The position numbers and the translations under genes are program-made. Positions 1-56,603 of a stretch of DNA of 56,603 nt are shown piece after piece. The notes below the pieces were generated by a model. It saw nothing but the letters and a program-made list of their open reading frames with translations, was not told the DNA's origin and made no database searches. How positions within the stretch are numbered: the first letter of the stretch is position 1; each line of letters begins with the position of its first letter. The stretch is taken from NCBI GenBank assembly GCA_934667505.1, contig CAKULY010000013.1, forward strand, positions 1 to 56,603, read 5' to 3'. Source of the stretch: an uncultured Treponema sp. GTDB taxonomy: Bacteria; Spirochaetota; Spirochaetia; Treponematales; Treponemataceae.

Positions 1-645
1 AGGCATAACATCTACATACTTTTTTAGAACAGTCCATTCACGTCTTCCTGGAGCCATCAAAACAGCTCCACCGCCAGCGGTTATAACATCCTGTTCTTCC
101 AGGGTTAGAATTGAATACACTCCAAAAGAGCCAGTTTTTTTAGCTTCGACTAAATTTCCATTTTCGTCATTTACAGCAACGTCAGCCCCTGCGCTTTTGG
201 AAACATCTTCTATAATTGGAATTCCAAGAGAACAAAGAGAGTCTAACTTAGGAACAATTCCCATAGATTCGTGCAACAAAAGAAGCCTGCCACCGTGATT
301 TATAGCCCGTTGAACAATCTCTTCATTTACAAGCCCATTTGATTCATCTACATCTAAAACCATAGGAACGTAGCCAAGACTTTCTATTGCCTGATAGTGC
401 CATGCCGGAGCCAAAGCAGAAATCATTATTTTTTCGCCAATAGGAAAATCTATTGATAAAAGAGCATACTTTAACGCATCTTTTGGAGTTCTAAGAGCGA
501 CAGCTCCATCACAACCGAAAAAATCTTTTATAGAATGAATAAATCTAACGTTTAATTCACCAGGACCAATTTTTTCGTCTACCATGCAAGTTAAAACTGC
601 ATCCATTTCTTTTCGTCTTATTGTAGTGCTGTAAGTTCGAATCAT
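1..645 (-). CDS. DegT/DnrJ/EryC1-family aminotransferase-like protein, N-terminal part only
   Basis: The reading frame opens at ATG 645 and is still open at the window edge, so 215 residues are visible. The fold-type I aspartate-aminotransferase pattern of the DegT/DnrJ/EryC1 family is recognisable: an N-terminal substrate-loop region, then the PLP-pyridine aspartate in 'IIEDVSKSAGAD' (D147), then 'GSFGVYSIL' and 'ITAGGGAV'. In active family members the PLP Schiff-base lysine lies just before the Gly-rich segment (pattern SFxxTKxITTGEGG). Here that position is Gln185, within 'LEEQDVITAGGG', and no lysine is nearby. Classical sugar aminotransferase activity is therefore doubtful. It starts 7 bp after the cheW stop on the same strand, so the two are probably co-transcribed. 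The family call is firm; the function is unknown. Confidence 0.82.
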   Translation of the reverse strand, partial: MIRTYSTTIRRKEMDAVLTCMVDEKIGPGELNVRFIHSIKDFFGCDGAVALRTPKDALKYALLSIDFPIGEKIMISALAPAWHYQAIESLGYVPMVLDVDESNGLVNEEIVQRAINHGGRLLLLHESMGIVPKLDSLCSLGIPIIEDVSKSAGADVAVNDENGNLVEAKKTGSFGVYSILTLEEQDVITAGGGAVLMAPGRREWTVLKKYVDVMP

Positions 646-652
646 TTTTGCT

Positions 653-1132
653 TTACTTGTTGTTTATAATTTTTTGAAGTTCTTTTGGATCAAATAGCCT
701 AACTGTATCAAGCATTATTAAATATCCTGCATCAGTCCTAACAACTCCGCGAATATATTCACTTCCTATTCCGCCCATCATCTGAGGAGGCTCTTGAACT
801 TCTGCTTTATTTACAGTAACTACTCTAGAAACGCGGTCTATTATAATACCAATCTGCATTCCATCAATATTAAGAATGATAAAACCGCTTTCAAGCTCGT
901 CTAGTTCCTGCCCTTCGTTAGAAAAACCTATATGAAAACGCCTATGAAGATCTATAATTGGAATTATTTCTCCACGCAAATTTAAAATACCTACCATATA
1001 ATATGGAGCATTGGGAATAGGACGTATAGGTTGAATTTTTACAATTTCTTTTACAGTCATAATATCTACTCCGTATAACTCATCTCCTAAACGGAATGTT
1101 ACTAACTGAAACTGAGAATCCTCTTCTGCCAT
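653..1132 (-). CDS. cheW: CheW-type chemotaxis adaptor protein
   Basis: This 159-residue protein is a single CheW/SH3-like domain. The N-terminus reads 'FQLVTFRLGDELYGVDIMTVKEIV', followed by 'MVGILNLRGEIIPIIDL', the standard adaptor core that bridges chemoreceptors and CheA at the cell pole. There is no response-regulator or kinase domain. The start is set by a strong Shine-Dalgarno (GGAGG) a few bases before ATG 1132. A shared 16-nt motif lies 82 bp upstream (1215-1230). The DegT-family gene follows after 7 bp, an unusual partner. A Cache chemoreceptor is present at 47.7-49.6 kb. Confidence 0.93.
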   Translation of the reverse strand: MAEEDSQFQLVTFRLGDELYGVDIMTVKEIVKIQPIRPIPNAPYYMVGILNLRGEIIPIIDLHRRFHIGFSNEGQELDELESGFIILNIDGMQIGIIIDRVSRVVTVNKAEVQEPPQMMGGIGSEYIRGVVRTDAGYLIMLDTVRLFDPKELQKIINNK

Positions 1133-1214
1133 AAAAACCTCCCATAAGAATCAAAGAAAAAGCTGCTAAAAGCTACGTTACCAAAGCAATTTTAAAATTG
1201 ACTTTTTAGTTATT

Positions 1215-1230
1215 TTGCAACGCAAACTTA
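1215..1230 (-). promoter_or_regulatory. Shared 16-nt upstream motif, cheW copy
   Basis: Read towards cheW this is TAAGTTTGCGTTGCAA. The identical 16 bases occur upstream of tmk and of the ABC binding-protein gene. It contains the interrupted palindrome TTGC-N3-GCAA. A TTGAAA hexamer lies about 18 bp further upstream, so the TAAG end could be part of a -10 region. Operator or initially transcribed region are both possible. Confidence 0.5.
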
Positions 1231-1308
1231 AAAACATAAAAAAGACACTATTTTCAACTAAATAAGAATACACTGAAAAGCAACCTTTTGCAACATTATA
1301 TATAAAAC

Positions 1309-2061
1309 TCAATCTACTATGAAGATAGAAAGCGCATAAACCTTTACGGCTTTATTTTTTTCTTTTAGCACAGACGCACAAGCTTCTATTGTAGAACCTG
1401 TTGTAATTACATCATCAATTATGCATACTTGTTCAGGAATTTGGTTTATTTGCGGCAAAATTGAAAACGCACTTGCTATTGTCTCCATCCTGTTTTTTCT
1501 ATCCAAAGTTTTTTGCTGGACAGAAGTTTTTCTTTCCAGCAGGTTTTCAACTTTCCAGCCAAATTTAAATTTTAAAAAACTGCACAATTCTTGAATTTGA
1601 TCCCAACCTTTTTCTTTTATTTTTCCAGGTCTTGGAGGAACAGGTACTAATATGAAATCTCCAACAGATTCTTTTAATTTTTTTAATCCAGAATTTACAA
1701 GAGCTGCAAAAAAACTTGAATAAATTCTTTCTTCTTCAAGTTTCCAGCGGCATAAAAAGTCAGAATTCCACAATCTGTAAGAAAAAAGCGGAAAAACTTT
1801 GTCAGTGCTAGAAAAAACTGAATTATTCCTACATTCCATACAAAGATTCTCTTCTGAAACTAGCGTCTTTCCACACTTTTTACAGCGTTTTTCAAAATCC
1901 AAAGAAATACTAAAGTAATTTTGATAACAATTTTTGCAAACGCAGATATTGCCGCAATATTTTCCACAAACCAAGCAAAAGCATCTGCTGTTTGCAAAAG
2001 AAAACAACTTTAAGCAAATTGAAAAAGCGCTTTGCTTTAAATTAAAAAAAAACTTATTCAC
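1309..2061 (-). CDS. comF: ComF-family phosphoribosyltransferase-like protein
   Basis: This 250-residue protein has the ComF layout: an N-terminal Cys-rich zinc-binding region ('CLVCGKYCGNICVCKNC', then 'CKKCGK' and 'CMEC'), and a C-terminal type I phosphoribosyltransferase domain with 'LVPVPPRPGKIKEKGWDQ' and the PRPP loop 'VCIIDDVITTGSTIEA'. Family members act in DNA uptake in competent bacteria, but in most lineages the role is not defined. No other competence genes are visible here. The start is GTG at 2061, without a convincing ribosome-binding site; it begins 77 bp after the mutS stop and is probably the tail of that operon. Confidence 0.87.
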   Translation of the reverse strand: MNKFFFNLKQSAFSICLKLFSFANSRCFCLVCGKYCGNICVCKNCYQNYFSISLDFEKRCKKCGKTLVSEENLCMECRNNSVFSSTDKVFPLFSYRLWNSDFLCRWKLEEERIYSSFFAALVNSGLKKLKESVGDFILVPVPPRPGKIKEKGWDQIQELCSFLKFKFGWKVENLLERKTSVQQKTLDRKNRMETIASAFSILPQINQIPEQVCIIDDVITTGSTIEACASVLKEKNKAVKVYALSIFIVD

Positions 2062-2138
2062 ATAATATATATCTATAAAAGTCTACAGAAAATGCAATTT
2101 TTTTACATAAAAAGGTCGTTTTTTACCTATAAAAAAAA

Positions 2139-4745
2139 TTATCTTCCGCTAAGAGTTTTTTTCCACCTGGCAATTGTTTCAAGAGCTTCAATAGGAGTCA
2201 TAGAATTTGGATCTGCAGAAAGTATTTCATCAAGAAGAATTTCTTCATCACTAAAAAGACCAGGATTTTTTGCTTGAATTACTTCAGATTGTTTTGGCAA
2301 AGAGTTTAGTTTTTCGGCGATGTCAGAAGAATTATTTTCTGCTTTGCTTTGGATTGTCTGCAAAATTTTATTTGCACGGTCAATTACCACCTGAGGAACT
2401 CCAGCGAGCCTTGCAACGTGAATACCAAAAGAATTTTCACTTGCCCCAGATTTTACTTTTCTTAAAAATGTAACAGATTCTCCCTGCTGAGCAACTTGCA
2501 TACAAAGCAAAATCAAAGAAGGATTTTCGATTCTTGTAAGTTCATGATAGTGAGTGGCAAAAAGAGTTCTGCACTTGATGCTATCAAGAAGGTATTCACT
2601 AACTGCCCAAGCTATAGAAAGTCCGTCTTCTGTAGAAGTTCCACGCCCAACTTCATCCATAATTACAAGCGAAGAACTAGTTGCGGAACGAAGAATATTC
2701 GCAGTCTCCGTCATTTCCACAAGAAAAGTCGATTCTCCACGGGCAAGATTATCGCTCGCCCCCACTCTGCAAAAGATTCTGTCAACAAGACCTATTTCCG
2801 CAGATTTTGCAGGCACAAAAGAGCCGATTTGAGCCAAAAGCACAATAAGTGCATTTTGCCGCAAAAAGGTACTCTTGCCTGCCATGTTCGGACCTGTTAT
2901 AAGTGCAAAAGAATGAGAATCCTTATCTTCCGCAGACAATGAAAGGCTATTTGGCACAAATTCTCCGCTAGGAAGATGCATTTCTACAACCGGATGGCGT
3001 CCATCTTCTATGTTTAGAACCTTAGAAGAAGAAAAAACAGGTCTGACCCAGCCGTGCAATAGAGCCGAATATGCAAAACTTGCAGTCGCATCAATATAAG
3101 AAATATCCTCTGCAGTCTGTATTAAGTAATACACGTAATCTTTAAGCTTGTTGCGAACTTCAACAAAAAGATTTCTTTCAAGCTCTAAAACTTTAGAGCC
3201 AGCTTCTGTAAGCTCGTGCTCAAGCTCTTGCAATCTTGCAGTGGTAAAGCGGTCTCCATTTACAAGAGAACGCCGTATTATAAAATCAGAAGGAACAGAA
3301 CTAAGCTTTCCGCGGCTTACTTCTATAAAATAACCGTAAGCATTTGTATTTTTAATTTTTAATGTTGAAATTCCAGTTTTTTTCTTTTCTTCAGCTTCAT
3401 ATTCAGCAAGAATCTTATCAAAATTATCGCGAATATTCCGCCAATGATCTAACTCTTGTGACCAGCCATCTTTTATAATTCCACCATCAGTCAATGCAGT
3501 CGGAGGATTTTCTACAATCGAATTTTGAATTAAATCAATTATTTCAACTGAATTTTGCTCATCGGTTAAGGAAAAATCATAGTTTTCTAAATCTTTTCTA
3601 ATTTTTAACCAATAAACAAGGCTTGAACGAAGCGCCTGCAAATCTTTTGGATGCGCTCTATCCATAGCGATTCTACCTGCAAGGCGTTCAACGTCTAAAA
3701 CACAAGAAAGTTCTTCGCGAATTTCTTCTAAAAGGTTTCTGTTATCGTAAAAAAAGCCGACATGATTCTGTCTTAAAGTGATTTTTTTTATATCCGTAAG
3801 AGGATATAAAAGCCACTGCCTAATCATGCGAATTCCCATAGCGGTGCTTGCATGATTTACACATTCCAACAAGGAATATTTAGAAGAAGAATCTCTAAGA
3901 TTTGAAACAATTTCAAGGTTTCTTCTGCTAGAATCGTCAATTACAAGATACTGGCTATCGTGATAGACTTTGATTCCACTTACATGAGGAACAGTAGAAT
4001 TCGTAGTTTTAGAAAGATAGTCCAAAAGAAAACCCGCAGGCGCGACTTCTGCTGAATCTGGTTTTAATTCAAAAGATGCAAGGTTATGAGTTTTAAACTG
4101 TTCTGTAAGTTTTTTATAGCCAAGTTCAGTATTAAAATCCCAATCAGGATAATATGAAATAGAAATATCTGGTATTTGCGCCAACGCATCCTGAACGGTT
4201 GCATTGTTTTTTAAAGACTGAGGAAGAAGCATTTCCTTTGGATTGCATCTGCCTAATTCTTTGGGAAAACTTTCTGCCATTTCGCTAGCGCGCCAAGAAG
4301 TAGCCTTAAAGCAAGATGTCGTAACATCTATAAAAGCGAAGCCGACTACGCCTTTAGAAACGCTCATCGCGGCAAGAAAATTATTGCTGTTTCCTTCAAG
4401 ATATTCAGATTCAAGCGCAGTTCCTGGCGTAATGATTTCAACAACTTTTCTTTCAGTAAGACCTTTTGCCTTTGGATTTCCAACTTGTTCGCAGATTACA
4501 ATTTTTTTGCCTAAACGTAAAAGTCTTGCAATATAAACTTTAGCCGCATGGTAAGGAACTCCGCACATAGGAGCAGTTCCTCTATGAGTTAAAGTTAAAC
4601 TAAGAAGACGCGATATTTCTAACGCATCCTCATTAAACATTTCATAAAAATCCCCGAGTCTAAAAAACAGCACATCATTTTTATATTCACTTTTAATTTT
4701 AATGTACTGCTGCATTACAGGAGTAAGAGATGTATCCTTTTCCAT
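2139..4745 (-). CDS. mutS: DNA mismatch repair protein MutS
   Basis: At 868 residues this is full-length MutS. The N-terminal mismatch-binding domain begins 'TPVMQQYIKIKSEY' and carries the Phe-x-Glu-type motif in 'GDFYEMF'. The connector, lever and clamp regions follow. The C-terminal ATPase has Walker A 'GPNMAGKST' and Walker B 'LVIMDEVGRGTS', then the helical dimerisation tail. It recognises base mismatches and small loops and recruits MutL. It begins 6 bp after the skp stop, matching the T. pallidum order TP0326-TP0328. No mutL is in the window. Confidence 0.98.
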   Translation of the reverse strand: MEKDTSLTPVMQQYIKIKSEYKNDVLFFRLGDFYEMFNEDALEISRLLSLTLTHRGTAPMCGVPYHAAKVYIARLLRLGKKIVICEQVGNPKAKGLTERKVVEIITPGTALESEYLEGNSNNFLAAMSVSKGVVGFAFIDVTTSCFKATSWRASEMAESFPKELGRCNPKEMLLPQSLKNNATVQDALAQIPDISISYYPDWDFNTELGYKKLTEQFKTHNLASFELKPDSAEVAPAGFLLDYLSKTTNSTVPHVSGIKVYHDSQYLVIDDSSRRNLEIVSNLRDSSSKYSLLECVNHASTAMGIRMIRQWLLYPLTDIKKITLRQNHVGFFYDNRNLLEEIREELSCVLDVERLAGRIAMDRAHPKDLQALRSSLVYWLKIRKDLENYDFSLTDEQNSVEIIDLIQNSIVENPPTALTDGGIIKDGWSQELDHWRNIRDNFDKILAEYEAEEKKKTGISTLKIKNTNAYGYFIEVSRGKLSSVPSDFIIRRSLVNGDRFTTARLQELEHELTEAGSKVLELERNLFVEVRNKLKDYVYYLIQTAEDISYIDATASFAYSALLHGWVRPVFSSSKVLNIEDGRHPVVEMHLPSGEFVPNSLSLSAEDKDSHSFALITGPNMAGKSTFLRQNALIVLLAQIGSFVPAKSAEIGLVDRIFCRVGASDNLARGESTFLVEMTETANILRSATSSSLVIMDEVGRGTSTEDGLSIAWAVSEYLLDSIKCRTLFATHYHELTRIENPSLILLCMQVAQQGESVTFLRKVKSGASENSFGIHVARLAGVPQVVIDRANKILQTIQSKAENNSSDIAEKLNSLPKQSEVIQAKNPGLFSDEEILLDEILSADPNSMTPIEALETIARWKKTLSGR

Positions 4746-4751
4746 TATAAA

Positions 4752-5276
4752 TTACTTTCCGAGTTCCGCTATAACCTGTTCAGTAATATCAACAGAATTT
4801 GAATACCATAAAATGGAGTTAGACTGCTGCAAACTTAAAATCATACTATATCCGCCAGATTCGGCGATTTTAGAAAGCGTATTGTAAAGTTTATTATAAA
4901 AAACATCTGAACCTTGCAAAGTTTTTTGCATAGATTCAAGCTCCACATTTTTTGCATTTGTGTATTCAACAAGAAAATCAGTTTTTTTAGTAATTTCTGC
5001 CTGCGTTTTTTGAGCAAGGGCATCATTGTTTTGCTTTTCGTAATCAACTTTTTTTGCCTGAAGCTTTTGCAGCTCTTCTGTGTATCTATTAACCTCTTGC
5101 TGAAATTCATTTCGCTTTTTTTCATAGTTTCTTACAGGAGCTGAATTTCTAAAATACGCATTGTAAACTTTAGCAGTATCTACAACACCAAATTTTGTAA
5201 TCTGCTGGGCAAAACCAACACTTCCCAAAAACAAAATAAAAACAAAAGACGCAATCTTACCAAAAATCTTTTTCAT
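4752..5276 (-). CDS. skp: Skp/OmpH-family periplasmic chaperone
   Basis: This 174-residue protein has a signal peptide (hydrophobic segment about residues 8-22, cleavage after 'VGFAQ'). A 'FGVVDTAKVYNAYF' strand and a long charged coiled coil (about 45-120) follow, the tentacle architecture of Skp, which holds unfolded outer-membrane proteins in the periplasm. It is 12 bp downstream of bamA and just upstream of mutS, as in T. pallidum. The ribosome site GAGG precedes ATG 5276. Its role is presumably to deliver substrates to BamA. Confidence 0.92.
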   Translation of the reverse strand: MKKIFGKIASFVFILFLGSVGFAQQITKFGVVDTAKVYNAYFRNSAPVRNYEKKRNEFQQEVNRYTEELQKLQAKKVDYEKQNNDALAQKTQAEITKKTDFLVEYTNAKNVELESMQKTLQGSDVFYNKLYNTLSKIAESGGYSMILSLQQSNSILWYSNSVDITEQVIAELGK

Positions 5277-5288
5277 ACAAACCTCGTT

Positions 5289-7709
5289 CTACTTATTTGT
5301 AATATTAAATGAAAGCACAAATTTCCAAGTGTCATTCCATTGAACTGCATTATCGCTTACACGGAATTTATTTGCAAGAAGCAAGTGGAGCGGAAATTGC
5401 GGCAATAAAAATCTTAAGCCAGGTCCAAAGCTAAAATAAAAATCTTCAACTGAAAGTCCCGTAAAAGCTTCTTTTACAGTATTTTTTACAGCGACGCCAT
5501 CCATAAAGAAGTCAATTCCTATCATTCCTGGAACTATAGGAAATCTAAGCTCAGCTCTTGTAGAAAGCATTGCTTTTCCGCGAGAACGCGAACTAATTTC
5601 GGTCCAGCCACGTCCATTGAACATTCCATCAATATATAGTTTGCTAGAATCGCTAAACAAGGTTCCTGGAACAGGAAAAATGCAAGAAAATCCTGCATAG
5701 CCTGCAAGAACGCTCTTAAAATTCCATTTTCCATTAAAGCATGGAATATCAAAAAGCGTCAAATAGCCTTCCAGCTTTGTATCAGAACGGAGATAAAACT
5801 CTTTTTCAACAGCGGGAATAAGACCGTACCAAGAAAGCCTCTGACTTGCAAACCACCCTTTTGAAGGTTCGTAGCTTAAATCTCGACCATCAAGGCTAAA
5901 CGCTACAAACAAAGAATCTTTTAGCCTAATAGAATTTGCGCTTTTATTTACGCCAGAATCCAAAGGAACATAAAGTTCTTCTGGATAAGCATTGCTAGTC
6001 AAAGTGTTTGCCATTCCGCCAGTAAGTGTAAGAATTGCGAAATTTGGAGTCCACCTGCGTCCCAAAGTTGTTCCCAACGTTGCGGAAATGGATTTATATC
6101 CCATATAAAAGTACGAGTTATCAAACGCGCCGCTTGCCATCGGGTTTAGAATAAGAGCCGACTCATCGGAAGTAGAAAAAGACAAAGATTCGCTCAGCTG
6201 AATAGGTTTGTCAAAAAGCCATGACTGCCCATAAGAAACATCTACCGCAAATTCATCAGTTGCAATATTTACACCTGTAGAAATAGATTTTCCTTCTCCT
6301 TTGAGATTTGAATTTTGCAATTTAAAGAACAAAGAAATTGGAAAGTCACCTTCCTTCTGGACGCCAGAAAAAGTTGCTCCGAACTGCAAACTTGTTGTAG
6401 ACTGCTCTTCTACATTTATAACAAGGTCTACCAAATTTTCTTCAGAGCCGCTTACAGGTTCCGGCACTATGCTTGAAAAATACTGCAAATTGTAAAGGTT
6501 TCGCATACCAGCCATAATTTTTTCACGGCTGAACACATCGCCTGGCTTTAATGGAATTTCTCTTAAAATTACATAGTCCTTGGTTTTTGTGTTTCCTTTT
6601 ATAATAATGTTCTCAACATGGGCCCTAGAACGCTCTGTTATATGAATAGAATAAGCGACCGTCCTACGCTCTGAATCTTTATTTATGGAAGGAGAAAAAT
6701 CCGTGGTCATATAACCGTTCTCATAATAAAGATTTGTAAGATTTGAAAGACATTCTTGATATTTTGTCTGGTTAAAAACGTCGCCTACGTTTATCTTTAT
6801 ATACGAAAGAAGTTTTTCTGTGGAAAATATTTCATTGCCAGCAATAGTAGTGCCATTATAGGTGTACTGAGTTCCTTCCTGAATAACGAATGTTATTGTC
6901 AGCTCATCGCGGTCTTTTTCAGAATTAAAAGAATTTTCTTGAACTACATCCACAATTCTTGCATCTATATAACCTTTTGTCATGTAATAATTTACAATGG
7001 TCTGCTTATCAGTTTCCAAAGAAGAACGCTGAAACGCGCCGTCCTTTAAAAAGCCAACTTCTTTTAACGAAAGTTTTCCTTTTAGCGTTTTTGCAGAAAA
7101 AACTGTGTTTCCAGAAAACTGTATGGATTTTATAACCGTGCTTGAACCTTCAGAAACAACAAAAGTAACATGTATTCCGCCATCCTTGCTTTCCGTCTTG
7201 TAAGAAACCTTTGCAGCAGAATAGCCCTTTGAAATATAAAGGTCTCGCAAAGCGCGCTCATCAACAAGAGCCGCAGATTCAACAAAAACATCTCCGGTTT
7301 TCATTGAAACTGTATCTCTAAGTTCGTTGTTACGAATTTTTTTATTTCCTTTAAAATCTATTGAAGAAATTACAGGATATTCCTTTACGCTAAAGACCAA
7401 AATCACTTTTTCAGGATTTTTTGAATCGTGCTTTGCGTAAGGCTCTATATCTTCAAACAAAGACATTGCGTAAAGCCGTTCATAAAGCTCGTTGTAAAGC
7501 TCATCGGTAAACTGACGGCCTACGTATTTATTTGTAACACCGGTAAGCTCTGATTTTTTTACACTTGCAAGACCTTCAAAAGTGATTTCTGAAATGACTT
7601 TATTCATATACCAATCATCGCTTTCTGTCTGAGAAAAAGCAGGAATTGATACAAGCAATACTAAAACGACAAAAAGAATTCTTTTTATCCAAAAATTTAC
7701 AGAACGCAT
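5289..7709 (-). CDS. bamA: Outer-membrane assembly protein BamA
   Basis: This 806-residue protein has a signal peptide (about 1-26), five POTRA-type repeats (roughly 35-435, with 'FKGNKKIRNNELRD' and 'IKGNTKTKDYVILRE') and a C-terminal 16-strand barrel (about 435-806). The barrel's loop-6 motif appears as 'NGRGW', close to the family (V/I)RG(F/Y). BamA folds and inserts outer-membrane beta-barrels. The last strand 'KFVLSFNI' is followed by TNK, so the protein does not end in the usual aromatic residue. SD GGAG precedes ATG 7709. It lies between tamB and skp. A family-3 hairpin repeat occupies its upstream region. Confidence 0.96.
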   Translation of the reverse strand: MRSVNFWIKRILFVVLVLLVSIPAFSQTESDDWYMNKVISEITFEGLASVKKSELTGVTNKYVGRQFTDELYNELYERLYAMSLFEDIEPYAKHDSKNPEKVILVFSVKEYPVISSIDFKGNKKIRNNELRDTVSMKTGDVFVESAALVDERALRDLYISKGYSAAKVSYKTESKDGGIHVTFVVSEGSSTVIKSIQFSGNTVFSAKTLKGKLSLKEVGFLKDGAFQRSSLETDKQTIVNYYMTKGYIDARIVDVVQENSFNSEKDRDELTITFVIQEGTQYTYNGTTIAGNEIFSTEKLLSYIKINVGDVFNQTKYQECLSNLTNLYYENGYMTTDFSPSINKDSERRTVAYSIHITERSRAHVENIIIKGNTKTKDYVILREIPLKPGDVFSREKIMAGMRNLYNLQYFSSIVPEPVSGSEENLVDLVINVEEQSTTSLQFGATFSGVQKEGDFPISLFFKLQNSNLKGEGKSISTGVNIATDEFAVDVSYGQSWLFDKPIQLSESLSFSTSDESALILNPMASGAFDNSYFYMGYKSISATLGTTLGRRWTPNFAILTLTGGMANTLTSNAYPEELYVPLDSGVNKSANSIRLKDSLFVAFSLDGRDLSYEPSKGWFASQRLSWYGLIPAVEKEFYLRSDTKLEGYLTLFDIPCFNGKWNFKSVLAGYAGFSCIFPVPGTLFSDSSKLYIDGMFNGRGWTEISSRSRGKAMLSTRAELRFPIVPGMIGIDFFMDGVAVKNTVKEAFTGLSVEDFYFSFGPGLRFLLPQFPLHLLLANKFRVSDNAVQWNDTWKFVLSFNITNK

Positions 7710-7743
7710 AAAAGCTCCAAAAATCAGAATTTAATTTGTAAAA

Positions 7744-7810
7744 AAACGCTTAATCAAGACGCTGTTACACTAAAGACCTTGATTCAGCAGTTTTAGGTTT
7801 TGAATAATCA
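7744..7810 (+). repeat. Hairpin repeat family 3, divergent copy upstream of bamA
   Basis: The sequence forms a stem (AATCAAG pairing with CTTGATT) around a loop resembling the other family members, followed by CAGTTTTAGGTTTT. It is the most divergent of four copies. It fills most of the 122-bp gap between the tamB stop and the bamA start, so on the minus strand it lies about 35 bp upstream of bamA. Confidence 0.5.
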
Positions 7811-7831
7811 CTAAACAAAACAGTCTGATAC

Positions 7832-10800
7832 TTATAAAGAAATTTTCCACGAAAGAGTAACCGAAGTAGAAGTAAGAAATCTTCCGTTCATAATAGCATC
7901 AATATCAGGAGCCATATTCCAACGGATATTCACATAAGGAGAATTCAATTCAAAACCGAACTCTGGCTTGAATAAAAGACCTCCAAAGGTATACTTGTCG
8001 TCTACTCTAGTTTCATCGTAAGTCCAATGCATAAGAGCATCGGCATACAAATCACTTCCGAAGTACTTACCAATATAAACAGTTGAATTGTCAAAATAGT
8101 TACCAATTCCAAAAGTTTTTTCTGAAGAATCAGAAGAGCTGTTGGAAAAAGTTTGTTTTACAGCATTCTGAAGTATATTGGTTCTAACTGACAATATATC
8201 AAAATTAAGAAAATCACGCAACTTGTTTTCTATATTACGCCCAAACAGAGATTGAATCGCATAATCACTTGTAGCCATAAGAAAACTTGTTACATTTTCA
8301 GAATCTCCAAGCGCAATTTGACCGAGCATTGTGCGAATTTCTGCTTCAGACTTTGCAGGCACAGACGAAAACACAGGATTAAAATCCTGCAAACGCTGAT
8401 TTTCCGCGCTAAGAGTAATTCTGATTTCATTGCCATCATCATCGCGTTCCCTTGTTTCTGCTTGAACTGTTATAAGAGGATTAAACAAAGGGTCATTGCC
8501 GTTAAACTTTAACACACCTCTTTTTAAGTAAAAGCTTCGATTTAGATAAGAAATATCGCCAGAACGCAAAGCAATTTCGCCATCCATCCTAAAATCTTTG
8601 TCACTAGAATCATATTTGAATGAAAATTCCGAATTTGGCACGAAAACTGCCCTCAAAAGAGGATCCAATCTAAAGGAAACGTGCTGCCCCACATTAATTT
8701 TTAAAGATGTGCGAATAGGAAAACTAGATTCCACAGCATTACTTGCCGTTCCAATTTCCTTTGTTATAATCCTTGAATCAAGCTTCCTTACGTCTATTTC
8801 TCCAGCAATATCAAAAACGCCATCTTCCAGCAAAAGATTCAAGTCTATGCAAGCATCGCCTGTAAAGCGGGCAAATCTTACATCGACATCGCCAGGAGCA
8901 TAAGAATTCTTAGGCATAAAAATATGCGAAGAAAGCCTTGCAAGATTCCATCTGTCGAACAAAATGTACAAATCTGCAAAAACTGGATGAGATTTTTTTA
9001 CCATTCCGCTAGCAGTTTGCATTGAAAGTTCATTGTGGTTCATAGTCATAATGGCTTTTGGAACAGTTATATGTGAAGGCACTATTCCGGGAAGGCTAAA
9101 ATCAGCATTTGAAAGGCTAAACGCGCCTGTAAAATCCGGATCAGATTTTAAACCATTTATTTTTAGAGAGCCTTTTAATAGTCCTTCATAAATTTCAAGG
9201 TAAGGAATTTTTATATAGCTGAACAAGGCTCCTAAATCAGCGCTAAACTTTGAAAGAGAAAGGTCAAAATTGCTTCCTTCGATATTTCCAGTAATATTAA
9301 ACTGAACAGGTTTTCCTTCCGCGACAGAGGCGAACACAGTTCCATCTTGGCTTACTGTGCCAGAAATTCCTTGCTCCGTGCTTGAAAAAAACGAAGTATC
9401 CCCTTTTGAATGAAGAACTGTTATCGAGAAAGGAAATGTTTTTGCAAAAAAGGAGCCTTCAACCTTATCGCACGAAAGCGTTGCAACATATTCTTCCGGG
9501 ATTTTTTTGTCTTCTGGAATAACAGTATCCGAGATTACAAAAAGCAGCGGCATTACAACATTTTTTTTCATAACAGAAGTTTCTAAAACAGCAGAAGCAG
9601 TTCCTGTAAAAGTTCTTAAATCAAAATTTGCCTTTAATTTTGAAACATCAATATTATTATATGTTAGATTCAATGAACTCAATGTAAGATTTTTATCTTC
9701 CACAAATGCAGAACCTTTTGCTTTTATAAGATTCCCAGCGGCCATTAAATTCATGGAATCTATATTTATCCCGATGTAAGGATTGTCCAGCGCCCCAGAA
9801 GCAATCATTGTTGCTGTTACGGTGTTATTGTCGCTCTGTTCCGAAGAAAATCTGTTTAAGCTAAACTGATTAAAATTCATATTGGCATTTAAATAGTAAG
9901 AAGTTCCTAAAGCATCTTTTACAGAAGAAATATCCGCCGATATAGAAACTTTTTCAGAGTTAGAACTATTTTTCGCATCAAAAGAAAGAGAAGCAGAATC
10001 AAAAGAACCATTATTTATGTTCCATAAAAGCTCCGACTTTCCTTCTAAAACTGAAGTTGTGTCCTTATAAGTTATTTTATTCAAAAAGAACCCATATTTA
10101 GAAGCTGAACCAGAAAGTTCAATTGAAGGATGAAAAATAATTTTTTCGCCAACTTCCGAAGCTTCTATTCTAGCAATGCGGACATTTATCCCATCAGCCT
10201 TTGTATAAGAAAAACCTGTGTCAGCGGCGACTGTAAACAAAGCTCCTGAAATTGAAACAGGGAATGCTTCCATGCATAAAGAGCCGTCAATTCTGCCTAA
10301 AGATTTATACAGATCAAAAGAAAATCCATAATCACCAGACAAAGACAAATTACCATCGCGTAGATTTCCAGCAAAGTGGTAAGGAACTGAACCAGAATTT
10401 AAGTCCGCGCTAATAAAAGCGCCGTCGTTATCAGGAGATTTTTCGTAAAGCGCAGAAAAACTTGAAAAATTTTTGCCAGAAATCAAATCCAACCGGCTAA
10501 CTTGGATAGAACTGTCGTTGCCATCTAAAGAAAGATACAAAAACCGGTCATTTTTTGTTGTGTCTGCAACAAAAGCGTAAGGAACGCTAAAAGAAAGAGA
10601 ATTGAAATTCGTTGAAAAAAACATTTCGCCATTAAACAAAAAATCTTTTAAAAAAGAAAAATTTGTCTTTTTCCCGGCTACAGAAGAAACTGTTTCTGAA
10701 ACACTGTCAAGGTAAATGGAAGAAGCAGAAATGTTCGCCTGAACATATTTTATTCCATTTATGTAGCTTCCATTTAATTTTATAATTCCAGGAGAATCTG

Positions 10801-12232
10801 ATTCGTAGTGGGAATAGTCAGAAAGTTCAAAATCAAAATCTATAGAATCCTGCGCAGGTTCAAGAGAAAGCTGCAAGCCTGTAAGAGCCTTTTCACCTAG
10901 AAGCAACTGCGGCGCAAATGCCATAAACCCTTTTTCCAAAGGTTCAAAAAAGATTTCTGTAGCGACATTTGTTCCAGAAGGAAGCGTAAACTTAGAAAGA
11001 AGAAGTTCCCCAGAAAAGTTCATATCTTTATAAAGGTAGCTGCCGCTAAAAGATGCGTCAACTTTTTGACCTAGAACAGAAAGTCTTTTTACTTTAACCT
11101 CATCGGAATTTCCAGACAAAGCGTAGTCCAGCAAAAATCCGCCATCAAAAACTTCTTTCGGAACAATTACATTTCCAGAAGAATTAAAATCTGCCAGTTT
11201 TGAATTAAAATTATACGAAGCATCTGCAGACAGGTTAAGCCTTACTTTTCCGAACTTTTTATTTTCCTTTTGAAACATGAACAAGGAAGCAAGTTTTAAA
11301 TCATCTGTTTTTAATTCTACGGCAGTCTGAGAAGATTTTAAATCATAAACAGCTTTTAAAAAAACAGGATATGCATTTTGAACAGTTCTAAGATCAAAAC
11401 TTCCATTTTGATAACCTAAATGAAGATTTAATCTTCCAAATGAAAGAGAGCCGCTTGAAAGAGATGAAACTTTTAAAGAAACAGAAGTTCCATTAAATTT
11501 TTCAGGGACTGAGCCTCCTGCGGAAAATTCAACTTCAAGAGGTTTTGCATCTTCTGAACTATAATACTTAAAAGCGCAAGACGCATTTACCATTATTTGA
11601 CGAGAACGCGTTAAAAATGCAAGATTTACCTTTTTTATTTGAAGAATAAACAGCTTTTCATCAAAACGATATTTTAAATAAACATTTTTTAAAAATACGT
11701 CAAACGGCAAAACTGCAGAAAGTTTTTCAAATTCTTCCACATCATAAAAAGTTGTTGCCGGCAGAGTCTTTGCCTTTGAATTGTTTTTTGGCTTGCTTTT
11801 ATCAGACTCTTGCAAAACAGAATAGAACTGCTTTATCTTTTCAAACACAGAACTATCAGCATTTTGGTCAAATTCAAAAGAAAAACCATCTATTGTTATA
11901 TTTTTTATAGCAGAAAGTTTTTTTTCAAAAATCAAAGACAGCAAATTATAACGCATATCAATTTTTTTTATTTCGATAATGGTATTGCCGTCTTGAACGT
12001 CTGTCAGTATTATATTTCTTATTCTAAGACCATTAAAAATTGAAGGAGAAAGACTCTTGTAGCTTATTAAAAGATTTGTTTTTTCTTCAAAAACCGTGCA
12101 ATAATAAGAAGCAGTGGAACGAATCTTTTTGGAAATCCCTTTAAAAAAAGGAAAAAACACCGCAGAAACAAGGCCTAAAATGAGGAAAAAAATTAAAATG
12201 CCTAAATTAATTTTTGCTAAATGTTTTTTCAT
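7832..12232 (-). CDS. tamB: TamB-like translocation/AsmA-family protein
   Basis: At 1466 residues this is the largest gene in the window. One N-terminal membrane anchor (about residues 7-30) is followed by a very long, Ser-rich periplasmic stretch predicted to be nearly all beta-strand. The C-terminal DUF490 (TamB) domain includes 'LFNPLITVQAETRERDDDG' and ends in amphipathic strands 'STSVTLSWKISL'. TamB-like proteins bridge the inner membrane and a BamA-family barrel, acting in protein assembly and probably in phospholipid transport. It lies upstream of bamA, as in T. pallidum TP0325-TP0326. No separate TamA is seen, so BamA may be its partner (inference). No strong Shine-Dalgarno precedes ATG 12232. 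Confidence 0.92.
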   Translation of the reverse strand: MKKHLAKINLGILIFFLILGLVSAVFFPFFKGISKKIRSTASYYCTVFEEKTNLLISYKSLSPSIFNGLRIRNIILTDVQDGNTIIEIKKIDMRYNLLSLIFEKKLSAIKNITIDGFSFEFDQNADSSVFEKIKQFYSVLQESDKSKPKNNSKAKTLPATTFYDVEEFEKLSAVLPFDVFLKNVYLKYRFDEKLFILQIKKVNLAFLTRSRQIMVNASCAFKYYSSEDAKPLEVEFSAGGSVPEKFNGTSVSLKVSSLSSGSLSFGRLNLHLGYQNGSFDLRTVQNAYPVFLKAVYDLKSSQTAVELKTDDLKLASLFMFQKENKKFGKVRLNLSADASYNFNSKLADFNSSGNVIVPKEVFDGGFLLDYALSGNSDEVKVKRLSVLGQKVDASFSGSYLYKDMNFSGELLLSKFTLPSGTNVATEIFFEPLEKGFMAFAPQLLLGEKALTGLQLSLEPAQDSIDFDFELSDYSHYESDSPGIIKLNGSYINGIKYVQANISASSIYLDSVSETVSSVAGKKTNFSFLKDFLFNGEMFFSTNFNSLSFSVPYAFVADTTKNDRFLYLSLDGNDSSIQVSRLDLISGKNFSSFSALYEKSPDNDGAFISADLNSGSVPYHFAGNLRDGNLSLSGDYGFSFDLYKSLGRIDGSLCMEAFPVSISGALFTVAADTGFSYTKADGINVRIARIEASEVGEKIIFHPSIELSGSASKYGFFLNKITYKDTTSVLEGKSELLWNINNGSFDSASLSFDAKNSSNSEKVSISADISSVKDALGTSYYLNANMNFNQFSLNRFSSEQSDNNTVTATMIASGALDNPYIGINIDSMNLMAAGNLIKAKGSAFVEDKNLTLSSLNLTYNNIDVSKLKANFDLRTFTGTASAVLETSVMKKNVVMPLLFVISDTVIPEDKKIPEEYVATLSCDKVEGSFFAKTFPFSITVLHSKGDTSFFSSTEQGISGTVSQDGTVFASVAEGKPVQFNITGNIEGSNFDLSLSKFSADLGALFSYIKIPYLEIYEGLLKGSLKINGLKSDPDFTGAFSLSNADFSLPGIVPSHITVPKAIMTMNHNELSMQTASGMVKKSHPVFADLYILFDRWNLARLSSHIFMPKNSYAPGDVDVRFARFTGDACIDLNLLLEDGVFDIAGEIDVRKLDSRIITKEIGTASNAVESSFPIRTSLKINVGQHVSFRLDPLLRAVFVPNSEFSFKYDSSDKDFRMDGEIALRSGDISYLNRSFYLKRGVLKFNGNDPLFNPLITVQAETRERDDDGNEIRITLSAENQRLQDFNPVFSSVPAKSEAEIRTMLGQIALGDSENVTSFLMATSDYAIQSLFGRNIENKLRDFLNFDILSVRTNILQNAVKQTFSNSSSDSSEKTFGIGNYFDNSTVYIGKYFGSDLYADALMHWTYDETRVDDKYTFGGLLFKPEFGFELNSPYVNIRWNMAPDIDAIMNGRFLTSTSVTLSWKISL

Positions 12233-12283
12233 CTTGATTGCTTTATATTCTATCGGATTTTTTTAATATTTTATATAACTTTA

Positions 12284-12299
12284 TAAGTTTGCGTTGCAA
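12284..12299 (+). promoter_or_regulatory. Shared 16-nt upstream motif, tmk copy
   Basis: TAAGTTTGCGTTGCAA, identical to the copies upstream of cheW and the ABC binding-protein gene, ends 26 bp before the tmk start. It is preceded by AT-rich TATATAACTTTA, so the leading TATAAG could serve as a -10 element, with transcription beginning inside the motif. This 93-bp gap is also the divergent promoter region with tamB. Confidence 0.5.
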
Positions 12300-12325
12300 A
12301 TTTTCTTATAGGAGTAGGTTTCATT

Positions 12326-12955
12326 ATGATTTTAAAGAATTTTGTTGTTTTCGAAGGCATAGACGGTTCTGGCACAAGCACACAGATAAAACTTCTTGCT
12401 CAGAATTTTCCACATGACAAAGTGTTTGTATCTGCAGAACCGACATCAAAAGAAACAGGTCTTTTTTTGCGAAGAATGCTCAAAAAAGATTTTTCTGTCA
12501 GCGAAATTACAGCATCCTATCTTTTTGCCGCAGACAGAGCGGAACATATTTTTGGAAAAGACGGGGTAATTGAACAGACAAAGCTTGGAAAACTGGCTCT
12601 AAGCGACAGATACTTTTTTTCAAGTTTGGCATACCAGTCAGTTTCATGCGGAAAAGAAATTCCGCAAATTATAAACAGCCCGTTTCCTTTGCCGCAACTG
12701 CTTTTCTTTTTTAGAATAGATCCCGAAATTTCTATTAAAAGAGTTGCAAGCCGAGGGGAAACTCAAGAAATCTATGAAAAACTTGATTTTCAGAAAAAAA
12801 CAGCAAAGCTTTACGAATCTGTAATCGACGAATACAGAGGGCAAAAAGGTTTAGGAATGACCATAATCGACGTAGATGCGTCTAAATCAATTGAAGAAAT
12901 AAGGGACTTCATCTTAAAAACTATAAATAACCTGAATATAAAACCGATAATATAG
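12326..12955 (+). CDS. tmk: Thymidylate (dTMP) kinase with altered P-loop
   Basis: This 209-residue protein phosphorylates dTMP to dTDP for DNA synthesis. The P-loop is 'FEGIDGSGTSTQ', with Thr17 where the Walker A lysine (GxxGxGK[S/T]) is expected. The remaining motifs are normal: 'LFAADRAEH' and the DRY motif in 'LSDRYFFSS'. The length is standard. An AGGAG sequence lies just upstream of ATG 12326. It heads a plus-strand run with the next two genes, starting divergently from tamB. The family call is firm. Whether the Lys-to-Thr change affects activity or is a lineage feature cannot be told here. Confidence 0.92.
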   Translation: MILKNFVVFEGIDGSGTSTQIKLLAQNFPHDKVFVSAEPTSKETGLFLRRMLKKDFSVSEITASYLFAADRAEHIFGKDGVIEQTKLGKLALSDRYFFSSLAYQSVSCGKEIPQIINSPFPLPQLLFFFRIDPEISIKRVASRGETQEIYEKLDFQKKTAKLYESVIDEYRGQKGLGMTIIDVDASKSIEEIRDFILKTINNLNIKPII

Positions 12956-12956
12956 T

Positions 12957-13586
12957 GTGAAAAAAAAACTTTTCAGCGTATTAAAAATACTTTTTCCTCT
13001 TTTTCTTTTTATTGCGACTGATGTGCAGCCTGCTCAGGCATATATGGTAAAGTATAAAGAGGACTGGTACAGATTGTACCATGTTCACTACCAGCAATAC
13101 CCTGACGACTGCATTGAAAATATTTATTGGCTAGAAAAAGCGACCCAGGCAGATTTCTGCAATCCTTTGTATGCAAATGCAAAAATAAATACAGAAAAAG
13201 AATGGGAAAAATACAGGTATCTTTTTCAGATGCACATAAACCTAAAGCTTATTGAACAACATCTGCGGCTAGGCAGAATTTATGACAAAAAAGCTGCGTA
13301 TTTTTATGACGCTCCCTGGAAAGATGAATACCTTAGAAATTTAGAAAAAGCGCTTTCCTGCTACAATGCAGCTCTTCTCTACTGGAAAGAAACCTTGCTT
13401 TGGGCGGAAAAAGCAAACACAAAAGAATTTGATTTTCTTTTTATAACAGACTGCCAAAACTGGGAAGATGAACGAGAACGGATAAAACAAGGCACACTAG
13501 ACTACGAAGCAATGCTGAAAAGAGAAATTGCAAGAGTTGAAAATGTTCGCGATACCTTTATTGCAATGGACAGCAAAACTTACTAA
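12957..13586 (+). CDS. Exported protein of unknown function downstream of tmk
   Basis: This 209-residue protein starts at GTG one base after the tmk stop, indicating tight coupling. It has a basic N-terminus and a hydrophobic segment (about 7-23) with a likely signal-peptidase I site after 'VQPAQA'. There is no lipobox, so it is probably periplasmic. The mature part is rich in Trp, Tyr and charged residues ('KEDWYRLYHVHYQQYPDD', 'NIYWLEKATQ') and looks all-helical, with some TPR-like spacing in 'LEKALSCYNAALLYWKET'. I do not recognise a family. Confidence 0.8.
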   Translation: MKKKLFSVLKILFPLFLFIATDVQPAQAYMVKYKEDWYRLYHVHYQQYPDDCIENIYWLEKATQADFCNPLYANAKINTEKEWEKYRYLFQMHINLKLIEQHLRLGRIYDKKAAYFYDAPWKDEYLRNLEKALSCYNAALLYWKETLLWAEKANTKEFDFLFITDCQNWEDERERIKQGTLDYEAMLKREIARVENVRDTFIAMDSKTY

Positions 13587-13595
13587 AATGTAGGC

Positions 13596-14714
13596 ATGGA
13601 AAGTTCAATTACCAACACATTAGATATTCTTTATCCAGCAAGTTATCCTGGAACTGCAAAAACTAAAGTTTCATTTTATGCGCAAACACCAGACCTTTTG
13701 CCAATTTACGGAAAAGAAAGCGCAGAAAGAAGATGCTTTGTAACAGACGCCACGGTTGCAACGCTTGACTGCATGAAGTCTTTTATAAACAGATTTGAAG
13801 ACGGTGTATGCGGAAAAGATATTCTTATAATTCTTGGCTCCGGAGAACCTTACAAAACAATAGAAAGCGTTCTTACTATAACACAAACAGCCTTGGAAGC
13901 AGGCTTTTCCAGAAATGACTTATTTGTGGGAATTGGCGGCGGAGTTATTTGCGACTTAACAGGTTTTGCCGCATCAGTTTATAAAAGAGGAATTCGAGTT
14001 CAGTTTGTGCCAACAACTCTTCTTTCCATGGTCGATGCTTCAATAGGCGGAAAAACCGGCTGCGACTTTCAAAACTACAAGAATATGCTAGGAGCTTTTT
14101 GGCCGGCAGAAGAAATTCATGTCTTTCCAGAATTTGTGCAAACTCTTTCAAAAGCTCAATACCGTTCAGGCCTTGCAGAAGCAATAAAAACCGGACTTAT
14201 ATACGACAAGGAACTTTATGAAATTTTTAAGCAAAAATCGGAAGAACTTATAGACAGAAATCCAGATACAGTCCTTGAGATTATTATAAAATCTGCAAAA
14301 GCAAAATCAGAAATTGTAAAGCAAGACTTCACAGAACAAAATATCCGTGCCTATTTAAATTTCGGACACACATTTGGTCACGCGCTAGAAACATTAGCAG
14401 GACTTGGCAACATTACACACGGCGACGCGGTTGCCTGGGGAATCGGCAGGGCAATTTGCCTTTCCGCAAGAAAAGAGTTTTGCTCAGAACAATACAAAGA
14501 TGAAGTTCTATCTGTCTTGCAAAAATATGGCTGGTGCACATCTGCAATTCATCCATTAGTTCTAGGCGGAGGGATTGGAGAAAGACTTATTGCCGTTATG
14601 CACAAAGACAAAAAAAACAAGAACGACACAATAAGACTAATTCTTCAAAATGGATTGGCGCAAACCTTTATACAAGAAACTGATGATAAAGATATTTTAG
14701 CCGTTTTAAAATAG
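13596..14714 (+). CDS. aroB: 3-Dehydroquinate synthase
   Basis: This 372-residue enzyme converts DAHP to 3-dehydroquinate, the second step of the shikimate pathway, using NAD and a metal ion. The NAD-binding Gly-rich segment 'VGIGGGVICDLTGFAA' is followed by 'VPTTLLSMVDASIGGKTG'. The metal-binding histidine motif is 'NFGHTFGHALE', and 'HGDAVAWG' supplies another conserved His. It starts at ATG 13596, 9 bp after the upstream gene, so is likely in the tmk transcript. No other aro gene is in the window. Confidence 0.95.
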   Translation: MESSITNTLDILYPASYPGTAKTKVSFYAQTPDLLPIYGKESAERRCFVTDATVATLDCMKSFINRFEDGVCGKDILIILGSGEPYKTIESVLTITQTALEAGFSRNDLFVGIGGGVICDLTGFAASVYKRGIRVQFVPTTLLSMVDASIGGKTGCDFQNYKNMLGAFWPAEEIHVFPEFVQTLSKAQYRSGLAEAIKTGLIYDKELYEIFKQKSEELIDRNPDTVLEIIIKSAKAKSEIVKQDFTEQNIRAYLNFGHTFGHALETLAGLGNITHGDAVAWGIGRAICLSARKEFCSEQYKDEVLSVLQKYGWCTSAIHPLVLGGGIGERLIAVMHKDKKNKNDTIRLILQNGLAQTFIQETDDKDILAVLK

Positions 14715-14729
14715 AGGTTCATACTGGCA

Positions 14730-15923
14730 ATGGAACAACAGGAAAATCGACAAGAAAATAAAATAGAGTACTACTTTGACTGGGCCGCTACAAGTCCTGC
14801 AGATTCACAGATTTTAAACGAATCTTTAAATGCAACGCTAAAAAGCTGGGGAAATCCTTCAAGCTCACATTCTATAGGAAAAGAAGCAAAAGCTGCTCTT
14901 GAAGAAGCTAGAAAAAAATCTGCTGAAATTCTTGGGGTTTCGGCAGAAAAAATTTTTTTTACAAGCGGAGGAACAGAAAGCGACCACATTCCTATTTTAA
15001 GCATTTTAAATAGACCCAAAAAAGGAAGCGTCTTAATAAGCTCGATTGAACACCCAGCCGTAAGGGAAATGGCTCTTGAATTAAAAAAATGCGGCTGGAC
15101 AGTCGATTCTATTCCCGCGGACAAAAACGGCATTATAACACCGCAAGCCGTTGAAAAAAAACTTACCCAAGACACAGCCTTGGTTTGCGTTATGTCTGTA
15201 AACAATGAAACTGGAGCAATTCAACCAATCTATGAAATTGCAGATACAATTGCAAAATTTTCTGAAGGAAAAAGAAAACCTAAGTTTCATGTAGACTGTG
15301 TCCAGGCAGCTGGAAAGATTCCATTAAATCTATCCTACAAAGGTATAGACAGCGCTGCGATAAGCGCGCATAAAATTTGCGGTCCGCGCGGCATTGGCAT
15401 TTTATACATTGCAGATGCTTTTGAACCATTTTTAAAAGGCGGCGGTCAAGAGAAAGGAATTCGCTCAGGAACAGAAAATGTTTTTGGAGCAGTTGCAATT
15501 TCAAAAGCCCTTGAAAAGTACTGGATTAGCGATAGCAATCAAGCTGCAAAAGGACGCTTAGAAAATCAAATAAATTACACTCAAAATTTTATAAAAAGAC
15601 TTGCGGAACTTAAAAGCTGCATAATAATTCCAGAAACAAGAATTCTAAATCCTGAAAATTACTCTCCTTGGGTTGTTCAAGCTTCATTTGAAAACATTCC
15701 AGGTCAAGTTATGCTAAGAGCCTTAGATGCTGAAGGATTTTATATTTCAACAGGAAGCGCATGTTCTAGCAGAAAAAATAACCGGCCAGTTTTAGAAGCA
15801 ATGCACGTAACTCCACAAGTAAGCGAAAATGCTGTTAGATTCAGTTTTGGACCATTAAGCACAAAAGAAGGAATAGAAGAATTATTTGAAAAGATTAAAG
15901 AAATCGTAGAAAAATTTAACTAG
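14730..15923 (+). CDS. Cysteine desulfurase, NifS/IscS type
   Basis: This 397-residue PLP enzyme takes sulfur from cysteine for Fe-S clusters or thiolated tRNA. Motifs: 'YFDWAATSP' at the start, 'FTSGGTESDHIPI', the PLP lysine in 'SAHKICGPRGIGIL', and the persulfide cysteine in 'STGSACSSRKN'. The short catalytic loop suits the group I (IscS/NifS) type. It follows aroB by 15 bp with a GAGG sequence upstream of ATG 14730. No iscU or sufBCD gene is adjacent. Confidence 0.94.
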   Translation: MEQQENRQENKIEYYFDWAATSPADSQILNESLNATLKSWGNPSSSHSIGKEAKAALEEARKKSAEILGVSAEKIFFTSGGTESDHIPILSILNRPKKGSVLISSIEHPAVREMALELKKCGWTVDSIPADKNGIITPQAVEKKLTQDTALVCVMSVNNETGAIQPIYEIADTIAKFSEGKRKPKFHVDCVQAAGKIPLNLSYKGIDSAAISAHKICGPRGIGILYIADAFEPFLKGGGQEKGIRSGTENVFGAVAISKALEKYWISDSNQAAKGRLENQINYTQNFIKRLAELKSCIIIPETRILNPENYSPWVVQASFENIPGQVMLRALDAEGFYISTGSACSSRKNNRPVLEAMHVTPQVSENAVRFSFGPLSTKEGIEELFEKIKEIVEKFN

Positions 15924-15972
15924 CCAAAAATTTGAATCGGCTTGGGGTAGACAAACGAACATAAACTATTAA

Positions 15973-16001
15973 TTGACTAAGCGTTTTTTTTCTGATATTT
16001 T
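15973..16001 (+). promoter_or_regulatory. Sigma-70-type promoter for the PUR-domain gene
   Basis: TTGACT (15973-15978) is followed after 17 bp by TATTTT (15996-16001), about 36 bp before the start codon. The -35 is near consensus and the -10 is AT-rich, in the 114-bp gap between the desulfurase gene and the PUR-domain gene. Confidence 0.45.
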
Positions 16002-16037
16002 TATAAAACTATACAACATTTCAAAGGAAGGCAAATT

Positions 16038-16454
16038 ATGGGTGCACGCGGAGAACTTTTTACAACAGAAGTTTATCTTGATAACCGTTCATACTTTTTT
16101 AACATAAAAGAAAACAGGACTGGAGACGTTTTTCTTCAAATAGTAGAAAGCAAAAACCGCGATGGTGCTGACGGAGAGCGTCATCAAATTGCCATTTTTG
16201 CCGACGATATGCAAAAATTTTTGCAGGGAATGGACCGCTCTTTAAACTATATAGAAAAAGACAAAAGAGATAGAGCAAAAGCAAAGGCCGCAAAAAAAGC
16301 AGAAAAAATCGAAAAAACTAAAAAAATATACAAAATTTCAAAGGATTCCGAAAAGAAAACAGACGGCCTAAAAAGAACTGGCAGAATCCATGTAGTTTCA
16401 AAAAGAACCCCAACTCCGGCAGAAGAAACAAATAATCAGAACACAGAGGACTAA
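16038..16454 (+). CDS. PUR-domain nucleic-acid-binding protein (BpuR-like)
   Basis: This 138-residue protein begins with a single PUR domain (about 1-78: 'RGELFTTEVYLDNRSYFFNIKENR', then 'DMQKFLQGMDRSLNYIEKDKR'). A highly basic Lys/Ala-rich tail follows (about 78-130). Proteins of this kind are typical of spirochaetes and Bacteroidetes; BpuR of Borrelia burgdorferi binds DNA and RNA and regulates gene expression. A strong Shine-Dalgarno (AAGGAAGG) fixes the start at 16038, and a TTGACT promoter candidate lies upstream. It converges with rnhB 12 bp downstream, and no terminator is visible between them. Confidence 0.85.
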   Translation: MGARGELFTTEVYLDNRSYFFNIKENRTGDVFLQIVESKNRDGADGERHQIAIFADDMQKFLQGMDRSLNYIEKDKRDRAKAKAAKKAEKIEKTKKIYKISKDSEKKTDGLKRTGRIHVVSKRTPTPAEETNNQNTED

Positions 16455-16466
16455 AAACAACTTTAT

Positions 16467-17057
16467 CTAGTAGTTAAAAGAAAGCCGCTGAATAGGACTA
16501 GGTCCAAGTTCATGGCAGATTTTTCTATGCTCCGCAGTAGGATAGCCTTTATGTTTGGCATAACCATACTGCGGATACATTTTATCATATTCGCACATTA
16601 GAAAATCTCGCTCAACCTTTGCAATAATGCTTGCCGCCATAACAGAAGGATATTTAGAATCCGCTTTGGCTTCGCAAAAAACTTTTTTACACTTCACCTT
16701 AGGAACAGTTGTACCGTCGGCGATGCAGCAAATATCTTCGATTTTAAAATCAAACTGCTTTGCCCATTCAGGAAATTTTAGCATCATCATGTCAAAAGCA
16801 AGGCTCATAGCGAGCATACTTGCCTGCAATATATTGATTTTATCAATAGTTTCGTGATCTACAATGCCTATTCCCCAGCAAGCTTTTTCTTTTATAACAA
16901 GCTCCGCTTGCTGGCGTTTTTTTTCGGAAAGTTTTTTTGAATCATTTAAAATTTCAATTGGAAAATCTTTTGGTAAAATTACAGCCCCTGCCGTAACAGG
17001 ACCGGCCAAAGGACCTCTTCCAGCTTCGTCAAGTCCGCACAAAAGCTCTAAAGACAT
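16467..17057 (-). CDS. rnhB: Ribonuclease HII
   Basis: This 196-residue enzyme removes RNA from RNA-DNA hybrids and misincorporated ribonucleotides. The acidic active site is visible: 'CGLDEAGRGPLAGPV' (Asp-Glu), 'CCIADGTTVP' (Asp) and 'ASIIAKVERD' (Asp). Length is standard. An AGGA sequence within the end of the upstream 704-residue gene precedes ATG 17057, so the two are co-transcribed. Expression is likely from an operon with that gene and the phosphoribosyltransferase. Confidence 0.96.
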   Translation of the reverse strand: MSLELLCGLDEAGRGPLAGPVTAGAVILPKDFPIEILNDSKKLSEKKRQQAELVIKEKACWGIGIVDHETIDKINILQASMLAMSLAFDMMMLKFPEWAKQFDFKIEDICCIADGTTVPKVKCKKVFCEAKADSKYPSVMAASIIAKVERDFLMCEYDKMYPQYGYAKHKGYPTAEHRKICHELGPSPIQRLSFNY

Positions 17058-17061
17058 AATA

Positions 17062-19176
17062 TTAAAATCCTACTGTAGAGTTATCAGAATATTCCAACAT
17101 TGTATTTTCTTTATCAGAATAAACAGGCTTGCTTTCATTTGCGGTGTTCTTTAAATCTGCATAAAAAGAATTTGAGGATATTCTGCTCTGAGTATTAAAA
17201 AGCTCTGCGATTCGACCAAGAGAACCTGTAACTTTGCAAGAAGATGAGCTTAATTCAAAAGTTCCTTCCTGCGCAGAAAAAATCACGCTTGTTGGAGCAA
17301 CCGTTGACAAATTAGAGTTCTTTACATTTATAGAAGAACGGACAGAAGCTACAATCGAAGTATAATTTTCTGCAGAAGAAATTACATCGCTGTCAAAAAA
17401 GTTTACAACGGAAGCATCAGCGGTGACAACAGTTCCAGTCTTTCCAAAAACAGCAGAAAGCACACAATTTTTTAAATCTAAAACTCCCCTTTCAAGCTGA
17501 AAAATGCAGTTTGTATTCTTTTTTAAATCTTTGCCTGTTGAATACATAATTTTCGCATTAGAAATTTCAAAAGAAGAGCTTCTTACTATAAGTTTTGAAT
17601 CAGGAGCAAAAATTAAGCAAGCGTCTCCGTCCTTGCAAGAAAGAGCGCAATTAGAAGAAACAACGTTTTCGCCAGAAGGAATATAAATATTTCCTTTTGC
17701 AAAAATATTCATAGTTCTTGCATACTTCATTGCGGAAATCAACTGAGAAAAAGAAACAAAAGGTTTTTCAGAAGTGCCGTCGGCAGTCGCAACATCGCTT
17801 TCAGAAGCGTTGCCGTCTATATAATAATTAAACGGATCTATTATAACCGAATAGGTGCTGATGCGGCTTTTATTGCCACTTTCATCTAAGGCATAAGAAA
17901 AAACTTTATAAATGCAAGGCTGCTGCGAAGGCAATTCCAAGCTAATTTTTTTATTTGAAAGCTCGCCAAACAAAGCTAAATCTTTATCCGCTGCAATAGG
18001 AGCTGAATATTCACTTTTTTTGTAGTCTGCTGGAAGAAAGTCCTTTTCTACAAGTGTAAAAATTTTGGTATTTTCTTCTGACTCAAAAGTCAAATCAACA
18101 GAAGTTCTAGAAAAGTTTTCGGCTATTGACGGCAATATTTTTGGCATTGCAGGCATACGCTTATTAATATTAAACTCAATTGGAACAGAGCCTTGATAAA
18201 CAGAATCGTAATATATTCCAACTTTTAAGCAGCCTTTGTACCTATCGCCTGGAAAAGTGTCTATTTCTATAGAATCGTACAGAGCTGTAACATTTTGCGC
18301 GGAATCTATAATTCCAAACTTATAGCCAGACTCACCTTCTACGGAAACCCAAACAGAACCGTTTTCAGAAGTCTTTGTTATAAACTGAGGCTTTGGTGGC
18401 AAAACACAATACTTGACAGAATTTTCCGGCGAATAGTCAATGCTTTGCCAAGAAACCATGTGGCTTGCAGAGCGATCAAGTTTTAACGGCTGCTTAGGCT
18501 GCATCCACCATTGGTCGTCGATTTTATAAATCATCTTGCGGTCTGTAAAAGAAATATTTTCCCAATCTGATATTTCAAAGGGAACATCTATACGACTGTA
18601 CAAACCAGAAAACAATGGCTTTACATCTATTACGAAACGCCACTTTATGTCTTTATAAAGGATGCTAAGAGGAACGTATCGTGCCAGAACAGAATTTTTA
18701 TCGATGGAAAGTTTTTTTCCTTGCTCAAAAACTTCAAGCGGCTGCCCAATAGCAAATTCAATTTTTTTAGGAATGGAGATTACATTCCCCACCGTATAGG
18801 AAATAAGGCCATCTGCACAAGAATCAATAAAAGAATCGACTTCCTCATCATCAGAAAATTGCTTGTTTACAGAATACTTTATGTCATATACAGAAGACTT
18901 TTCTTCTTTGCCTACAATAGCGACTTTTAAAGAAACATCCCCTTCAACATCAAGCAAAACCGGACCGTCATAGGCAAAGCCAGAAGATTCTGGATTGCTC
19001 CCATTTAAAGAATAATAAGCGTTTTCATCTTCATTAAGTTCAATTACTAAATACTGCCTGTTCGCCCAATTTCCTGCAACAGGATTTAAAATGCCATGTC
19101 CAAAAAGCCACTGACTTGCAACCAGCAAGGCGACAAGAGAAAGAAGATTTTTTTTCAAAGCATTTAAATTTGTCAT
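17062..19176 (-). CDS. Large exported protein with chitobiase-like and beta-helix regions
   Basis: This 704-residue protein begins with a short basic N-terminus and hydrophobic segment (about 8-25) and is probably secreted to the periplasm or surface. Near residues 55-95, 'YYSLNGSNPESSGFAYDG' resembles the Fn3-like/chitobiase C-terminal fold common in bacterial surface proteins. The C-terminal third (about 450-700) is Ser/Asn-rich with repeating short strands ('FEISNAKIMY', 'LDLKNCVLSA', 'INVKNSNLST'), suggesting a right-handed beta-helix. No catalytic motif is recognised. Its ATG shares one base with the upstream phosphoribosyltransferase stop (TAATG), implying translational coupling. The function is unknown. 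Confidence 0.75.
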   Translation of the reverse strand: MTNLNALKKNLLSLVALLVASQWLFGHGILNPVAGNWANRQYLVIELNEDENAYYSLNGSNPESSGFAYDGPVLLDVEGDVSLKVAIVGKEEKSSVYDIKYSVNKQFSDDEEVDSFIDSCADGLISYTVGNVISIPKKIEFAIGQPLEVFEQGKKLSIDKNSVLARYVPLSILYKDIKWRFVIDVKPLFSGLYSRIDVPFEISDWENISFTDRKMIYKIDDQWWMQPKQPLKLDRSASHMVSWQSIDYSPENSVKYCVLPPKPQFITKTSENGSVWVSVEGESGYKFGIIDSAQNVTALYDSIEIDTFPGDRYKGCLKVGIYYDSVYQGSVPIEFNINKRMPAMPKILPSIAENFSRTSVDLTFESEENTKIFTLVEKDFLPADYKKSEYSAPIAADKDLALFGELSNKKISLELPSQQPCIYKVFSYALDESGNKSRISTYSVIIDPFNYYIDGNASESDVATADGTSEKPFVSFSQLISAMKYARTMNIFAKGNIYIPSGENVVSSNCALSCKDGDACLIFAPDSKLIVRSSSFEISNAKIMYSTGKDLKKNTNCIFQLERGVLDLKNCVLSAVFGKTGTVVTADASVVNFFDSDVISSAENYTSIVASVRSSINVKNSNLSTVAPTSVIFSAQEGTFELSSSSCKVTGSLGRIAELFNTQSRISSNSFYADLKNTANESKPVYSDKENTMLEYSDNSTVGF

Positions 19177-19790
19177 TATTTATTTCCAAGTATAGGTTCA
19201 AGAATTTTTCTTAATTCAGGGTCTTTATTAAAATAGTTTTCTTCAAGCTCTTTTTTAGAAAGCCCGACAAGCTCGTGGCTCATGTAATGAATCCAACGGT
19301 CTTCTTCTGGTTTTGAGATAACGAACTTCCTGCACCAGTAATCTGGCAAGATTGGCAATTTTTCTCTGTAAGTAAATTCTTTGTAGTCGTGCACAACAAC
19401 TTTTATATTTTCCCTAGGAACGCCATAATCCAACAAGATATTTACAAGAGCATTAATGGTGTGTCCTGTGTCAAAAATGTCATCCACCAAAAGAATTTTG
19501 TCTCCAGGCCTAAGGTTCGCAGGCGGATAAGTCCAGCCGTCAACATAAACTCTAGGAGTTGCCTGGCGGACATCTGAATATGAGCGGGCAACAACTGCCG
19601 CGTACAAAACAGGATGATGGTCTTTTCTGACAATTTTATAATACTCGCTTATAACGTTTGCCATATACGCGCCGCCGCGCAAAGAGCAGTAGATAACGTC
19701 TGGAGTAAATGAATCTTCATTGTACATTTTATATGCTATTTTTAAAGCATCGTTTCTAACAGTTTCATAAGGTAAAAATTCTTTAATCAT
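19176..19790 (-). CDS. Phosphoribosyltransferase (hypoxanthine/xanthine type)
   Basis: This is a type I phosphoribosyltransferase of 204 residues from ATG 19790, chosen because GAGGA lies 5 bp before it; the frame stays open upstream to 19844 but that extension is hydrophobic and lacks a ribosome site. The PRPP-binding loop is 'ILLVDDIFDTGHTINAL'. 'DVIYCSLRGGAYMANVI' supplies the flexible-loop region. It probably salvages a purine base with PRPP, though the exact base cannot be assigned. It is first in an operon with the 704-residue gene (one-base overlap) and rnhB. Confidence 0.85.
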   Translation of the reverse strand: MIKEFLPYETVRNDALKIAYKMYNEDSFTPDVIYCSLRGGAYMANVISEYYKIVRKDHHPVLYAAVVARSYSDVRQATPRVYVDGWTYPPANLRPGDKILLVDDIFDTGHTINALVNILLDYGVPRENIKVVVHDYKEFTYREKLPILPDYWCRKFVISKPEEDRWIHYMSHELVGLSKKELEENYFNKDPELRKILEPILGNK

Positions 19791-19905
19791 ACATTCCTCG
19801 TAAAATACCATTAAAATTATAATATAAAATATCAGCATTTGCAAATACTGAATTATTTAATGAATTATTTAAACAGATGCGTATATCTTACTGCTCATCA
19901 AAAAC

Positions 19906-19948
19906 AAAAGGCTGAACGAAGAGATTCAAACTCGACATTCAGCCTTTT
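19906..19948 (-). terminator. Rho-independent terminator downstream of the pullulanase gene
   Basis: AAAAGGCTGAA (19906-19916) pairs with TTCAGCCTTTT (19938-19948), an 11-bp stem around a 21-nt loop. On the minus strand it is followed by TTTTGTTTTTG, 27 bp past the pullulanase stop. The plus strand also has a T-rich tail, so it may act in both directions. Confidence 0.8.
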
Positions 19949-19974
19949 ATAAAATTATTTTTTATTTTTAGAAA

Positions 19975-22848
19975 CTACTTTTTAATAATTATGAAAGACT
20001 TTGCTGGAACAGAAGAAAATTGCGCTTTCTGAGAAGAAATTACATAAGGTTCTACGTCTACGTCTACGTCATCAAGAATAAGACCAAAATAAGAGCCTGT
20101 AAGAGTTAATTTTGTATCAACAGTAACAAGATTTCCTTCAATTTTGTCAAAACTTACATCTTTGTCAGTTGCGTTAAACACAACTGCAAAACTTCCGTTA
20201 GCGCCATCAGCCTTGTAAAGGGTTACTCCTTTTTCCAAGGTTTCAGCTGCTACGCTAGTAGGTTTTCTGAATGCATCAAAATCTTTTCGCAAATGAATCA
20301 AACCTTTGTAAGTGTTGTAAACATCGCTGTACTTTTCTTTTAATGAAAGGTCAATTGTGTTTACATCATCAATATTGTATTTTCCAGCAGTGTTTGTCCA
20401 AGTAATTCCACCCTTTTTATCTGCAGAATAACTGTCTGGGCTGCCTTTCTTTGTTCTCATAAACTCTTGGCCACCATTGATGAATGGAGTTCCTTGGCTA
20501 AGGAAAACATAAGCCGCAGCAAGCTTGTTTTCTTTTTTGATAAGATTAACTTTATCTTCATCTTGCATAACAGAATTATAAAGATTTTCAAACTTTACAG
20601 CCCAGTCGCCGTCTCCAGATATAGAAGAATCCATTGAATACACAAGCTTGTCAAACAAAGTATAGTTGTCGTGGCATTCAACATAATGGAGTGCAAGACC
20701 TGTTTTTCCAGTTGCATTTCTGCTGTTTTTGGCTATTTTTTCACCTTTTAAACCAGATACAACATACCCATCCGTTGCTGTGCTAAAGTTTCCAACAAGC
20801 TGACTGTGATGCAATCCTCCAAAACCATCCGTTCCTTTTAAAGCATCGCGGAAGTCGTCGTCAAATGCACCGTAGCCATTACCATTAGTTCCTAATCCCG
20901 CAGAAACTGCAGATTTTGAGCTGTCAAGAGCTATAGTGCCTCCTGCCCACGGCTCGCCATAAACCAAAATACTAGGATCAATTTTATAAAGCTCGTCATA
21001 AATCGCCTTCATAGTATCTTTGTCATGAATACCCATAAGGTCAAAGCGGAATCCATTAATATGGTAGTCGTTCACCCAGTGTTTTAGAGAGTCAATCATA
21101 TACTTTTGAACCATTGCACGGTCGCTCGCAGTTTCGTTTCCACAACCAGAACCATTTGAATAAGAACCATCTGCATTTTGGCGATAGAAATAACCTGGAA
21201 CCGTTGAATCGTAAAGAGAACCTGTTAAAGTTCCTTTTGTGTGATTATATACAACGTCCATAATAACAGCAATTCCTGCATCGTGGAATGCTTTTATCAT
21301 CTCGCGAGCTTCCAGAACGGCTTGAGTTCCGTCTGTGTAATTATCTGTTACATAGCGTCCTTCTGGAACATTGTAGTGATATGGATTGTATCCCCAGTCG
21401 TAGTTTTTATTGCTATTCACCTGAGCATAATCGAACATTGGAAGAATCTGAACGTGGGTAATTCCCAAATCTTTAAGATGCTTTGCAAATTCGCCAGAGC
21501 CATTTGCGCCAAGCGCATTTGTTATATCTTTGAACTTTCCTGTAGAATCTTTTGAATACGCACGGCTCCAGTCGCGAATGTGCATTTCGTAAATCACAGC
21601 GTCATTGTAAGATGTGCTGGTAAATGGATTTGTATAAGCTGATTCCCAGCCAGCTGGCTTTGCAGAAGCGTCATCAATAGAAACTATTTGGCTTGCAACA
21701 GAATCAGGACCTGCCACAGTGTGCCAGATGTCAGAAACGTAATAAGTTTTATCTTCTACAGCAATTTTATACTTATAATATTTATAGCTAGATACATCTA
21801 CATTTTCTACAGTCCATACACCTGTAGTTGAATCCATAGCCATTTCAACCACGGCATCTTTTGTTGGAGCTGTTCCCCACTCTTCAGTTGTTTTACAAGG
21901 AGCGCCAAAGCCTTTTGTTTTGCTTGAATCATAAGCGGCAGCAGAATCTGCATAAAGCAATACATTTACAGATTTTGCAGTAGGCGCCCAAGTTTTAAAT
22001 GTCGCAGTAGTTCCGTTAAGAGCAAGACCTAAGCCTTCTACAGACTTTGCAGTATTGCCGTAAAGGTCGTCAATAAGCTTCATATCGATTCCAGCACGGA
22101 GCTCTTTTGTTTTGTAGGTTACTGTATATGGAAAGTTTAGAACGCTTGCTCCAGAAGAAGAAACGTCTGCAATTTCAAATGCGGCAGAATCATTAGAAAT
22201 GCTTATGCTTTCACCTGAAATTTTTAACAAAAGCTCTTTGCCGTTAGAATCTTTTACTGCAAGCTCTTCTTTTGCAATAGATTTTATAAGGCTTGTTACA
22301 AGCTTAAGTTTCGCTGTTTTTGCAGATTTATCGATAGAAGTTATAGAAGCGCTAAAAACTCCTACACAGTCATCGATTTTTTCGTAATATGCCATGCTGT
22401 TCCAGTTAAAGTAAAAACTGGCTGCAGCTTGAAATTTTGCTTTAGGAATTACAATATCACCTGTTTGTGGAGAACCATTATTATTTAGATTGTTGAACAA
22501 AATTCCTAAATCGTACTTAGGGTCTACTTTTAAAGTATAAGTATAGCAGTCGTAACCACTTTCTGTACCTTTTACCATTGCAAGGTCGCCTGGCCAAGTA
22601 GCTGAAGTATAGTTTGTATCAGAGCCAGCCTTTGCCCAAGCCCAAACACCAGGTTTTGTATTTGTAGAAGGAATTCCTAAAACACAAATTTTTAATTCTA
22701 CAGATGGATTTAATGTTACTGCCGCCCTAGAACTATCTTCGCTAAGCAGATTTCCACCAAAGCCATTAGAACAAGAAGAAAGTCCTGCAAAAAGTGAAAG
22801 TCCTAAAAAAACTGCAATAATTTTAGAAAGCATTTTATTTTTTTTCAT
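19975..22848 (-). CDS. Type I pullulanase, surface lipoprotein (GH13)
   Basis: This 957-residue protein hydrolyses alpha-1,6 branches of pullulan, glycogen or amylopectin. The signal peptide ends in a lipobox with Cys26 ('AGLSSC'). An N-terminal starch-binding module (about 45-155, with 'WAWAKAG' and 'ATWPGDLAM') is followed by an Ig-like spacer and a CBM48-type region ('ATFKTWAPTAKSVNVLLY'). The GH13 barrel carries the pullulanase signature 'YDWGYNP', 'VIMDVVYNH', the nucleophile in 'GFRFDLMGI', the acid/base in 'YGEPW', and 'VECHDN'. A beta-sandwich closes the protein. It starts 15 bp after a small lipoprotein gene, with SD GGAGGA. Its place on the inner or outer membrane is not shown. Confidence 0.95.
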   Translation of the reverse strand: MKKNKMLSKIIAVFLGLSLFAGLSSCSNGFGGNLLSEDSSRAAVTLNPSVELKICVLGIPSTNTKPGVWAWAKAGSDTNYTSATWPGDLAMVKGTESGYDCYTYTLKVDPKYDLGILFNNLNNNGSPQTGDIVIPKAKFQAAASFYFNWNSMAYYEKIDDCVGVFSASITSIDKSAKTAKLKLVTSLIKSIAKEELAVKDSNGKELLLKISGESISISNDSAAFEIADVSSSGASVLNFPYTVTYKTKELRAGIDMKLIDDLYGNTAKSVEGLGLALNGTTATFKTWAPTAKSVNVLLYADSAAAYDSSKTKGFGAPCKTTEEWGTAPTKDAVVEMAMDSTTGVWTVENVDVSSYKYYKYKIAVEDKTYYVSDIWHTVAGPDSVASQIVSIDDASAKPAGWESAYTNPFTSTSYNDAVIYEMHIRDWSRAYSKDSTGKFKDITNALGANGSGEFAKHLKDLGITHVQILPMFDYAQVNSNKNYDWGYNPYHYNVPEGRYVTDNYTDGTQAVLEAREMIKAFHDAGIAVIMDVVYNHTKGTLTGSLYDSTVPGYFYRQNADGSYSNGSGCGNETASDRAMVQKYMIDSLKHWVNDYHINGFRFDLMGIHDKDTMKAIYDELYKIDPSILVYGEPWAGGTIALDSSKSAVSAGLGTNGNGYGAFDDDFRDALKGTDGFGGLHHSQLVGNFSTATDGYVVSGLKGEKIAKNSRNATGKTGLALHYVECHDNYTLFDKLVYSMDSSISGDGDWAVKFENLYNSVMQDEDKVNLIKKENKLAAAYVFLSQGTPFINGGQEFMRTKKGSPDSYSADKKGGITWTNTAGKYNIDDVNTIDLSLKEKYSDVYNTYKGLIHLRKDFDAFRKPTSVAAETLEKGVTLYKADGANGSFAVVFNATDKDVSFDKIEGNLVTVDTKLTLTGSYFGLILDDVDVDVEPYVISSQKAQFSSVPAKSFIIIKK

Positions 22849-22863
22849 CTTATTCCTCCAAAA

Positions 22864-23634
22864 TTAAAGTGCAAACAAGAAATTGTTAGAAGTAAAATTA
22901 AGCTCGCTTTCTGTATTAGAACTTAATGCGGCCCGCTCAGAAACTGTCTGCTCTGTTTCAAAAATCATATAGTACAGAACATTTTCTGAATCAAGTTTTG
23001 ACCAATAAAAAGGAACTTCGCCTACTAAAATCCAGCCATTATCGTTTGAATATTCTGAATAAGCGTCTTTTCCGTTTAGAGAAAAAGAAACCATTCCATT
23101 TTTATTAAACTTAAAGGAAGCTTTGTATTTTTCGGATTCCCAATTATTAAACAAAGAAGTTTTATCGGCATTTGAATCCACAAGGCTAAGCATATCACTT
23201 ATAACTACAGGAATGTTTTTATCGCCTTTTTTAGCAGTTGAAATGTAATAATACAATGAAATTTCGCCAAGTTTTATAGTAACTTTTCCTGTCTTAGAAT
23301 CATAGGTAAAATCTGTTGGAACAGAATATTCTGTTTTCTTTATAGTTATTTTGGATTGTTTTTCTGTACCTTTATAAAGAGAATAAGTTCCTTCTTTTTC
23401 GGAAGTAAAAGTATATTCTTCATAGTAAACATCAGTTGAACCGTTTAAATTTACAACTTTATTTTTTATAACAGTTTTTGCCGTAGTTTTTGGCAATTCA
23501 GAAGAACCTGAAGCATTGTAATCTACAGTTTCCTTCCCCCCCCCTTCATCATCTGCGTCAGTTTTGCAGCCAAAAATGCTAACTGCAACAACACAGAACA
23601 ATGGCAAAAGCCATTTCAAGACATTCTTTTTCAT
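22864..23634 (-). CDS. Lipoprotein of unknown function with a G9 tract near its N-terminus
   Basis: The start is ATG 23634, after a perfect GGAGGA; the open frame reaches 23688 but that extension has no such site. The 256-residue product has a lipobox 'VSIFGC' with Cys23. The mature part is beta-rich and Lys/Ser-rich ('YTFTSEKEGTYSLYKGTEK', 'DFTYDSKTGKVTIKLGEIS', 'GKDAYSEYSNDNGWILVGE'). I recognise no domain. Codons 31-33 (GGG GGG GGG) form a run of nine G that could slip. It is co-transcribed with the pullulanase gene 15 bp downstream and may belong to the same starch-use function. Confidence 0.82.
   Translation of the reverse strand: MKKNVLKWLLPLFCVVAVSIFGCKTDADDEGGGKETVDYNASGSSELPKTTAKTVIKNKVVNLNGSTDVYYEEYTFTSEKEGTYSLYKGTEKQSKITIKKTEYSVPTDFTYDSKTGKVTIKLGEISLYYYISTAKKGDKNIPVVISDMLSLVDSNADKTSLFNNWESEKYKASFKFNKNGMVSFSLNGKDAYSEYSNDNGWILVGEVPFYWSKLDSENVLYYMIFETEQTVSERAALSSNTESELNFTSNNFLFAL
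23536..23544 (-). repeat. Homopolymeric G9 tract within the lipoprotein gene
   Basis: Nine consecutive C on the plus strand encode Gly31-33, eight residues after the lipidated Cys. Loss of one G gives a stop (TAG) six codons on; gain of one G gives a stop (TGA) about 13 codons later. Either change would switch the lipoprotein off. It is the longest G/C run I noticed in this AT-rich window. Confidence 0.7.
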
Positions 23635-23806
23635 GTTTCCTCCAAAGAAATTTGAAAATTGTTCTAATCTTAAACCCTCGTTTCTCAATTTTATAATCAG
23701 ATAATGATAACATATCTTTAAAAAAAAGGAAGTAAAATATTTAAGTGGAATAGTTAAATTGCGGCTGTTAGATTTTTACTTTTATCATAAGCATCAAGGT
23801 AAACAA

Positions 23807-23865
23807 AAAAACTATGCAATCTTGCAAGCCCATTTAATGAACAAGTTTTTGACTGCATAGTTTTT
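23807..23865 (-). terminator. Terminator downstream of the ABC binding-protein gene
   Basis: AAAAACTATGCA (23807-23818) pairs with TGCATAGTTTTT (23854-23865). The 35-nt loop holds an internal CTTGCAAG hairpin. On the minus strand it ends in a run of T, 58 bp beyond the stop at 23923. The rest of the 288-bp gap to the lipoprotein gene is AT-rich, with a TATAAA promoter candidate near 23690. Confidence 0.65.
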
Positions 23866-23922
23866 CATGTCGAAAGCGATTAAAAAAAATGAATAAAAGC
23901 TATGAAAGTGTTTTTATCTTTC

Positions 23923-24747
23923 TTAAAGCTGTCCGCCTTCCACAACAAGGGCATCCGCATTTGACGCAGGACCGTAAACGCTTCTGAGAGTAGCTTCGTA
24001 GTCGGCATGGAAGAAGTTTTCTTTTCCAAGATTCTTGATTTCATCGTTCAGCCAGTTTAATAAAGAAGCATTTCCTTTTGTAACCGCAGGAGCGATGGTG
24101 TCGAGCTCGCCAAGGGATTCGATTCCTACCGCAAATCCTGGATTTTCAATTGCCCAGGCAAGAACTTCTGTATTATCTGTTGAAAGAGCAACTCCTCTGC
24201 CATCAAGCAACGCGTTGTATGCTTCTGAATACTGGTCGAACTTTAAGAGTTTTACTTCTGGATAGTTATTTGTAAAATAAGTCTCGGCTGTAGTTCCTTT
24301 TGAAACAATCAAAGTCTTGCCTTTAAGCTGCTCTACATCCGTAATAAGATTTTTTTCGTTTGAAACAACACCAAGAGCGCACTTCATGTAAGGAAGCGCA
24401 AAATCAACTTTTTCTGCCCGTGCAGGAGTCACTGTGAAGTTTGCAAGTGTAATGTCAACCTTTCCTGTCTCTAAAACTTCTACTCGAGCAGCAGCTTCAA
24501 CTGGCACATATTTTATTTTTACACCTAAATCTTTTGCGATTCGCTCTGCAAAATAAACATCGTAGCCCTGGTATTTTCCGTATTCATCAACATATCCAAA
24601 CGGCTTTTTATCGCTAAAAACTGCGACTTTAATAGTCTTGCTTTTTTTAATCTGTTCTACAGTTCTGAATTTTGGCTTTGCAGAAAGCGCAGAAACCGAA
24701 AACAACAAGGCAGCAACTGCTGTAACTTTTAAAAAAGTTTTTTTCAT
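23923..24747 (-). CDS. Amino-acid ABC transporter substrate-binding protein (SBP family 3)
   Basis: This 274-residue protein has an N-terminal signal peptide (hydrophobic about 8-22, likely cleavage after 'SALSA') and then a periplasmic binding protein of the family 3 solute-binding type: 'IKVAVFSDKKPFGYVDEYGKYQGYDVYFAERIAKD' gives the first lobe with the ligand-site Tyr/Phe, and 'ANFTVTPARAEKVDFALPY' is the family signature. It captures a polar amino acid for the two permeases and ATPase upstream. It lies last in the transport cluster, 194 bp after the ATPase gene. A shared 16-nt motif lies 21 bp before its start, so it may have its own promoter. Substrate unknown. Confidence 0.92.
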   Translation of the reverse strand: MKKTFLKVTAVAALLFSVSALSAKPKFRTVEQIKKSKTIKVAVFSDKKPFGYVDEYGKYQGYDVYFAERIAKDLGVKIKYVPVEAAARVEVLETGKVDITLANFTVTPARAEKVDFALPYMKCALGVVSNEKNLITDVEQLKGKTLIVSKGTTAETYFTNNYPEVKLLKFDQYSEAYNALLDGRGVALSTDNTEVLAWAIENPGFAVGIESLGELDTIAPAVTKGNASLLNWLNDEIKNLGKENFFHADYEATLRSVYGPASNADALVVEGGQL

Positions 24748-24768
24748 AATTTACTCCTGTGATAAAGC

Positions 24769-24784
24769 TTGCAACGCAAACTTA
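24769..24784 (-). promoter_or_regulatory. Shared 16-nt upstream motif, ABC binding-protein copy
   Basis: On the minus strand this is TAAGTTTGCGTTGCAA, ending 21 bp before the start codon and just upstream of the Shine-Dalgarno AGGAG. The sequence is identical to the cheW and tmk copies. It may give this gene its own promoter apart from the transport operon. Confidence 0.5.
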
Positions 24785-24852
24785 TGATATAGCAAAAGAA
24801 TTACAACTGTCTGCATATTTGAAATGTGAAATCCTTTTGTGTTTTTTTTACA

Positions 24853-24871
24853 ACCTACTAAAATAGTAGGT
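24853..24871. promoter_or_regulatory. Perfect inverted repeat between ATPase and binding-protein genes
   Basis: ACCTACTA (24853-24860) and TAGTAGGT (24864-24871) form a perfect 8-bp inverted repeat with a 3-nt spacer, about 106 bp upstream of the binding-protein gene. There is no following T-run, so it looks more like an operator than a terminator. The rest of the 194-bp gap is AT-rich. Confidence 0.45.
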
Positions 24872-24941
24872 ATATACAAATATATACAATCCTTATTAAA
24901 TTATGTCAATATAATCTAGCATTTTTTTTTAATTTCTACAG

Positions 24942-25697
24942 TCACGAATGTCGGCGACTTTTAAATTCAAAGTTGCTCAGAAATTTTTTTGCGCGCTCAG
25001 TTTTAGGATTTGTCCAAAATTCTTCTGGGGTGCTGGTTTCTACGATTTCGCCTTCGTCCATAAAAACAATTTTATCTGCAACGGCGCGGGCAAACTGCAT
25101 TTGATGAGTGACAATCAGCATGGTCTTTCCGTCGTTAGCAAGCCCCATCATAACATCAAGAACTTCACGAACCATTTCCGGGTCAAGAGCGGCTGTAACC
25201 TCATCAAAGAGCATTACTTCCGGGTGAAGGCATAACATTCTAACAATTGCGACACGCTGCTTTTGTCCTCCGGAAAGCTGGCGTGGATAAGCATTCTTTT
25301 TGTCACAAAGACCTACACGGTTCAGCCACATTTCTGCTTCTTTTCGAACTTCGTCCATATTTAAATTCAGATTATGGGCGTGCTTTGGTCCGAGCAAAAT
25401 GTTTTTCATTACGTTAAGGTGCGGAAAAAGGTCATAGCTTTGAAAGACCATTCCAATCTTTTGCCTTACAAGATGCATATCTTTCTTTCTGTTGGAAATA
25501 ATTTCTCCGTCCAAGAGAATTTCGCCTTCTTGAATTGATTCAAGTCCGTTTATGCAGCGCAGCAATGTAGACTTTCCGCAGCCAGAAGGACCAAGTATGA
25601 CTATGACTTCGCCCTTATTGACATTCAAGTTTATTCCTTTAAGAATTTGACTTTCACCGAACGACTTTTTTATATTTTTTATTTCTAATAACGGCAT
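24942..25697 (-). CDS. Amino-acid ABC transporter ATP-binding protein
   Basis: This 251-residue ATPase powers the amino-acid importer. It carries Walker A 'GPSGCGKSTLL', the signature 'LSGGQKQRVAIVR', Walker B 'VMLFDEVTAALD' and the switch histidine in 'IVTHQM'. The start at ATG 25697 is chosen because AGGGG precedes it by 6 bp; the frame also opens at TTG 25703 without a better site. It lies between the second permease gene and the binding-protein gene. Confidence 0.95.
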   Translation of the reverse strand: MPLLEIKNIKKSFGESQILKGINLNVNKGEVIVILGPSGCGKSTLLRCINGLESIQEGEILLDGEIISNRKKDMHLVRQKIGMVFQSYDLFPHLNVMKNILLGPKHAHNLNLNMDEVRKEAEMWLNRVGLCDKKNAYPRQLSGGQKQRVAIVRMLCLHPEVMLFDEVTAALDPEMVREVLDVMMGLANDGKTMLIVTHQMQFARAVADKIVFMDEGEIVETSTPEEFWTNPKTERAKKFLSNFEFKSRRHS

Positions 25698-25721
25698 ATC
25701 CAACCCCTGATATTCTAAAAA

Positions 25722-25752
25722 GCATAATATTTTTTAGCTTCAAAAATTATGC
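25722..25752 (-). repeat. Intergenic hairpin between permease and ATPase genes
   Basis: GCATAAT (25722-25728) pairs with ATTATGC (25746-25752), and inner TTTTT/AAAAA extend the stem. It sits between the second permease stop and the ATPase start. It may be an mRNA-stability or weak attenuation structure. Confidence 0.35.
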
Positions 25753-25761
25753 AAAAGAACT

Positions 25762-26463
25762 TTATTGTTTCTGTCTCTTTTCTATTTGTCTTGCGACAAG
25801 ACTTAAAATCCAACAGACAAAAAAGTACATCATAAAAATTACAAAATACACTGCAATTGAAGCTGTCGGCTTTGTAAGCCGGTTCGCTTCAATAATCTGC
25901 TGGCCAATTTTCACAACTTCGATAACGCCTACAAAAACTACCAGAGAAGTTGTTTTTATCATTCTAGTAATAAGGTTCATGCTCAAAGGAATAAGCGAGC
26001 GCAACGTCTGCGGTATAATAATGTACATAAAAACCTGTCGCTCTGTAAGACCGATTGCTCTTGCGCTTTCGTACTGATGAGACGGAACGCTTTCCAGCGC
26101 GCCGCGCACTAAATCTCCCATCTCGGCAGTTCCCCAAAGCGTAAAAACAAGAATAGAAGCCGCTTCTCCAGATAAAGATATGCCGAACATTCTAGTAAGC
26201 CCATAATACGCTACAAAGAGCAAAACCAGCTGAGGCATAATTCTCATGACTTCAAGATAAATTTTACACAAGGCACGAACAACTTTATTCTTGCAGGTCA
26301 TCAACATTCCAAAAAGGAAACCTAGTATAATGGAAAAAGCGACGGACACAAGCGCAATCCACACAGTTGTCCAAAGGCCAGCCAAAAGCCTTTGAAAATT
26401 TGTTCCCATCGACAGCACGCTAAAAGCTTCCTTTATGGCATTAATTCTGTCCAAACTGTGCAT
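25762..26463 (-). CDS. Amino-acid ABC transporter permease (second)
   Basis: This 233-residue inner-membrane protein has about five transmembrane helices and the HisM/GlnP-type loop ('EVMRIMPQLVLLFVAYYGL', then the EAA-type motif 'ESARAIGLTERQVFMYIIIPQTLR'). It pairs with the upstream permease to form the membrane channel. The start is ATG 26463: an AGGAGG lies 7 bp before it, a better match than the start at 26484. It overlaps the previous gene by 23 bp. Confidence 0.93.
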   Translation of the reverse strand: MHSLDRINAIKEAFSVLSMGTNFQRLLAGLWTTVWIALVSVAFSIILGFLFGMLMTCKNKVVRALCKIYLEVMRIMPQLVLLFVAYYGLTRMFGISLSGEAASILVFTLWGTAEMGDLVRGALESVPSHQYESARAIGLTERQVFMYIIIPQTLRSLIPLSMNLITRMIKTTSLVVFVGVIEVVKIGQQIIEANRLTKPTASIAVYFVIFMMYFFVCWILSLVARQIEKRQKQ

Positions 26464-27103
26464 ATCGCAACCTCCTTTCAGCAAAGGCTGCCAATATGGA
26501 AACTGGCAAAAGCAGAATCAGATAAGAAACGCAAAGAAGCGTCAAAGCTTCGTCGGTTTTGTAGTAAAGTCCGATTAAGTCTTTTGCAACGAACATTAAA
26601 TCGGCAAGAGCAACTGCGCTGAAAACAGAAGTTTCCTTTATAAGAAACATTATATTTGCGCAAAAACCTGGAATTGAAACAGAAACGGCCTGAGGAAGAA
26701 TTACATATTGTGTTATCTGGCGGCGGGTAAGTCCTATGCACTGCGCGCTTTCTATTTGAATTCTTGAAACAGATTCAAGAGCGGAGCGAAAAGTTTCTTC
26801 CATATAACTTCCGCCCAAAAATGTAAGCCCTATCACCGCGCACTGAACAGACGACAATTTAATACCCATTCGGGGAAAAGCGAAATATAGAAAAAAAAGC
26901 TGAATCAAAAGCGGTGTGTTCCTTGAAAATTCAATGTAAACACTGACAATTTGACGCAAAAAAGGCACCTTAAAATATTTTATAAGTGCGCAAACGAGGC
27001 CTGCAACTACCGATAAAAGAATTCCAATTGTAGCCAAGCGCAACGTAAGGCCTGCAGCTTCAACATACATTGGAACAACTTTTTTAATGAATTCAAAGTC
27101 CAT
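26441..27103 (-). CDS. Amino-acid ABC transporter permease (first)
   Basis: This 220-residue polytopic inner-membrane protein is the other half of the importer channel. It carries 'IEFSRNTPLLIQLFFLYFAFP', typical of polar amino-acid permeases, and the ATPase-contact motif 'ESAQCIGLTRRQITQYVILPQAV'. It is first in the four-gene cluster (permease, permease, ATPase, binding protein). The 75-bp gap upstream holds a 9-bp hairpin that may end the avtA transcript. Confidence 0.93.
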   Translation of the reverse strand: MDFEFIKKVVPMYVEAAGLTLRLATIGILLSVVAGLVCALIKYFKVPFLRQIVSVYIEFSRNTPLLIQLFFLYFAFPRMGIKLSSVQCAVIGLTFLGGSYMEETFRSALESVSRIQIESAQCIGLTRRQITQYVILPQAVSVSIPGFCANIMFLIKETSVFSAVALADLMFVAKDLIGLYYKTDEALTLLCVSYLILLLPVSILAAFAERRLRYAQFGQN

Positions 27104-27131
27104 AAAACACGATATTTTAAGTTTTTAGAAA

Positions 27132-27168
27132 ACTTTAGTCAATGTAAACAATATAGCAAGACTAAAGT
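27132..27168 (-). terminator. Weak terminator-like hairpin between avtA and the ABC importer
   Basis: ACTTTAGTC (27132-27140) pairs perfectly with GACTAAAGT (27160-27168) across a 19-nt loop. On the minus strand TTTTCTAAAAAC follows. The stem is A/T-rich and the T-run short, so termination would be incomplete. It lies in the 75-bp gap downstream of avtA. Confidence 0.4.
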
Positions 27169-27178
27169 CGAGCTAATC

Positions 27179-28486
27179 TTATTTTCTGTTTTGAAAGTAA
27201 ACTTCAGAAATTGTTTTTATTCCATATTCAACTTCCGCTTCGGAGCCTGCATAGTTCAATCTTAAGCATTTTGAATAATGAGGATGTTCTTCAACAGGCG
27301 GCAATTCGTCAGAGCCTTGGTTTCCAAAGAAAAAGTATTCTCCTGGCATTACAAAAACGCCTTTAGCCTTTAGAATCTGATACATCTCTTTTGTAGAAAT
27401 GGCAAGGTCTTCCATAAGAAGCCAAAGAAAGATTGAGCCTTCGCTTTTATGAATGTAATAATCGCCGCCAGCAAAATACTTATGAATCAAAGCCTGTGTT
27501 TTTTTCGATTTATTTTCATAAAACGGCCGAACTTTTGCTCTTGCAATATCTATTAATGTTCCAGAAGCTATAAGATTTCCTGCTAGAGCCTGCCCCATGC
27601 TGCCGCTTGCAAGAGCAGCAATCGCATTAAGTTTTGCTATTGCATTTATAATTCTTTTATCGGCGATTATAATTCCTGTACGCAAAGCTGGAAGACCAAT
27701 TTTAGAAAGGCTCATAGAAAGAATTATATTCTCGTTCCAAAAAGGAGTCGCTTCATCTGTAAAAATGATATTTGGCCATGGCAATCCGTAAGCGTTGTCT
27801 ATAAACAAGGGGATACTATACTTTTGCGCAATATCAGAAAGACGATGAATTTCTTTATCTGTAAGAACGTTTCCAGTAGGATTTGTAGGTCTAGTAACGC
27901 AAATAGCCGCAGTATCATCGGTCGCGCTTAAATAGTTTTCCAAGTGTTCAAAATCAATGTGATACTTAAAGGTTCTGTCTTCAAACTTTTCAAAGCCGGC
28001 GTTTATTCCTGTAAAAGTTCCTTGTTCAATTCCTTGGTCTGCATACCCTACATATTCTGGAACCAAAGGAAATACTATTTTTTTTATTTTAGTAGAACCG
28101 TTATCAGAAAATCTTCCGCTGAACATATTAAAAAGATAGAAAAAAGCGCTTTGGCTTCCGTTTGTAACAGCAATATTTTCTGGACCGATTTTCCATCCGT
28201 ACCTAGAAGAAAGGCAGTCTGCAACTTGAGAAAGAAACGCTGTCTTTCCTTGCGGAGAATCGTACTTTCCGATTAGATTTTCAAAGTCATCGCCATTTGA
28301 AAATATTTTTTGCATTTGCGAGCGATACATTGCTTCAACTTCTGGAATTCTTGCAGGATTTCCTCCGCCCATAAGGCTTACAGGTATTCCTTTAGGAAGA
28401 GGTTTTCCTAAATCGTCCATTAGAGCATTTATTCCAGATGGGCCGCACAATTTTTTTCCAAAATCTGAAAAATTTAAATCTATCAT
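27179..28486 (-). CDS. avtA: Valine-pyruvate aminotransferase-like protein
   Basis: This 435-residue PLP enzyme matches the AvtA family, which exchanges amino groups between valine/alanine and pyruvate. The N-terminus 'GPSGINALMDDLGKPLPKG', then 'VSLMGGGNPARIPEVE', is characteristic. The PLP lysine is in 'SMSLSKIGLPALRTG', and 'VTRPTNPTGNVL' carries the conserved NPTG. It starts at ATG 28486, 14 bp after the clpC stop, with GAGGA upstream, so it is probably at the end of the mcsA-mcsB-clpC transcript. It lies just upstream of the amino-acid importer; a functional link is only suggested. Confidence 0.9.
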   Translation of the reverse strand: MIDLNFSDFGKKLCGPSGINALMDDLGKPLPKGIPVSLMGGGNPARIPEVEAMYRSQMQKIFSNGDDFENLIGKYDSPQGKTAFLSQVADCLSSRYGWKIGPENIAVTNGSQSAFFYLFNMFSGRFSDNGSTKIKKIVFPLVPEYVGYADQGIEQGTFTGINAGFEKFEDRTFKYHIDFEHLENYLSATDDTAAICVTRPTNPTGNVLTDKEIHRLSDIAQKYSIPLFIDNAYGLPWPNIIFTDEATPFWNENIILSMSLSKIGLPALRTGIIIADKRIINAIAKLNAIAALASGSMGQALAGNLIASGTLIDIARAKVRPFYENKSKKTQALIHKYFAGGDYYIHKSEGSIFLWLLMEDLAISTKEMYQILKAKGVFVMPGEYFFFGNQGSDELPPVEEHPHYSKCLRLNYAGSEAEVEYGIKTISEVYFQNRK

Positions 28487-28500
28487 TTTGTTCCTCGTAG

Positions 28501-31179
28501 TTATTTTTGCTCTACTTCGATTTTTTGCTTTACTTCTGGCAAAACTTGATATTCTGTTTTTATTAAAGAAACTGTGCTTTCAGGATTTTCAGAATCATCT
28601 TGAGCAAAGTCTACATTAAGTGAATTGTTTTCGCAATCCACAACAATTTTAATAGAATCTTTTTGCGCAGACTTTAATATAAGCATCGACACAGGGTCTT
28701 CTATTTGACGCTGAATAAGCCTTCGCATTGGTCTTGCACCCATTTCCGCATCAAAACCATTTTCTATCAAATATTCTTTTGCCTTCGGCTTTACAAAAAG
28801 CGTTATTTTTCTTTCTGCAAGCCTATCGCACAGTTCTTTTATCTGAATATCAAATATTTGCGCAATCTGCTCTTTAGTCAAAGGTTTAAATACAATTATG
28901 TCATCAATTCTATTTATAAGTTCAGGGCTTAAAAGCTTTTTTAACTCTGCGACTGCGTTGTTTTTTATATCTTCGTAAGGAAGAAGAGCATTTTCTGCGG
29001 AATTAAAGCCTATTTTTCCAGCAGAACTTATCTGCCTAGAACCAGCATTGCTAGTCATTATAATAACAGTATTGCGGAAATTTATTACATGGCCAGAATT
29101 ATCTGCAAGCTCTCCTTCTTCAAGGATTTGAAGCAAAAGATTAAAAACATCTGGATGCGCCTTTTCAATTTCGTCAAGAAGAACAACTGAATAAGGGTGA
29201 TTTCTGATTTTTTCTGTAAGAATTCCTCCGTTTTCGTAACCGATGTATCCTGGAGGAGCGCCGACTAGACGGCTTGCATTATGCTTTTCCATGTAGTCCG
29301 ACATATCAATTCTTACAAGCTGCTCTTCGTTTCCAAATAAAAACTTTGCCAAAGATTTTGCAAGCTGCGTTTTTCCGACTCCAGTAGGCCCAAGAAAAAT
29401 AAATGAACCAATTGGATGGCGAGGATTTGAAATTCCAGAGCGACTGCGCCTGACTGCCCCAGAAATTATTTTTATAGCTTCTTCCTGCCCAATAACAGAC
29501 TTATGCAATTCTTGCTCCAGATTGATTAGGCGCTCAGATTCAGAAACATCTAGCTGGGCAACAGGAATTCCTGTCATTGAAGAAATTATTTGACAAACAT
29601 CTTGTTCTGTTACGTGCCTAAGAATTTGCGCAGAATAGTTTTGAAAGTCTTTTTGTTTTTGTTCCAGCTGAGTTTTTAAACCTATAAGTTCGTCGCGAAC
29701 AACTGCGGCACTTTCAAAATCCTGCAGCTTAACCAAACGCTTTTTTTCTTCTGCAAGCTCTGAAATATTTTGTTCAAGGGCAAGCAGTTCTGCAGGCTTT
29801 TCTTCCTCTGTAATCTTCTTTTGAGCGCCAGCTTCATCAAGAATATCTATAGCTTTATCTGGCAAAAAGCGTTCTGGAAGATAGCGGCGGCTTAGTTTTA
29901 CAATCGAGGCAACAACGTTATCTTCAAACACTACGTTATGAAACTTTTCGTATTGATTTTTTATTCCTTTTAGAATTTCAACAGTTTCTTCGTCGCCAGG
30001 CTCTTCTACTAAAACTTTTTGAAAACGCCTTTCCAACGCTGTGTCCCTTTCAATATATCTAGAATATTCTTTTGTAGTTGTAGCTCCAATTATCTGAAGT
30101 TCTCCGCGGCTTAAAGCTGGCTTTAGCATATTAGAAGCGTCCATTTGCCCTTCAGGTCCGCCAGCCCCTATAAGATTGTGGAATTCGTCTATAAAAAGAA
30201 TAACGCTTTTATCAGCTTTTGCTTCGTTCATAATTCTTTTCATGCGCTCTTCAAATTCGCCGCGCAATTTTGTTCCTGCAACGACAGCAGTCAAATCTAA
30301 GGAAAGAATTTTTTTGTTCAAAAGTCCAAAAGGAACATTTCCTTTAGAAATTTTTAATGCCAAGCCTTCAACCACCGCCGTCTTTCCCACTCCTGGCTCG
30401 CCTATAAGTACAGGATTGTTTTTTGTTCTGCGGCTTAAAATTTGAATTATCCTTTGGATTTCTTTTTCACGGCCTATTACAGGGTCTATTTGACCTTTTT
30501 TTGCAAGCAGAGTTATATCACGGCTAAAGTTCAACAAAAAAGAATCTGATTTTTCTTCAAAATTTTTGCCTTCTTTATCCAAATTATCAGAAGAAGAAAT
30601 ATTTTTTGATTCTTCGCCTTCATTTTTTAAAAAATTTATAAAATCTGCAGCCTTTGAATCTAATTTAAAAAACTCTTTTATGGCATCTTCCTTAAAATTG
30701 CCTTCATTATTTTTTTGTATAGAAGACTTGCTTTCTTTTTGCAAAGACTTTACACAATCTCTAGCAGCTTCCAAAGTAATTCCTGCGGCAGAAAGAAAAG
30801 CTTCAGCAATACTGTCATTTTCCCGGATTGCGGCTAGAACTAAATGCTCTGTTCCTATGTAAGAATTCTCTAAATAAATGGCTTCTAAATCTGCAATATT
30901 TAAAAATACAGTCATCCGTCTGCTGTGCGGAATAATCATCTTATTTTGCGAAGTTTTTTCTTCTTCCAAAGAACATTCAACTGTCTTTTCCAGCTCTAGT
31001 TGAAAATCTTTTAGGTTTACATTTAATTTTTTTAGCAATTCATAGCCAAGACCTTCCGACTTTTTTATAATAGCTAAAAGAATATGCTCTGGATTTATAT
31101 AATTTGAACAAGTTTTTTTTGCTTCATCCTGACACAAAGCAAAAACAATCCGAGATGCTATAGGTGAAAATTTTTTCAT
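28501..31179 (-). CDS. clpC: ClpC-type AAA+ unfoldase
   Basis: This 892-residue Hsp100 protein unfolds substrates for ClpP. The double Clp_N repeat (about 1-145) holds '[16 protein letters not shown]' and '[11 protein letters not shown]', whose Glu residues match the phosphoarginine-binding pockets of Bacillus ClpC. AAA-1 has '[13 protein letters not shown]' and '[10 protein letters not shown]'. A UVR-type middle segment follows ('[19 protein letters not shown]'). AAA-2 has '[14 protein letters not shown]' and '[13 protein letters not shown]'. 'GKIGFNS' is a plausible ClpP-docking IGF loop. Its start overlaps the mcsB stop (ATGA), so translation is coupled. No clpP is in the window. Confidence 0.94.
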
Positions 31180-32279
31180 AAATTCCCCAACGAAAGTTTT
31201 TCAAGTGACTCTTGCAAAATTACTGCTCTAAGCCTGTCCTTTTTTAAGTCAAAATCATTTTTGATGTCTGGCTCAAAGGAAAAGCTGCACACTTTTGCCA
31301 TGTACGAAATATAGTTTTTTTGAACATCGTACATCAACTTATTTAAATTTTCTTCAGTTATTCCAGAAAGAAATCCTATTTTTAATCCAATTCTAAAATC
31401 AGAAATCATATCCAACGCTTCTCTAAACGAAACGAGCAAACTTGTTTTTGAAAGAGAATATGCTCTGATTATAGAATTTTTTATTAATGTTATTTTATTT
31501 TCGGCTAAATCTGCAAAAATCTTTCGTTCTGATTCTGCTATAAAACGGCAAGCGCTTTCAAAATCTGCTAACTGGTCAATTTCAGTGCCTGACTGAGACT
31601 GCAAGTTTTCTATTATAAAAAAGCAACCTGGAGCTGCGCCTGCTAATTTTTCTTCTATAAAAAAAGCTGGTTTTATGCCAAGTTTTTTTTCTTTGCAGAA
31701 CTGAACTATATTATTCATTTTTCCAGAACGAACTGCAAAAGGAAGATGCATCAGCGCAGACAGTTTCATTCCGCTTCCCGCATCTCTAAAACTTGCAGTA
31801 AGATAGCCAAAATCATAATCGGCTACAAATTGCAAATTATCTTGCAGTTCGCTGTCAATTTTTTTACATTGCTCAAAACATTTACGAATGGACAAACCAG
31901 AATCAAAGAATGAAAACCTAAGGTGATCGCAACAGTTTATGCTGCAAGAAAAATCTTCGTCAGATTTAAAAATCAAACCTGTAGAAAATTTTGAATTTAG
32001 AGTTTTTATTCTTTTTAGAAATGCCCGTTCTTGCAAGATTGCAAGTTTTTCTTCTTCTACTGAAGAAATATCTGCTAAATAGAACTTTTGAGCATCTTGG
32101 AATTTTGAAAAAGCATCAAAAATCAGCGACTGAATATGCCTTTTATCATCATCTGAACACGCTTGCGAAAAAGGAAAACTTGCAAGATTTCTAGCGAACC
32201 TTACCCTTGAACAGATAACTACATCGGATTCAAGACCTTTTTTTGAATACCACTGGAAGGACATTGTTTCACTGCTCAT
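31176..32279 (-). CDS. mcsB: McsB-like guanidino-kinase homologue with lost active-site motifs
   Basis: In Bacillus McsB phosphorylates protein arginines and tags substrates for ClpC. This 367-residue protein fits by position, length, N-terminus ('CSRVRFARNLASFPF') and C-terminal half ('MISDFRIGLKIGFLSGITEENLN'). The kinase motifs are degenerate: NEEDH(L/I)R is N115-C-C-D-H-L-R121; the GYLTSCPTN segment is 'GYLTASFRDAGSG' (Cys to Ser163); the (R)ASVxxHLP segment is 'KLSALMHLP'; and the RGxxGE phosphate-contact motif is not seen. An RDxxRA-like pArg motif remains as 'KDRLRA'. It may be a pseudokinase adaptor. The start at ATG 32279 has GAGG 6 bp before it and overlaps mcsA by 11 bp; the frame extends to 32384 within mcsA and is less likely. 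Confidence 0.85.
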   Translation of the reverse strand: MSSETMSFQWYSKKGLESDVVICSRVRFARNLASFPFSQACSDDDKRHIQSLIFDAFSKFQDAQKFYLADISSVEEEKLAILQERAFLKRIKTLNSKFSTGLIFKSDEDFSCSINCCDHLRFSFFDSGLSIRKCFEQCKKIDSELQDNLQFVADYDFGYLTASFRDAGSGMKLSALMHLPFAVRSGKMNNIVQFCKEKKLGIKPAFFIEEKLAGAAPGCFFIIENLQSQSGTEIDQLADFESACRFIAESERKIFADLAENKITLIKNSIIRAYSLSKTSLLVSFREALDMISDFRIGLKIGFLSGITEENLNKLMYDVQKNYISYMAKVCSFSFEPDIKNDFDLKKDRLRAVILQESLEKLSLGNL

Positions 32280-32823
32280 TTTTGTCCTCGCTAAAATCTT
32301 CTTCAGAATCTGTTTCGTTACCGTTCGCCACAAAGCCTTTTTCCAAGCAGCGTATGCAATCGCGGTAAAAGGCAGCTTTTTCATAATTTTCAGAAGCGAT
32401 GGCTTCGTCTAATTTTTTCTGCAAGTCGCTTCTGTCTGTTAAAGAATTTCTAAATCCTGCAAGTCTTTTTGGCATTGAACCTGCATACTTTTCTAGAATG
32501 CCGTGTTCCTGCATATTTTGTTTTATTTGTTCCTTAAAGACACTGTAACATTCAGGACAGCCAGCAGTTCCTGTTCTTTTTATAAAAGCAAGGCTTCTTG
32601 AACAAACTGGACAGAGTTTTTTTTCTTCTGGATTATTTTTAGCATTTATTTCATCGATTTCTTTGAAAATTCCTGCTAAAAGCTTTGGATTTGAAGGCAT
32701 AGGGGGATTTAAACCTCTTGCTAAAGCACATTCATTGCACAAGGTAATTTTTCTAGGCCCGTAAGGAGTCATGGATTCCACAAAAATTACGCCTTCTGAT
32801 TTATGACAAATATTGCATAACAT
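32269..32823 (-). CDS. mcsA: McsA-like zinc-finger/UVR-domain adaptor
   Basis: This 184-residue protein begins 'MLCNICHKSEGVIFVE', the typical McsA start; TTG at 32838 also opens the frame, but lacks support. Two CxxC pairs at the N-terminus (CNIC...CNEC) and two in the middle (CPVC...CPEC) would bind zinc. A C-terminal UVR motif ('LQKKLDEAIASENYEKAAFYRDCIRCL', split here as two segments: LQKKLDEAIASENYEK and AAFYRDCIRCL) resembles that of McsA, which activates McsB and ClpC in Bacillus. The C-terminus is acidic. It is first of mcsA-mcsB-clpC. No ctsR repressor gene is visible upstream, where a Lol-type permease gene lies instead. Confidence 0.88.
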   Translation of the reverse strand: MLCNICHKSEGVIFVESMTPYGPRKITLCNECALARGLNPPMPSNPKLLAGIFKEIDEINAKNNPEEKKLCPVCSRSLAFIKRTGTAGCPECYSVFKEQIKQNMQEHGILEKYAGSMPKRLAGFRNSLTDRSDLQKKLDEAIASENYEKAAFYRDCIRCLEKGFVANGNETDSEEDFSEDKNEQ

Positions 32824-32840
32824 TATAATTTTTCCCAATC

Positions 32841-34172
32841 TTACGATTTTCTAAGAATATCTAAAGGTTTTTCCTTGCCTGCTTTTATGGCGGGAATTAT
32901 GGAAACTAACAGAGACAACAAAATTACACTTACAGAAATTAAAGCCAGCTGATTGAATGGAATATCTATAGGAATTTCTGAAAGATAATATGCGGGATCC
33001 ATTAATTTTATAGAATAAAAAGAATCCAAACTGTTTCCTTTTAAAATATAAATAATTTTTGCTGCAAGGTTAATTAATTTTTCCATAAAAATTACAATTT
33101 TATTAGCATTTAATGAACAAAGGATTCCAATTGGCATTCCTATGACGACGCCTGCAATTCCGCAGCAAACTCCTGCTGCAAGAAATGAAAATGTTATTCC
33201 TTTTGCGCTGCCGCCAACACTCTTTAAAATTGCAATTTCGTTGCGACGTTCCATAACTAGCATTACAAGCGCGCTTGCAATATTTACAACTGCCACAAGC
33301 GCAATTAAAATCATAATCAGCATAATCAAAAGCCTTGTAGATGAAAATGACTGCATACGATATTCGTTTAGCTTCATCCAGTTAAAAACTCTAGAAAGAC
33401 CGCCGCTTATTTTTGAGCACTCTTGCTGAATAGCTATAAGATTTGTGGAAAACGGATTCTCTGTATGTATTTGAACAGACACAACCGACTTTTCTAATGG
33501 CATTGCAGAATAAGCTACGTCTAAAGGTATAAAGACCCAAAGCGAATCTAATTCTTGATAACCGCAAGAAACTACTGCTCCAACTTTAAAGACTGTCATT
33601 TTAGGAACGATTGTTCCAGATTCTAGCGTTCTTGCAGTTATCAGGCTAAACCTTTGGCCAGGCTTTATTCCTAGCACTTTAGAAAGATTTTCTCCTATAA
33701 TGGCAGTTTTTTCGCCATTTTTAAAATCGCTTAATTTTCCAGATTCAACTTTAAAGTACTTTTTATAATCAGGATTCATTTCAAAAATGCTTGCATCAAA
33801 AGAGCGGACAACAGCCCCTGTTCTGTAGAAATTAGATGCTGCAATCGCATCACATTCTAATGTTGGATAAACGGCATCCACTCCGTCAACTTGCAAAAAA
33901 CGATTTGCATAGCCAGTTAACTTTTCAAGACTTTTAGAAACAGAAGCGTTTCTTTTTACAATTGCGCTAAGGTGATTTGAAGAAAGAGCAATCATCCGCT
34001 CCGTCATTCCATTTATCATGCCATTTACAACAGAAATTACTGTAACTAGCGGAACTATGCAAAGTCCTATGCAAATAATAGAACCTACAATACTTCTTCT
34101 TGCAGAGGATTTTTTTTCAGAGCGGGGAAAAAGCAATCTAAACGAAAACATCAGTGAACTGAAAATTGTCAT
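32841..34172 (-). CDS. ABC transporter permease, LolC/LolE family (second)
   Basis: This 443-residue inner-membrane protein has the LolCE/FtsX-like layout: an N-terminal helix (about 25-50), a large periplasmic domain (about 50-270), and three C-terminal helices (about 275-310, 330-360 and 405-435). It begins 'SLMFSFRLLFPRSEKKSSARR' and includes 'IVVIGMPIG'-like helices near the C-terminus. With LolD and the other permease it forms the exporter that releases lipoproteins from the inner membrane. Its start overlaps the lolD stop (ATGA). Which of the two permeases is LolC and which LolE cannot be told from sequence alone. Confidence 0.87.
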   Translation of the reverse strand: MTIFSSLMFSFRLLFPRSEKKSSARRSIVGSIICIGLCIVPLVTVISVVNGMINGMTERMIALSSNHLSAIVKRNASVSKSLEKLTGYANRFLQVDGVDAVYPTLECDAIAASNFYRTGAVVRSFDASIFEMNPDYKKYFKVESGKLSDFKNGEKTAIIGENLSKVLGIKPGQRFSLITARTLESGTIVPKMTVFKVGAVVSCGYQELDSLWVFIPLDVAYSAMPLEKSVVSVQIHTENPFSTNLIAIQQECSKISGGLSRVFNWMKLNEYRMQSFSSTRLLIMLIMILIALVAVVNIASALVMLVMERRNEIAILKSVGGSAKGITFSFLAAGVCCGIAGVVIGMPIGILCSLNANKIVIFMEKLINLAAKIIYILKGNSLDSFYSIKLMDPAYYLSEIPIDIPFNQLALISVSVILLSLLVSIIPAIKAGKEKPLDILRKS

Positions 34173-34852
34173 TGCCTCACCTTCTCTAACTTGCCTTCTT
34201 TAATCGTGTAGCAGACATCACCTTTAGAAGCTAAGGCTCTATCATGAGTTACAAGGATAAGAGTTTTATGATATTTATCTGCAATCGAAAAAAGCAAATC
34301 TCCAATAAGACGGGCATTCGCAGGATCAAGGCTGCCTGTAGGTTCATCTGCAAGAATAAGAGAAGGTTCGTTTATAAGAGCCCTTGCGACAGCGACTCGC
34401 TGGCGTTCTCCTCCGCTCAGCTGGCTTGGCAAATGGTTCAGGCGATTTTCCAGTCCAACATCGAACAGCAGTTTTTTAGCCTTTTCTTCAGCGATTTTTT
34501 TAGGTACGCCAGCCATAAAAGCCGGCATATAAACGTTTTCAAGCGCGGTAAAATCTTTTAAAAGATAATGGAACTGAAATATAAGCCCCACAAAATTCGC
34601 TCTGTATTCGTTTTGCTCAGATTCAGAAAGAGAAGTTACTTCCCATTTTCCTGCAAAAATTTTTCCATTTGTCGCAGAATCTATGCTTCCGATTATATTA
34701 AGAAGAGTGCTTTTTCCGCTGCCGCTTTCGCCAACTATAACGGTTTTACTTCCTTCGCCTACGCAAAGATTTAAATCTTTTAGAATTGTAAGCCTTTCGC
34801 TATCTGTAGAAAAAGTCTTTTCAAGATTTTCTATTCTTAAAATTTCATTCAT
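34169..34852 (-). CDS. lolD: Lipoprotein-releasing ABC transporter ATPase
   Basis: This 227-residue ATPase has Walker A '[11 protein letters not shown]', the signature '[13 protein letters not shown]', Walker B '[12 protein letters not shown]' and the switch His in 'LVTHDRA'. It groups with the LolD/MacB-type subfamily. It lies between two LolCE-like permeases, each overlapping it by a few bases, so the trio is one operon and probably drives lipoprotein export to the outer membrane. A related macrolide-type exporter remains possible. Confidence 0.9.
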
Positions 34853-36152
34853 CGTGAAGAACCTCCGTTACATTCATTTTTAGAACGTTATGACTTGCGC
34901 ACCAAGAAGCAATTAAAGGCGCTAATATTCCAAACACGCAAATTAAAACTACTTCTGAAAAGTTTATCTGCGCTGGAATTGAGGCAAATACTTGGTACAT
35001 TGGATTTTGCCTTACAAAAGATACATTCTGCGGCGAAAAAATGCGTGTAAAAAGATACTCTGAATAAAACATAAAATTAGAAATAAACATAAATATGCTG
35101 CTCATATTCACACAAATTAAAAGACCTAGTACAAGACCAAAAAACGTTCCTGTAAATCCAGAAATAAAACCTCTCGCTATAAAAATTGACTTTATTTCGT
35201 TCTTTGAGCCGCCTAAAGCCGAAAGTATAGAAATTTCCTGCTTGCGTTCAAAGACAAGCCGGCGAACACCATTGTAAATATTTGTTCCAACCACTATAAA
35301 AATAAGAAAGACAAGAAAAAACAAAATATTTTTTTCAATTCTAAGGGCTCCAAACAAGGAACGATTAAACGAACGCCACGATTCAATTTGTATTTCTGGA
35401 AAAACCTTTTCTAAGCTGCTAATTACAGAAAAATCATCATTATAATTTTTTAGTTTTAATCCATAAGTTAAATCTAAACTAGAACTAATTTTTTCTTGCG
35501 CAGCAGAAAGATTTATAAACGCATAAGCTTGATTTATATCCATTGAACCGCTTTCAAAAATTCCTGTTACAATAAAATTTCTGTCGTAAGAAATAAGGCT
35601 TACATCTTTTGAACCGCTCATAGCCAGAAGATTGACGGAGCTTCCAACTGTGACATTAAGAGAATCCGCCAAACCTATTCCTAAAACTATTGAACTATTT
35701 TTTTCAATATCGAATGAGCCTTTAATTATTTTTAATTCCTTTGCAAAACCTTTGTCAGTATTTAAAATATCTTTACTAACTCCACGAACAATAACAGCCG
35801 CCTGAAAATTTCTTTTACTGGCAATCAGTCCTCTTGATTCGTAAAAAGGAGAAACGGTCAAAACATCGCTATTTTGCTCACATTCTTGCAAAAAATCAAA
35901 TTTTTTTTCTTCCGGCACAGATTTTACTTGCAAATGATTTGAAGAAATTTCAATTATAGACTTTACAAAACTCATTTGAAAGCCATTCATAACGCTCATT
36001 ACAGTTATAAGAGTCATTACTCCAAAGCAAATTCCTAATGTAGAAAGTTTTGAGGTGACTGCTGTTCGTCCTGTTCTGTCAACCAACGCAAAACGCTTTG
36101 AAACTGCAAAAATCCACTTCAGTGACGATAAAAGATTTTTATCTTTATTCAT
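34845..36152 (-). CDS. ABC transporter permease, LolC/LolE family (first)
   Basis: This 435-residue protein has the same architecture as the second permease: an N-terminal cytoplasmic tail and helix (about 40-65, 'VMTLITVMSVMNGFQMSF'), a periplasmic domain (about 65-275) and three C-terminal helices. The segment 'RKQEISILSALGGSKNEI' is the family's ATPase-coupling region. AGGAGA lies about 11 bp before ATG 36152, within the end of the preceding gene. It overlaps lolD by 8 bp. Confidence 0.88.
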   Translation of the reverse strand: MNKDKNLLSSLKWIFAVSKRFALVDRTGRTAVTSKLSTLGICFGVMTLITVMSVMNGFQMSFVKSIIEISSNHLQVKSVPEEKKFDFLQECEQNSDVLTVSPFYESRGLIASKRNFQAAVIVRGVSKDILNTDKGFAKELKIIKGSFDIEKNSSIVLGIGLADSLNVTVGSSVNLLAMSGSKDVSLISYDRNFIVTGIFESGSMDINQAYAFINLSAAQEKISSSLDLTYGLKLKNYNDDFSVISSLEKVFPEIQIESWRSFNRSLFGALRIEKNILFFLVFLIFIVVGTNIYNGVRRLVFERKQEISILSALGGSKNEIKSIFIARGFISGFTGTFFGLVLGLLICVNMSSIFMFISNFMFYSEYLFTRIFSPQNVSFVRQNPMYQVFASIPAQINFSEVVLICVFGILAPLIASWCASHNVLKMNVTEVLHDE

Positions 36153-37275
36153 ACTGCTTTACTCTCCTAACAACGCCATTCAGGTAGTAAATGTCCTTTT
36201 TACGCATTCCGTTTTTGTAAAATGATTCAACAATAAATCCGTTGTCAAAATCCATTGTTGTAATATAGTCATTTTGCGAACTGTATTCTGTTTTTAGCTT
36301 TAGCTCATTATCTTCATAGTAGTAATAATCAGGCTGACCGTCTTCAATTTTATAGATATAAACTTCTTTTTGAGAGCGCGTGCCTTCTGCTTTTGAAATG
36401 TTTTCTTTTTTATAGATGTACGTTTTTGTCTGCTTTTCTGTAATTCTGTTTTTTTCGTCGTAATGCCAAACGGTATGATTTTGCAAATGTTTTTTTTCAT
36501 CTTGAACAGAACTTTCTTTTAGGTCCACAACTCTCCCTTTATCATCATAAGAAAGTTCTGAAAATTTATTTGCTTCTGAAATTTGGCAGGAAACAGGAAC
36601 CAAACTATCATCAGAGTAAAAAAAATCTTCTGTTTTTTGAATTGAAGAATCCGAAAAATCTGTGGAAATATTCCAAGTTTCGCGTTTTTTAAGCCGCATC
36701 TTTTCATCATAAAATTTTCTTATAAGATGATTTTCCCACTTTCTAACAATAATTTTTTCCGTCCCCAAATTTTGCATAGAAAGAATTTCATCATCTATTG
36801 AAAAAAGACTTAAATTTCCTGAAGAATCTCTTTGCGCTCTTTCAGTTTTATTATCTTCAATCAATATAGGATTTAAATCGCTATCAAAAACTATTTTTTG
36901 ATCAAGCTCCTTAGGTTTTTGAACTGTAAAATCGCCTGATTTTTTTAAAAAGAAAGTCTGTATTAAATCTTCATCTTCAAGCAGGGGGTCATAAATATGA
37001 ATAAAATCTATAAAGCCTTCGTAACTAGGAACTAACAAATCGAACAAAGGCACGTTTCCTTTTAAAACCGTCCAGTGTCTTGAAGCAAGAACTTTAAATG
37101 GAAAATCAAAAAAACTTGAGAAACACTCTATTTCCGAAGAATAACTTTTTTTATTAAGTTCATAGCAGCAGACTTTTGCGCTCATTTTAAAAAGCGGATT
37201 TTCAACTGCAAAAATCATATTTAAAGAGGAAAGCATAAAAAAAACAGACAAAAAAACTTTTCTACTCTCTTTCAT
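36145..37275 (-). CDS. Exported protein with YD-repeat-like segments, unknown function
   Basis: This 376-residue protein has a signal peptide (hydrophobic about 7-23, likely cleavage after 'IFAVE'). The mature part holds spaced Asp/Tyr/Arg-rich strands such as 'YDDKGRVVDLKESS' and 'YDEKNRITEKQTKTY', like the YD repeats in bacterial surface proteins. The protein ends 'YYLNGVVRRVKQYE', and 'FIVESFYKNGMRKKDIYYLN' resembles a MORN/antitoxin-type strand. No catalytic motif is seen. It overlaps the first Lol-like permease by 8 bp and begins 4 bp after ftsY, so it is in that operon and may be a periplasmic partner of the exporter (inference). Confidence 0.75.
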   Translation of the reverse strand: MKESRKVFLSVFFMLSSLNMIFAVENPLFKMSAKVCCYELNKKSYSSEIECFSSFFDFPFKVLASRHWTVLKGNVPLFDLLVPSYEGFIDFIHIYDPLLEDEDLIQTFFLKKSGDFTVQKPKELDQKIVFDSDLNPILIEDNKTERAQRDSSGNLSLFSIDDEILSMQNLGTEKIIVRKWENHLIRKFYDEKMRLKKRETWNISTDFSDSSIQKTEDFFYSDDSLVPVSCQISEANKFSELSYDDKGRVVDLKESSVQDEKKHLQNHTVWHYDEKNRITEKQTKTYIYKKENISKAEGTRSQKEVYIYKIEDGQPDYYYYEDNELKLKTEYSSQNDYITTMDFDNGFIVESFYKNGMRKKDIYYLNGVVRRVKQYE

Positions 37276-37279
37276 TTAA

Positions 37280-38161
37280 TCAGTCTAGCCCCAAAAAGCT
37301 GTTTATATAATCTTCTGCATTGAACGGCTTTATATTTTCGTATTTTTCTCCGTTGCACACAAATGCGACCGGGATTCCTAATTCTTTACCGATAGAAACA
37401 GCAACTCCACCTTTCGCAGTAGAATCGTACTTTGTAAGAACAAGCGCGTCGATTCCTACAGCTTCGTTAAAAACTTCCGCCTGGCGCAGAGCATTTTGTC
37501 CAGTAGTCGCATCTATTACAAGTATTCTCTTATAGCAATTTTGGCTAGCTTTTTCAGTACAAATTTTATGGATTTTCTGAAGCTCGCGGACTAAATTTTC
37601 TTTATTGTGCAAGCGTCCTGCAGTATCAGCTATTACAAGGCCTGCGCCTTTTGAAGAACACGCTTGAGCAGCATCAAAAACAACGGCAGCAGGATCGCTG
37701 CCGTGCTGGTGGCTTACAACTCTTAAACCAATTTTTTTTCCGTGCATTTCCAGCTGCTCAATTGCGGCGGCTCTAAAAGTATCCGCAGAAGCAAGAACAA
37801 TATTTTCAACGCCTTTATTCTTAAAATAATTTCCAAGCTTTGCAACACTGGTGGTTTTTCCAACGCCATTAACGCCTAAAACCATCCAGATATTTGTATT
37901 ATTGGAAGAAAGAACTGGCTCTAAATCTAGCGATTTCACATATTCCAAAAGAATCTTTTTTAATTCCAAGGTTATAGCCTGCTCGCCTGAAATATGATTT
38001 TTCTTGCAATTTTGTTCCAAAATATCTGAAATTTCGAACGCAGTTTTTGCGCCTATATCGCCTTCTATAAGGCTATCCGTAAGCTCTTCGTAAAATTCTT
38101 CTGATTCTTTTTTTCCTGAAAAAAGGCTTTTTATCTTTTCTGAAAAGGACATTTTTGCCAT
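37280..38161 (-). CDS. ftsY: Signal recognition particle receptor FtsY
   Basis: This 293-residue SRP GTPase targets ribosome-nascent chains to the inner membrane. It has the NG domain: a short N-terminal helical region, then the P-loop 'GVNGVGKTTSVAKLG', 'ASADTFRAAAIEQLEMHGKK', 'VIADTAGRLHNKENLVRELQKI' and 'TKYDSTAKGG'. It lacks the long acidic A domain of E. coli FtsY. The start at ATG 38161 has AAAGG 7 bp before it; GTG at 38167 is also in frame but less likely. It lies 4 bp before the YD-repeat-like gene. Confidence 0.96.
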   Translation of the reverse strand: MAKMSFSEKIKSLFSGKKESEEFYEELTDSLIEGDIGAKTAFEISDILEQNCKKNHISGEQAITLELKKILLEYVKSLDLEPVLSSNNTNIWMVLGVNGVGKTTSVAKLGNYFKNKGVENIVLASADTFRAAAIEQLEMHGKKIGLRVVSHQHGSDPAAVVFDAAQACSSKGAGLVIADTAGRLHNKENLVRELQKIHKICTEKASQNCYKRILVIDATTGQNALRQAEVFNEAVGIDALVLTKYDSTAKGGVAVSIGKELGIPVAFVCNGEKYENIKPFNAEDYINSFLGLD

Positions 38162-38227
38162 ATACACACCTTTAAAATAGTTTTTTATCCTTTATTTATT
38201 TTAGTCAAAAGAAGCCTCTTATGCAAT

Positions 38228-40024
38228 TTAGTTCAAGGGGATTTCTTCGACTTGCAGAGTTTCGTGTTTTTCCGAGTTTTGCTCTTCTTCTGACGGTGCA
38301 ACCTGTTCTTCAGTTTGATTACGCTCTTTTTCTTCCAATGCTTTTTTTTGGGAATCCTGAATTTGCAAAAGCTGTTTTTCCGGTATTTTTTTAGCATTTG
38401 CAGGAAGAACAGAATTAGCTGCAACAAGGTATCTTATAAGTTCGTACACAAAAAAAACTCCGCAGCCAATTGAAATTCCTGTTGTTATATAGTTTGCATT
38501 TTGCCATTTTAAAGCTTGTTCATAGCTTACACTGTTTGAATTTTTATAAGCAAGGGCATTGGAATAATAATTTCCATAGACATAAAACTCTGGAATCAAA
38601 GAGATTATAAGAGCGCTGTAAGCCCCGTACATCCACCTTCGCCTTACATCTATATATTTGCTTCGGTCAAACGGCTTTGTATTTACTTGAATAAAATCCT
38701 CAGACAGAAGTTTAGGCTCTACAAAAAACGCCGCAACTTCTCCATCTGTGCTAATAAATTGCCCTAAAACAGGCCTGTTATTCACGGTTATCTGAGCAAA
38801 TCTTTTTTCTGGCGATACTTCTCCAAAATTAACTCCATCAGCAACGATACTACCTGCAAAAGGCTTTTTTATAGCAAGATTAATTGTTTCCTGATTTTTT
38901 TTATTTAATCTGACTTGAACATTAAACTTTTGATTTCCCCTAAACATAAAAGAAGTTGAAACCGATTCATAACCTTCTGCAGAAAATCTAAGCGTATGTA
39001 TTCCGGCGTTTAATAAAAAATGCTCAGGAACACTTCTAAAAACAACATCGTCAATTCCTATAACAAGTTTTTCTGCTGCATCTTCTGGAAAAACTTCAAA
39101 CGAAAGCTGAATTGGAATACTGTCCACCACAGCAGGAGTAAGTTGCCCCGCAATAGAAACTGCAATGCTTCCGAGCTCGTCAATAAGGCCAACTTCTGTT
39201 GCATAAGCGATTTCTTTTGCGCCAGGAAACTGCAATAAAGTTACAGAAACAGAAATATAAGAACCGTAAACTGTAAGTTTTCCCGTTAAAAGGCAGTTTA
39301 TTTTTGCATCTACACAGCTTTTTTCAAAATTGTAACTTTTATACCCCTCTGCGCGAATTCCTTCTCCAGGATCAAAAAGCTTTGAAAAATCATTTCCATA
39401 AAGAACAACATTTTCGTAAGTTGTATCTTCTTGCGTTCCGGGAACAAAAGACTTAAAGAATTCTCCAAGCTGTCTTAACTCAGATTTTTCAGTTTCAACA
39501 TCTTTTGCCTTGTTTTTTTGCGCAGACTGTTCAATCTCATTTTCTTTTTTTTGAAAGTCAGAAATTTCCTTATTTACTTGCAAGAGGTTGTCATCTATTT
39601 TTTTTTGAATATCTGCAATTTTTTTTTCAGATTCGGAAAGTTTTGTTTTTAAGATTCCCTTTGAATAGCTGTTCAAAAAGACAGAATCCCTAGACTGCTC
39701 TTCTTTTGAAAGCTGCAAGAACAAAGACAGTCGCTCTTTGCGCAAATCATAAAGTTTTCTGTCTAAAAGCTCTTGATTTTTTGGAGTTCTTTCAAGATTT
39801 TCCGCCATTTGCTCCAAAATAAGAGACGGAATAATCTTTGCAGCCGCTATTGCAGAACTTTCCTTTACATTTTCCTTTGCAAAAGAAAAACGTTCTGCCG
39901 CAATAGTCCATTTTGCATTTTCAGCAGAGTGCAAAGCAGGAATGCAAGTTAAAAAAAATGCAAAAAACGCAACGAGAAATAAAAAATGTTTTTTTTGAAA
40001 AAAACTATACTTGTTCGTCCGCAT
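38228..40024 (-). CDS. Exported coiled-coil protein with PEGA-like region, unknown function
   Basis: This 598-residue protein has a signal peptide (about 12-30, 'FLFLVAFFAFFLTCIPA') and a charged coiled coil (about 75-185). A beta-rich region (about 315-400, 'GIHTLRFSAEGYESVSTSF') resembles PEGA domains. Two hydrophobic helices near residues 470-490 and 515-540 ('ITTGISIGCGVFFVYELIRY') and an acidic Glu-rich tail follow. It is probably anchored in the membrane with a periplasmic domain. It starts within the prfB 3' end (20-bp overlap). I know no function for it. Confidence 0.75.
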   Translation of the reverse strand: MRTNKYSFFQKKHFLFLVAFFAFFLTCIPALHSAENAKWTIAAERFSFAKENVKESSAIAAAKIIPSLILEQMAENLERTPKNQELLDRKLYDLRKERLSLFLQLSKEEQSRDSVFLNSYSKGILKTKLSESEKKIADIQKKIDDNLLQVNKEISDFQKKENEIEQSAQKNKAKDVETEKSELRQLGEFFKSFVPGTQEDTTYENVVLYGNDFSKLFDPGEGIRAEGYKSYNFEKSCVDAKINCLLTGKLTVYGSYISVSVTLLQFPGAKEIAYATEVGLIDELGSIAVSIAGQLTPAVVDSIPIQLSFEVFPEDAAEKLVIGIDDVVFRSVPEHFLLNAGIHTLRFSAEGYESVSTSFMFRGNQKFNVQVRLNKKNQETINLAIKKPFAGSIVADGVNFGEVSPEKRFAQITVNNRPVLGQFISTDGEVAAFFVEPKLLSEDFIQVNTKPFDRSKYIDVRRRWMYGAYSALIISLIPEFYVYGNYYSNALAYKNSNSVSYEQALKWQNANYITTGISIGCGVFFVYELIRYLVAANSVLPANAKKIPEKQLLQIQDSQKKALEEKERNQTEEQVAPSEEEQNSEKHETLQVEEIPLN

Positions 40025-41139
40025 CGCTAGAATCCATAGGAAGTCCTTTCCACTTTGCTACAAGGTACGCATCCATGAACTGATCAATATCGCCGTCCAT
40101 AACAGCTTGAATATTTCCTGATTCGCACTTAGTTCTATGGTCTTTTACCATTGTGTAAGGCTGAAATACATAAGAACGGATTTGATTTCCCCAGGAAATA
40201 TCTTTTTTTTCTGCAGCGAATTTTGAATTTTCTTTTTCTTTCTGCTCTTTGTAGTATTCGTAAAGTTTTGCCTTAAGCATGCTCATACAAGCCTGACGAT
40301 TAAAAATCTGGCTTCGTTCACTTTGACAGGCAACAACAATTCCTGTAGGAATATGAGTAAAACGAACTGCAGAATCGGTTTTATTTACGTGCTGTCCGCC
40401 TTTTCCGCCGGCGCGGTAAGTGTCGATTCTTAAATCTTCTGGCCGAATTTCAACTTCAATAGAATCATCAAGGACTGGAAAAACGTAAACGCTTGCAAAA
40501 GAAGTGTGCCTTCTAGCGTTCGAGTCAAATGGACTGATTCTGACCAGTCTATGAATACCAGCCTCTCCTTTTAAATGCCCATAAACATAGTCGCCGTCAA
40601 TTTGAAGCGTAACAGATTTTATTCCGCCTTCCGCCTCAAGAACATCTATGACTTCTATTTTATATTCGTGACGCTCTGCCCATCTAGTATACATTCGCAG
40701 GAGCATATTCGCCCAATCTTCAGCTTCTGTTCCGCCAGCGCCTGCATGGATTGAAAGAAATGCGCTAGAATCATCGACTTCATCGCTAAGAAGATTCAAG
40801 ATATTCAGCTCGTCATACTTTTTTTTGCAAGCAGCATACATGGAACGAGTTTCTTCTTCATCCGACTGTTCGCCGCTTTCTTCTGCCAGTTCGTACATAG
40901 CATTTAAATCATCAAATTCTTTTAGCAAATCCTTCCAAGGCTCAATTCTAGATTTTAATTTTCTAACAGCAGACATAACTTTTTCTGCTTTTTCGTGGTC
41001 ATCCCAAAAACCTGGGGTTTCGCTTAAAGACATTTTTTCGTCTATTTTCTTCTGAATTCCTTCAGGGTCAAAGACGCCCCCATACGTTCATAATATCTTC
41101 TTTCAGTTGCGAAATTGGCATTTTTAAATCTTCTAACAT
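40005..41139 (-). CDS. prfB: Peptide chain release factor 2 with programmed +1 frameshift
   Basis: Translation starts at ATG 41139 (AGGA upstream) and runs 23 codons to CTT TGA at 41073-41068. Slippage by +1 at CTT continues the frame with GAC, giving 377 residues. The internal Shine-Dalgarno-like GGGGG (41077-41081) sits just before the slip site, as in other bacteria, where RF2 regulates its own level at its in-frame UGA. The protein has the stop-codon tripeptide SPF ('LVRISPFDSNARR') and the catalytic GGQ ('AGGKGGQHVNKTDS'). It lies just downstream of rfbB and of the remains of a fold-back repeat. The frame opening at MSLSET (41033) is only the second part. Confidence 0.95.
41068..41081 (-). 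promoter_or_regulatory. prfB programmed frameshift site
   Basis: On the coding strand, GGGGG is followed after 3 nt by CTT TGA C. This is the known RF2 autoregulatory site: the run of G mimics a Shine-Dalgarno, and slow termination at UGA allows +1 slippage on CTT. It explains why the first 23 codons are in a different frame. Confidence 0.92.
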
Positions 41140-41147
41140 AATTTCCT

Positions 41148-41242
41148 ACCTTAATTGTTCTTATCTCACAAAGTCTTCACAAATTGTAAATTCGCTTGCG
41201 CTTTTATTCATTTTTCTAAAACTCAACTTTTATCTTAGACTA
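41148..41242 (-). mobile_element. Fold-back MITE family 1, half copy F
   Basis: This holds only the right half of the element: 'TTCTTATCTCACAAAGTC' and 'CACAAATTGTAAATTC' match copies A, B and C, ending in a degenerate TAGTCTAAG terminus. That terminal TAG is the stop codon of rfbB (41242-41240). Its other end lies just upstream of the prfB ribosome site, so it fills the rfbB-prfB gap. No coding capacity. Confidence 0.65.
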
Positions 41243-42355
41243 TCTTTTTGAATAATTTTTGTTAATCCAGTTTTTGTATTCACCGCTCAATATGTGATCA
41301 ACCCATTCAGGATGCTGCAAGTACCACTTTATAGTGAGCAAAAGCCCCTGTTCAAAAGTCATTTTTCGCTCCCAGCCGAGTTCTTTTTTTATTTTAGAGC
41401 AGTCAATTGCGTAACGGGCGTCGTGACCAGGCCGGTCTTTTACGTGGATAACAGTCTTTTCAACTTCTTCTGGATTTTTGCCAAGTTCTTTTGATGTTAA
41501 TTCTATCACCTTGTGAAGAAGCTTTATGTTCTGCCATTCGTTTTCCCCACCAATATTATATTTTTCGCCCGCAATTCCGCTGTTTACAATTTGCCAGACA
41601 GCCCGGTTGTGATCTTCAACATAAATCCAGTCGCGAATATTTTTTCCTTCCCCATAAACAGGAAGATTTTTTCCGTCGCGGATATTTGAAATCATCAGCG
41701 GAAGAAGTTTTTCTGGAAATTGATAAGGACCATAGTTATTTGTACAGTTTGAAAGCGTTATAGGAAGTCCATAAGTGTAAAAATACGCCATGACAAGGTG
41801 ATCTGAAGATGCCTTTGACGCAGAATATGGACTTCTAGGATCATAATTCGTGGTTTCTGTAAAAAATCCTGTGGCTCCTAAGCTTCCATAAACTTCATCT
41901 GTAGAAATATGGTGAAACAAAACATCATCACGCCTATTATCAAGGCTTACCTTCCAATAATTCCGTGCAACGTCTAAAAGCGTAAACGTCCCCATTACAT
42001 TCGTTTTTACAAACGCTTCTGGTCCTAAAATAGAACGGTCCACATGGCTTTCAGCCGCAAAGTGAACAACGGTATCTATATCGTACTGAGCAAAAATGCG
42101 TTCTATTTCCTTTCGGTCGCAAATATCTGCTTTTTCAAAAAAATAACGCTTTCCGCCAAACTGTTTTTCAACCATTGAAAGATTTTCAAGATTTCCTGCA
42201 TAGGTCAAACAATCTACATTTATTATATTTCCATCAAAATCAGAATCCATAAATTCTTTTTGACCAGTTGCGCTTGTCCCGAAAAGATAATTTATAAAGT
42301 TAGAGCCTATAAATCCTGCTCCACCAGTAACAAGAATGTTTTTAAGTTTTCTCAT
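41240..42355 (-). CDS. rfbB: dTDP-glucose 4,6-dehydratase
   Basis: This 371-residue extended SDR enzyme converts dTDP-glucose to dTDP-4-keto-6-deoxyglucose. It has the NAD fold 'NILVTGGAGFIGSNFINYL', 'VHFAAESHVDRSI', the catalytic Thr/Asp/Glu region 'HISTDEVYGSLG' and Tyr-xxx-Lys in 'SPYSASKASSDHLV'. The start at ATG 42355 has GGAG upstream; the frame opens earlier at 42379. It begins 1 bp after rfbC. The stop TAG falls at the end of repeat F, so the C-terminus may have been affected by insertion. Confidence 0.96.
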   Translation of the reverse strand: MRKLKNILVTGGAGFIGSNFINYLFGTSATGQKEFMDSDFDGNIINVDCLTYAGNLENLSMVEKQFGGKRYFFEKADICDRKEIERIFAQYDIDTVVHFAAESHVDRSILGPEAFVKTNVMGTFTLLDVARNYWKVSLDNRRDDVLFHHISTDEVYGSLGATGFFTETTNYDPRSPYSASKASSDHLVMAYFYTYGLPITLSNCTNNYGPYQFPEKLLPLMISNIRDGKNLPVYGEGKNIRDWIYVEDHNRAVWQIVNSGIAGEKYNIGGENEWQNIKLLHKVIELTSKELGKNPEEVEKTVIHVKDRPGHDARYAIDCSKIKKELGWERKMTFEQGLLLTIKWYLQHPEWVDHILSGEYKNWINKNYSKR

Positions 42356-42356
42356 T

Positions 42357-42959
42357 TTATTCTCCAATCCAATTAGCATTTATGTCAAAGTATTTTTTTT
42401 CAGCAGAAAAAAGCGGATGCTTTTGGTCTTTTTCGCTAGTCAATGGAGTTATGTCAGGGGCGACGCTCTTCCAATCTATACCGATTGAAGAATCGTTCCA
42501 CATAAGTCCGCCTTCATCTTCTGGATGATAAAAATCGGTACACTTATAAGCAAAGACTGCAAAATCGCTTAAAACATAAAATCCATGAGCAAATCCTTCG
42601 GGAATATAAAACTGATTTTGCTGCTCGCTGTCTAAAATCACACCGTAATACTTTCCAAAAGTCTTAGAGCCGTTGCGCAAATCTACAGCGACATCGTAAA
42701 CACGGCCGCTCACCGCACGGACAAGTTTTCCCTGAGGATGCCTTGTCTGAAAATGAAGCCCCCTCAAAACGTGACCAGTAGATGCAGACTGATTATCCTG
42801 CACAAATTTCATTTTAAGTCCAGCTTCAAAAAAATCTTTTTCACTGTAGACTTCAAAGAAGTAACCTCGGGAATCATTAAAAATCTTTGGCTGAACTTCG
42901 TAAAGTCCTAAAAATTCATCGCCATTTTTTGAATAACATTTATTAAAGGCAAAAGGCAT
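42357..42959 (-). CDS. rfbC: dTDP-4-dehydrorhamnose 3,5-epimerase
   Basis: This 200-residue cupin enzyme converts dTDP-4-keto-6-deoxyglucose to dTDP-4-keto-rhamnose. It has 'PKIFNDSRGYFFEVYSEKDF', 'FVQDNQSASTGHVLRGLHFQ' with the active-site His, and 'YIPEGFAHGFYVLSD'. Starting at ATG 42959, with GGAGA 4 bp before it, the protein has the usual family length. It lies between rfbA and rfbB in the rhamnose operon. Confidence 0.95.
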   Translation of the reverse strand: MPFAFNKCYSKNGDEFLGLYEVQPKIFNDSRGYFFEVYSEKDFFEAGLKMKFVQDNQSASTGHVLRGLHFQTRHPQGKLVRAVSGRVYDVAVDLRNGSKTFGKYYGVILDSEQQNQFYIPEGFAHGFYVLSDFAVFAYKCTDFYHPEDEGGLMWNDSSIGIDWKSVAPDITPLTSEKDQKHPLFSAEKKYFDINANWIGE

Positions 42960-42982
42960 ACATTCTCCCATAAAAAGTCAAT

Positions 42983-43855
42983 TTATCGCTCTGAAACATA
43001 TTCAAGATAACGACCATATTCTGTCTTATAACCTAAAGCAAGACTTAGCAACTGTTTTTTGTCAATCCAACCGTTTGAAAAAGAAATCTCTTCTATGCAA
43101 GAAACATATAATCCCTGTCTTTTTTGAATTGTGGCTATAAAATTGCTAGCTTCTAGCAAGCCATCATAAGTTCCAGTGTCAAGCCACGCCATTCCGCGTC
43201 CTAAAAGCTCAACGCTCAGCTGCTTTTTCTGAAGATAGGCATTATTGACAGCTGTGATTTCAATTTCGCCTCGCGCGCTGGGCTTTACATCCTGAGCAAT
43301 CCGGACAACATCGTTATCGTAAAAGTAGAGACCAGGAACAGCATAATTAGACTTAGGTTCAGCAGGCTTTTCTTCAATTCCTAACACTGTTCCGCCTTCA
43401 TCGAATTCTACCACACCGTAAGCCGTAGGATCTTTTACATAATATCCAAAAATCACAGCACCGCCGTTAGAAGATATTTTTGAACGAGCATTTTTCAAAG
43501 TTGAAGTAAAACTTTGCCCGTAAAAAATATTATCCCCCAGCACAAGAGCCACAGAATCTGAACCGATAAAGTCTTTTCCAACAATAAACGCGTCCGCAAG
43601 ACCTCTAGGTTTTTCTTGAACGGCATACTCAAAACGCATTCCAAGCCATTTTCCATCGCCAAAAAGCTCTTTAAAAGAAGAAATATCTCTTGGCGTAGAA
43701 ATTATAAGAACCTCTCTTATACCGCTAAGCATAAGCACGCTTAAAGGATAATAAATCATAGGCTTGTCGTAGAGCGGAAGGATTTGTTTAGAAACCGCTT
43801 TTGTTATAGGATAAAGACGTGTTCCAGAACCGCCAGCTAAAATAATTCCTTTCAT
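42983..43855 (-). CDS. rfbA: Glucose-1-phosphate thymidylyltransferase
   Basis: This 290-residue enzyme makes dTDP-glucose from glucose-1-phosphate and dTTP, the first step to dTDP-rhamnose. The nucleotide-binding N-terminus is '[18 protein letters not shown]', with '[15 protein letters not shown]' and '[13 protein letters not shown]' following. The start is ATG 43855, preceded by GGAGT, instead of the longer frame from 43897. The 373-bp upstream gap to rfbD holds a family-3 hairpin and a fold-back element. RfbA, C and B form one unit; rfbD is separate. Confidence 0.96.
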
Positions 43856-43882
43856 ATAAATAAACTCCAAAAAGAAAATTGC

Positions 43883-43950
43883 AAAACGTCTGGTCAAGGT
43901 ACGCTTACGTTCAAGACCTTGCCAAGGACGTTTTTAAGGCTCGCATAAAA
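43883..43950 (+). repeat. Hairpin repeat family 3, copy upstream of rfbA
   Basis: AAAACGTC...CAAGGT pairs with ACCTTG...GACGTTTT around a short loop. On the minus strand it lies about 28 bp upstream of the rfbA start, 15 bp before its Shine-Dalgarno. The copy shares sequence with the rfbD and 56.1-kb copies. Confidence 0.65.
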
Positions 43951-44013
43951 CTTAAATCAATTTCAATTTTACATTAAAAATGCAAAGGTATCAAATAGGA
44001 AAACAAAAATAAG

Positions 44014-44219
44014 CAGGTCAAAAGTCGAGTTTTTTATAAATTGTGAAAAAAAACGCTCTCAACGAATTTACAATTTGTTACCGATGGTTGTGCTCGCACT
44101 TCGTTTGGGTTGATTTGGGTTGCTATGCAACCTTAACTGGTCTTATCGCACAAAATCTTCACAAATTGTAAATTCGTTTACGCTTTTACTTTCTTTCTAA
44201 AAACTCGAAGTTCGGGCTA
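44014..44219 (+). mobile_element. Fold-back MITE family 1, full copy A
   Basis: This 206-bp copy has about 60-bp imperfect terminal inverted repeats: 'CGAATTTACAATTTGT' in the left arm pairs with 'ACAAATTGTAAATTCG' in the right. The right end is AAAACTCGAAGTTCGGGCTA; the left end is degenerate. The middle has a perfect hairpin GGTTGC-TAT-GCAACC. It lies in the 373-bp gap between rfbD and rfbA, and no ORF of note is inside. Confidence 0.75.
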
Positions 44220-44228
44220 CATAACAAA

Positions 44229-45122
44229 CTAATTTAACCGATTAAAATCAAAAAGAGGACTTTTAAAAAATTGAAAAAGACTGTCTTTCCAGTCTGGAAG
44301 TTTTATGCCTAATGCCGACTGGATTTTTGTCTTATCCAAAACAGAATAAGACGGTCTTTTTGCAGGAGTTGGATAATCTTTTGTAGAGCATGGATTAACC
44401 AGGCAGTCTTTGTTTTTAAGTATTCCAATGCTTTCTGCCTGTTTTTTTATTTCTAAAGCAAATTCATACCAAGAAGTTTCGCCCAAATCCGTGCAGTTAT
44501 AAATTCCGTAAGGAACTTTTTTGCAGTCATCTTTTTTTACGATTTCCAAAATTACATTCGCCAAATCAATTGCAGACGTGGGAGTCCCAAACTGGTCGTT
44601 TACAACTTTTATGCTAGGATTATTATTCATGGCTTTTATAATCGTGTATACAAAATTTTTTCCGTTCCAGCCGTAAAGCCAAGCCGTGCGAAGAATGTAG
44701 TATTCGTCAACAGTTTCGGCAATATTTTTTTCACCCATAGCCTTAGTTTTACCATAAACACCGCAAGGACAAACGCTTTTATCTTCTCTTATCGGCTTAT
44801 TTGCAGAACCGTCAAAAACATAATCTGTAGAAATGTGAATAAGCTTTGCTTTAATATTTTTTGCGACTTCAGCTAGAATTTGAGGGGCTTTCGCATTTAA
44901 TTCTTGCGCAGAAAGAACATCTTTTTCAGCATTATCAACTGCAGTGTAAGCTGCGCAATTTATAATCCAATCAATCTGCTTGCCTTGCGCATAATTAGAA
45001 ACCGCGCTTAAATTCGTTATATCAATTTCTCTTCCTGTGCCGCAGTAATTGATTTTTTTTGAATCAAGAAGTCTTGCAACTTCAGTTCCTAACATACCCT
45101 TACAGCCAATTAACCAAATCAT
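44229..45122 (-). CDS. rfbD: dTDP-4-dehydrorhamnose reductase
   Basis: This 297-residue SDR enzyme makes dTDP-rhamnose, the last step. It has the Rossmann motif 'MIWLIGCKGMLGTEVARLL', 'NCAAYTAVDNAEKD' and the catalytic Tyr/Lys in 'CGVYGKTKAMGE'. The start is ATG 45122, with a G-rich GGGGGG sequence upstream. It is separated from rfbA by repeats and so may be transcribed on its own. The product would serve envelope polysaccharide or glycolipid synthesis. Confidence 0.94.
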   Translation of the reverse strand: MIWLIGCKGMLGTEVARLLDSKKINYCGTGREIDITNLSAVSNYAQGKQIDWIINCAAYTAVDNAEKDVLSAQELNAKAPQILAEVAKNIKAKLIHISTDYVFDGSANKPIREDKSVCPCGVYGKTKAMGEKNIAETVDEYYILRTAWLYGWNGKNFVYTIIKAMNNNPSIKVVNDQFGTPTSAIDLANVILEIVKKDDCKKVPYGIYNCTDLGETSWYEFALEIKKQAESIGILKNKDCLVNPCSTKDYPTPAKRPSYSVLDKTKIQSALGIKLPDWKDSLFQFFKSPLFDFNRLN

Positions 45123-45131
45123 AAGCCCCCC

Positions 45132-45195
45132 AACTGAGGCAAGGCACGCTTACGCACAAGACCTTGACCAGTCATTTTTAAGGTTTGTACAAACT
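45132..45195 (+). repeat. Hairpin repeat family 3, copy upstream of rfbD
   Basis: ACTG...CAAGG pairs with CCTTG...CAGT around a loop shared with the other copies. On the minus strand it abuts the G-rich Shine-Dalgarno of rfbD, so it could mask or expose that site. Confidence 0.6.
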
Positions 45196-45200
45196 AAAAA

Positions 45201-45233
45201 AAAAGGTCTCCCGACAAAATCGGAAGACCTTTT
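45201..45233 (-). terminator. Rho-independent terminator of the tRNA pair
   Basis: AAAAGGTCTCCCGA (45201-45214) pairs with TCGGAAGACCTTTT (45220-45233), a 14-bp stem with one mismatch and a 5-nt loop. On the minus strand it is followed by a run of T. It lies just beyond tRNA-Lys. Confidence 0.9.
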
Positions 45234-45235
45234 AA

Positions 45236-45308
45236 TGAGCTACACTGGATTCGAACCAGTGACCCACGCCTTAAAAGGGCGTTGCTCTACCTGCTGAGCT
45301 AGTAGCCC
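45236..45308 (-). tRNA. tRNA-Lys (anticodon TTT)
   Basis: This 73-nt gene folds as a complete cloverleaf: acceptor GGGCTAC/GTAGCTC (one G-T pair), D stem GCTC/GAGC, anticodon stem ACGCC/GGCGT with loop CTTTTAA, and T arm ACTGG-TTCGAAT-CCAGT. The discriminator is A and no CCA is encoded. It lies 5 nt after tRNA-Val, so the two are transcribed together and end at the terminator at 45201. Confidence 0.95.
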
Positions 45309-45313
45309 ATCGA

Positions 45314-45387
45314 TGGACGGTGAGAGGATCGAACTCCCGACATTCTGGGTGTAAACCAGACGCTCGTACCAGCTGAGCTAACCGTCC
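45314..45387 (-). tRNA. tRNA-Val (anticodon TAC)
   Basis: This 74-nt gene folds as a complete cloverleaf: acceptor GGACGGT/ACCGTCC, D stem GCTC/GAGC, anticodon stem TCTGG/CCAGA with loop TTTACAC, and T arm GGGAG-TTCGATC-CTCTC (one G-T pair). No CCA is encoded. It is the first gene of the tRNA pair. Confidence 0.95.
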
Positions 45388-45508
45388 GTAACGAAACATC
45401 TCGTTGCGATGAGATGAATATATCAAAAAACACATAAATGTGTCAACAGGTAAAATCATTTTTTTTCGATTTTTTTTATTTTTTTTCAAAATCAAGTTTT
45501 TCTATAAT

Positions 45509-45595
45509 TAGCCCAAAGTTCAAGTTTTCTATGCAGCTTGAAAAAAATGCTTTCAGCGAATTTATTTATTTTTCTACAACTCGAAGTCTGGGCTA
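45509..45595 (+). mobile_element. Fold-back MITE family 1, short copy D
   Basis: Only 87 bp, with both termini intact: TAGCCCAAAGTTCAAGTTTT at the left and ACTCGAAGTCTGGGCTA at the right. The middle of the larger copies is missing, so it is an internal-deletion derivative. It lies between the tRNA genes and the AI-2E-type permease gene; the rest of the 298-bp gap is AT-rich. Confidence 0.7.
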
Positions 45596-45685
45596 TTTAT
45601 ATTATTACTGTTTTATACTAAACTAAAGACAACTTTTTTGAAAAATATAAAAGCGGAAATTAAACTAAAAAGCACGGAAAAATCA

Positions 45686-46834
45686 ATGAACAACAAAAAC
45701 ACACTTCAGACTATATGTATTTTTGGATTATTCGCAGTTTTATTCTGCCTTATAATCTTTATGATGTATCCATTTTCTACAGTAATTTTATGGACTGCGC
45801 TGCTTTACGTCTTGCTTCGCCCTTTATACATTTTTGTTGTAAATAAAGTTACAAAAAATGGAAAACATATAAAAATAAAAAGAAACCTTTTTGCAGCTAT
45901 TTTCGCAGTAGGAACGCTTATTCTTATAATAACGCCAATTCTAATAATGGGAACAACTCTTATACAGCAAGGGATTTCATTTCTTCAAGCTGCGGAAAAC
46001 TATATTCGCCAAAATTTTAGCGACATAGTGGAATCTGATTTTTTTCAAAAAGTTATAAAAAAAGCAGAGTCTCTAGGAATTTCTTTGCCGGTATCAGAAA
46101 AATCAGAATTAAAAAATTCTGTGCTAAGTCTAATTCATGATTACAGTTCTAAATTATTTGTTATTGGAACAAGTTTTGTTAGCAGCGCAGGCTCTTTCTT
46201 TGTGTCTTTAGTTTTTATAGTTTTCGCTCTGTATTTTTGCTTTATAGACGGTCAGTACCTTGGAAATTTAATAAAAAAAGCGATTCCTATAGAACCTGCC
46301 CACATGAAAGTTTTAACTACAAAATTTTCAGACATAACGAAAAATTTGTTTGCAGGCTATATTTTGGTAGCCTTGTATCAGGGAATCGCAGCTTTTATCA
46401 TAATGCTATGCTTTAAAGTTCCTGGAGCGCTTTTGCTTTCAGTAATACTTATGTTTACGACATTTATTCCAATTCTTGGAGCAGCTGCTGTTTGGCTACC
46501 TGTGGGAATTGTAATATGCGCAACCAGCTCTATTGTAAAAGGATTGATTTTCTTATTGCTAAGCGCGATTTGCGTAAGCTTTATGGACAACTTTCTTAGA
46601 CCTTTGTTCTTAAAAGACAGAATAAATGTGCATCCTTTGGTTATTTTCTTTGCAATCTTAGGGGGAATAAGATTTTTTGGAATAAACGGGCTTATTTTAG
46701 GGCCTTTAATTGTGATTCTGTTCTTTACAGTGCTCGATCTTTTAGTTTCAAAAAAAGATGTTCAAGACTTTCCTCAAATTTTAAGTGAAAACACAGAAGA
46801 AGATGGACAAAATCAAGAAAATCAGTATTTATAG
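45686..46834 (+). CDS. AI-2E/PerM-family integral membrane transporter
   Basis: This 382-residue inner-membrane protein belongs to the AI-2E exporter family (PerM/TqsA, UPF0118). The N-terminal helix pair is about 8-45, and a characteristic large middle loop follows ('FLQAAENYIRQNFSD'). The C-terminal helices hold 'FTTFIPILGAAAVWLPVG' and 'PLFLKDRINVHPLVIFFAILGGIRFFG', typical family motifs. The substrate is not known; members export AI-2 or act in ion homeostasis. The start chosen is ATG 45686; TTG 45638 is in frame but has no clear ribosome site. Confidence 0.88.
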   Translation: MNNKNTLQTICIFGLFAVLFCLIIFMMYPFSTVILWTALLYVLLRPLYIFVVNKVTKNGKHIKIKRNLFAAIFAVGTLILIITPILIMGTTLIQQGISFLQAAENYIRQNFSDIVESDFFQKVIKKAESLGISLPVSEKSELKNSVLSLIHDYSSKLFVIGTSFVSSAGSFFVSLVFIVFALYFCFIDGQYLGNLIKKAIPIEPAHMKVLTTKFSDITKNLFAGYILVALYQGIAAFIIMLCFKVPGALLLSVILMFTTFIPILGAAAVWLPVGIVICATSSIVKGLIFLLLSAICVSFMDNFLRPLFLKDRINVHPLVIFFAILGGIRFFGINGLILGPLIVILFFTVLDLLVSKKDVQDFPQILSENTEEDGQNQENQYL

Positions 46835-46843
46835 ATTCTGCAA

Positions 46844-47395
46844 ATGAAGGCTTTTTTTCTCATTGCAATAATTTTGGCTAACAGTTTTTTTCTAAATGCG
46901 CAAAATTCTGAAAAAACTGAAAAAGACGATGCAATAAAACACAATCCTTGGTCTCTAATAATTTACCGTCCAGATAATAGCGCGCAAATTAATGAAATTC
47001 GCTGTTTTCTAACTATAAAAGACGCGCTTACAGGCGAAGATGTAACTTACTCAAAAGCAAAGGCAAATTACGCATGGATTTCAGAACCTAAAAGAGCGTT
47101 TGAATACCAGAAAAGCTATTTTCTTTCTGGCGGAATGGCAATGCATCTTCTTTTAAAGCCTGGAAAATATGCAATTACTGTAAAAACTCCTGTAAAGGAG
47201 CAATTAGGATTTAAAATTCCAGAAAAAAACGAGGAAAAAGACTGGGAATCCAACACTTTTTATTACAATACAGAAAATCCATTGAAAGTCATTTTTGTAA
47301 GCCCTACAGCAAACGAAAACGGCTTTTACAATGGAGGATGGTGGATAGATTACAAGGCTCCGCAATACTGGAAGGTAACGAAGCCTAAAATATAA
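46844..47395 (+). CDS. Exported protein of unknown function
   Basis: This 183-residue protein has a signal peptide (hydrophobic about 3-18, cleavage after 'FLNAQ') and a single beta-rich mature domain. It contains 'RCFLTIKDALTGEDVTYSKA' and 'LLLKPGKYAITVKTP', which look like an Ig-like or carboxypeptidase-regulatory-type fold, and an aromatic C-terminus ('GGWWIDYKAPQYWKV'). It begins 9 bp after the AI-2E-type gene and so is likely co-transcribed. No family is recognised. Confidence 0.75.
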   Translation: MKAFFLIAIILANSFFLNAQNSEKTEKDDAIKHNPWSLIIYRPDNSAQINEIRCFLTIKDALTGEDVTYSKAKANYAWISEPKRAFEYQKSYFLSGGMAMHLLLKPGKYAITVKTPVKEQLGFKIPEKNEEKDWESNTFYYNTENPLKVIFVSPTANENGFYNGGWWIDYKAPQYWKVTKPKI

Positions 47396-47503
47396 CTAAA
47401 TAGCCCAAATGTCGAATTTTAAGAAATTATGAAAAAAAACGCTTTCAGCGACTTTCCAATTTGCTGCAGATGGTTGTGCCCGCACTTCGTTTGAATTTGT
47501 TTT

Positions 47504-47634
47504 GGGGATGTCTAATAAGTTCTAAATGTCATTGTCGTACTTGATACAACAATCTCTAAATGATTGCAATATATGCATTTAGATTTTCGGGTCAAGCCCG
47601 AAAATGACAGAAAAGATACTTTTGGGACAGCCCC
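47504..47634 (+). mobile_element. Inverted-repeat element nested in copy B
   Basis: GGGGATGTCTAATAAGT at the left and ACTTTTGGGACAGCCCC at the right are imperfect inverted repeats, 13 of 17 positions paired. The right arm reads GGGGCTGTCCCAAAAGT on the other strand, a common terminus type of small insertion sequences. Only one copy is seen in this window. It holds the family-2 element. Confidence 0.5.
47527..47609 (+). repeat. Family-2 inverted repeat (TGTCATT...AATGACA), copy in B
   Basis: Left end TGTCATTGTCGTACTTGAT and right end GGGTCAAGCCCGAAAATGACA are imperfect inverted repeats; together they match the second copy at 56243-56345. It is 83 bp and non-coding. Confidence 0.65.
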
Positions 47635-47719
47635 TTAATCGTTCTTACCGCACAAAATCTTCACAAATTGTAAATTCGTTTACGCTTTTATTCATTTTCC
47701 TAAAAAATAGAAGTCTGGG

Positions 47720-49585
47720 CTAAACAGTATATTTATCTGTTTCTTCAGAAAGTTTTTCTCCAAATTCCATGTTTTCATTAGCCATTTTTATAAACTCTTT
47801 TGTATTGCCGCTAATTACTTCTGCAGAATTTGCAATTCCTTCAATTTTAGTTTTAAGAACTTCTGTCGCAGTTTCAAGGTTATTAACTTGAACAACAACG
47901 TTATCTATCTGTCCATTCATATTTTTTGAATGTTCAATCACCACAGAAGTTGTATCCTTTATATTAGAAAGCGCATCAACAATTTGACGGCTGCCAACGC
48001 TCTGCTCTTCCATAGCGGAACGAATTTCAGATATTAAAGCATCGTCTTCTGAAATTTGGCCGACAATTTCACTAAACATTGAGCCAGCATTATTTGCAGC
48101 ATCATTGACGTTCTTTATATTTTCAACAACAGTTGAAAGAGCTTTTTTTATAGAATGAGACTGCTCAGTAGAACTTTCAGAAAGCTTTCTAATTTCTTCT
48201 GCGACAACCGCAAAACCTTTTCCAGCTTCTCCTGCATGAGCCGCTTCAATTGCCGCATTCATTGCAAGAAGATTTGTTTGAGCCGCAACCGATTCTATAA
48301 TTTTATTCATATCCAACAGCTTGGCAGATTCTTCCGAAACAGCATCTACTAAGTGAATAACATTTTCTATAGTTGTTTTTCCCGCCTCTGAATCAGAAGC
48401 AAGCTTTTTAAAACTGTTTCCAAATTTGTCAACATTTTCTGTTATTGAATTTATATTAGAAATCATCTCTTCAACGGCTGCGGAACTCTGCGACAATGCT
48501 GCATTTTGCTCATTAATCTGACCAGAAAGTTCTTCTACAATAGAATTCATTTGATTCATAGAGGAAACCGTTTCAGAAACAGAATCATGCTGCAATTTAG
48601 CCTGTCCTGTAAGCTCCACAGAATTATTAGAGATTTGACTAATTTCTGTAGATATTTCCTCGCTGTTTTTATTCAATTTTTCAGCAACGTTCTTTAATGA
48701 AGAAATATTTTCTTTTGTGCCCTTAATCATTTTTCTCATGGAATCTGCAAAAGCGTTTACATTGTGCTGCATTTTTCCAATTTCAGTGCGGTCTTTATCA
48801 GACTCGTTTATTTTTACAGAAAGATTTCCTTCTGTCATTTTTTCAAGGGCAGAAACAGTTTCTTCAAGAGGCTTTGAAAAACGTGTAGCGAAATAAAAAG
48901 AACCAAACAAAGAAATTACAAAAATTATTGCAAGAGTAACTAACATATAAATATAAACTTTTGAAACTTGGCTTTTTACACCTTTTTCAATATTTGAAAG
49001 CTCTACATTTATGTCATCGTAGTAATTTCCGGTAGAAACAATCCAGTTCCAAGGTTCAAATTTTATTGAATAAGTTCTTTTTGGAGCAACAGTTATTCCA
49101 TCAGACTTTGTAAAATAAAATTCTGTAAATCCACCTTTAGGGTCAGAGTTTACAACATTTAAAATTTCTTTAATTATGGAAACTCCATTTTTATCCTTTA
49201 GATTTACACGGTTTTTTCCTTCGTCTTGTGGCAAAATAGGATGAGCCACAAGAATATAATCCGTATTATCAATCCAAAAGTATCCAGAGTTGTCATCTCC
49301 ATAGCGAAGAGCCTTTATAAGGCTAATTGCAGATTCTTGGGCTTGCTGCCTGGAAATAATTCCTTTTTGCTCTTGGCTATGCAAAGAATTTAAGAGAGAA
49401 TAAACATTTTGTATTTGAAACTTAACAGAATCATCATATCCTTTCATTCGCTCGCTTTCAATGTGATTCATGCTGTAATCGCGAATTTTAGTAACTCCAA
49501 TTTTCACAGAAATAAAAACTCCAAGAATAATGGTAAAAACTAAAGAAACTGAAAAGATAAGCATCATTCCTTTTATAGATTTCAT
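47720..49585 (-). CDS. Methyl-accepting chemotaxis protein with Cache domain
   Basis: This 621-residue chemoreceptor has an N-terminal transmembrane helix (about 5-28), a periplasmic single-Cache-type sensor (about 35-195, with 'SGYFWIDNTDYILVAHP' and 'PWNWIVSTGNYYDDI'), a second helix (about 205-228), a HAMP domain and the cytoplasmic signalling coiled coil, with its tip 'LAMNAAIEAAHAGEAGKGF'. It senses an unknown ligand and signals through CheW/CheA. The start ATG 49585 has GAGG upstream; the frame opens at 49657, within the promoter. Its TAG stop is the end of repeat B. Confidence 0.94.
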   Translation of the reverse strand: MKSIKGMMLIFSVSLVFTIILGVFISVKIGVTKIRDYSMNHIESERMKGYDDSVKFQIQNVYSLLNSLHSQEQKGIISRQQAQESAISLIKALRYGDDNSGYFWIDNTDYILVAHPILPQDEGKNRVNLKDKNGVSIIKEILNVVNSDPKGGFTEFYFTKSDGITVAPKRTYSIKFEPWNWIVSTGNYYDDINVELSNIEKGVKSQVSKVYIYMLVTLAIIFVISLFGSFYFATRFSKPLEETVSALEKMTEGNLSVKINESDKDRTEIGKMQHNVNAFADSMRKMIKGTKENISSLKNVAEKLNKNSEEISTEISQISNNSVELTGQAKLQHDSVSETVSSMNQMNSIVEELSGQINEQNAALSQSSAAVEEMISNINSITENVDKFGNSFKKLASDSEAGKTTIENVIHLVDAVSEESAKLLDMNKIIESVAAQTNLLAMNAAIEAAHAGEAGKGFAVVAEEIRKLSESSTEQSHSIKKALSTVVENIKNVNDAANNAGSMFSEIVGQISEDDALISEIRSAMEEQSVGSRQIVDALSNIKDTTSVVIEHSKNMNGQIDNVVVQVNNLETATEVLKTKIEGIANSAEVISGNTKEFIKMANENMEFGEKLSEETDKYTV

Positions 49586-49628
49586 AAAAAACCTCGGTTC
49601 AATGTAGAATACTCTCTTAGAATAGGCG

Positions 49629-49657
49629 ATTATATATCTTATAATACTAACAGTCAA
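49629..49657 (-). promoter_or_regulatory. Sigma-70-type promoter of the mcp gene
   Basis: On the minus strand TTGACT (49657-49652) is followed after 17 bp by TATAAT (49634-49629), a near-perfect pair about 44 bp upstream of the mcp start. It is one of the best sigma-70 matches in the window, and it supports ATG 49585 over the earlier frame start. Confidence 0.75.
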
Positions 49658-49667
49658 ACAAATTCAC

Positions 49668-49871
49668 TAGAGTAAAAGTTGAGTTGCATAATTTTTTTGC
49701 AATAATGCTTTTAGCGACTTTTCAATTGCTGCAGATGGTTGTGTCCGCGCTTCGTTTGAATTGGTTGGGGTTGCTATGAAACCTAAATCGTTCTTATCGC
49801 ACAAAATCTTCACAAATTATAAATTCGCTTACGCTTTTGTTTATTTTCCTAAAAACTCGAAGTTCGGGCTA
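49668..49871 (+). mobile_element. Fold-back MITE family 1, full copy C
   Basis: This 204-bp copy ends in AAAACTCGAAGTTCGGGCTA, and its left end is degenerate (TAGAGTAAAAGTTGAGTT). It lies between the divergent mcp promoter and the acyltransferase gene. Within the 327-bp gap the remaining sequence is the mcp promoter and about 40 bp before the acyltransferase start. Confidence 0.72.
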
Positions 49872-49912
49872 ATAAACTAGACTTTTATAGGACTTATGTA
49901 TACTTTAGAAGT

Positions 49913-50686
49913 ATGAAAGTAAAATGCAAAGTAATTCACTATAAAGATGAGCTAAACGACGAATTTTCGTTCGACAACATAAAACCAAAAAAGATTGGCT
50001 CTGAATATGTCTATGTTTATAATTCTTTATGGAAAAAGTTTACACGCTTCTTTTGGTACAGAATTGTTGCCTTGCCTATCGCTGCAATATACTTAAAACT
50101 TAGCTGGCATCATAAAGTTGTAAACAAAAAAGTTTTAAAAAAAGCGAAGAAGACAAGTTTTTTTATTTATGGAAACCACACTCATAATATCTGCGATGCC
50201 TTAATCCCAACTATCGCAACATTTCCGCACAACGTATACGTCATAGTACATCCAAACAATATTTCCATGCCAGTCCTAGGAAAAATCACGCCGAGCTTAG
50301 GAGCAATTCCCCTTCCAGACGATATGGCATCTACCAAAAATTTTATGAAATGTATTGAAACACGTGTAAAACAAAATAAAACAATAGCAATATATCCAGA
50401 AGCGCATATCTGGCCGTTTTACACAAAGATACGTCCGTTTACATCGCTATCTTTCAGGTATCCTATTCAGTACAAAGTCCCTGCATTTTGCTTTACAAAT
50501 GTCTATAGAAAAAGGAAATTTTCCAGCAAGCCTTCCATAACAACATATATTGACGGACCTTTCTACCCTAACGAAGAACTCTCTGTAAAAGAGCAGCGCG
50601 AAGATTTAAGAAATAGAATTTATGAAGCGATGTGCGAACGAGCAAAAATGAACAACATAGAAGTAATAAAATATATAAAACTGTAA
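49913..50686 (+). CDS. PlsC-like glycerolipid acyltransferase (variant motif)
   Basis: This 257-residue protein has the AGPAT/PlsC fold. A hydrophobic stretch (about 42-60) precedes motif I, 'IYGNHTHNICDALIP'. In it the His-to-Asp spacing is H-x5-D, one longer than the usual H-x4-D. Motif III 'AIYPEAHIWPF' stands in for the usual P-E-G-T-R. It probably transfers an acyl chain to a lipid or glycolipid. It heads the plus-strand run that includes two GT8 enzymes and a fused acyltransferase, so it may be part of a glycolipid pathway. Confidence 0.8.
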   Translation: MKVKCKVIHYKDELNDEFSFDNIKPKKIGSEYVYVYNSLWKKFTRFFWYRIVALPIAAIYLKLSWHHKVVNKKVLKKAKKTSFFIYGNHTHNICDALIPTIATFPHNVYVIVHPNNISMPVLGKITPSLGAIPLPDDMASTKNFMKCIETRVKQNKTIAIYPEAHIWPFYTKIRPFTSLSFRYPIQYKVPAFCFTNVYRKRKFSSKPSITTYIDGPFYPNEELSVKEQREDLRNRIYEAMCERAKMNNIEVIKYIKL

Positions 50687-50833
50687 TTTCTCACTCTGTT
50701 GCGAAATTGCAATGAGAAGCAAGATAAAAACTGTAAAAATTATTAAATTTTTGCAACCGAAAGTAAGAATTTGTGTCTAACTTGTGATATTGCTTAAAAG
50801 TAATATGCAATACATTTTTAATATAGGATTAAT

Positions 50834-51670
50834 ATGATAAACATTCTTTTTTGTGGAAATTACAAAGTATTTGACGGAATCCTTACCTGCTCTCTTTCTT
50901 TAGTAAAAAGAACCAAAACAAAAGAACCGTTTAAACTTTTTATCTACACAATGGATTTGACGGATTTAGACGAAAACTACAAACCGCTATCTGACAAGCA
51001 GATTTCATATTTGCAAGATATATTAAAAACTTACAATCCTGAAAACCGTGTTGAAAAAATAGATGTAACAGAAATTTACAACAAAGAATTTCGTTCATCA
51101 CCCAACGAAAAATGCTATTGCTCGCCTTACACGCTTTTACGCCTGTTTGCAGACCTTGTTCCACAAATGCCAGAAAAATTTCTTTACCTTGACGCAGACA
51201 TTCTTGCAAACAGGGATATAACATTGCTTTACAATACTGACGTTTCTGACGTTGAATACGCGGCGGCAAACGACCACTACGGAAAATATCTTATAAATCC
51301 AAGATACATAAACGCCGGGGTTTTGCTTTTTAATTTAAAAAAATGCAAAGAAACAAAACTTTTTCAAAAGGCTAGAAATCTTATAAAAACAAAAAAATTA
51401 GTTTTTGCAGATCAAAGCGCAATAATAAGAAGCACAACAAAGAAAAAACTCTTGCCGCAACGCTTTAACGATCAAAAATTTTTGCACTCCTGGACAGTAA
51501 TCAGGCATTTTTCACAAAGGCTATTTTACTTCCCTTATCCGCACATAGCAAATATAAAACAATGGGATGTTACAAATGTTCACAAAATATTCAGATATTT
51601 TCAGTTTGATGACATTCTATTTGAATATATCTATCTTATAAAAAATTTTAAGCGAGAAAACAATGAATAA
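50834..51670 (+). CDS. Glycosyltransferase family 8
   Basis: This 278-residue enzyme has a GT8 (LgtC/glycogenin-type) fold. Metal-binding DxD is in 'KFLYLDADILANRDI', preceded by 'YTLLRLFADLVPQ'. 'RYINAGVLLFNLKKC' and 'VFADQSAII' follow. The C-terminal His-containing motif is altered (no HxxGxxKPW). It would transfer a hexose from a nucleotide sugar to an unknown acceptor. The start has AGGA upstream of ATG 50834, and its last 8 bp overlap the fusion gene. The 147-bp gap upstream holds only AT-rich sequence and a weak hairpin. Confidence 0.88.
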   Translation: MINILFCGNYKVFDGILTCSLSLVKRTKTKEPFKLFIYTMDLTDLDENYKPLSDKQISYLQDILKTYNPENRVEKIDVTEIYNKEFRSSPNEKCYCSPYTLLRLFADLVPQMPEKFLYLDADILANRDITLLYNTDVSDVEYAAANDHYGKYLINPRYINAGVLLFNLKKCKETKLFQKARNLIKTKKLVFADQSAIIRSTTKKKLLPQRFNDQKFLHSWTVIRHFSQRLFYFPYPHIANIKQWDVTNVHKIFRYFQFDDILFEYIYLIKNFKRENNE

Positions 51671-53477
51671 CAAAAGAATACCGATTTTTTTTGCATGCGA
51701 CGACAACTTTATTCCGTTCACGACGGTAACAATCAAATCTCTTATGGAAAACGCTTCAAAAGACTATCAGTACGACTTGCACATTCTTTACACAAACATT
51801 ACAACAGCAAGAAAAAAGATTGTCATGGCTCTTGAAAGCGAAAATTTTAAAATCTATTTTGACGATGTAACAGATTACTTAAAATCTATTAGCTACAGGC
51901 TTCCAATCCGCGACTATTATTCAAAGACAACTTATTATCGCCTTTTTATTTCAGAAATGTTCACAGATTTGGACAAAGCAATCTATCTTGACAGCGACAT
52001 GGTTGTTTTAGGCGATATTTCAAAGCTATACAATCACGAAATTGGAGACAACTACGTAGGAGCTTGCAATGAACAAGCAATGGTTCAAACAGACGTTTAT
52101 GGAACCTACGTAGAAAAATGCATTGGACTTGACAGAAACAAGTATTTTAACGCAGGTATGCTCCTTATAAACTGCAAGCAGTTCAGAGATAAGAAAATCT
52201 TAGATCAATTTATTCGCTTGCTCCACGAATATTCATTTGTAGTTACGCAAGACGAAGACTATTTAAATCTTATTTGCAAAGACAAAATCTTTTGGATAGA
52301 CAATTCTTGGGATGTTGAAACCTATGGAGAAATAAAGTACGACGAAAAAACTGCAAATATAATTCACTACATAATGGTAGGGAAACCATGGCACTTTGAA
52401 GAAGTTCCTTTCGGAAAAGAATTTTGGAATTATGCCAAAACATCTCCATTTTATAAAGAAATTTGTTCAGTTCTAGAAAATTATACAGATGAACAAAGAC
52501 AAAATGACTATGAATCTGTAAACAGACTCGCCGCCCTTGCAGAATCAGAGACAAACCGCCCGGATAACTATCTTAAGCGAAAACAGATTTTAGAGCAAAA
52601 AGCAAAAGAAGCAAAACCGCAAGAGACGAACACAACAGTAAAAAAATCAGAAGAACGATTAAGAATACTTGCAAAAATTGAAGAGTACGAAAAAGCCGGC
52701 CGCTTTGTAGAAGACGTGGAAGACGATCCGGAATCTCGCCAAATTCAACCGGGAGAAGTTGATTACGAACAGAAAAAACTTTCCAGCCGCATAAAAGCGT
52801 ACTTTGCATTCAATAGCGCCCGCCGATACATGAAAAAACTGATTAAAAATCGCCAGATGATAATCAAAGGAATCGAAGGCAAAGAAAACTTAAAGCTTCT
52901 AAAAGGCGGAACAATAATAACTTGCAACCACTTTAATCCATTTGACAGTTTCGCAATCCAGTACGTCTACGACGAAATAAAAAAAGAGCAGAAAGGCGGA
53001 AAATTCTTTAGAATCATAAAAGAAGGAAATTACACAAGTTTTCCAGGCTTTTATGGAAAACTAATGAGAAGCTGCAACACCTTGCCGCTAAGTTCAAACC
53101 ACAAAACAATGATGGAATTTCTTAACGCAGTGAAAAAACTTCTTGCAAAAGGAAATTACATCTTAATTTACCCAGAGCAGAGCCTGTGGTGGAACTACAG
53201 GAAACCGAAGCCTCTTCGCAAGGGAGCTTATTCAATGGCTGCAAAAAACAACAGCGCCATACTTCCTGTATTTATTACTATGGAAGACAGTGATGTTTTA
53301 GATGCGGACGGTTTTTATGTGCAAGAATACTTGATTCACATAGGAAAACCGATATTCCCTAAAGAAGAACTTTCTTGCAAAGAAAACATTGAATTTATGA
53401 TGAACGAAAATTATTCTGTATGGAAAAAAATCTACGAAGATACCTATAAAATTCCATTAAAATATGCAACTGAATAG
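51663..53477 (+). CDS. Fusion of GT8 glycosyltransferase and PlsC-type acyltransferase
   Basis: This 604-residue protein joins two enzymes. Residues 1-285 are GT8: 'RIPIFFACDDNFIPFTTVTI', DxD in 'AIYLDSDMVVLGDI', 'YFNAGMLLINCKQF' and the terminal 'IIHYIMVGKPWHF'. A charged helical linker (about 285-390) leads to an acyltransferase domain (about 395-604) with H-x4-D in 'TCNHFNPFDSF' and 'LIYPEQSLWW' at the motif III position. Both active sites look intact. The protein could both glycosylate and acylate a lipid. It overlaps the GT8 gene by 8 bp. I know of no named family with this exact order. Confidence 0.85.
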   Translation: MNNKRIPIFFACDDNFIPFTTVTIKSLMENASKDYQYDLHILYTNITTARKKIVMALESENFKIYFDDVTDYLKSISYRLPIRDYYSKTTYYRLFISEMFTDLDKAIYLDSDMVVLGDISKLYNHEIGDNYVGACNEQAMVQTDVYGTYVEKCIGLDRNKYFNAGMLLINCKQFRDKKILDQFIRLLHEYSFVVTQDEDYLNLICKDKIFWIDNSWDVETYGEIKYDEKTANIIHYIMVGKPWHFEEVPFGKEFWNYAKTSPFYKEICSVLENYTDEQRQNDYESVNRLAALAESETNRPDNYLKRKQILEQKAKEAKPQETNTTVKKSEERLRILAKIEEYEKAGRFVEDVEDDPESRQIQPGEVDYEQKKLSSRIKAYFAFNSARRYMKKLIKNRQMIIKGIEGKENLKLLKGGTIITCNHFNPFDSFAIQYVYDEIKKEQKGGKFFRIIKEGNYTSFPGFYGKLMRSCNTLPLSSNHKTMMEFLNAVKKLLAKGNYILIYPEQSLWWNYRKPKPLRKGAYSMAAKNNSAILPVFITMEDSDVLDADGFYVQEYLIHIGKPIFPKEELSCKENIEFMMNENYSVWKKIYEDTYKIPLKYATE

Positions 53478-53509
53478 ACTTTTTATTCTATTATAAGTAT
53501 CTTAGTTCT

Positions 53510-54331
53510 ATGAACAAAAAAATAATTCTTGTGCTTGGCATTGTATTTTCGACATTTTGCCATGCGCAAGAAAAACTTTCGCAAAATGCAATTAATTTAA
53601 TAGACTCTTTTTTTGATTTAAGAATGACTCTTTCTTGTTTTTCTGATGAAGAAACTGAAAAGATTTTGTCCAGCATAGACAATTTTTCTACAGAAAATAA
53701 AGAAAAAATAAAGATGTGCACAGAGCAAGAAAAAATTATTTTAGAAAACTTTATTGTAATGGAAAAATACAATTATCTATACGAAAAACCTGGTCAAGCA
53801 AAAATACAGCATGAAGAGCTATTTAAAAGTTTACAAAAATGCCAAACTTTTGCACAACAGAACAGCGACTCTGAATTAGATGCTTACTTTTTTTGCACCT
53901 GGGCAGATATAACATCTTGCTACATGGGCTACTCCCTTAAGGATGTTATAAAATACGGCACAGAAGTAAAACCGTTATACGAAAAAGCACTTAAAGAAAA
54001 CCCAAAGCTTTCCTATGCGCTTACAAACATTGGACAATGGTATTACTTTGCTCCCAAAATTGCCGGCGGCTCAAAAAAGAAGACTCTAGAATATTTTACA
54101 ATGGCAAGAGATTGCGCAGAATCTGCATCTCAAAAGTACTTTGCAAACATTTTTCTTTCCCAAATTCTCTTTGAACAAAAAGAGTTAAAAAAATGCAATG
54201 AGCTCTTGGACGAAGCAACAAGTTTTTGTCCGCAAAGCAAATATTTAGCAAAAATAAAAGACGCAAATTCACAAGGACTTTCGTTGTTTGAGTTTAACAA
54301 GAAAAAATCTTCACTAAAAGAAGAAAAATAA
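53510..54331 (+). CDS. Exported helical-repeat (TPR-like) protein, unknown function
   Basis: This 273-residue protein has a signal peptide (about 3-18, cleavage after 'FCHAQ'). The mature part is helical. The C-terminal half (about 150-250) has TPR-like spacing: 'PLYEKALKENPKLSYALTNIGQ', 'IAGGSKKKTLEYFTMARDC' and 'KKCNELLDEATSFCPQ' (each cited in short form). It may be periplasmic and mediate protein contacts, as the TPR component of some treponemal transporters does (inference). The start at ATG 53510 has no clear ribosome site. Confidence 0.75.
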   Translation: MNKKIILVLGIVFSTFCHAQEKLSQNAINLIDSFFDLRMTLSCFSDEETEKILSSIDNFSTENKEKIKMCTEQEKIILENFIVMEKYNYLYEKPGQAKIQHEELFKSLQKCQTFAQQNSDSELDAYFFCTWADITSCYMGYSLKDVIKYGTEVKPLYEKALKENPKLSYALTNIGQWYYFAPKIAGGSKKKTLEYFTMARDCAESASQKYFANIFLSQILFEQKELKKCNELLDEATSFCPQSKYLAKIKDANSQGLSLFEFNKKKSSLKEEK

Positions 54332-54349
54332 TTTTTTTGAGGTATAATT

Positions 54350-55105
54350 TTGAAATTCATTTCATGGAATGTTAATGGACTTAGAGCCATAATGAACAAA
54401 AATTTTATGGATGCTTTTAATTCTCTTGATGCAGACTTTTTTTGCATACAGGAAACAAAACTTCAAGAAGGCCAGATAAAAATAGAATTGCCTAATTACT
54501 TTCAGTTTTGGAATTATGCTCAAAAAAAAGGCTATTCAGGAACCGCAATATTTACAAAGCATAACCCCACAAGCGTTTCTTACGGAATAAACAATCCTCT
54601 TCACGATTCAGAAGGAAGAGTTATAACATTAGAGTATAAAGATTTTTTTCTAGTAAATGTATACACGCCAAATTCTCAGCAGGAATTAAAACGCTTATCC
54701 TACCGCATGGAATGGGAAGAGGCATTTAAAACTTATCTTTGCAACTTAAACAAAACCAAAGCTGTCATTGTTTGCGGAGACATGAATGTCGCTCACGAAG
54801 AAATAGATATAAAAAATCCAAAAACAAACAGACATAACGCAGGGTTCACTGATGAAGAACGCGAAAAAATGAGCCAGCTTCTTCAAGCAGGTTTTACGGA
54901 CACTTTTAGATACTTTTATCCAGACAAAGCTGAAGTCTACAGTTGGTGGTCGTACCGCTTTAATGCACGAGAAAACAACACCGGCTGGAGAATCGACTAT
55001 TTTCTAGTTTCAAACGATTTAAAAGACAAACTTGCAGATGCAAAAATACACACAAAAATATTAGGAAGCGATCATTGCCCTGTAGAACTGGATATTAAAT
55101 TTTAA
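54350..55105 (+). CDS. xth: Exodeoxyribonuclease III (AP endonuclease)
   Basis: This 251-residue enzyme cleaves abasic sites and degrades DNA from 3' ends. The active site residues are seen in 'MKFISWNVNGLRA', 'CIQETKLQEG', 'VIVCGDMNVAHEEIDI' and the C-terminal 'LGSDHCPVELDI'. The start is TTG 54350, with GAGGT 7 bp before it. It lies 18 bp after the TPR-like gene. Confidence 0.95.
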   Translation: MKFISWNVNGLRAIMNKNFMDAFNSLDADFFCIQETKLQEGQIKIELPNYFQFWNYAQKKGYSGTAIFTKHNPTSVSYGINNPLHDSEGRVITLEYKDFFLVNVYTPNSQQELKRLSYRMEWEEAFKTYLCNLNKTKAVIVCGDMNVAHEEIDIKNPKTNRHNAGFTDEEREKMSQLLQAGFTDTFRYFYPDKAEVYSWWSYRFNARENNTGWRIDYFLVSNDLKDKLADAKIHTKILGSDHCPVELDIKF

Positions 55106-55109
55106 GCAA

Positions 55110-56069
55110 ATGAGCCTTTTAAAAAAATCAAAAAAAACTTTTTTTTCTCCAAACGAAATAATTTTTTCCGTAACCGATAATTGCAATTTGCACTGCGAAC
55201 ATTGCTACGTAAGCAGAAAAGGACTTTGTTTAAATCCTAGCGATGCAAAAAACTTTTTAGAAAGCTGTACCCTTTCACAAAATTGCAATATCAACACAAT
55301 AGGTTTTTCTGGAGGAGAGCCATTTTTTAATCTAGACTTTATTACAGAAATATGTAAGTACGCGCTTAAAAAAGATTTCTTTTTCGACAGGATTATGACA
55401 AACGCTTGCTGGTGGAAAGAAAAAACTCAATTGGAACAAAAACTTTCTAAGCTTTTTGAAAGCGGATTTGACGGAAAAATCGCAATCAGCTGGGATTCTT
55501 TTCATGGACAAAAAACTGAACAAATTGAATCATTTTGCAAAACCGCATTTCCAATTTGGAACAATTTTTCAATGATAGAAATTCAAGCTGTTCAAAATAA
55601 AAGTTGTCCAAATTTTATTTTTGAAAAACTAGCAGAATTATCAAAGATTTTAAACTGCTCTTTGTCTAAAAAAATAGAGAAAAGAACACAATGCGGAACT
55701 ATAATAATTGAAAATGAAAAGACTTTTATAAAATGCGATATAACTCCGCAGTGTTTTGAAAGCTCTAATCCTCTAGCCTGGAAAAGCCCTCATTGGTTTA
55801 AAGACGACTACTGCGAAGGTCCCGGCCACATTCTTTTTGTTCACCCTAATGGACAAATTGCTCCTTGCTGCGGTTTTGCAAACGAATGTAGTAAACTTTT
55901 TATAGGAAACATTTCCCAAAATTTTAATACTGTAATGGAGCAGGCAGAACAAAATAAAATGGTGAATTTATGCTATAATGAAGGACTTTTAAAACTTGCA
56001 AAAAAAACAAAAGTTCCAGGAAAAACAGACAACCCTTGCACGTTTTGCCAGTTCATTTGCAGCCAATAA
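55110..56069 (+). CDS. Radical SAM protein with SPASM-like C-terminus
   Basis: This 319-residue protein has the radical SAM cluster motif C-x3-C-x2-C in 'DNCNLHCEHCYVS', and 'IGFSGGEPFFN' (the GGE motif that binds SAM). The C-terminus carries further cysteines in 'GQIAPCCGFANECSKLF' and 'PCTFCQFICS', consistent with an auxiliary Fe-S cluster (SPASM type). Such enzymes often modify ribosomal peptides or proteins, but no precursor peptide is seen nearby. It starts 4 bp after xth without an evident ribosome site. The substrate is unknown. Confidence 0.88.
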   Translation: MSLLKKSKKTFFSPNEIIFSVTDNCNLHCEHCYVSRKGLCLNPSDAKNFLESCTLSQNCNINTIGFSGGEPFFNLDFITEICKYALKKDFFFDRIMTNACWWKEKTQLEQKLSKLFESGFDGKIAISWDSFHGQKTEQIESFCKTAFPIWNNFSMIEIQAVQNKSCPNFIFEKLAELSKILNCSLSKKIEKRTQCGTIIIENEKTFIKCDITPQCFESSNPLAWKSPHWFKDDYCEGPGHILFVHPNGQIAPCCGFANECSKLFIGNISQNFNTVMEQAEQNKMVNLCYNEGLLKLAKKTKVPGKTDNPCTFCQFICSQ

Positions 56070-56130
56070 CCCGCAAGCAAGTGCGCAGCATTTTGCCGGA
56101 GCATAACTTTAAGAGTTTGCGACAAGTCCA

Positions 56131-56200
56131 ATACGTCTGGTCAAGGTACGCTCACGCTCAAGACCTTGACTCAGCCGTTTTTAAGGTTTTTATAAACCCT
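56131..56200 (+). repeat. Hairpin repeat family 3, copy downstream of the radical SAM gene
   Basis: GTCAAGGT and ACCTTGAC form an 8-bp stem, extended by TGG/TCA, around a 15-nt loop. CGTTTTTAAGGTTTTTATAAAC follows. This is the cleanest of the four copies and has no minus-strand gene just downstream, unlike the others. Confidence 0.65.
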
Positions 56201-56202
56201 AA

Positions 56203-56374
56203 TAGCCCGAATGTCGAGTTTTGATAAGAACAGTACTTTAAGTGTCATTGCCGTGCTTGACACGGCAATCTTGCAAAAAAAAGTGCAATAGATTATCAAC
56301 CGAGTTTCTTTCAGAAACATCGCAGGGTCAAGCCCGATAATGACATTAAATCATAAAACTCGAATTTCAGGCTA
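56203..56374 (+). mobile_element. Fold-back MITE family 1, copy E, carrying a family-2 insert
   Basis: The ends are TAGCCCGAATGTCGAGTTTT and AAAACTCGAATTTCAGGCTA. The middle of the family is missing and is replaced by the family-2 repeat (56243-56345). It lies between the radical SAM gene and gap; the 390-bp gap also contains a family-3 hairpin and the gap terminator. Confidence 0.72.
56243..56345 (+). repeat. Family-2 inverted repeat, copy in E
   Basis: This 103-bp repeat begins TGTCATTGCCGTGCTTGAC and ends GGGTCAAGCCCGATAATGACA, imperfect inverted repeats of about 22 bp. The same termini occur at 47527-47609. It is non-coding. Confidence 0.7.
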
Positions 56375-56408
56375 ACTATAAAAGAACAATCAAATACTTT
56401 AAAATAAA

Positions 56409-56438
56409 AAAAGGCATTCCGAAAACGGAATGCCTTTT
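56409..56438 (-). terminator. Rho-independent terminator of gap
   Basis: AAAAGGCATTCCG (56409-56421) pairs perfectly with CGGAATGCCTTTT (56426-56438), a 13-bp stem with a 4-nt loop. On the minus strand a run of seven T follows, 21 bp beyond the gap stop. It is a strong terminator. Confidence 0.93.
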
Positions 56439-56459
56439 GTGTTTATCCCTTAATCAAAC

Positions 56460-56603
56460 TTAGCAGTTTTCTGCGAAGTATTTGATTGTGCGTACCATCT
56501 GTGATGTGTAGCTGTTTTCATTGTCGTACCAAGAAACAACCTGTACTTCATAGAGGTCATCTGCAATCTTAGAAACCATTGTCTGTGTTGCATCGAACAA
56601 AGA
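56460..56603 (-). CDS. gap: Glyceraldehyde-3-phosphate dehydrogenase, C-terminal end only
   Basis: The last 47 residues are visible before the right edge. '[18 protein letters not shown]' followed by 'IKYFAENC' and a stop is the characteristic C-terminus of type I GAPDH, the glycolytic enzyme that makes 1,3-bisphosphoglycerate. The codons are G/C-richer than those of neighbouring genes, as expected of a highly expressed gene. A strong terminator follows. Confidence 0.93.

Follow-up and report, generated by a model that had tools for sequence, protein, structure and literature searches.

The McsB homologue of an uncultured Treponema sp. has lost the catalytic residues of a protein arginine kinase, and we think that it most probably binds McsA and serves ClpC, without catalysis, as a scaffold or adaptor, a reading to which we give a probability of about 0.6. 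The gene lies on a 56,603-nucleotide stretch of DNA (contig CAKULY010000013.1), which we call the window (Table 1). As read from the alignments, the loss of kinase residues is common to the Treponema clade and is larger than was first noted from the window alone. The residues argue strongly that catalysis has been lost in Treponema-clade McsB. The mechanism that we attach to this loss is a reasoned proposal.

The window protein scored 96.2 bits against PF00217 (ATP-gua_Ptrans, cut-off 22.4), its sole Pfam domain and the mark of the guanidino-kinase family. Its nearest sequences in the PDB were McsB chains (6fh1 on top, E 6.5e-35), and the McsB two-domain fold covers its full length. The NCBIfam McsB models were its best matches but stayed far under their cut-offs (NF053707, 159.1 bits against 500; NF002194, 187.8 bits against 385). 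The assignment to McsB from position and length thus held. So did the description of an intact mcsA-mcsB-clpC operon: mcsA and clpC lie on either side of mcsB, are read in the same direction and overlap it at their ends, and the plus strand across 31176-32279 contains many stops. We take the tightly packed run upstream to be LolCDE-like by its arrangement; its 376-aa protein had no Pfam match.

Table 1. Genes of the McsB locus and sites within the McsB homologue (positions are those of the window)
Feature	Position	Strand	Description
Upstream genes	32841..37275	-	FtsX/MacB-type permease, ABC ATPase, second permease and 376-aa protein, in the same tightly packed run
mcsA	32269..32823	-	UVR motif and both CxxC zinc fingers retained; YAGSMP replaces HxGKxP
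mcsB-like gene	31176..32279	-	367 aa, catalytically degenerate McsB (ORF reading)
NCCDHLR	31917..31937	-	N115-C116-C117-D118-H119-L120-R121 replaces NEEDH(I/L)R; both acidic residues are Cys
FVADYDFGYL	31800..31829	-	Residues 151-160, equivalent of the S. aureus loop contacted by McsA zinc finger 2; conserved in the Treponema clade
CPTN segment	31764..31802	-	Residues 160-172, LTASFRDAGSGMK in its place; Ser163 where the catalytic Cys would be, Lys172 replacing the phosphate-binding Arg
Lid loop	31635..31682	-	Residues 200-215, without RGxxGE; alignment ambiguous
FxFExDI-type insertion	31257..31289	-	Residues 331-341, across the Treponema clade, before the former pArg-receptor helix
KDRLRA	31224..31241	-	Residues 347-352, aligned to the pArg-receptor motif RDxxRA
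clpC	28501..31179	-	892 aa; its ATG shares 4 nt with the mcsB stop

We aligned the window protein with Geobacillus McsB. No gaps were found around N-E-E-D-H / N-C-C-D-H and GYLTSCPTN / GYLTASFRD, confirming the original calls of NCCDHLR at residues 115-121 and of Ser163. The lid can be aligned in two ways, which place either an Ile or a lid glutamate in the Glu212 column. The RG..GE context appears in neither. The lid carries two glutamates, E209 and E210, of which one is alignable with Glu212; they are not conserved across the Treponema clade. Compared with the Bacillota references (Geobacillus 6fh1/6fh2/6fh3, B. subtilis 6tv6 and S. aureus 8gqd), the window protein has lost the Glu pair, the Cys, RGxxGE and the pArg-receptor Arg, and has gained the FxFExDI segment. 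Relative to guanidino (phosphagen) kinases such as arginine or creatine kinase, it lacks the N-terminal phosphagen-kinase domain and all four catalytic elements.

We wondered how far this loss extends. A protein search returned 65 relatives; the top Treponema-like ones (48-96% identical) read NxxDH without the CPTN Cys and without RGxxGE, and three at the bottom of the list (P0063-P0065) keep most of the kinase pattern. Scanning the genomes of named species with an alignment turned up 410 loci that encode relatives, and the 80 of these that were listed include T. porcinum, T. berlinense, T. bryantii (two), T. parvum and T. ruminis. PF00217 matched in 187 of 295 genomes sampled from the phylum of T. 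parvum. McsB was read from 145 of the 187, the other 42 falling outside the counts. To arrive at 135 spirochaete representatives, we removed every row that shared at least 75% identity with one already retained, as well as four short rows: L180, L226, L220 and L016, the last of which is in two pieces. Glu121, Cys167, Arg207 and Glu212 were all kept in a single representative (L087) and all lost in 88, while Glu121 and Cys167 were kept together in 13. In the control, all four residues were found in each of the 120 listed homologues of L087 (the best 120 of 7863, down to 33% identity), a set that leans towards intact proteins because it holds the best matches to an intact query. One sequence ran against the trend: L220, a short McsA-McsB fusion from genome G190 that lies outside the 135, kept all four. 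The L233 McsB was also degenerate, with NLEDHN and no Cys. The original prediction had named an alignment of McsB across Spirochaetes and Firmicutes among its checks; the alignments made here restored neither the Glu pair nor the Cys in the window protein. The pseudokinase claim is thus well supported and reaches the Treponema clade and most of the spirochaete sequences read, with loss patterns that differ.

In a McsB tree of 141 rows (catalytic columns removed, quick IQ-TREE, SH-aLRT only), the window protein fell within a 79-row Treponema clade with support 95. None of the 79 rows has Glu121 and Cys167 together; Glu121 alone occurs in eight, T. berlinense included, and Cys167 in three. Kinase-type residues were also lost in L113, L115, L119, L125, L120, L133 and L136, which are nested in a clade that otherwise keeps them. 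As the residues have been lost in other lineages, some of them nested, loss occurred more than once. Among rows that also have McsA, the tree required at least five changes of the Glu121-with-Cys167 state, counted by a method that infers neither root nor direction.

The degenerate gene is under purifying selection. Of 51 close pairs, 49 gave values of dN/dS, every one between 0.024 and 0.171, a set in which 7 of the 49 pairs keep Glu121 and Cys167, two pairs entered twice and many dS are large. Clade-wide loss of catalytic residues in a gene under purifying selection, with the homology to the guanidino-kinase family, fits a pseudoenzyme of that family. The neighbours of the lost NEEDH acids have stayed (N 79/79, D 78/79 and H 79/79 in the Treponema clade). 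The neighbourhood is kept as well: mcsA lies directly upstream of mcsB in 229 of the 234 loci with enough flank, and clpC follows mcsB in 155 of 195 such loci and in 71 of 75 Treponema-clade representatives. The 40 loci without an adjoining clpC belong mostly to one lineage, which looks Brachyspira-type, and to a few others, so McsB and ClpC need not be paired in an operon. A ClpC-type protein was encoded elsewhere in all 12 genomes searched from such loci.

The contact with McsA has probably survived the loss of catalysis. In the S. aureus complex, McsA zinc finger 2 contacts the McsB loop Y147-Y153 and positions the catalytic Cys157 (PMC12467219, a review accessible in part). The equivalent FAASxDFGYL loop is among the better conserved parts of Treponema-clade McsB, and, of 133 aligned McsA rows, 131-132 retain the cysteines of zinc finger 2. 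The HxGK motif of McsA accompanies a McsB with Glu121 and Cys167 in 13 rows out of 13, and is present in 13 of the remaining 119 (Fisher p 3e-11). Once kinship is allowed for, the association comes down to 4-5 independent changes, with a non-significant sign test and a median p of 0.25.

A conserved insertion has been added in the Treponema clade beside the former pArg-receptor helix. The stretch between the conserved C-terminal helix and the receptor motif measures 17-21 residues in each of the 79 rows of the clade, versus 9-12 in rows keeping Glu121 and Cys167. Among rows that have a residue at the site in question, F333 occurs in 67, F335 in 66 and D338 in 75; a new R349-L350 and the invariant R351 come after the insertion. 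The original prediction counted a retained RDxxRA-like motif as support. The motif position is indeed alignable, and its last Arg is present in 79/79 rows, but the first Arg is replaced in the window protein (K347-D348-R349-L350-R351-A352), so that the receptor pair Arg337/Asp338 reads KD; across the clade, Arg337 is found in 0/79 rows and the Asp in 17/79. As support for the prediction the motif is therefore weak. The accessible part of PMC8370763 reports that McsB R337A/D338A destabilised multimers. Read against that result, the pArg receptor of the original system appears to have been rebuilt or abandoned in the Treponema clade.

ClpC had also been cited for its pocket glutamates, and these are present: E32 and E106 (B. 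subtilis numbering) occur in 73/73 full-length Treponema-clade N-domains. As support for the reading of phosphoarginine they carry no weight, because ClpB of spirochaete genomes has glutamates at the same places; the pockets are not specific, and phosphoarginine signalling cannot be deduced from them. The RGEFE motif is, as far as is known, general among Clp ATPases. In the window ClpC it contains the equivalent of Arg254, a residue phosphorylated in B. subtilis (numbering from the accessible part of PMC7235348), which is uninformative as a phosphoarginine marker for that reason.

The P-loop of YwlE, the phosphatase of the Bacillota system, carries a Thr in the motif CTGNTCRS. Its selectivity hangs on a single residue, according to the available portion of a review (PMC5506225). 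A DNA pattern for CxGNTCRxP matched in 8 of 295 spirochaete genomes, and a single match, in G018, lay within a phosphatase gene, so that by this pattern a YwlE-type gene was not found in 294/295 genomes. The 159-aa LMWPc protein of G018 matches the YwlE structures 4pic and 4kk3; its top match, 4egs, was deposited with a different name. The genome G018 also encodes L087, the McsB that alone among the representatives has its active site complete. The pattern had no match in G060, G072 and G128, whose McsB has Glu121 and Cys167, nor in G190, which encodes the intact fusion L220; phosphatase and kinase therefore do not track perfectly. PF01451 matched in 30 of 46 genomes, and loops were read at one locus each in 29 of the 30 and at the second locus of G018. 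They were CxGN(I/V)CRS, CTGNSCRSQ and C(T/V/I/S)HNSARSQ, besides some variants met once each; we take the NSCRSQ type to be ArsC. Since among the loops read CTGNTCRSP occurred in G018 only and the other loops are of other types, we rejected the other low-molecular-weight phosphatases as YwlE substitutes. A family search for CtsR found none in 46/46 spirochaete genomes, a further difference from the Bacillota system, but this and the other family-search absences carry an unexplained hole because the B. subtilis control, which we presume to have both a PF00217 protein and CtsR, matched neither family (it did match PF01451).

Taken together, these results suggest that McsB, strongly selected beside its usual partners despite lost catalysis, is probably a scaffold or adaptor for ClpC rather than a kinase. 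It would be an arginine-kinase fold that no longer transfers phosphate to arginine, retained between McsA and ClpC as the centre of a three-part module. McsA zinc finger 2 probably still docks on the conserved loop, and McsB probably delivers substrates to ClpC, or gates it, by protein contacts and without making phosphoarginine. Such a role is plausible and has a laboratory precedent, because the B. subtilis mutant McsB C167S, though inactive as a kinase, still exerts part of the effect on MgsR, whose half-life was 12.3 min with this mutant versus 17.7 min without McsB (accessible part of PMC7235348). Like C167S, the window protein has a Ser at the catalytic Cys; unlike this single artificial change, its loss of several catalytic elements is natural and clade-wide. 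Chlamydia ClpCP, on the other hand, degraded casein only if the casein was arginine-phosphorylated (PMC10128030), and delivery free of phosphorylation would thus require another recognition mode.

A fuller version, in which the treponeme module has become phosphoarginine-free, is tentative and somewhat doubtful as a whole. McsB would now be a nucleotide-binding scaffold, the pArg receptor would have been rebuilt, with the FxFExDI segment, as a new docking or self-inhibiting element, and the activating HxGK residues of McsA would have gone in parallel, the code having been dropped several times and its reader kept. Nucleotide binding is possible, though a weaker claim than the loss of catalysis, because basic residues are conserved in the Treponema clade at position 25 (R/K, 79/79), 27 (R, 71/79), 85 (R/K, 75/79) and 172 (R/K, 76/79). 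In phosphagen kinases, the basic residues at these positions hold the nucleotide phosphates.

The same phosphate-contacting residues, together with the conserved neighbourhood and sequence, would also suit a kinase-dead regulator, in which McsB-McsA restrains ClpC in an inactive form or determines its oligomeric state, and lets it go under stress or when nucleotide binds. The present evidence does not separate such a regulator from an adaptor, but the inhibition described in B. subtilis runs the other way, with ClpC inhibiting McsB (PMC7235348, in its accessible part), and we consider the regulator unlikely. More improbable still is that the protein remains an enzyme, either a divergent kinase or another phosphotransferase using the lid glutamates or new residues. 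Conservation is complete or almost complete at N115, D118, H119, G168, G170 and E233, and the lid offers one glutamate for the Glu212 position. However, the columns of the former active site are among the more variable in the Treponema clade (entropy percentiles: NEEDH acidic columns, with Glu121, 97th; Arg207, 92nd; Glu212, 85th; Cys167, 73rd), and the lid glutamates, as noted, are not clade-conserved.

A decaying relic of a lost arginine-phosphorylation system would explain why catalytic residues were lost differently in different lineages and why YwlE is found in 1/295 genomes, but it is very improbable given the low dN/dS, the conserved insertion specific to the Treponema clade, and the frames of the listed family matches, all open except one with a stop and the L016 locus in two pieces. 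We give equally little credit to a misalignment or wrong family, with the catalytic residues elsewhere, or to an active second, canonical McsB: the lid does allow two alignments, and the search for further copies covered six named Treponema genomes other than the window's own, but each of the six has a single PF00217 protein, and the Glu116/117 and Ser163 positions are pinned, gap-free, between invariant residues.

The window protein resembles the bacterial Ser/Thr pseudokinases in having a kinase fold without catalytic residues; their protein-kinase fold is unrelated, and in the accessible part of a review of them (PMC12599244) McsB appears only in the reference list. Our literature search, with most subscription papers outside its coverage, found nothing published about McsB in treponemes or about a pseudokinase of the arginine type; the one match that paired McsB with Treponema and the one that paired it with spirochaetes deal, judged by title and abstract, with something else. 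The gene mcsB is not mentioned in the accessible part of a T. denticola stress transcriptome (PMC2965109).

The loss of the McsB kinase site is real, conserved and clade-wide. Elsewhere, McsB tags damaged proteins by phosphorylating arginine, which makes it the writer of a mark for degradation, and here a large clade keeps the writer without its catalytic site, beside the same activator and unfoldase. Kinase and scaffold functions would thus have been separated in nature, and the disputed kinase-independent adaptor role of McsB becomes directly testable. Annotations of these spirochaete proteins as "protein arginine kinase" are likely wrong.

In the window, an ABC permease-ATPase-permease set, LolCDE-like in its arrangement, lies directly upstream of the mcsA-mcsB-clpC module. 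A LolD-type gene precedes the module in 66 of the 69 Treponema-clade representatives with enough flanking sequence, and in 0 of 5 loci (L228-L232, one with a slightly shorter flank) whose McsB retains Glu121 and Cys167. McsA is also altered where McsB is without catalytic residues: its HxGKxP motif is changed from H to Y or F and from K to S or T, and the window McsA reads YAGSMP at this position.

The module is not always contiguous. At loci L137, L139, L142, L144-L146, L148, L153-L158 and similar ones, which belong to a Brachyspira-like lineage, mcsA-mcsB is retained and clpC does not adjoin it. McsB of this lineage carries a different degenerate pattern (NSNEHE and SPNI), and ClpC was found encoded elsewhere in three of its genomes (G039, G121 and G152). 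Likewise, clpC does not adjoin mcsB in T. ruminis (L066, genome G002), where a ClpC match lies ∼13–15 kb away on the same contig.

The Bacillus subtilis control genome in the family search gave no match for PF00217 and none for CtsR, although B. subtilis is expected to carry both a PF00217 protein (McsB) and CtsR.

At locus L220, the spirochaete genome G190 encodes a single 340-aa fusion of a McsA-like zinc-finger part and a short McsB kinase domain. The protein retains all four catalytic residues and apparently lacks the C-terminal domain of McsB. A LolD-type ATPase gene lies directly upstream of the fusion gene and clpC lies downstream.

Coordinates of the features discussed, by sequence
Feature	Sequence	Positions	Strand	Genome
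mcsA	window	32269-32823	minus	uncultured Treponema sp.
ABC permease-ATPase-permease set	window	32841-37275		uncultured Treponema sp.
mcsA-mcsB fusion gene	L220	3967-4989	minus	G190
YwlE-type gene	L237	1071-1550		G018

One spirochaete lineage (L088-L114) has McsB with nearly complete kinase motifs (NEEDHR and CPSN), whereas the YwlE phosphatase-loop pattern had 0 matches in its genomes. This lineage may thus possess a kinase without the known phosphatase. G018 is the only sampled spirochaete genome that combines a canonical McsB (L087/L228) with a YwlE-type gene; assembly contamination is possible, yet G018 provides a useful positive control from within the phylum.
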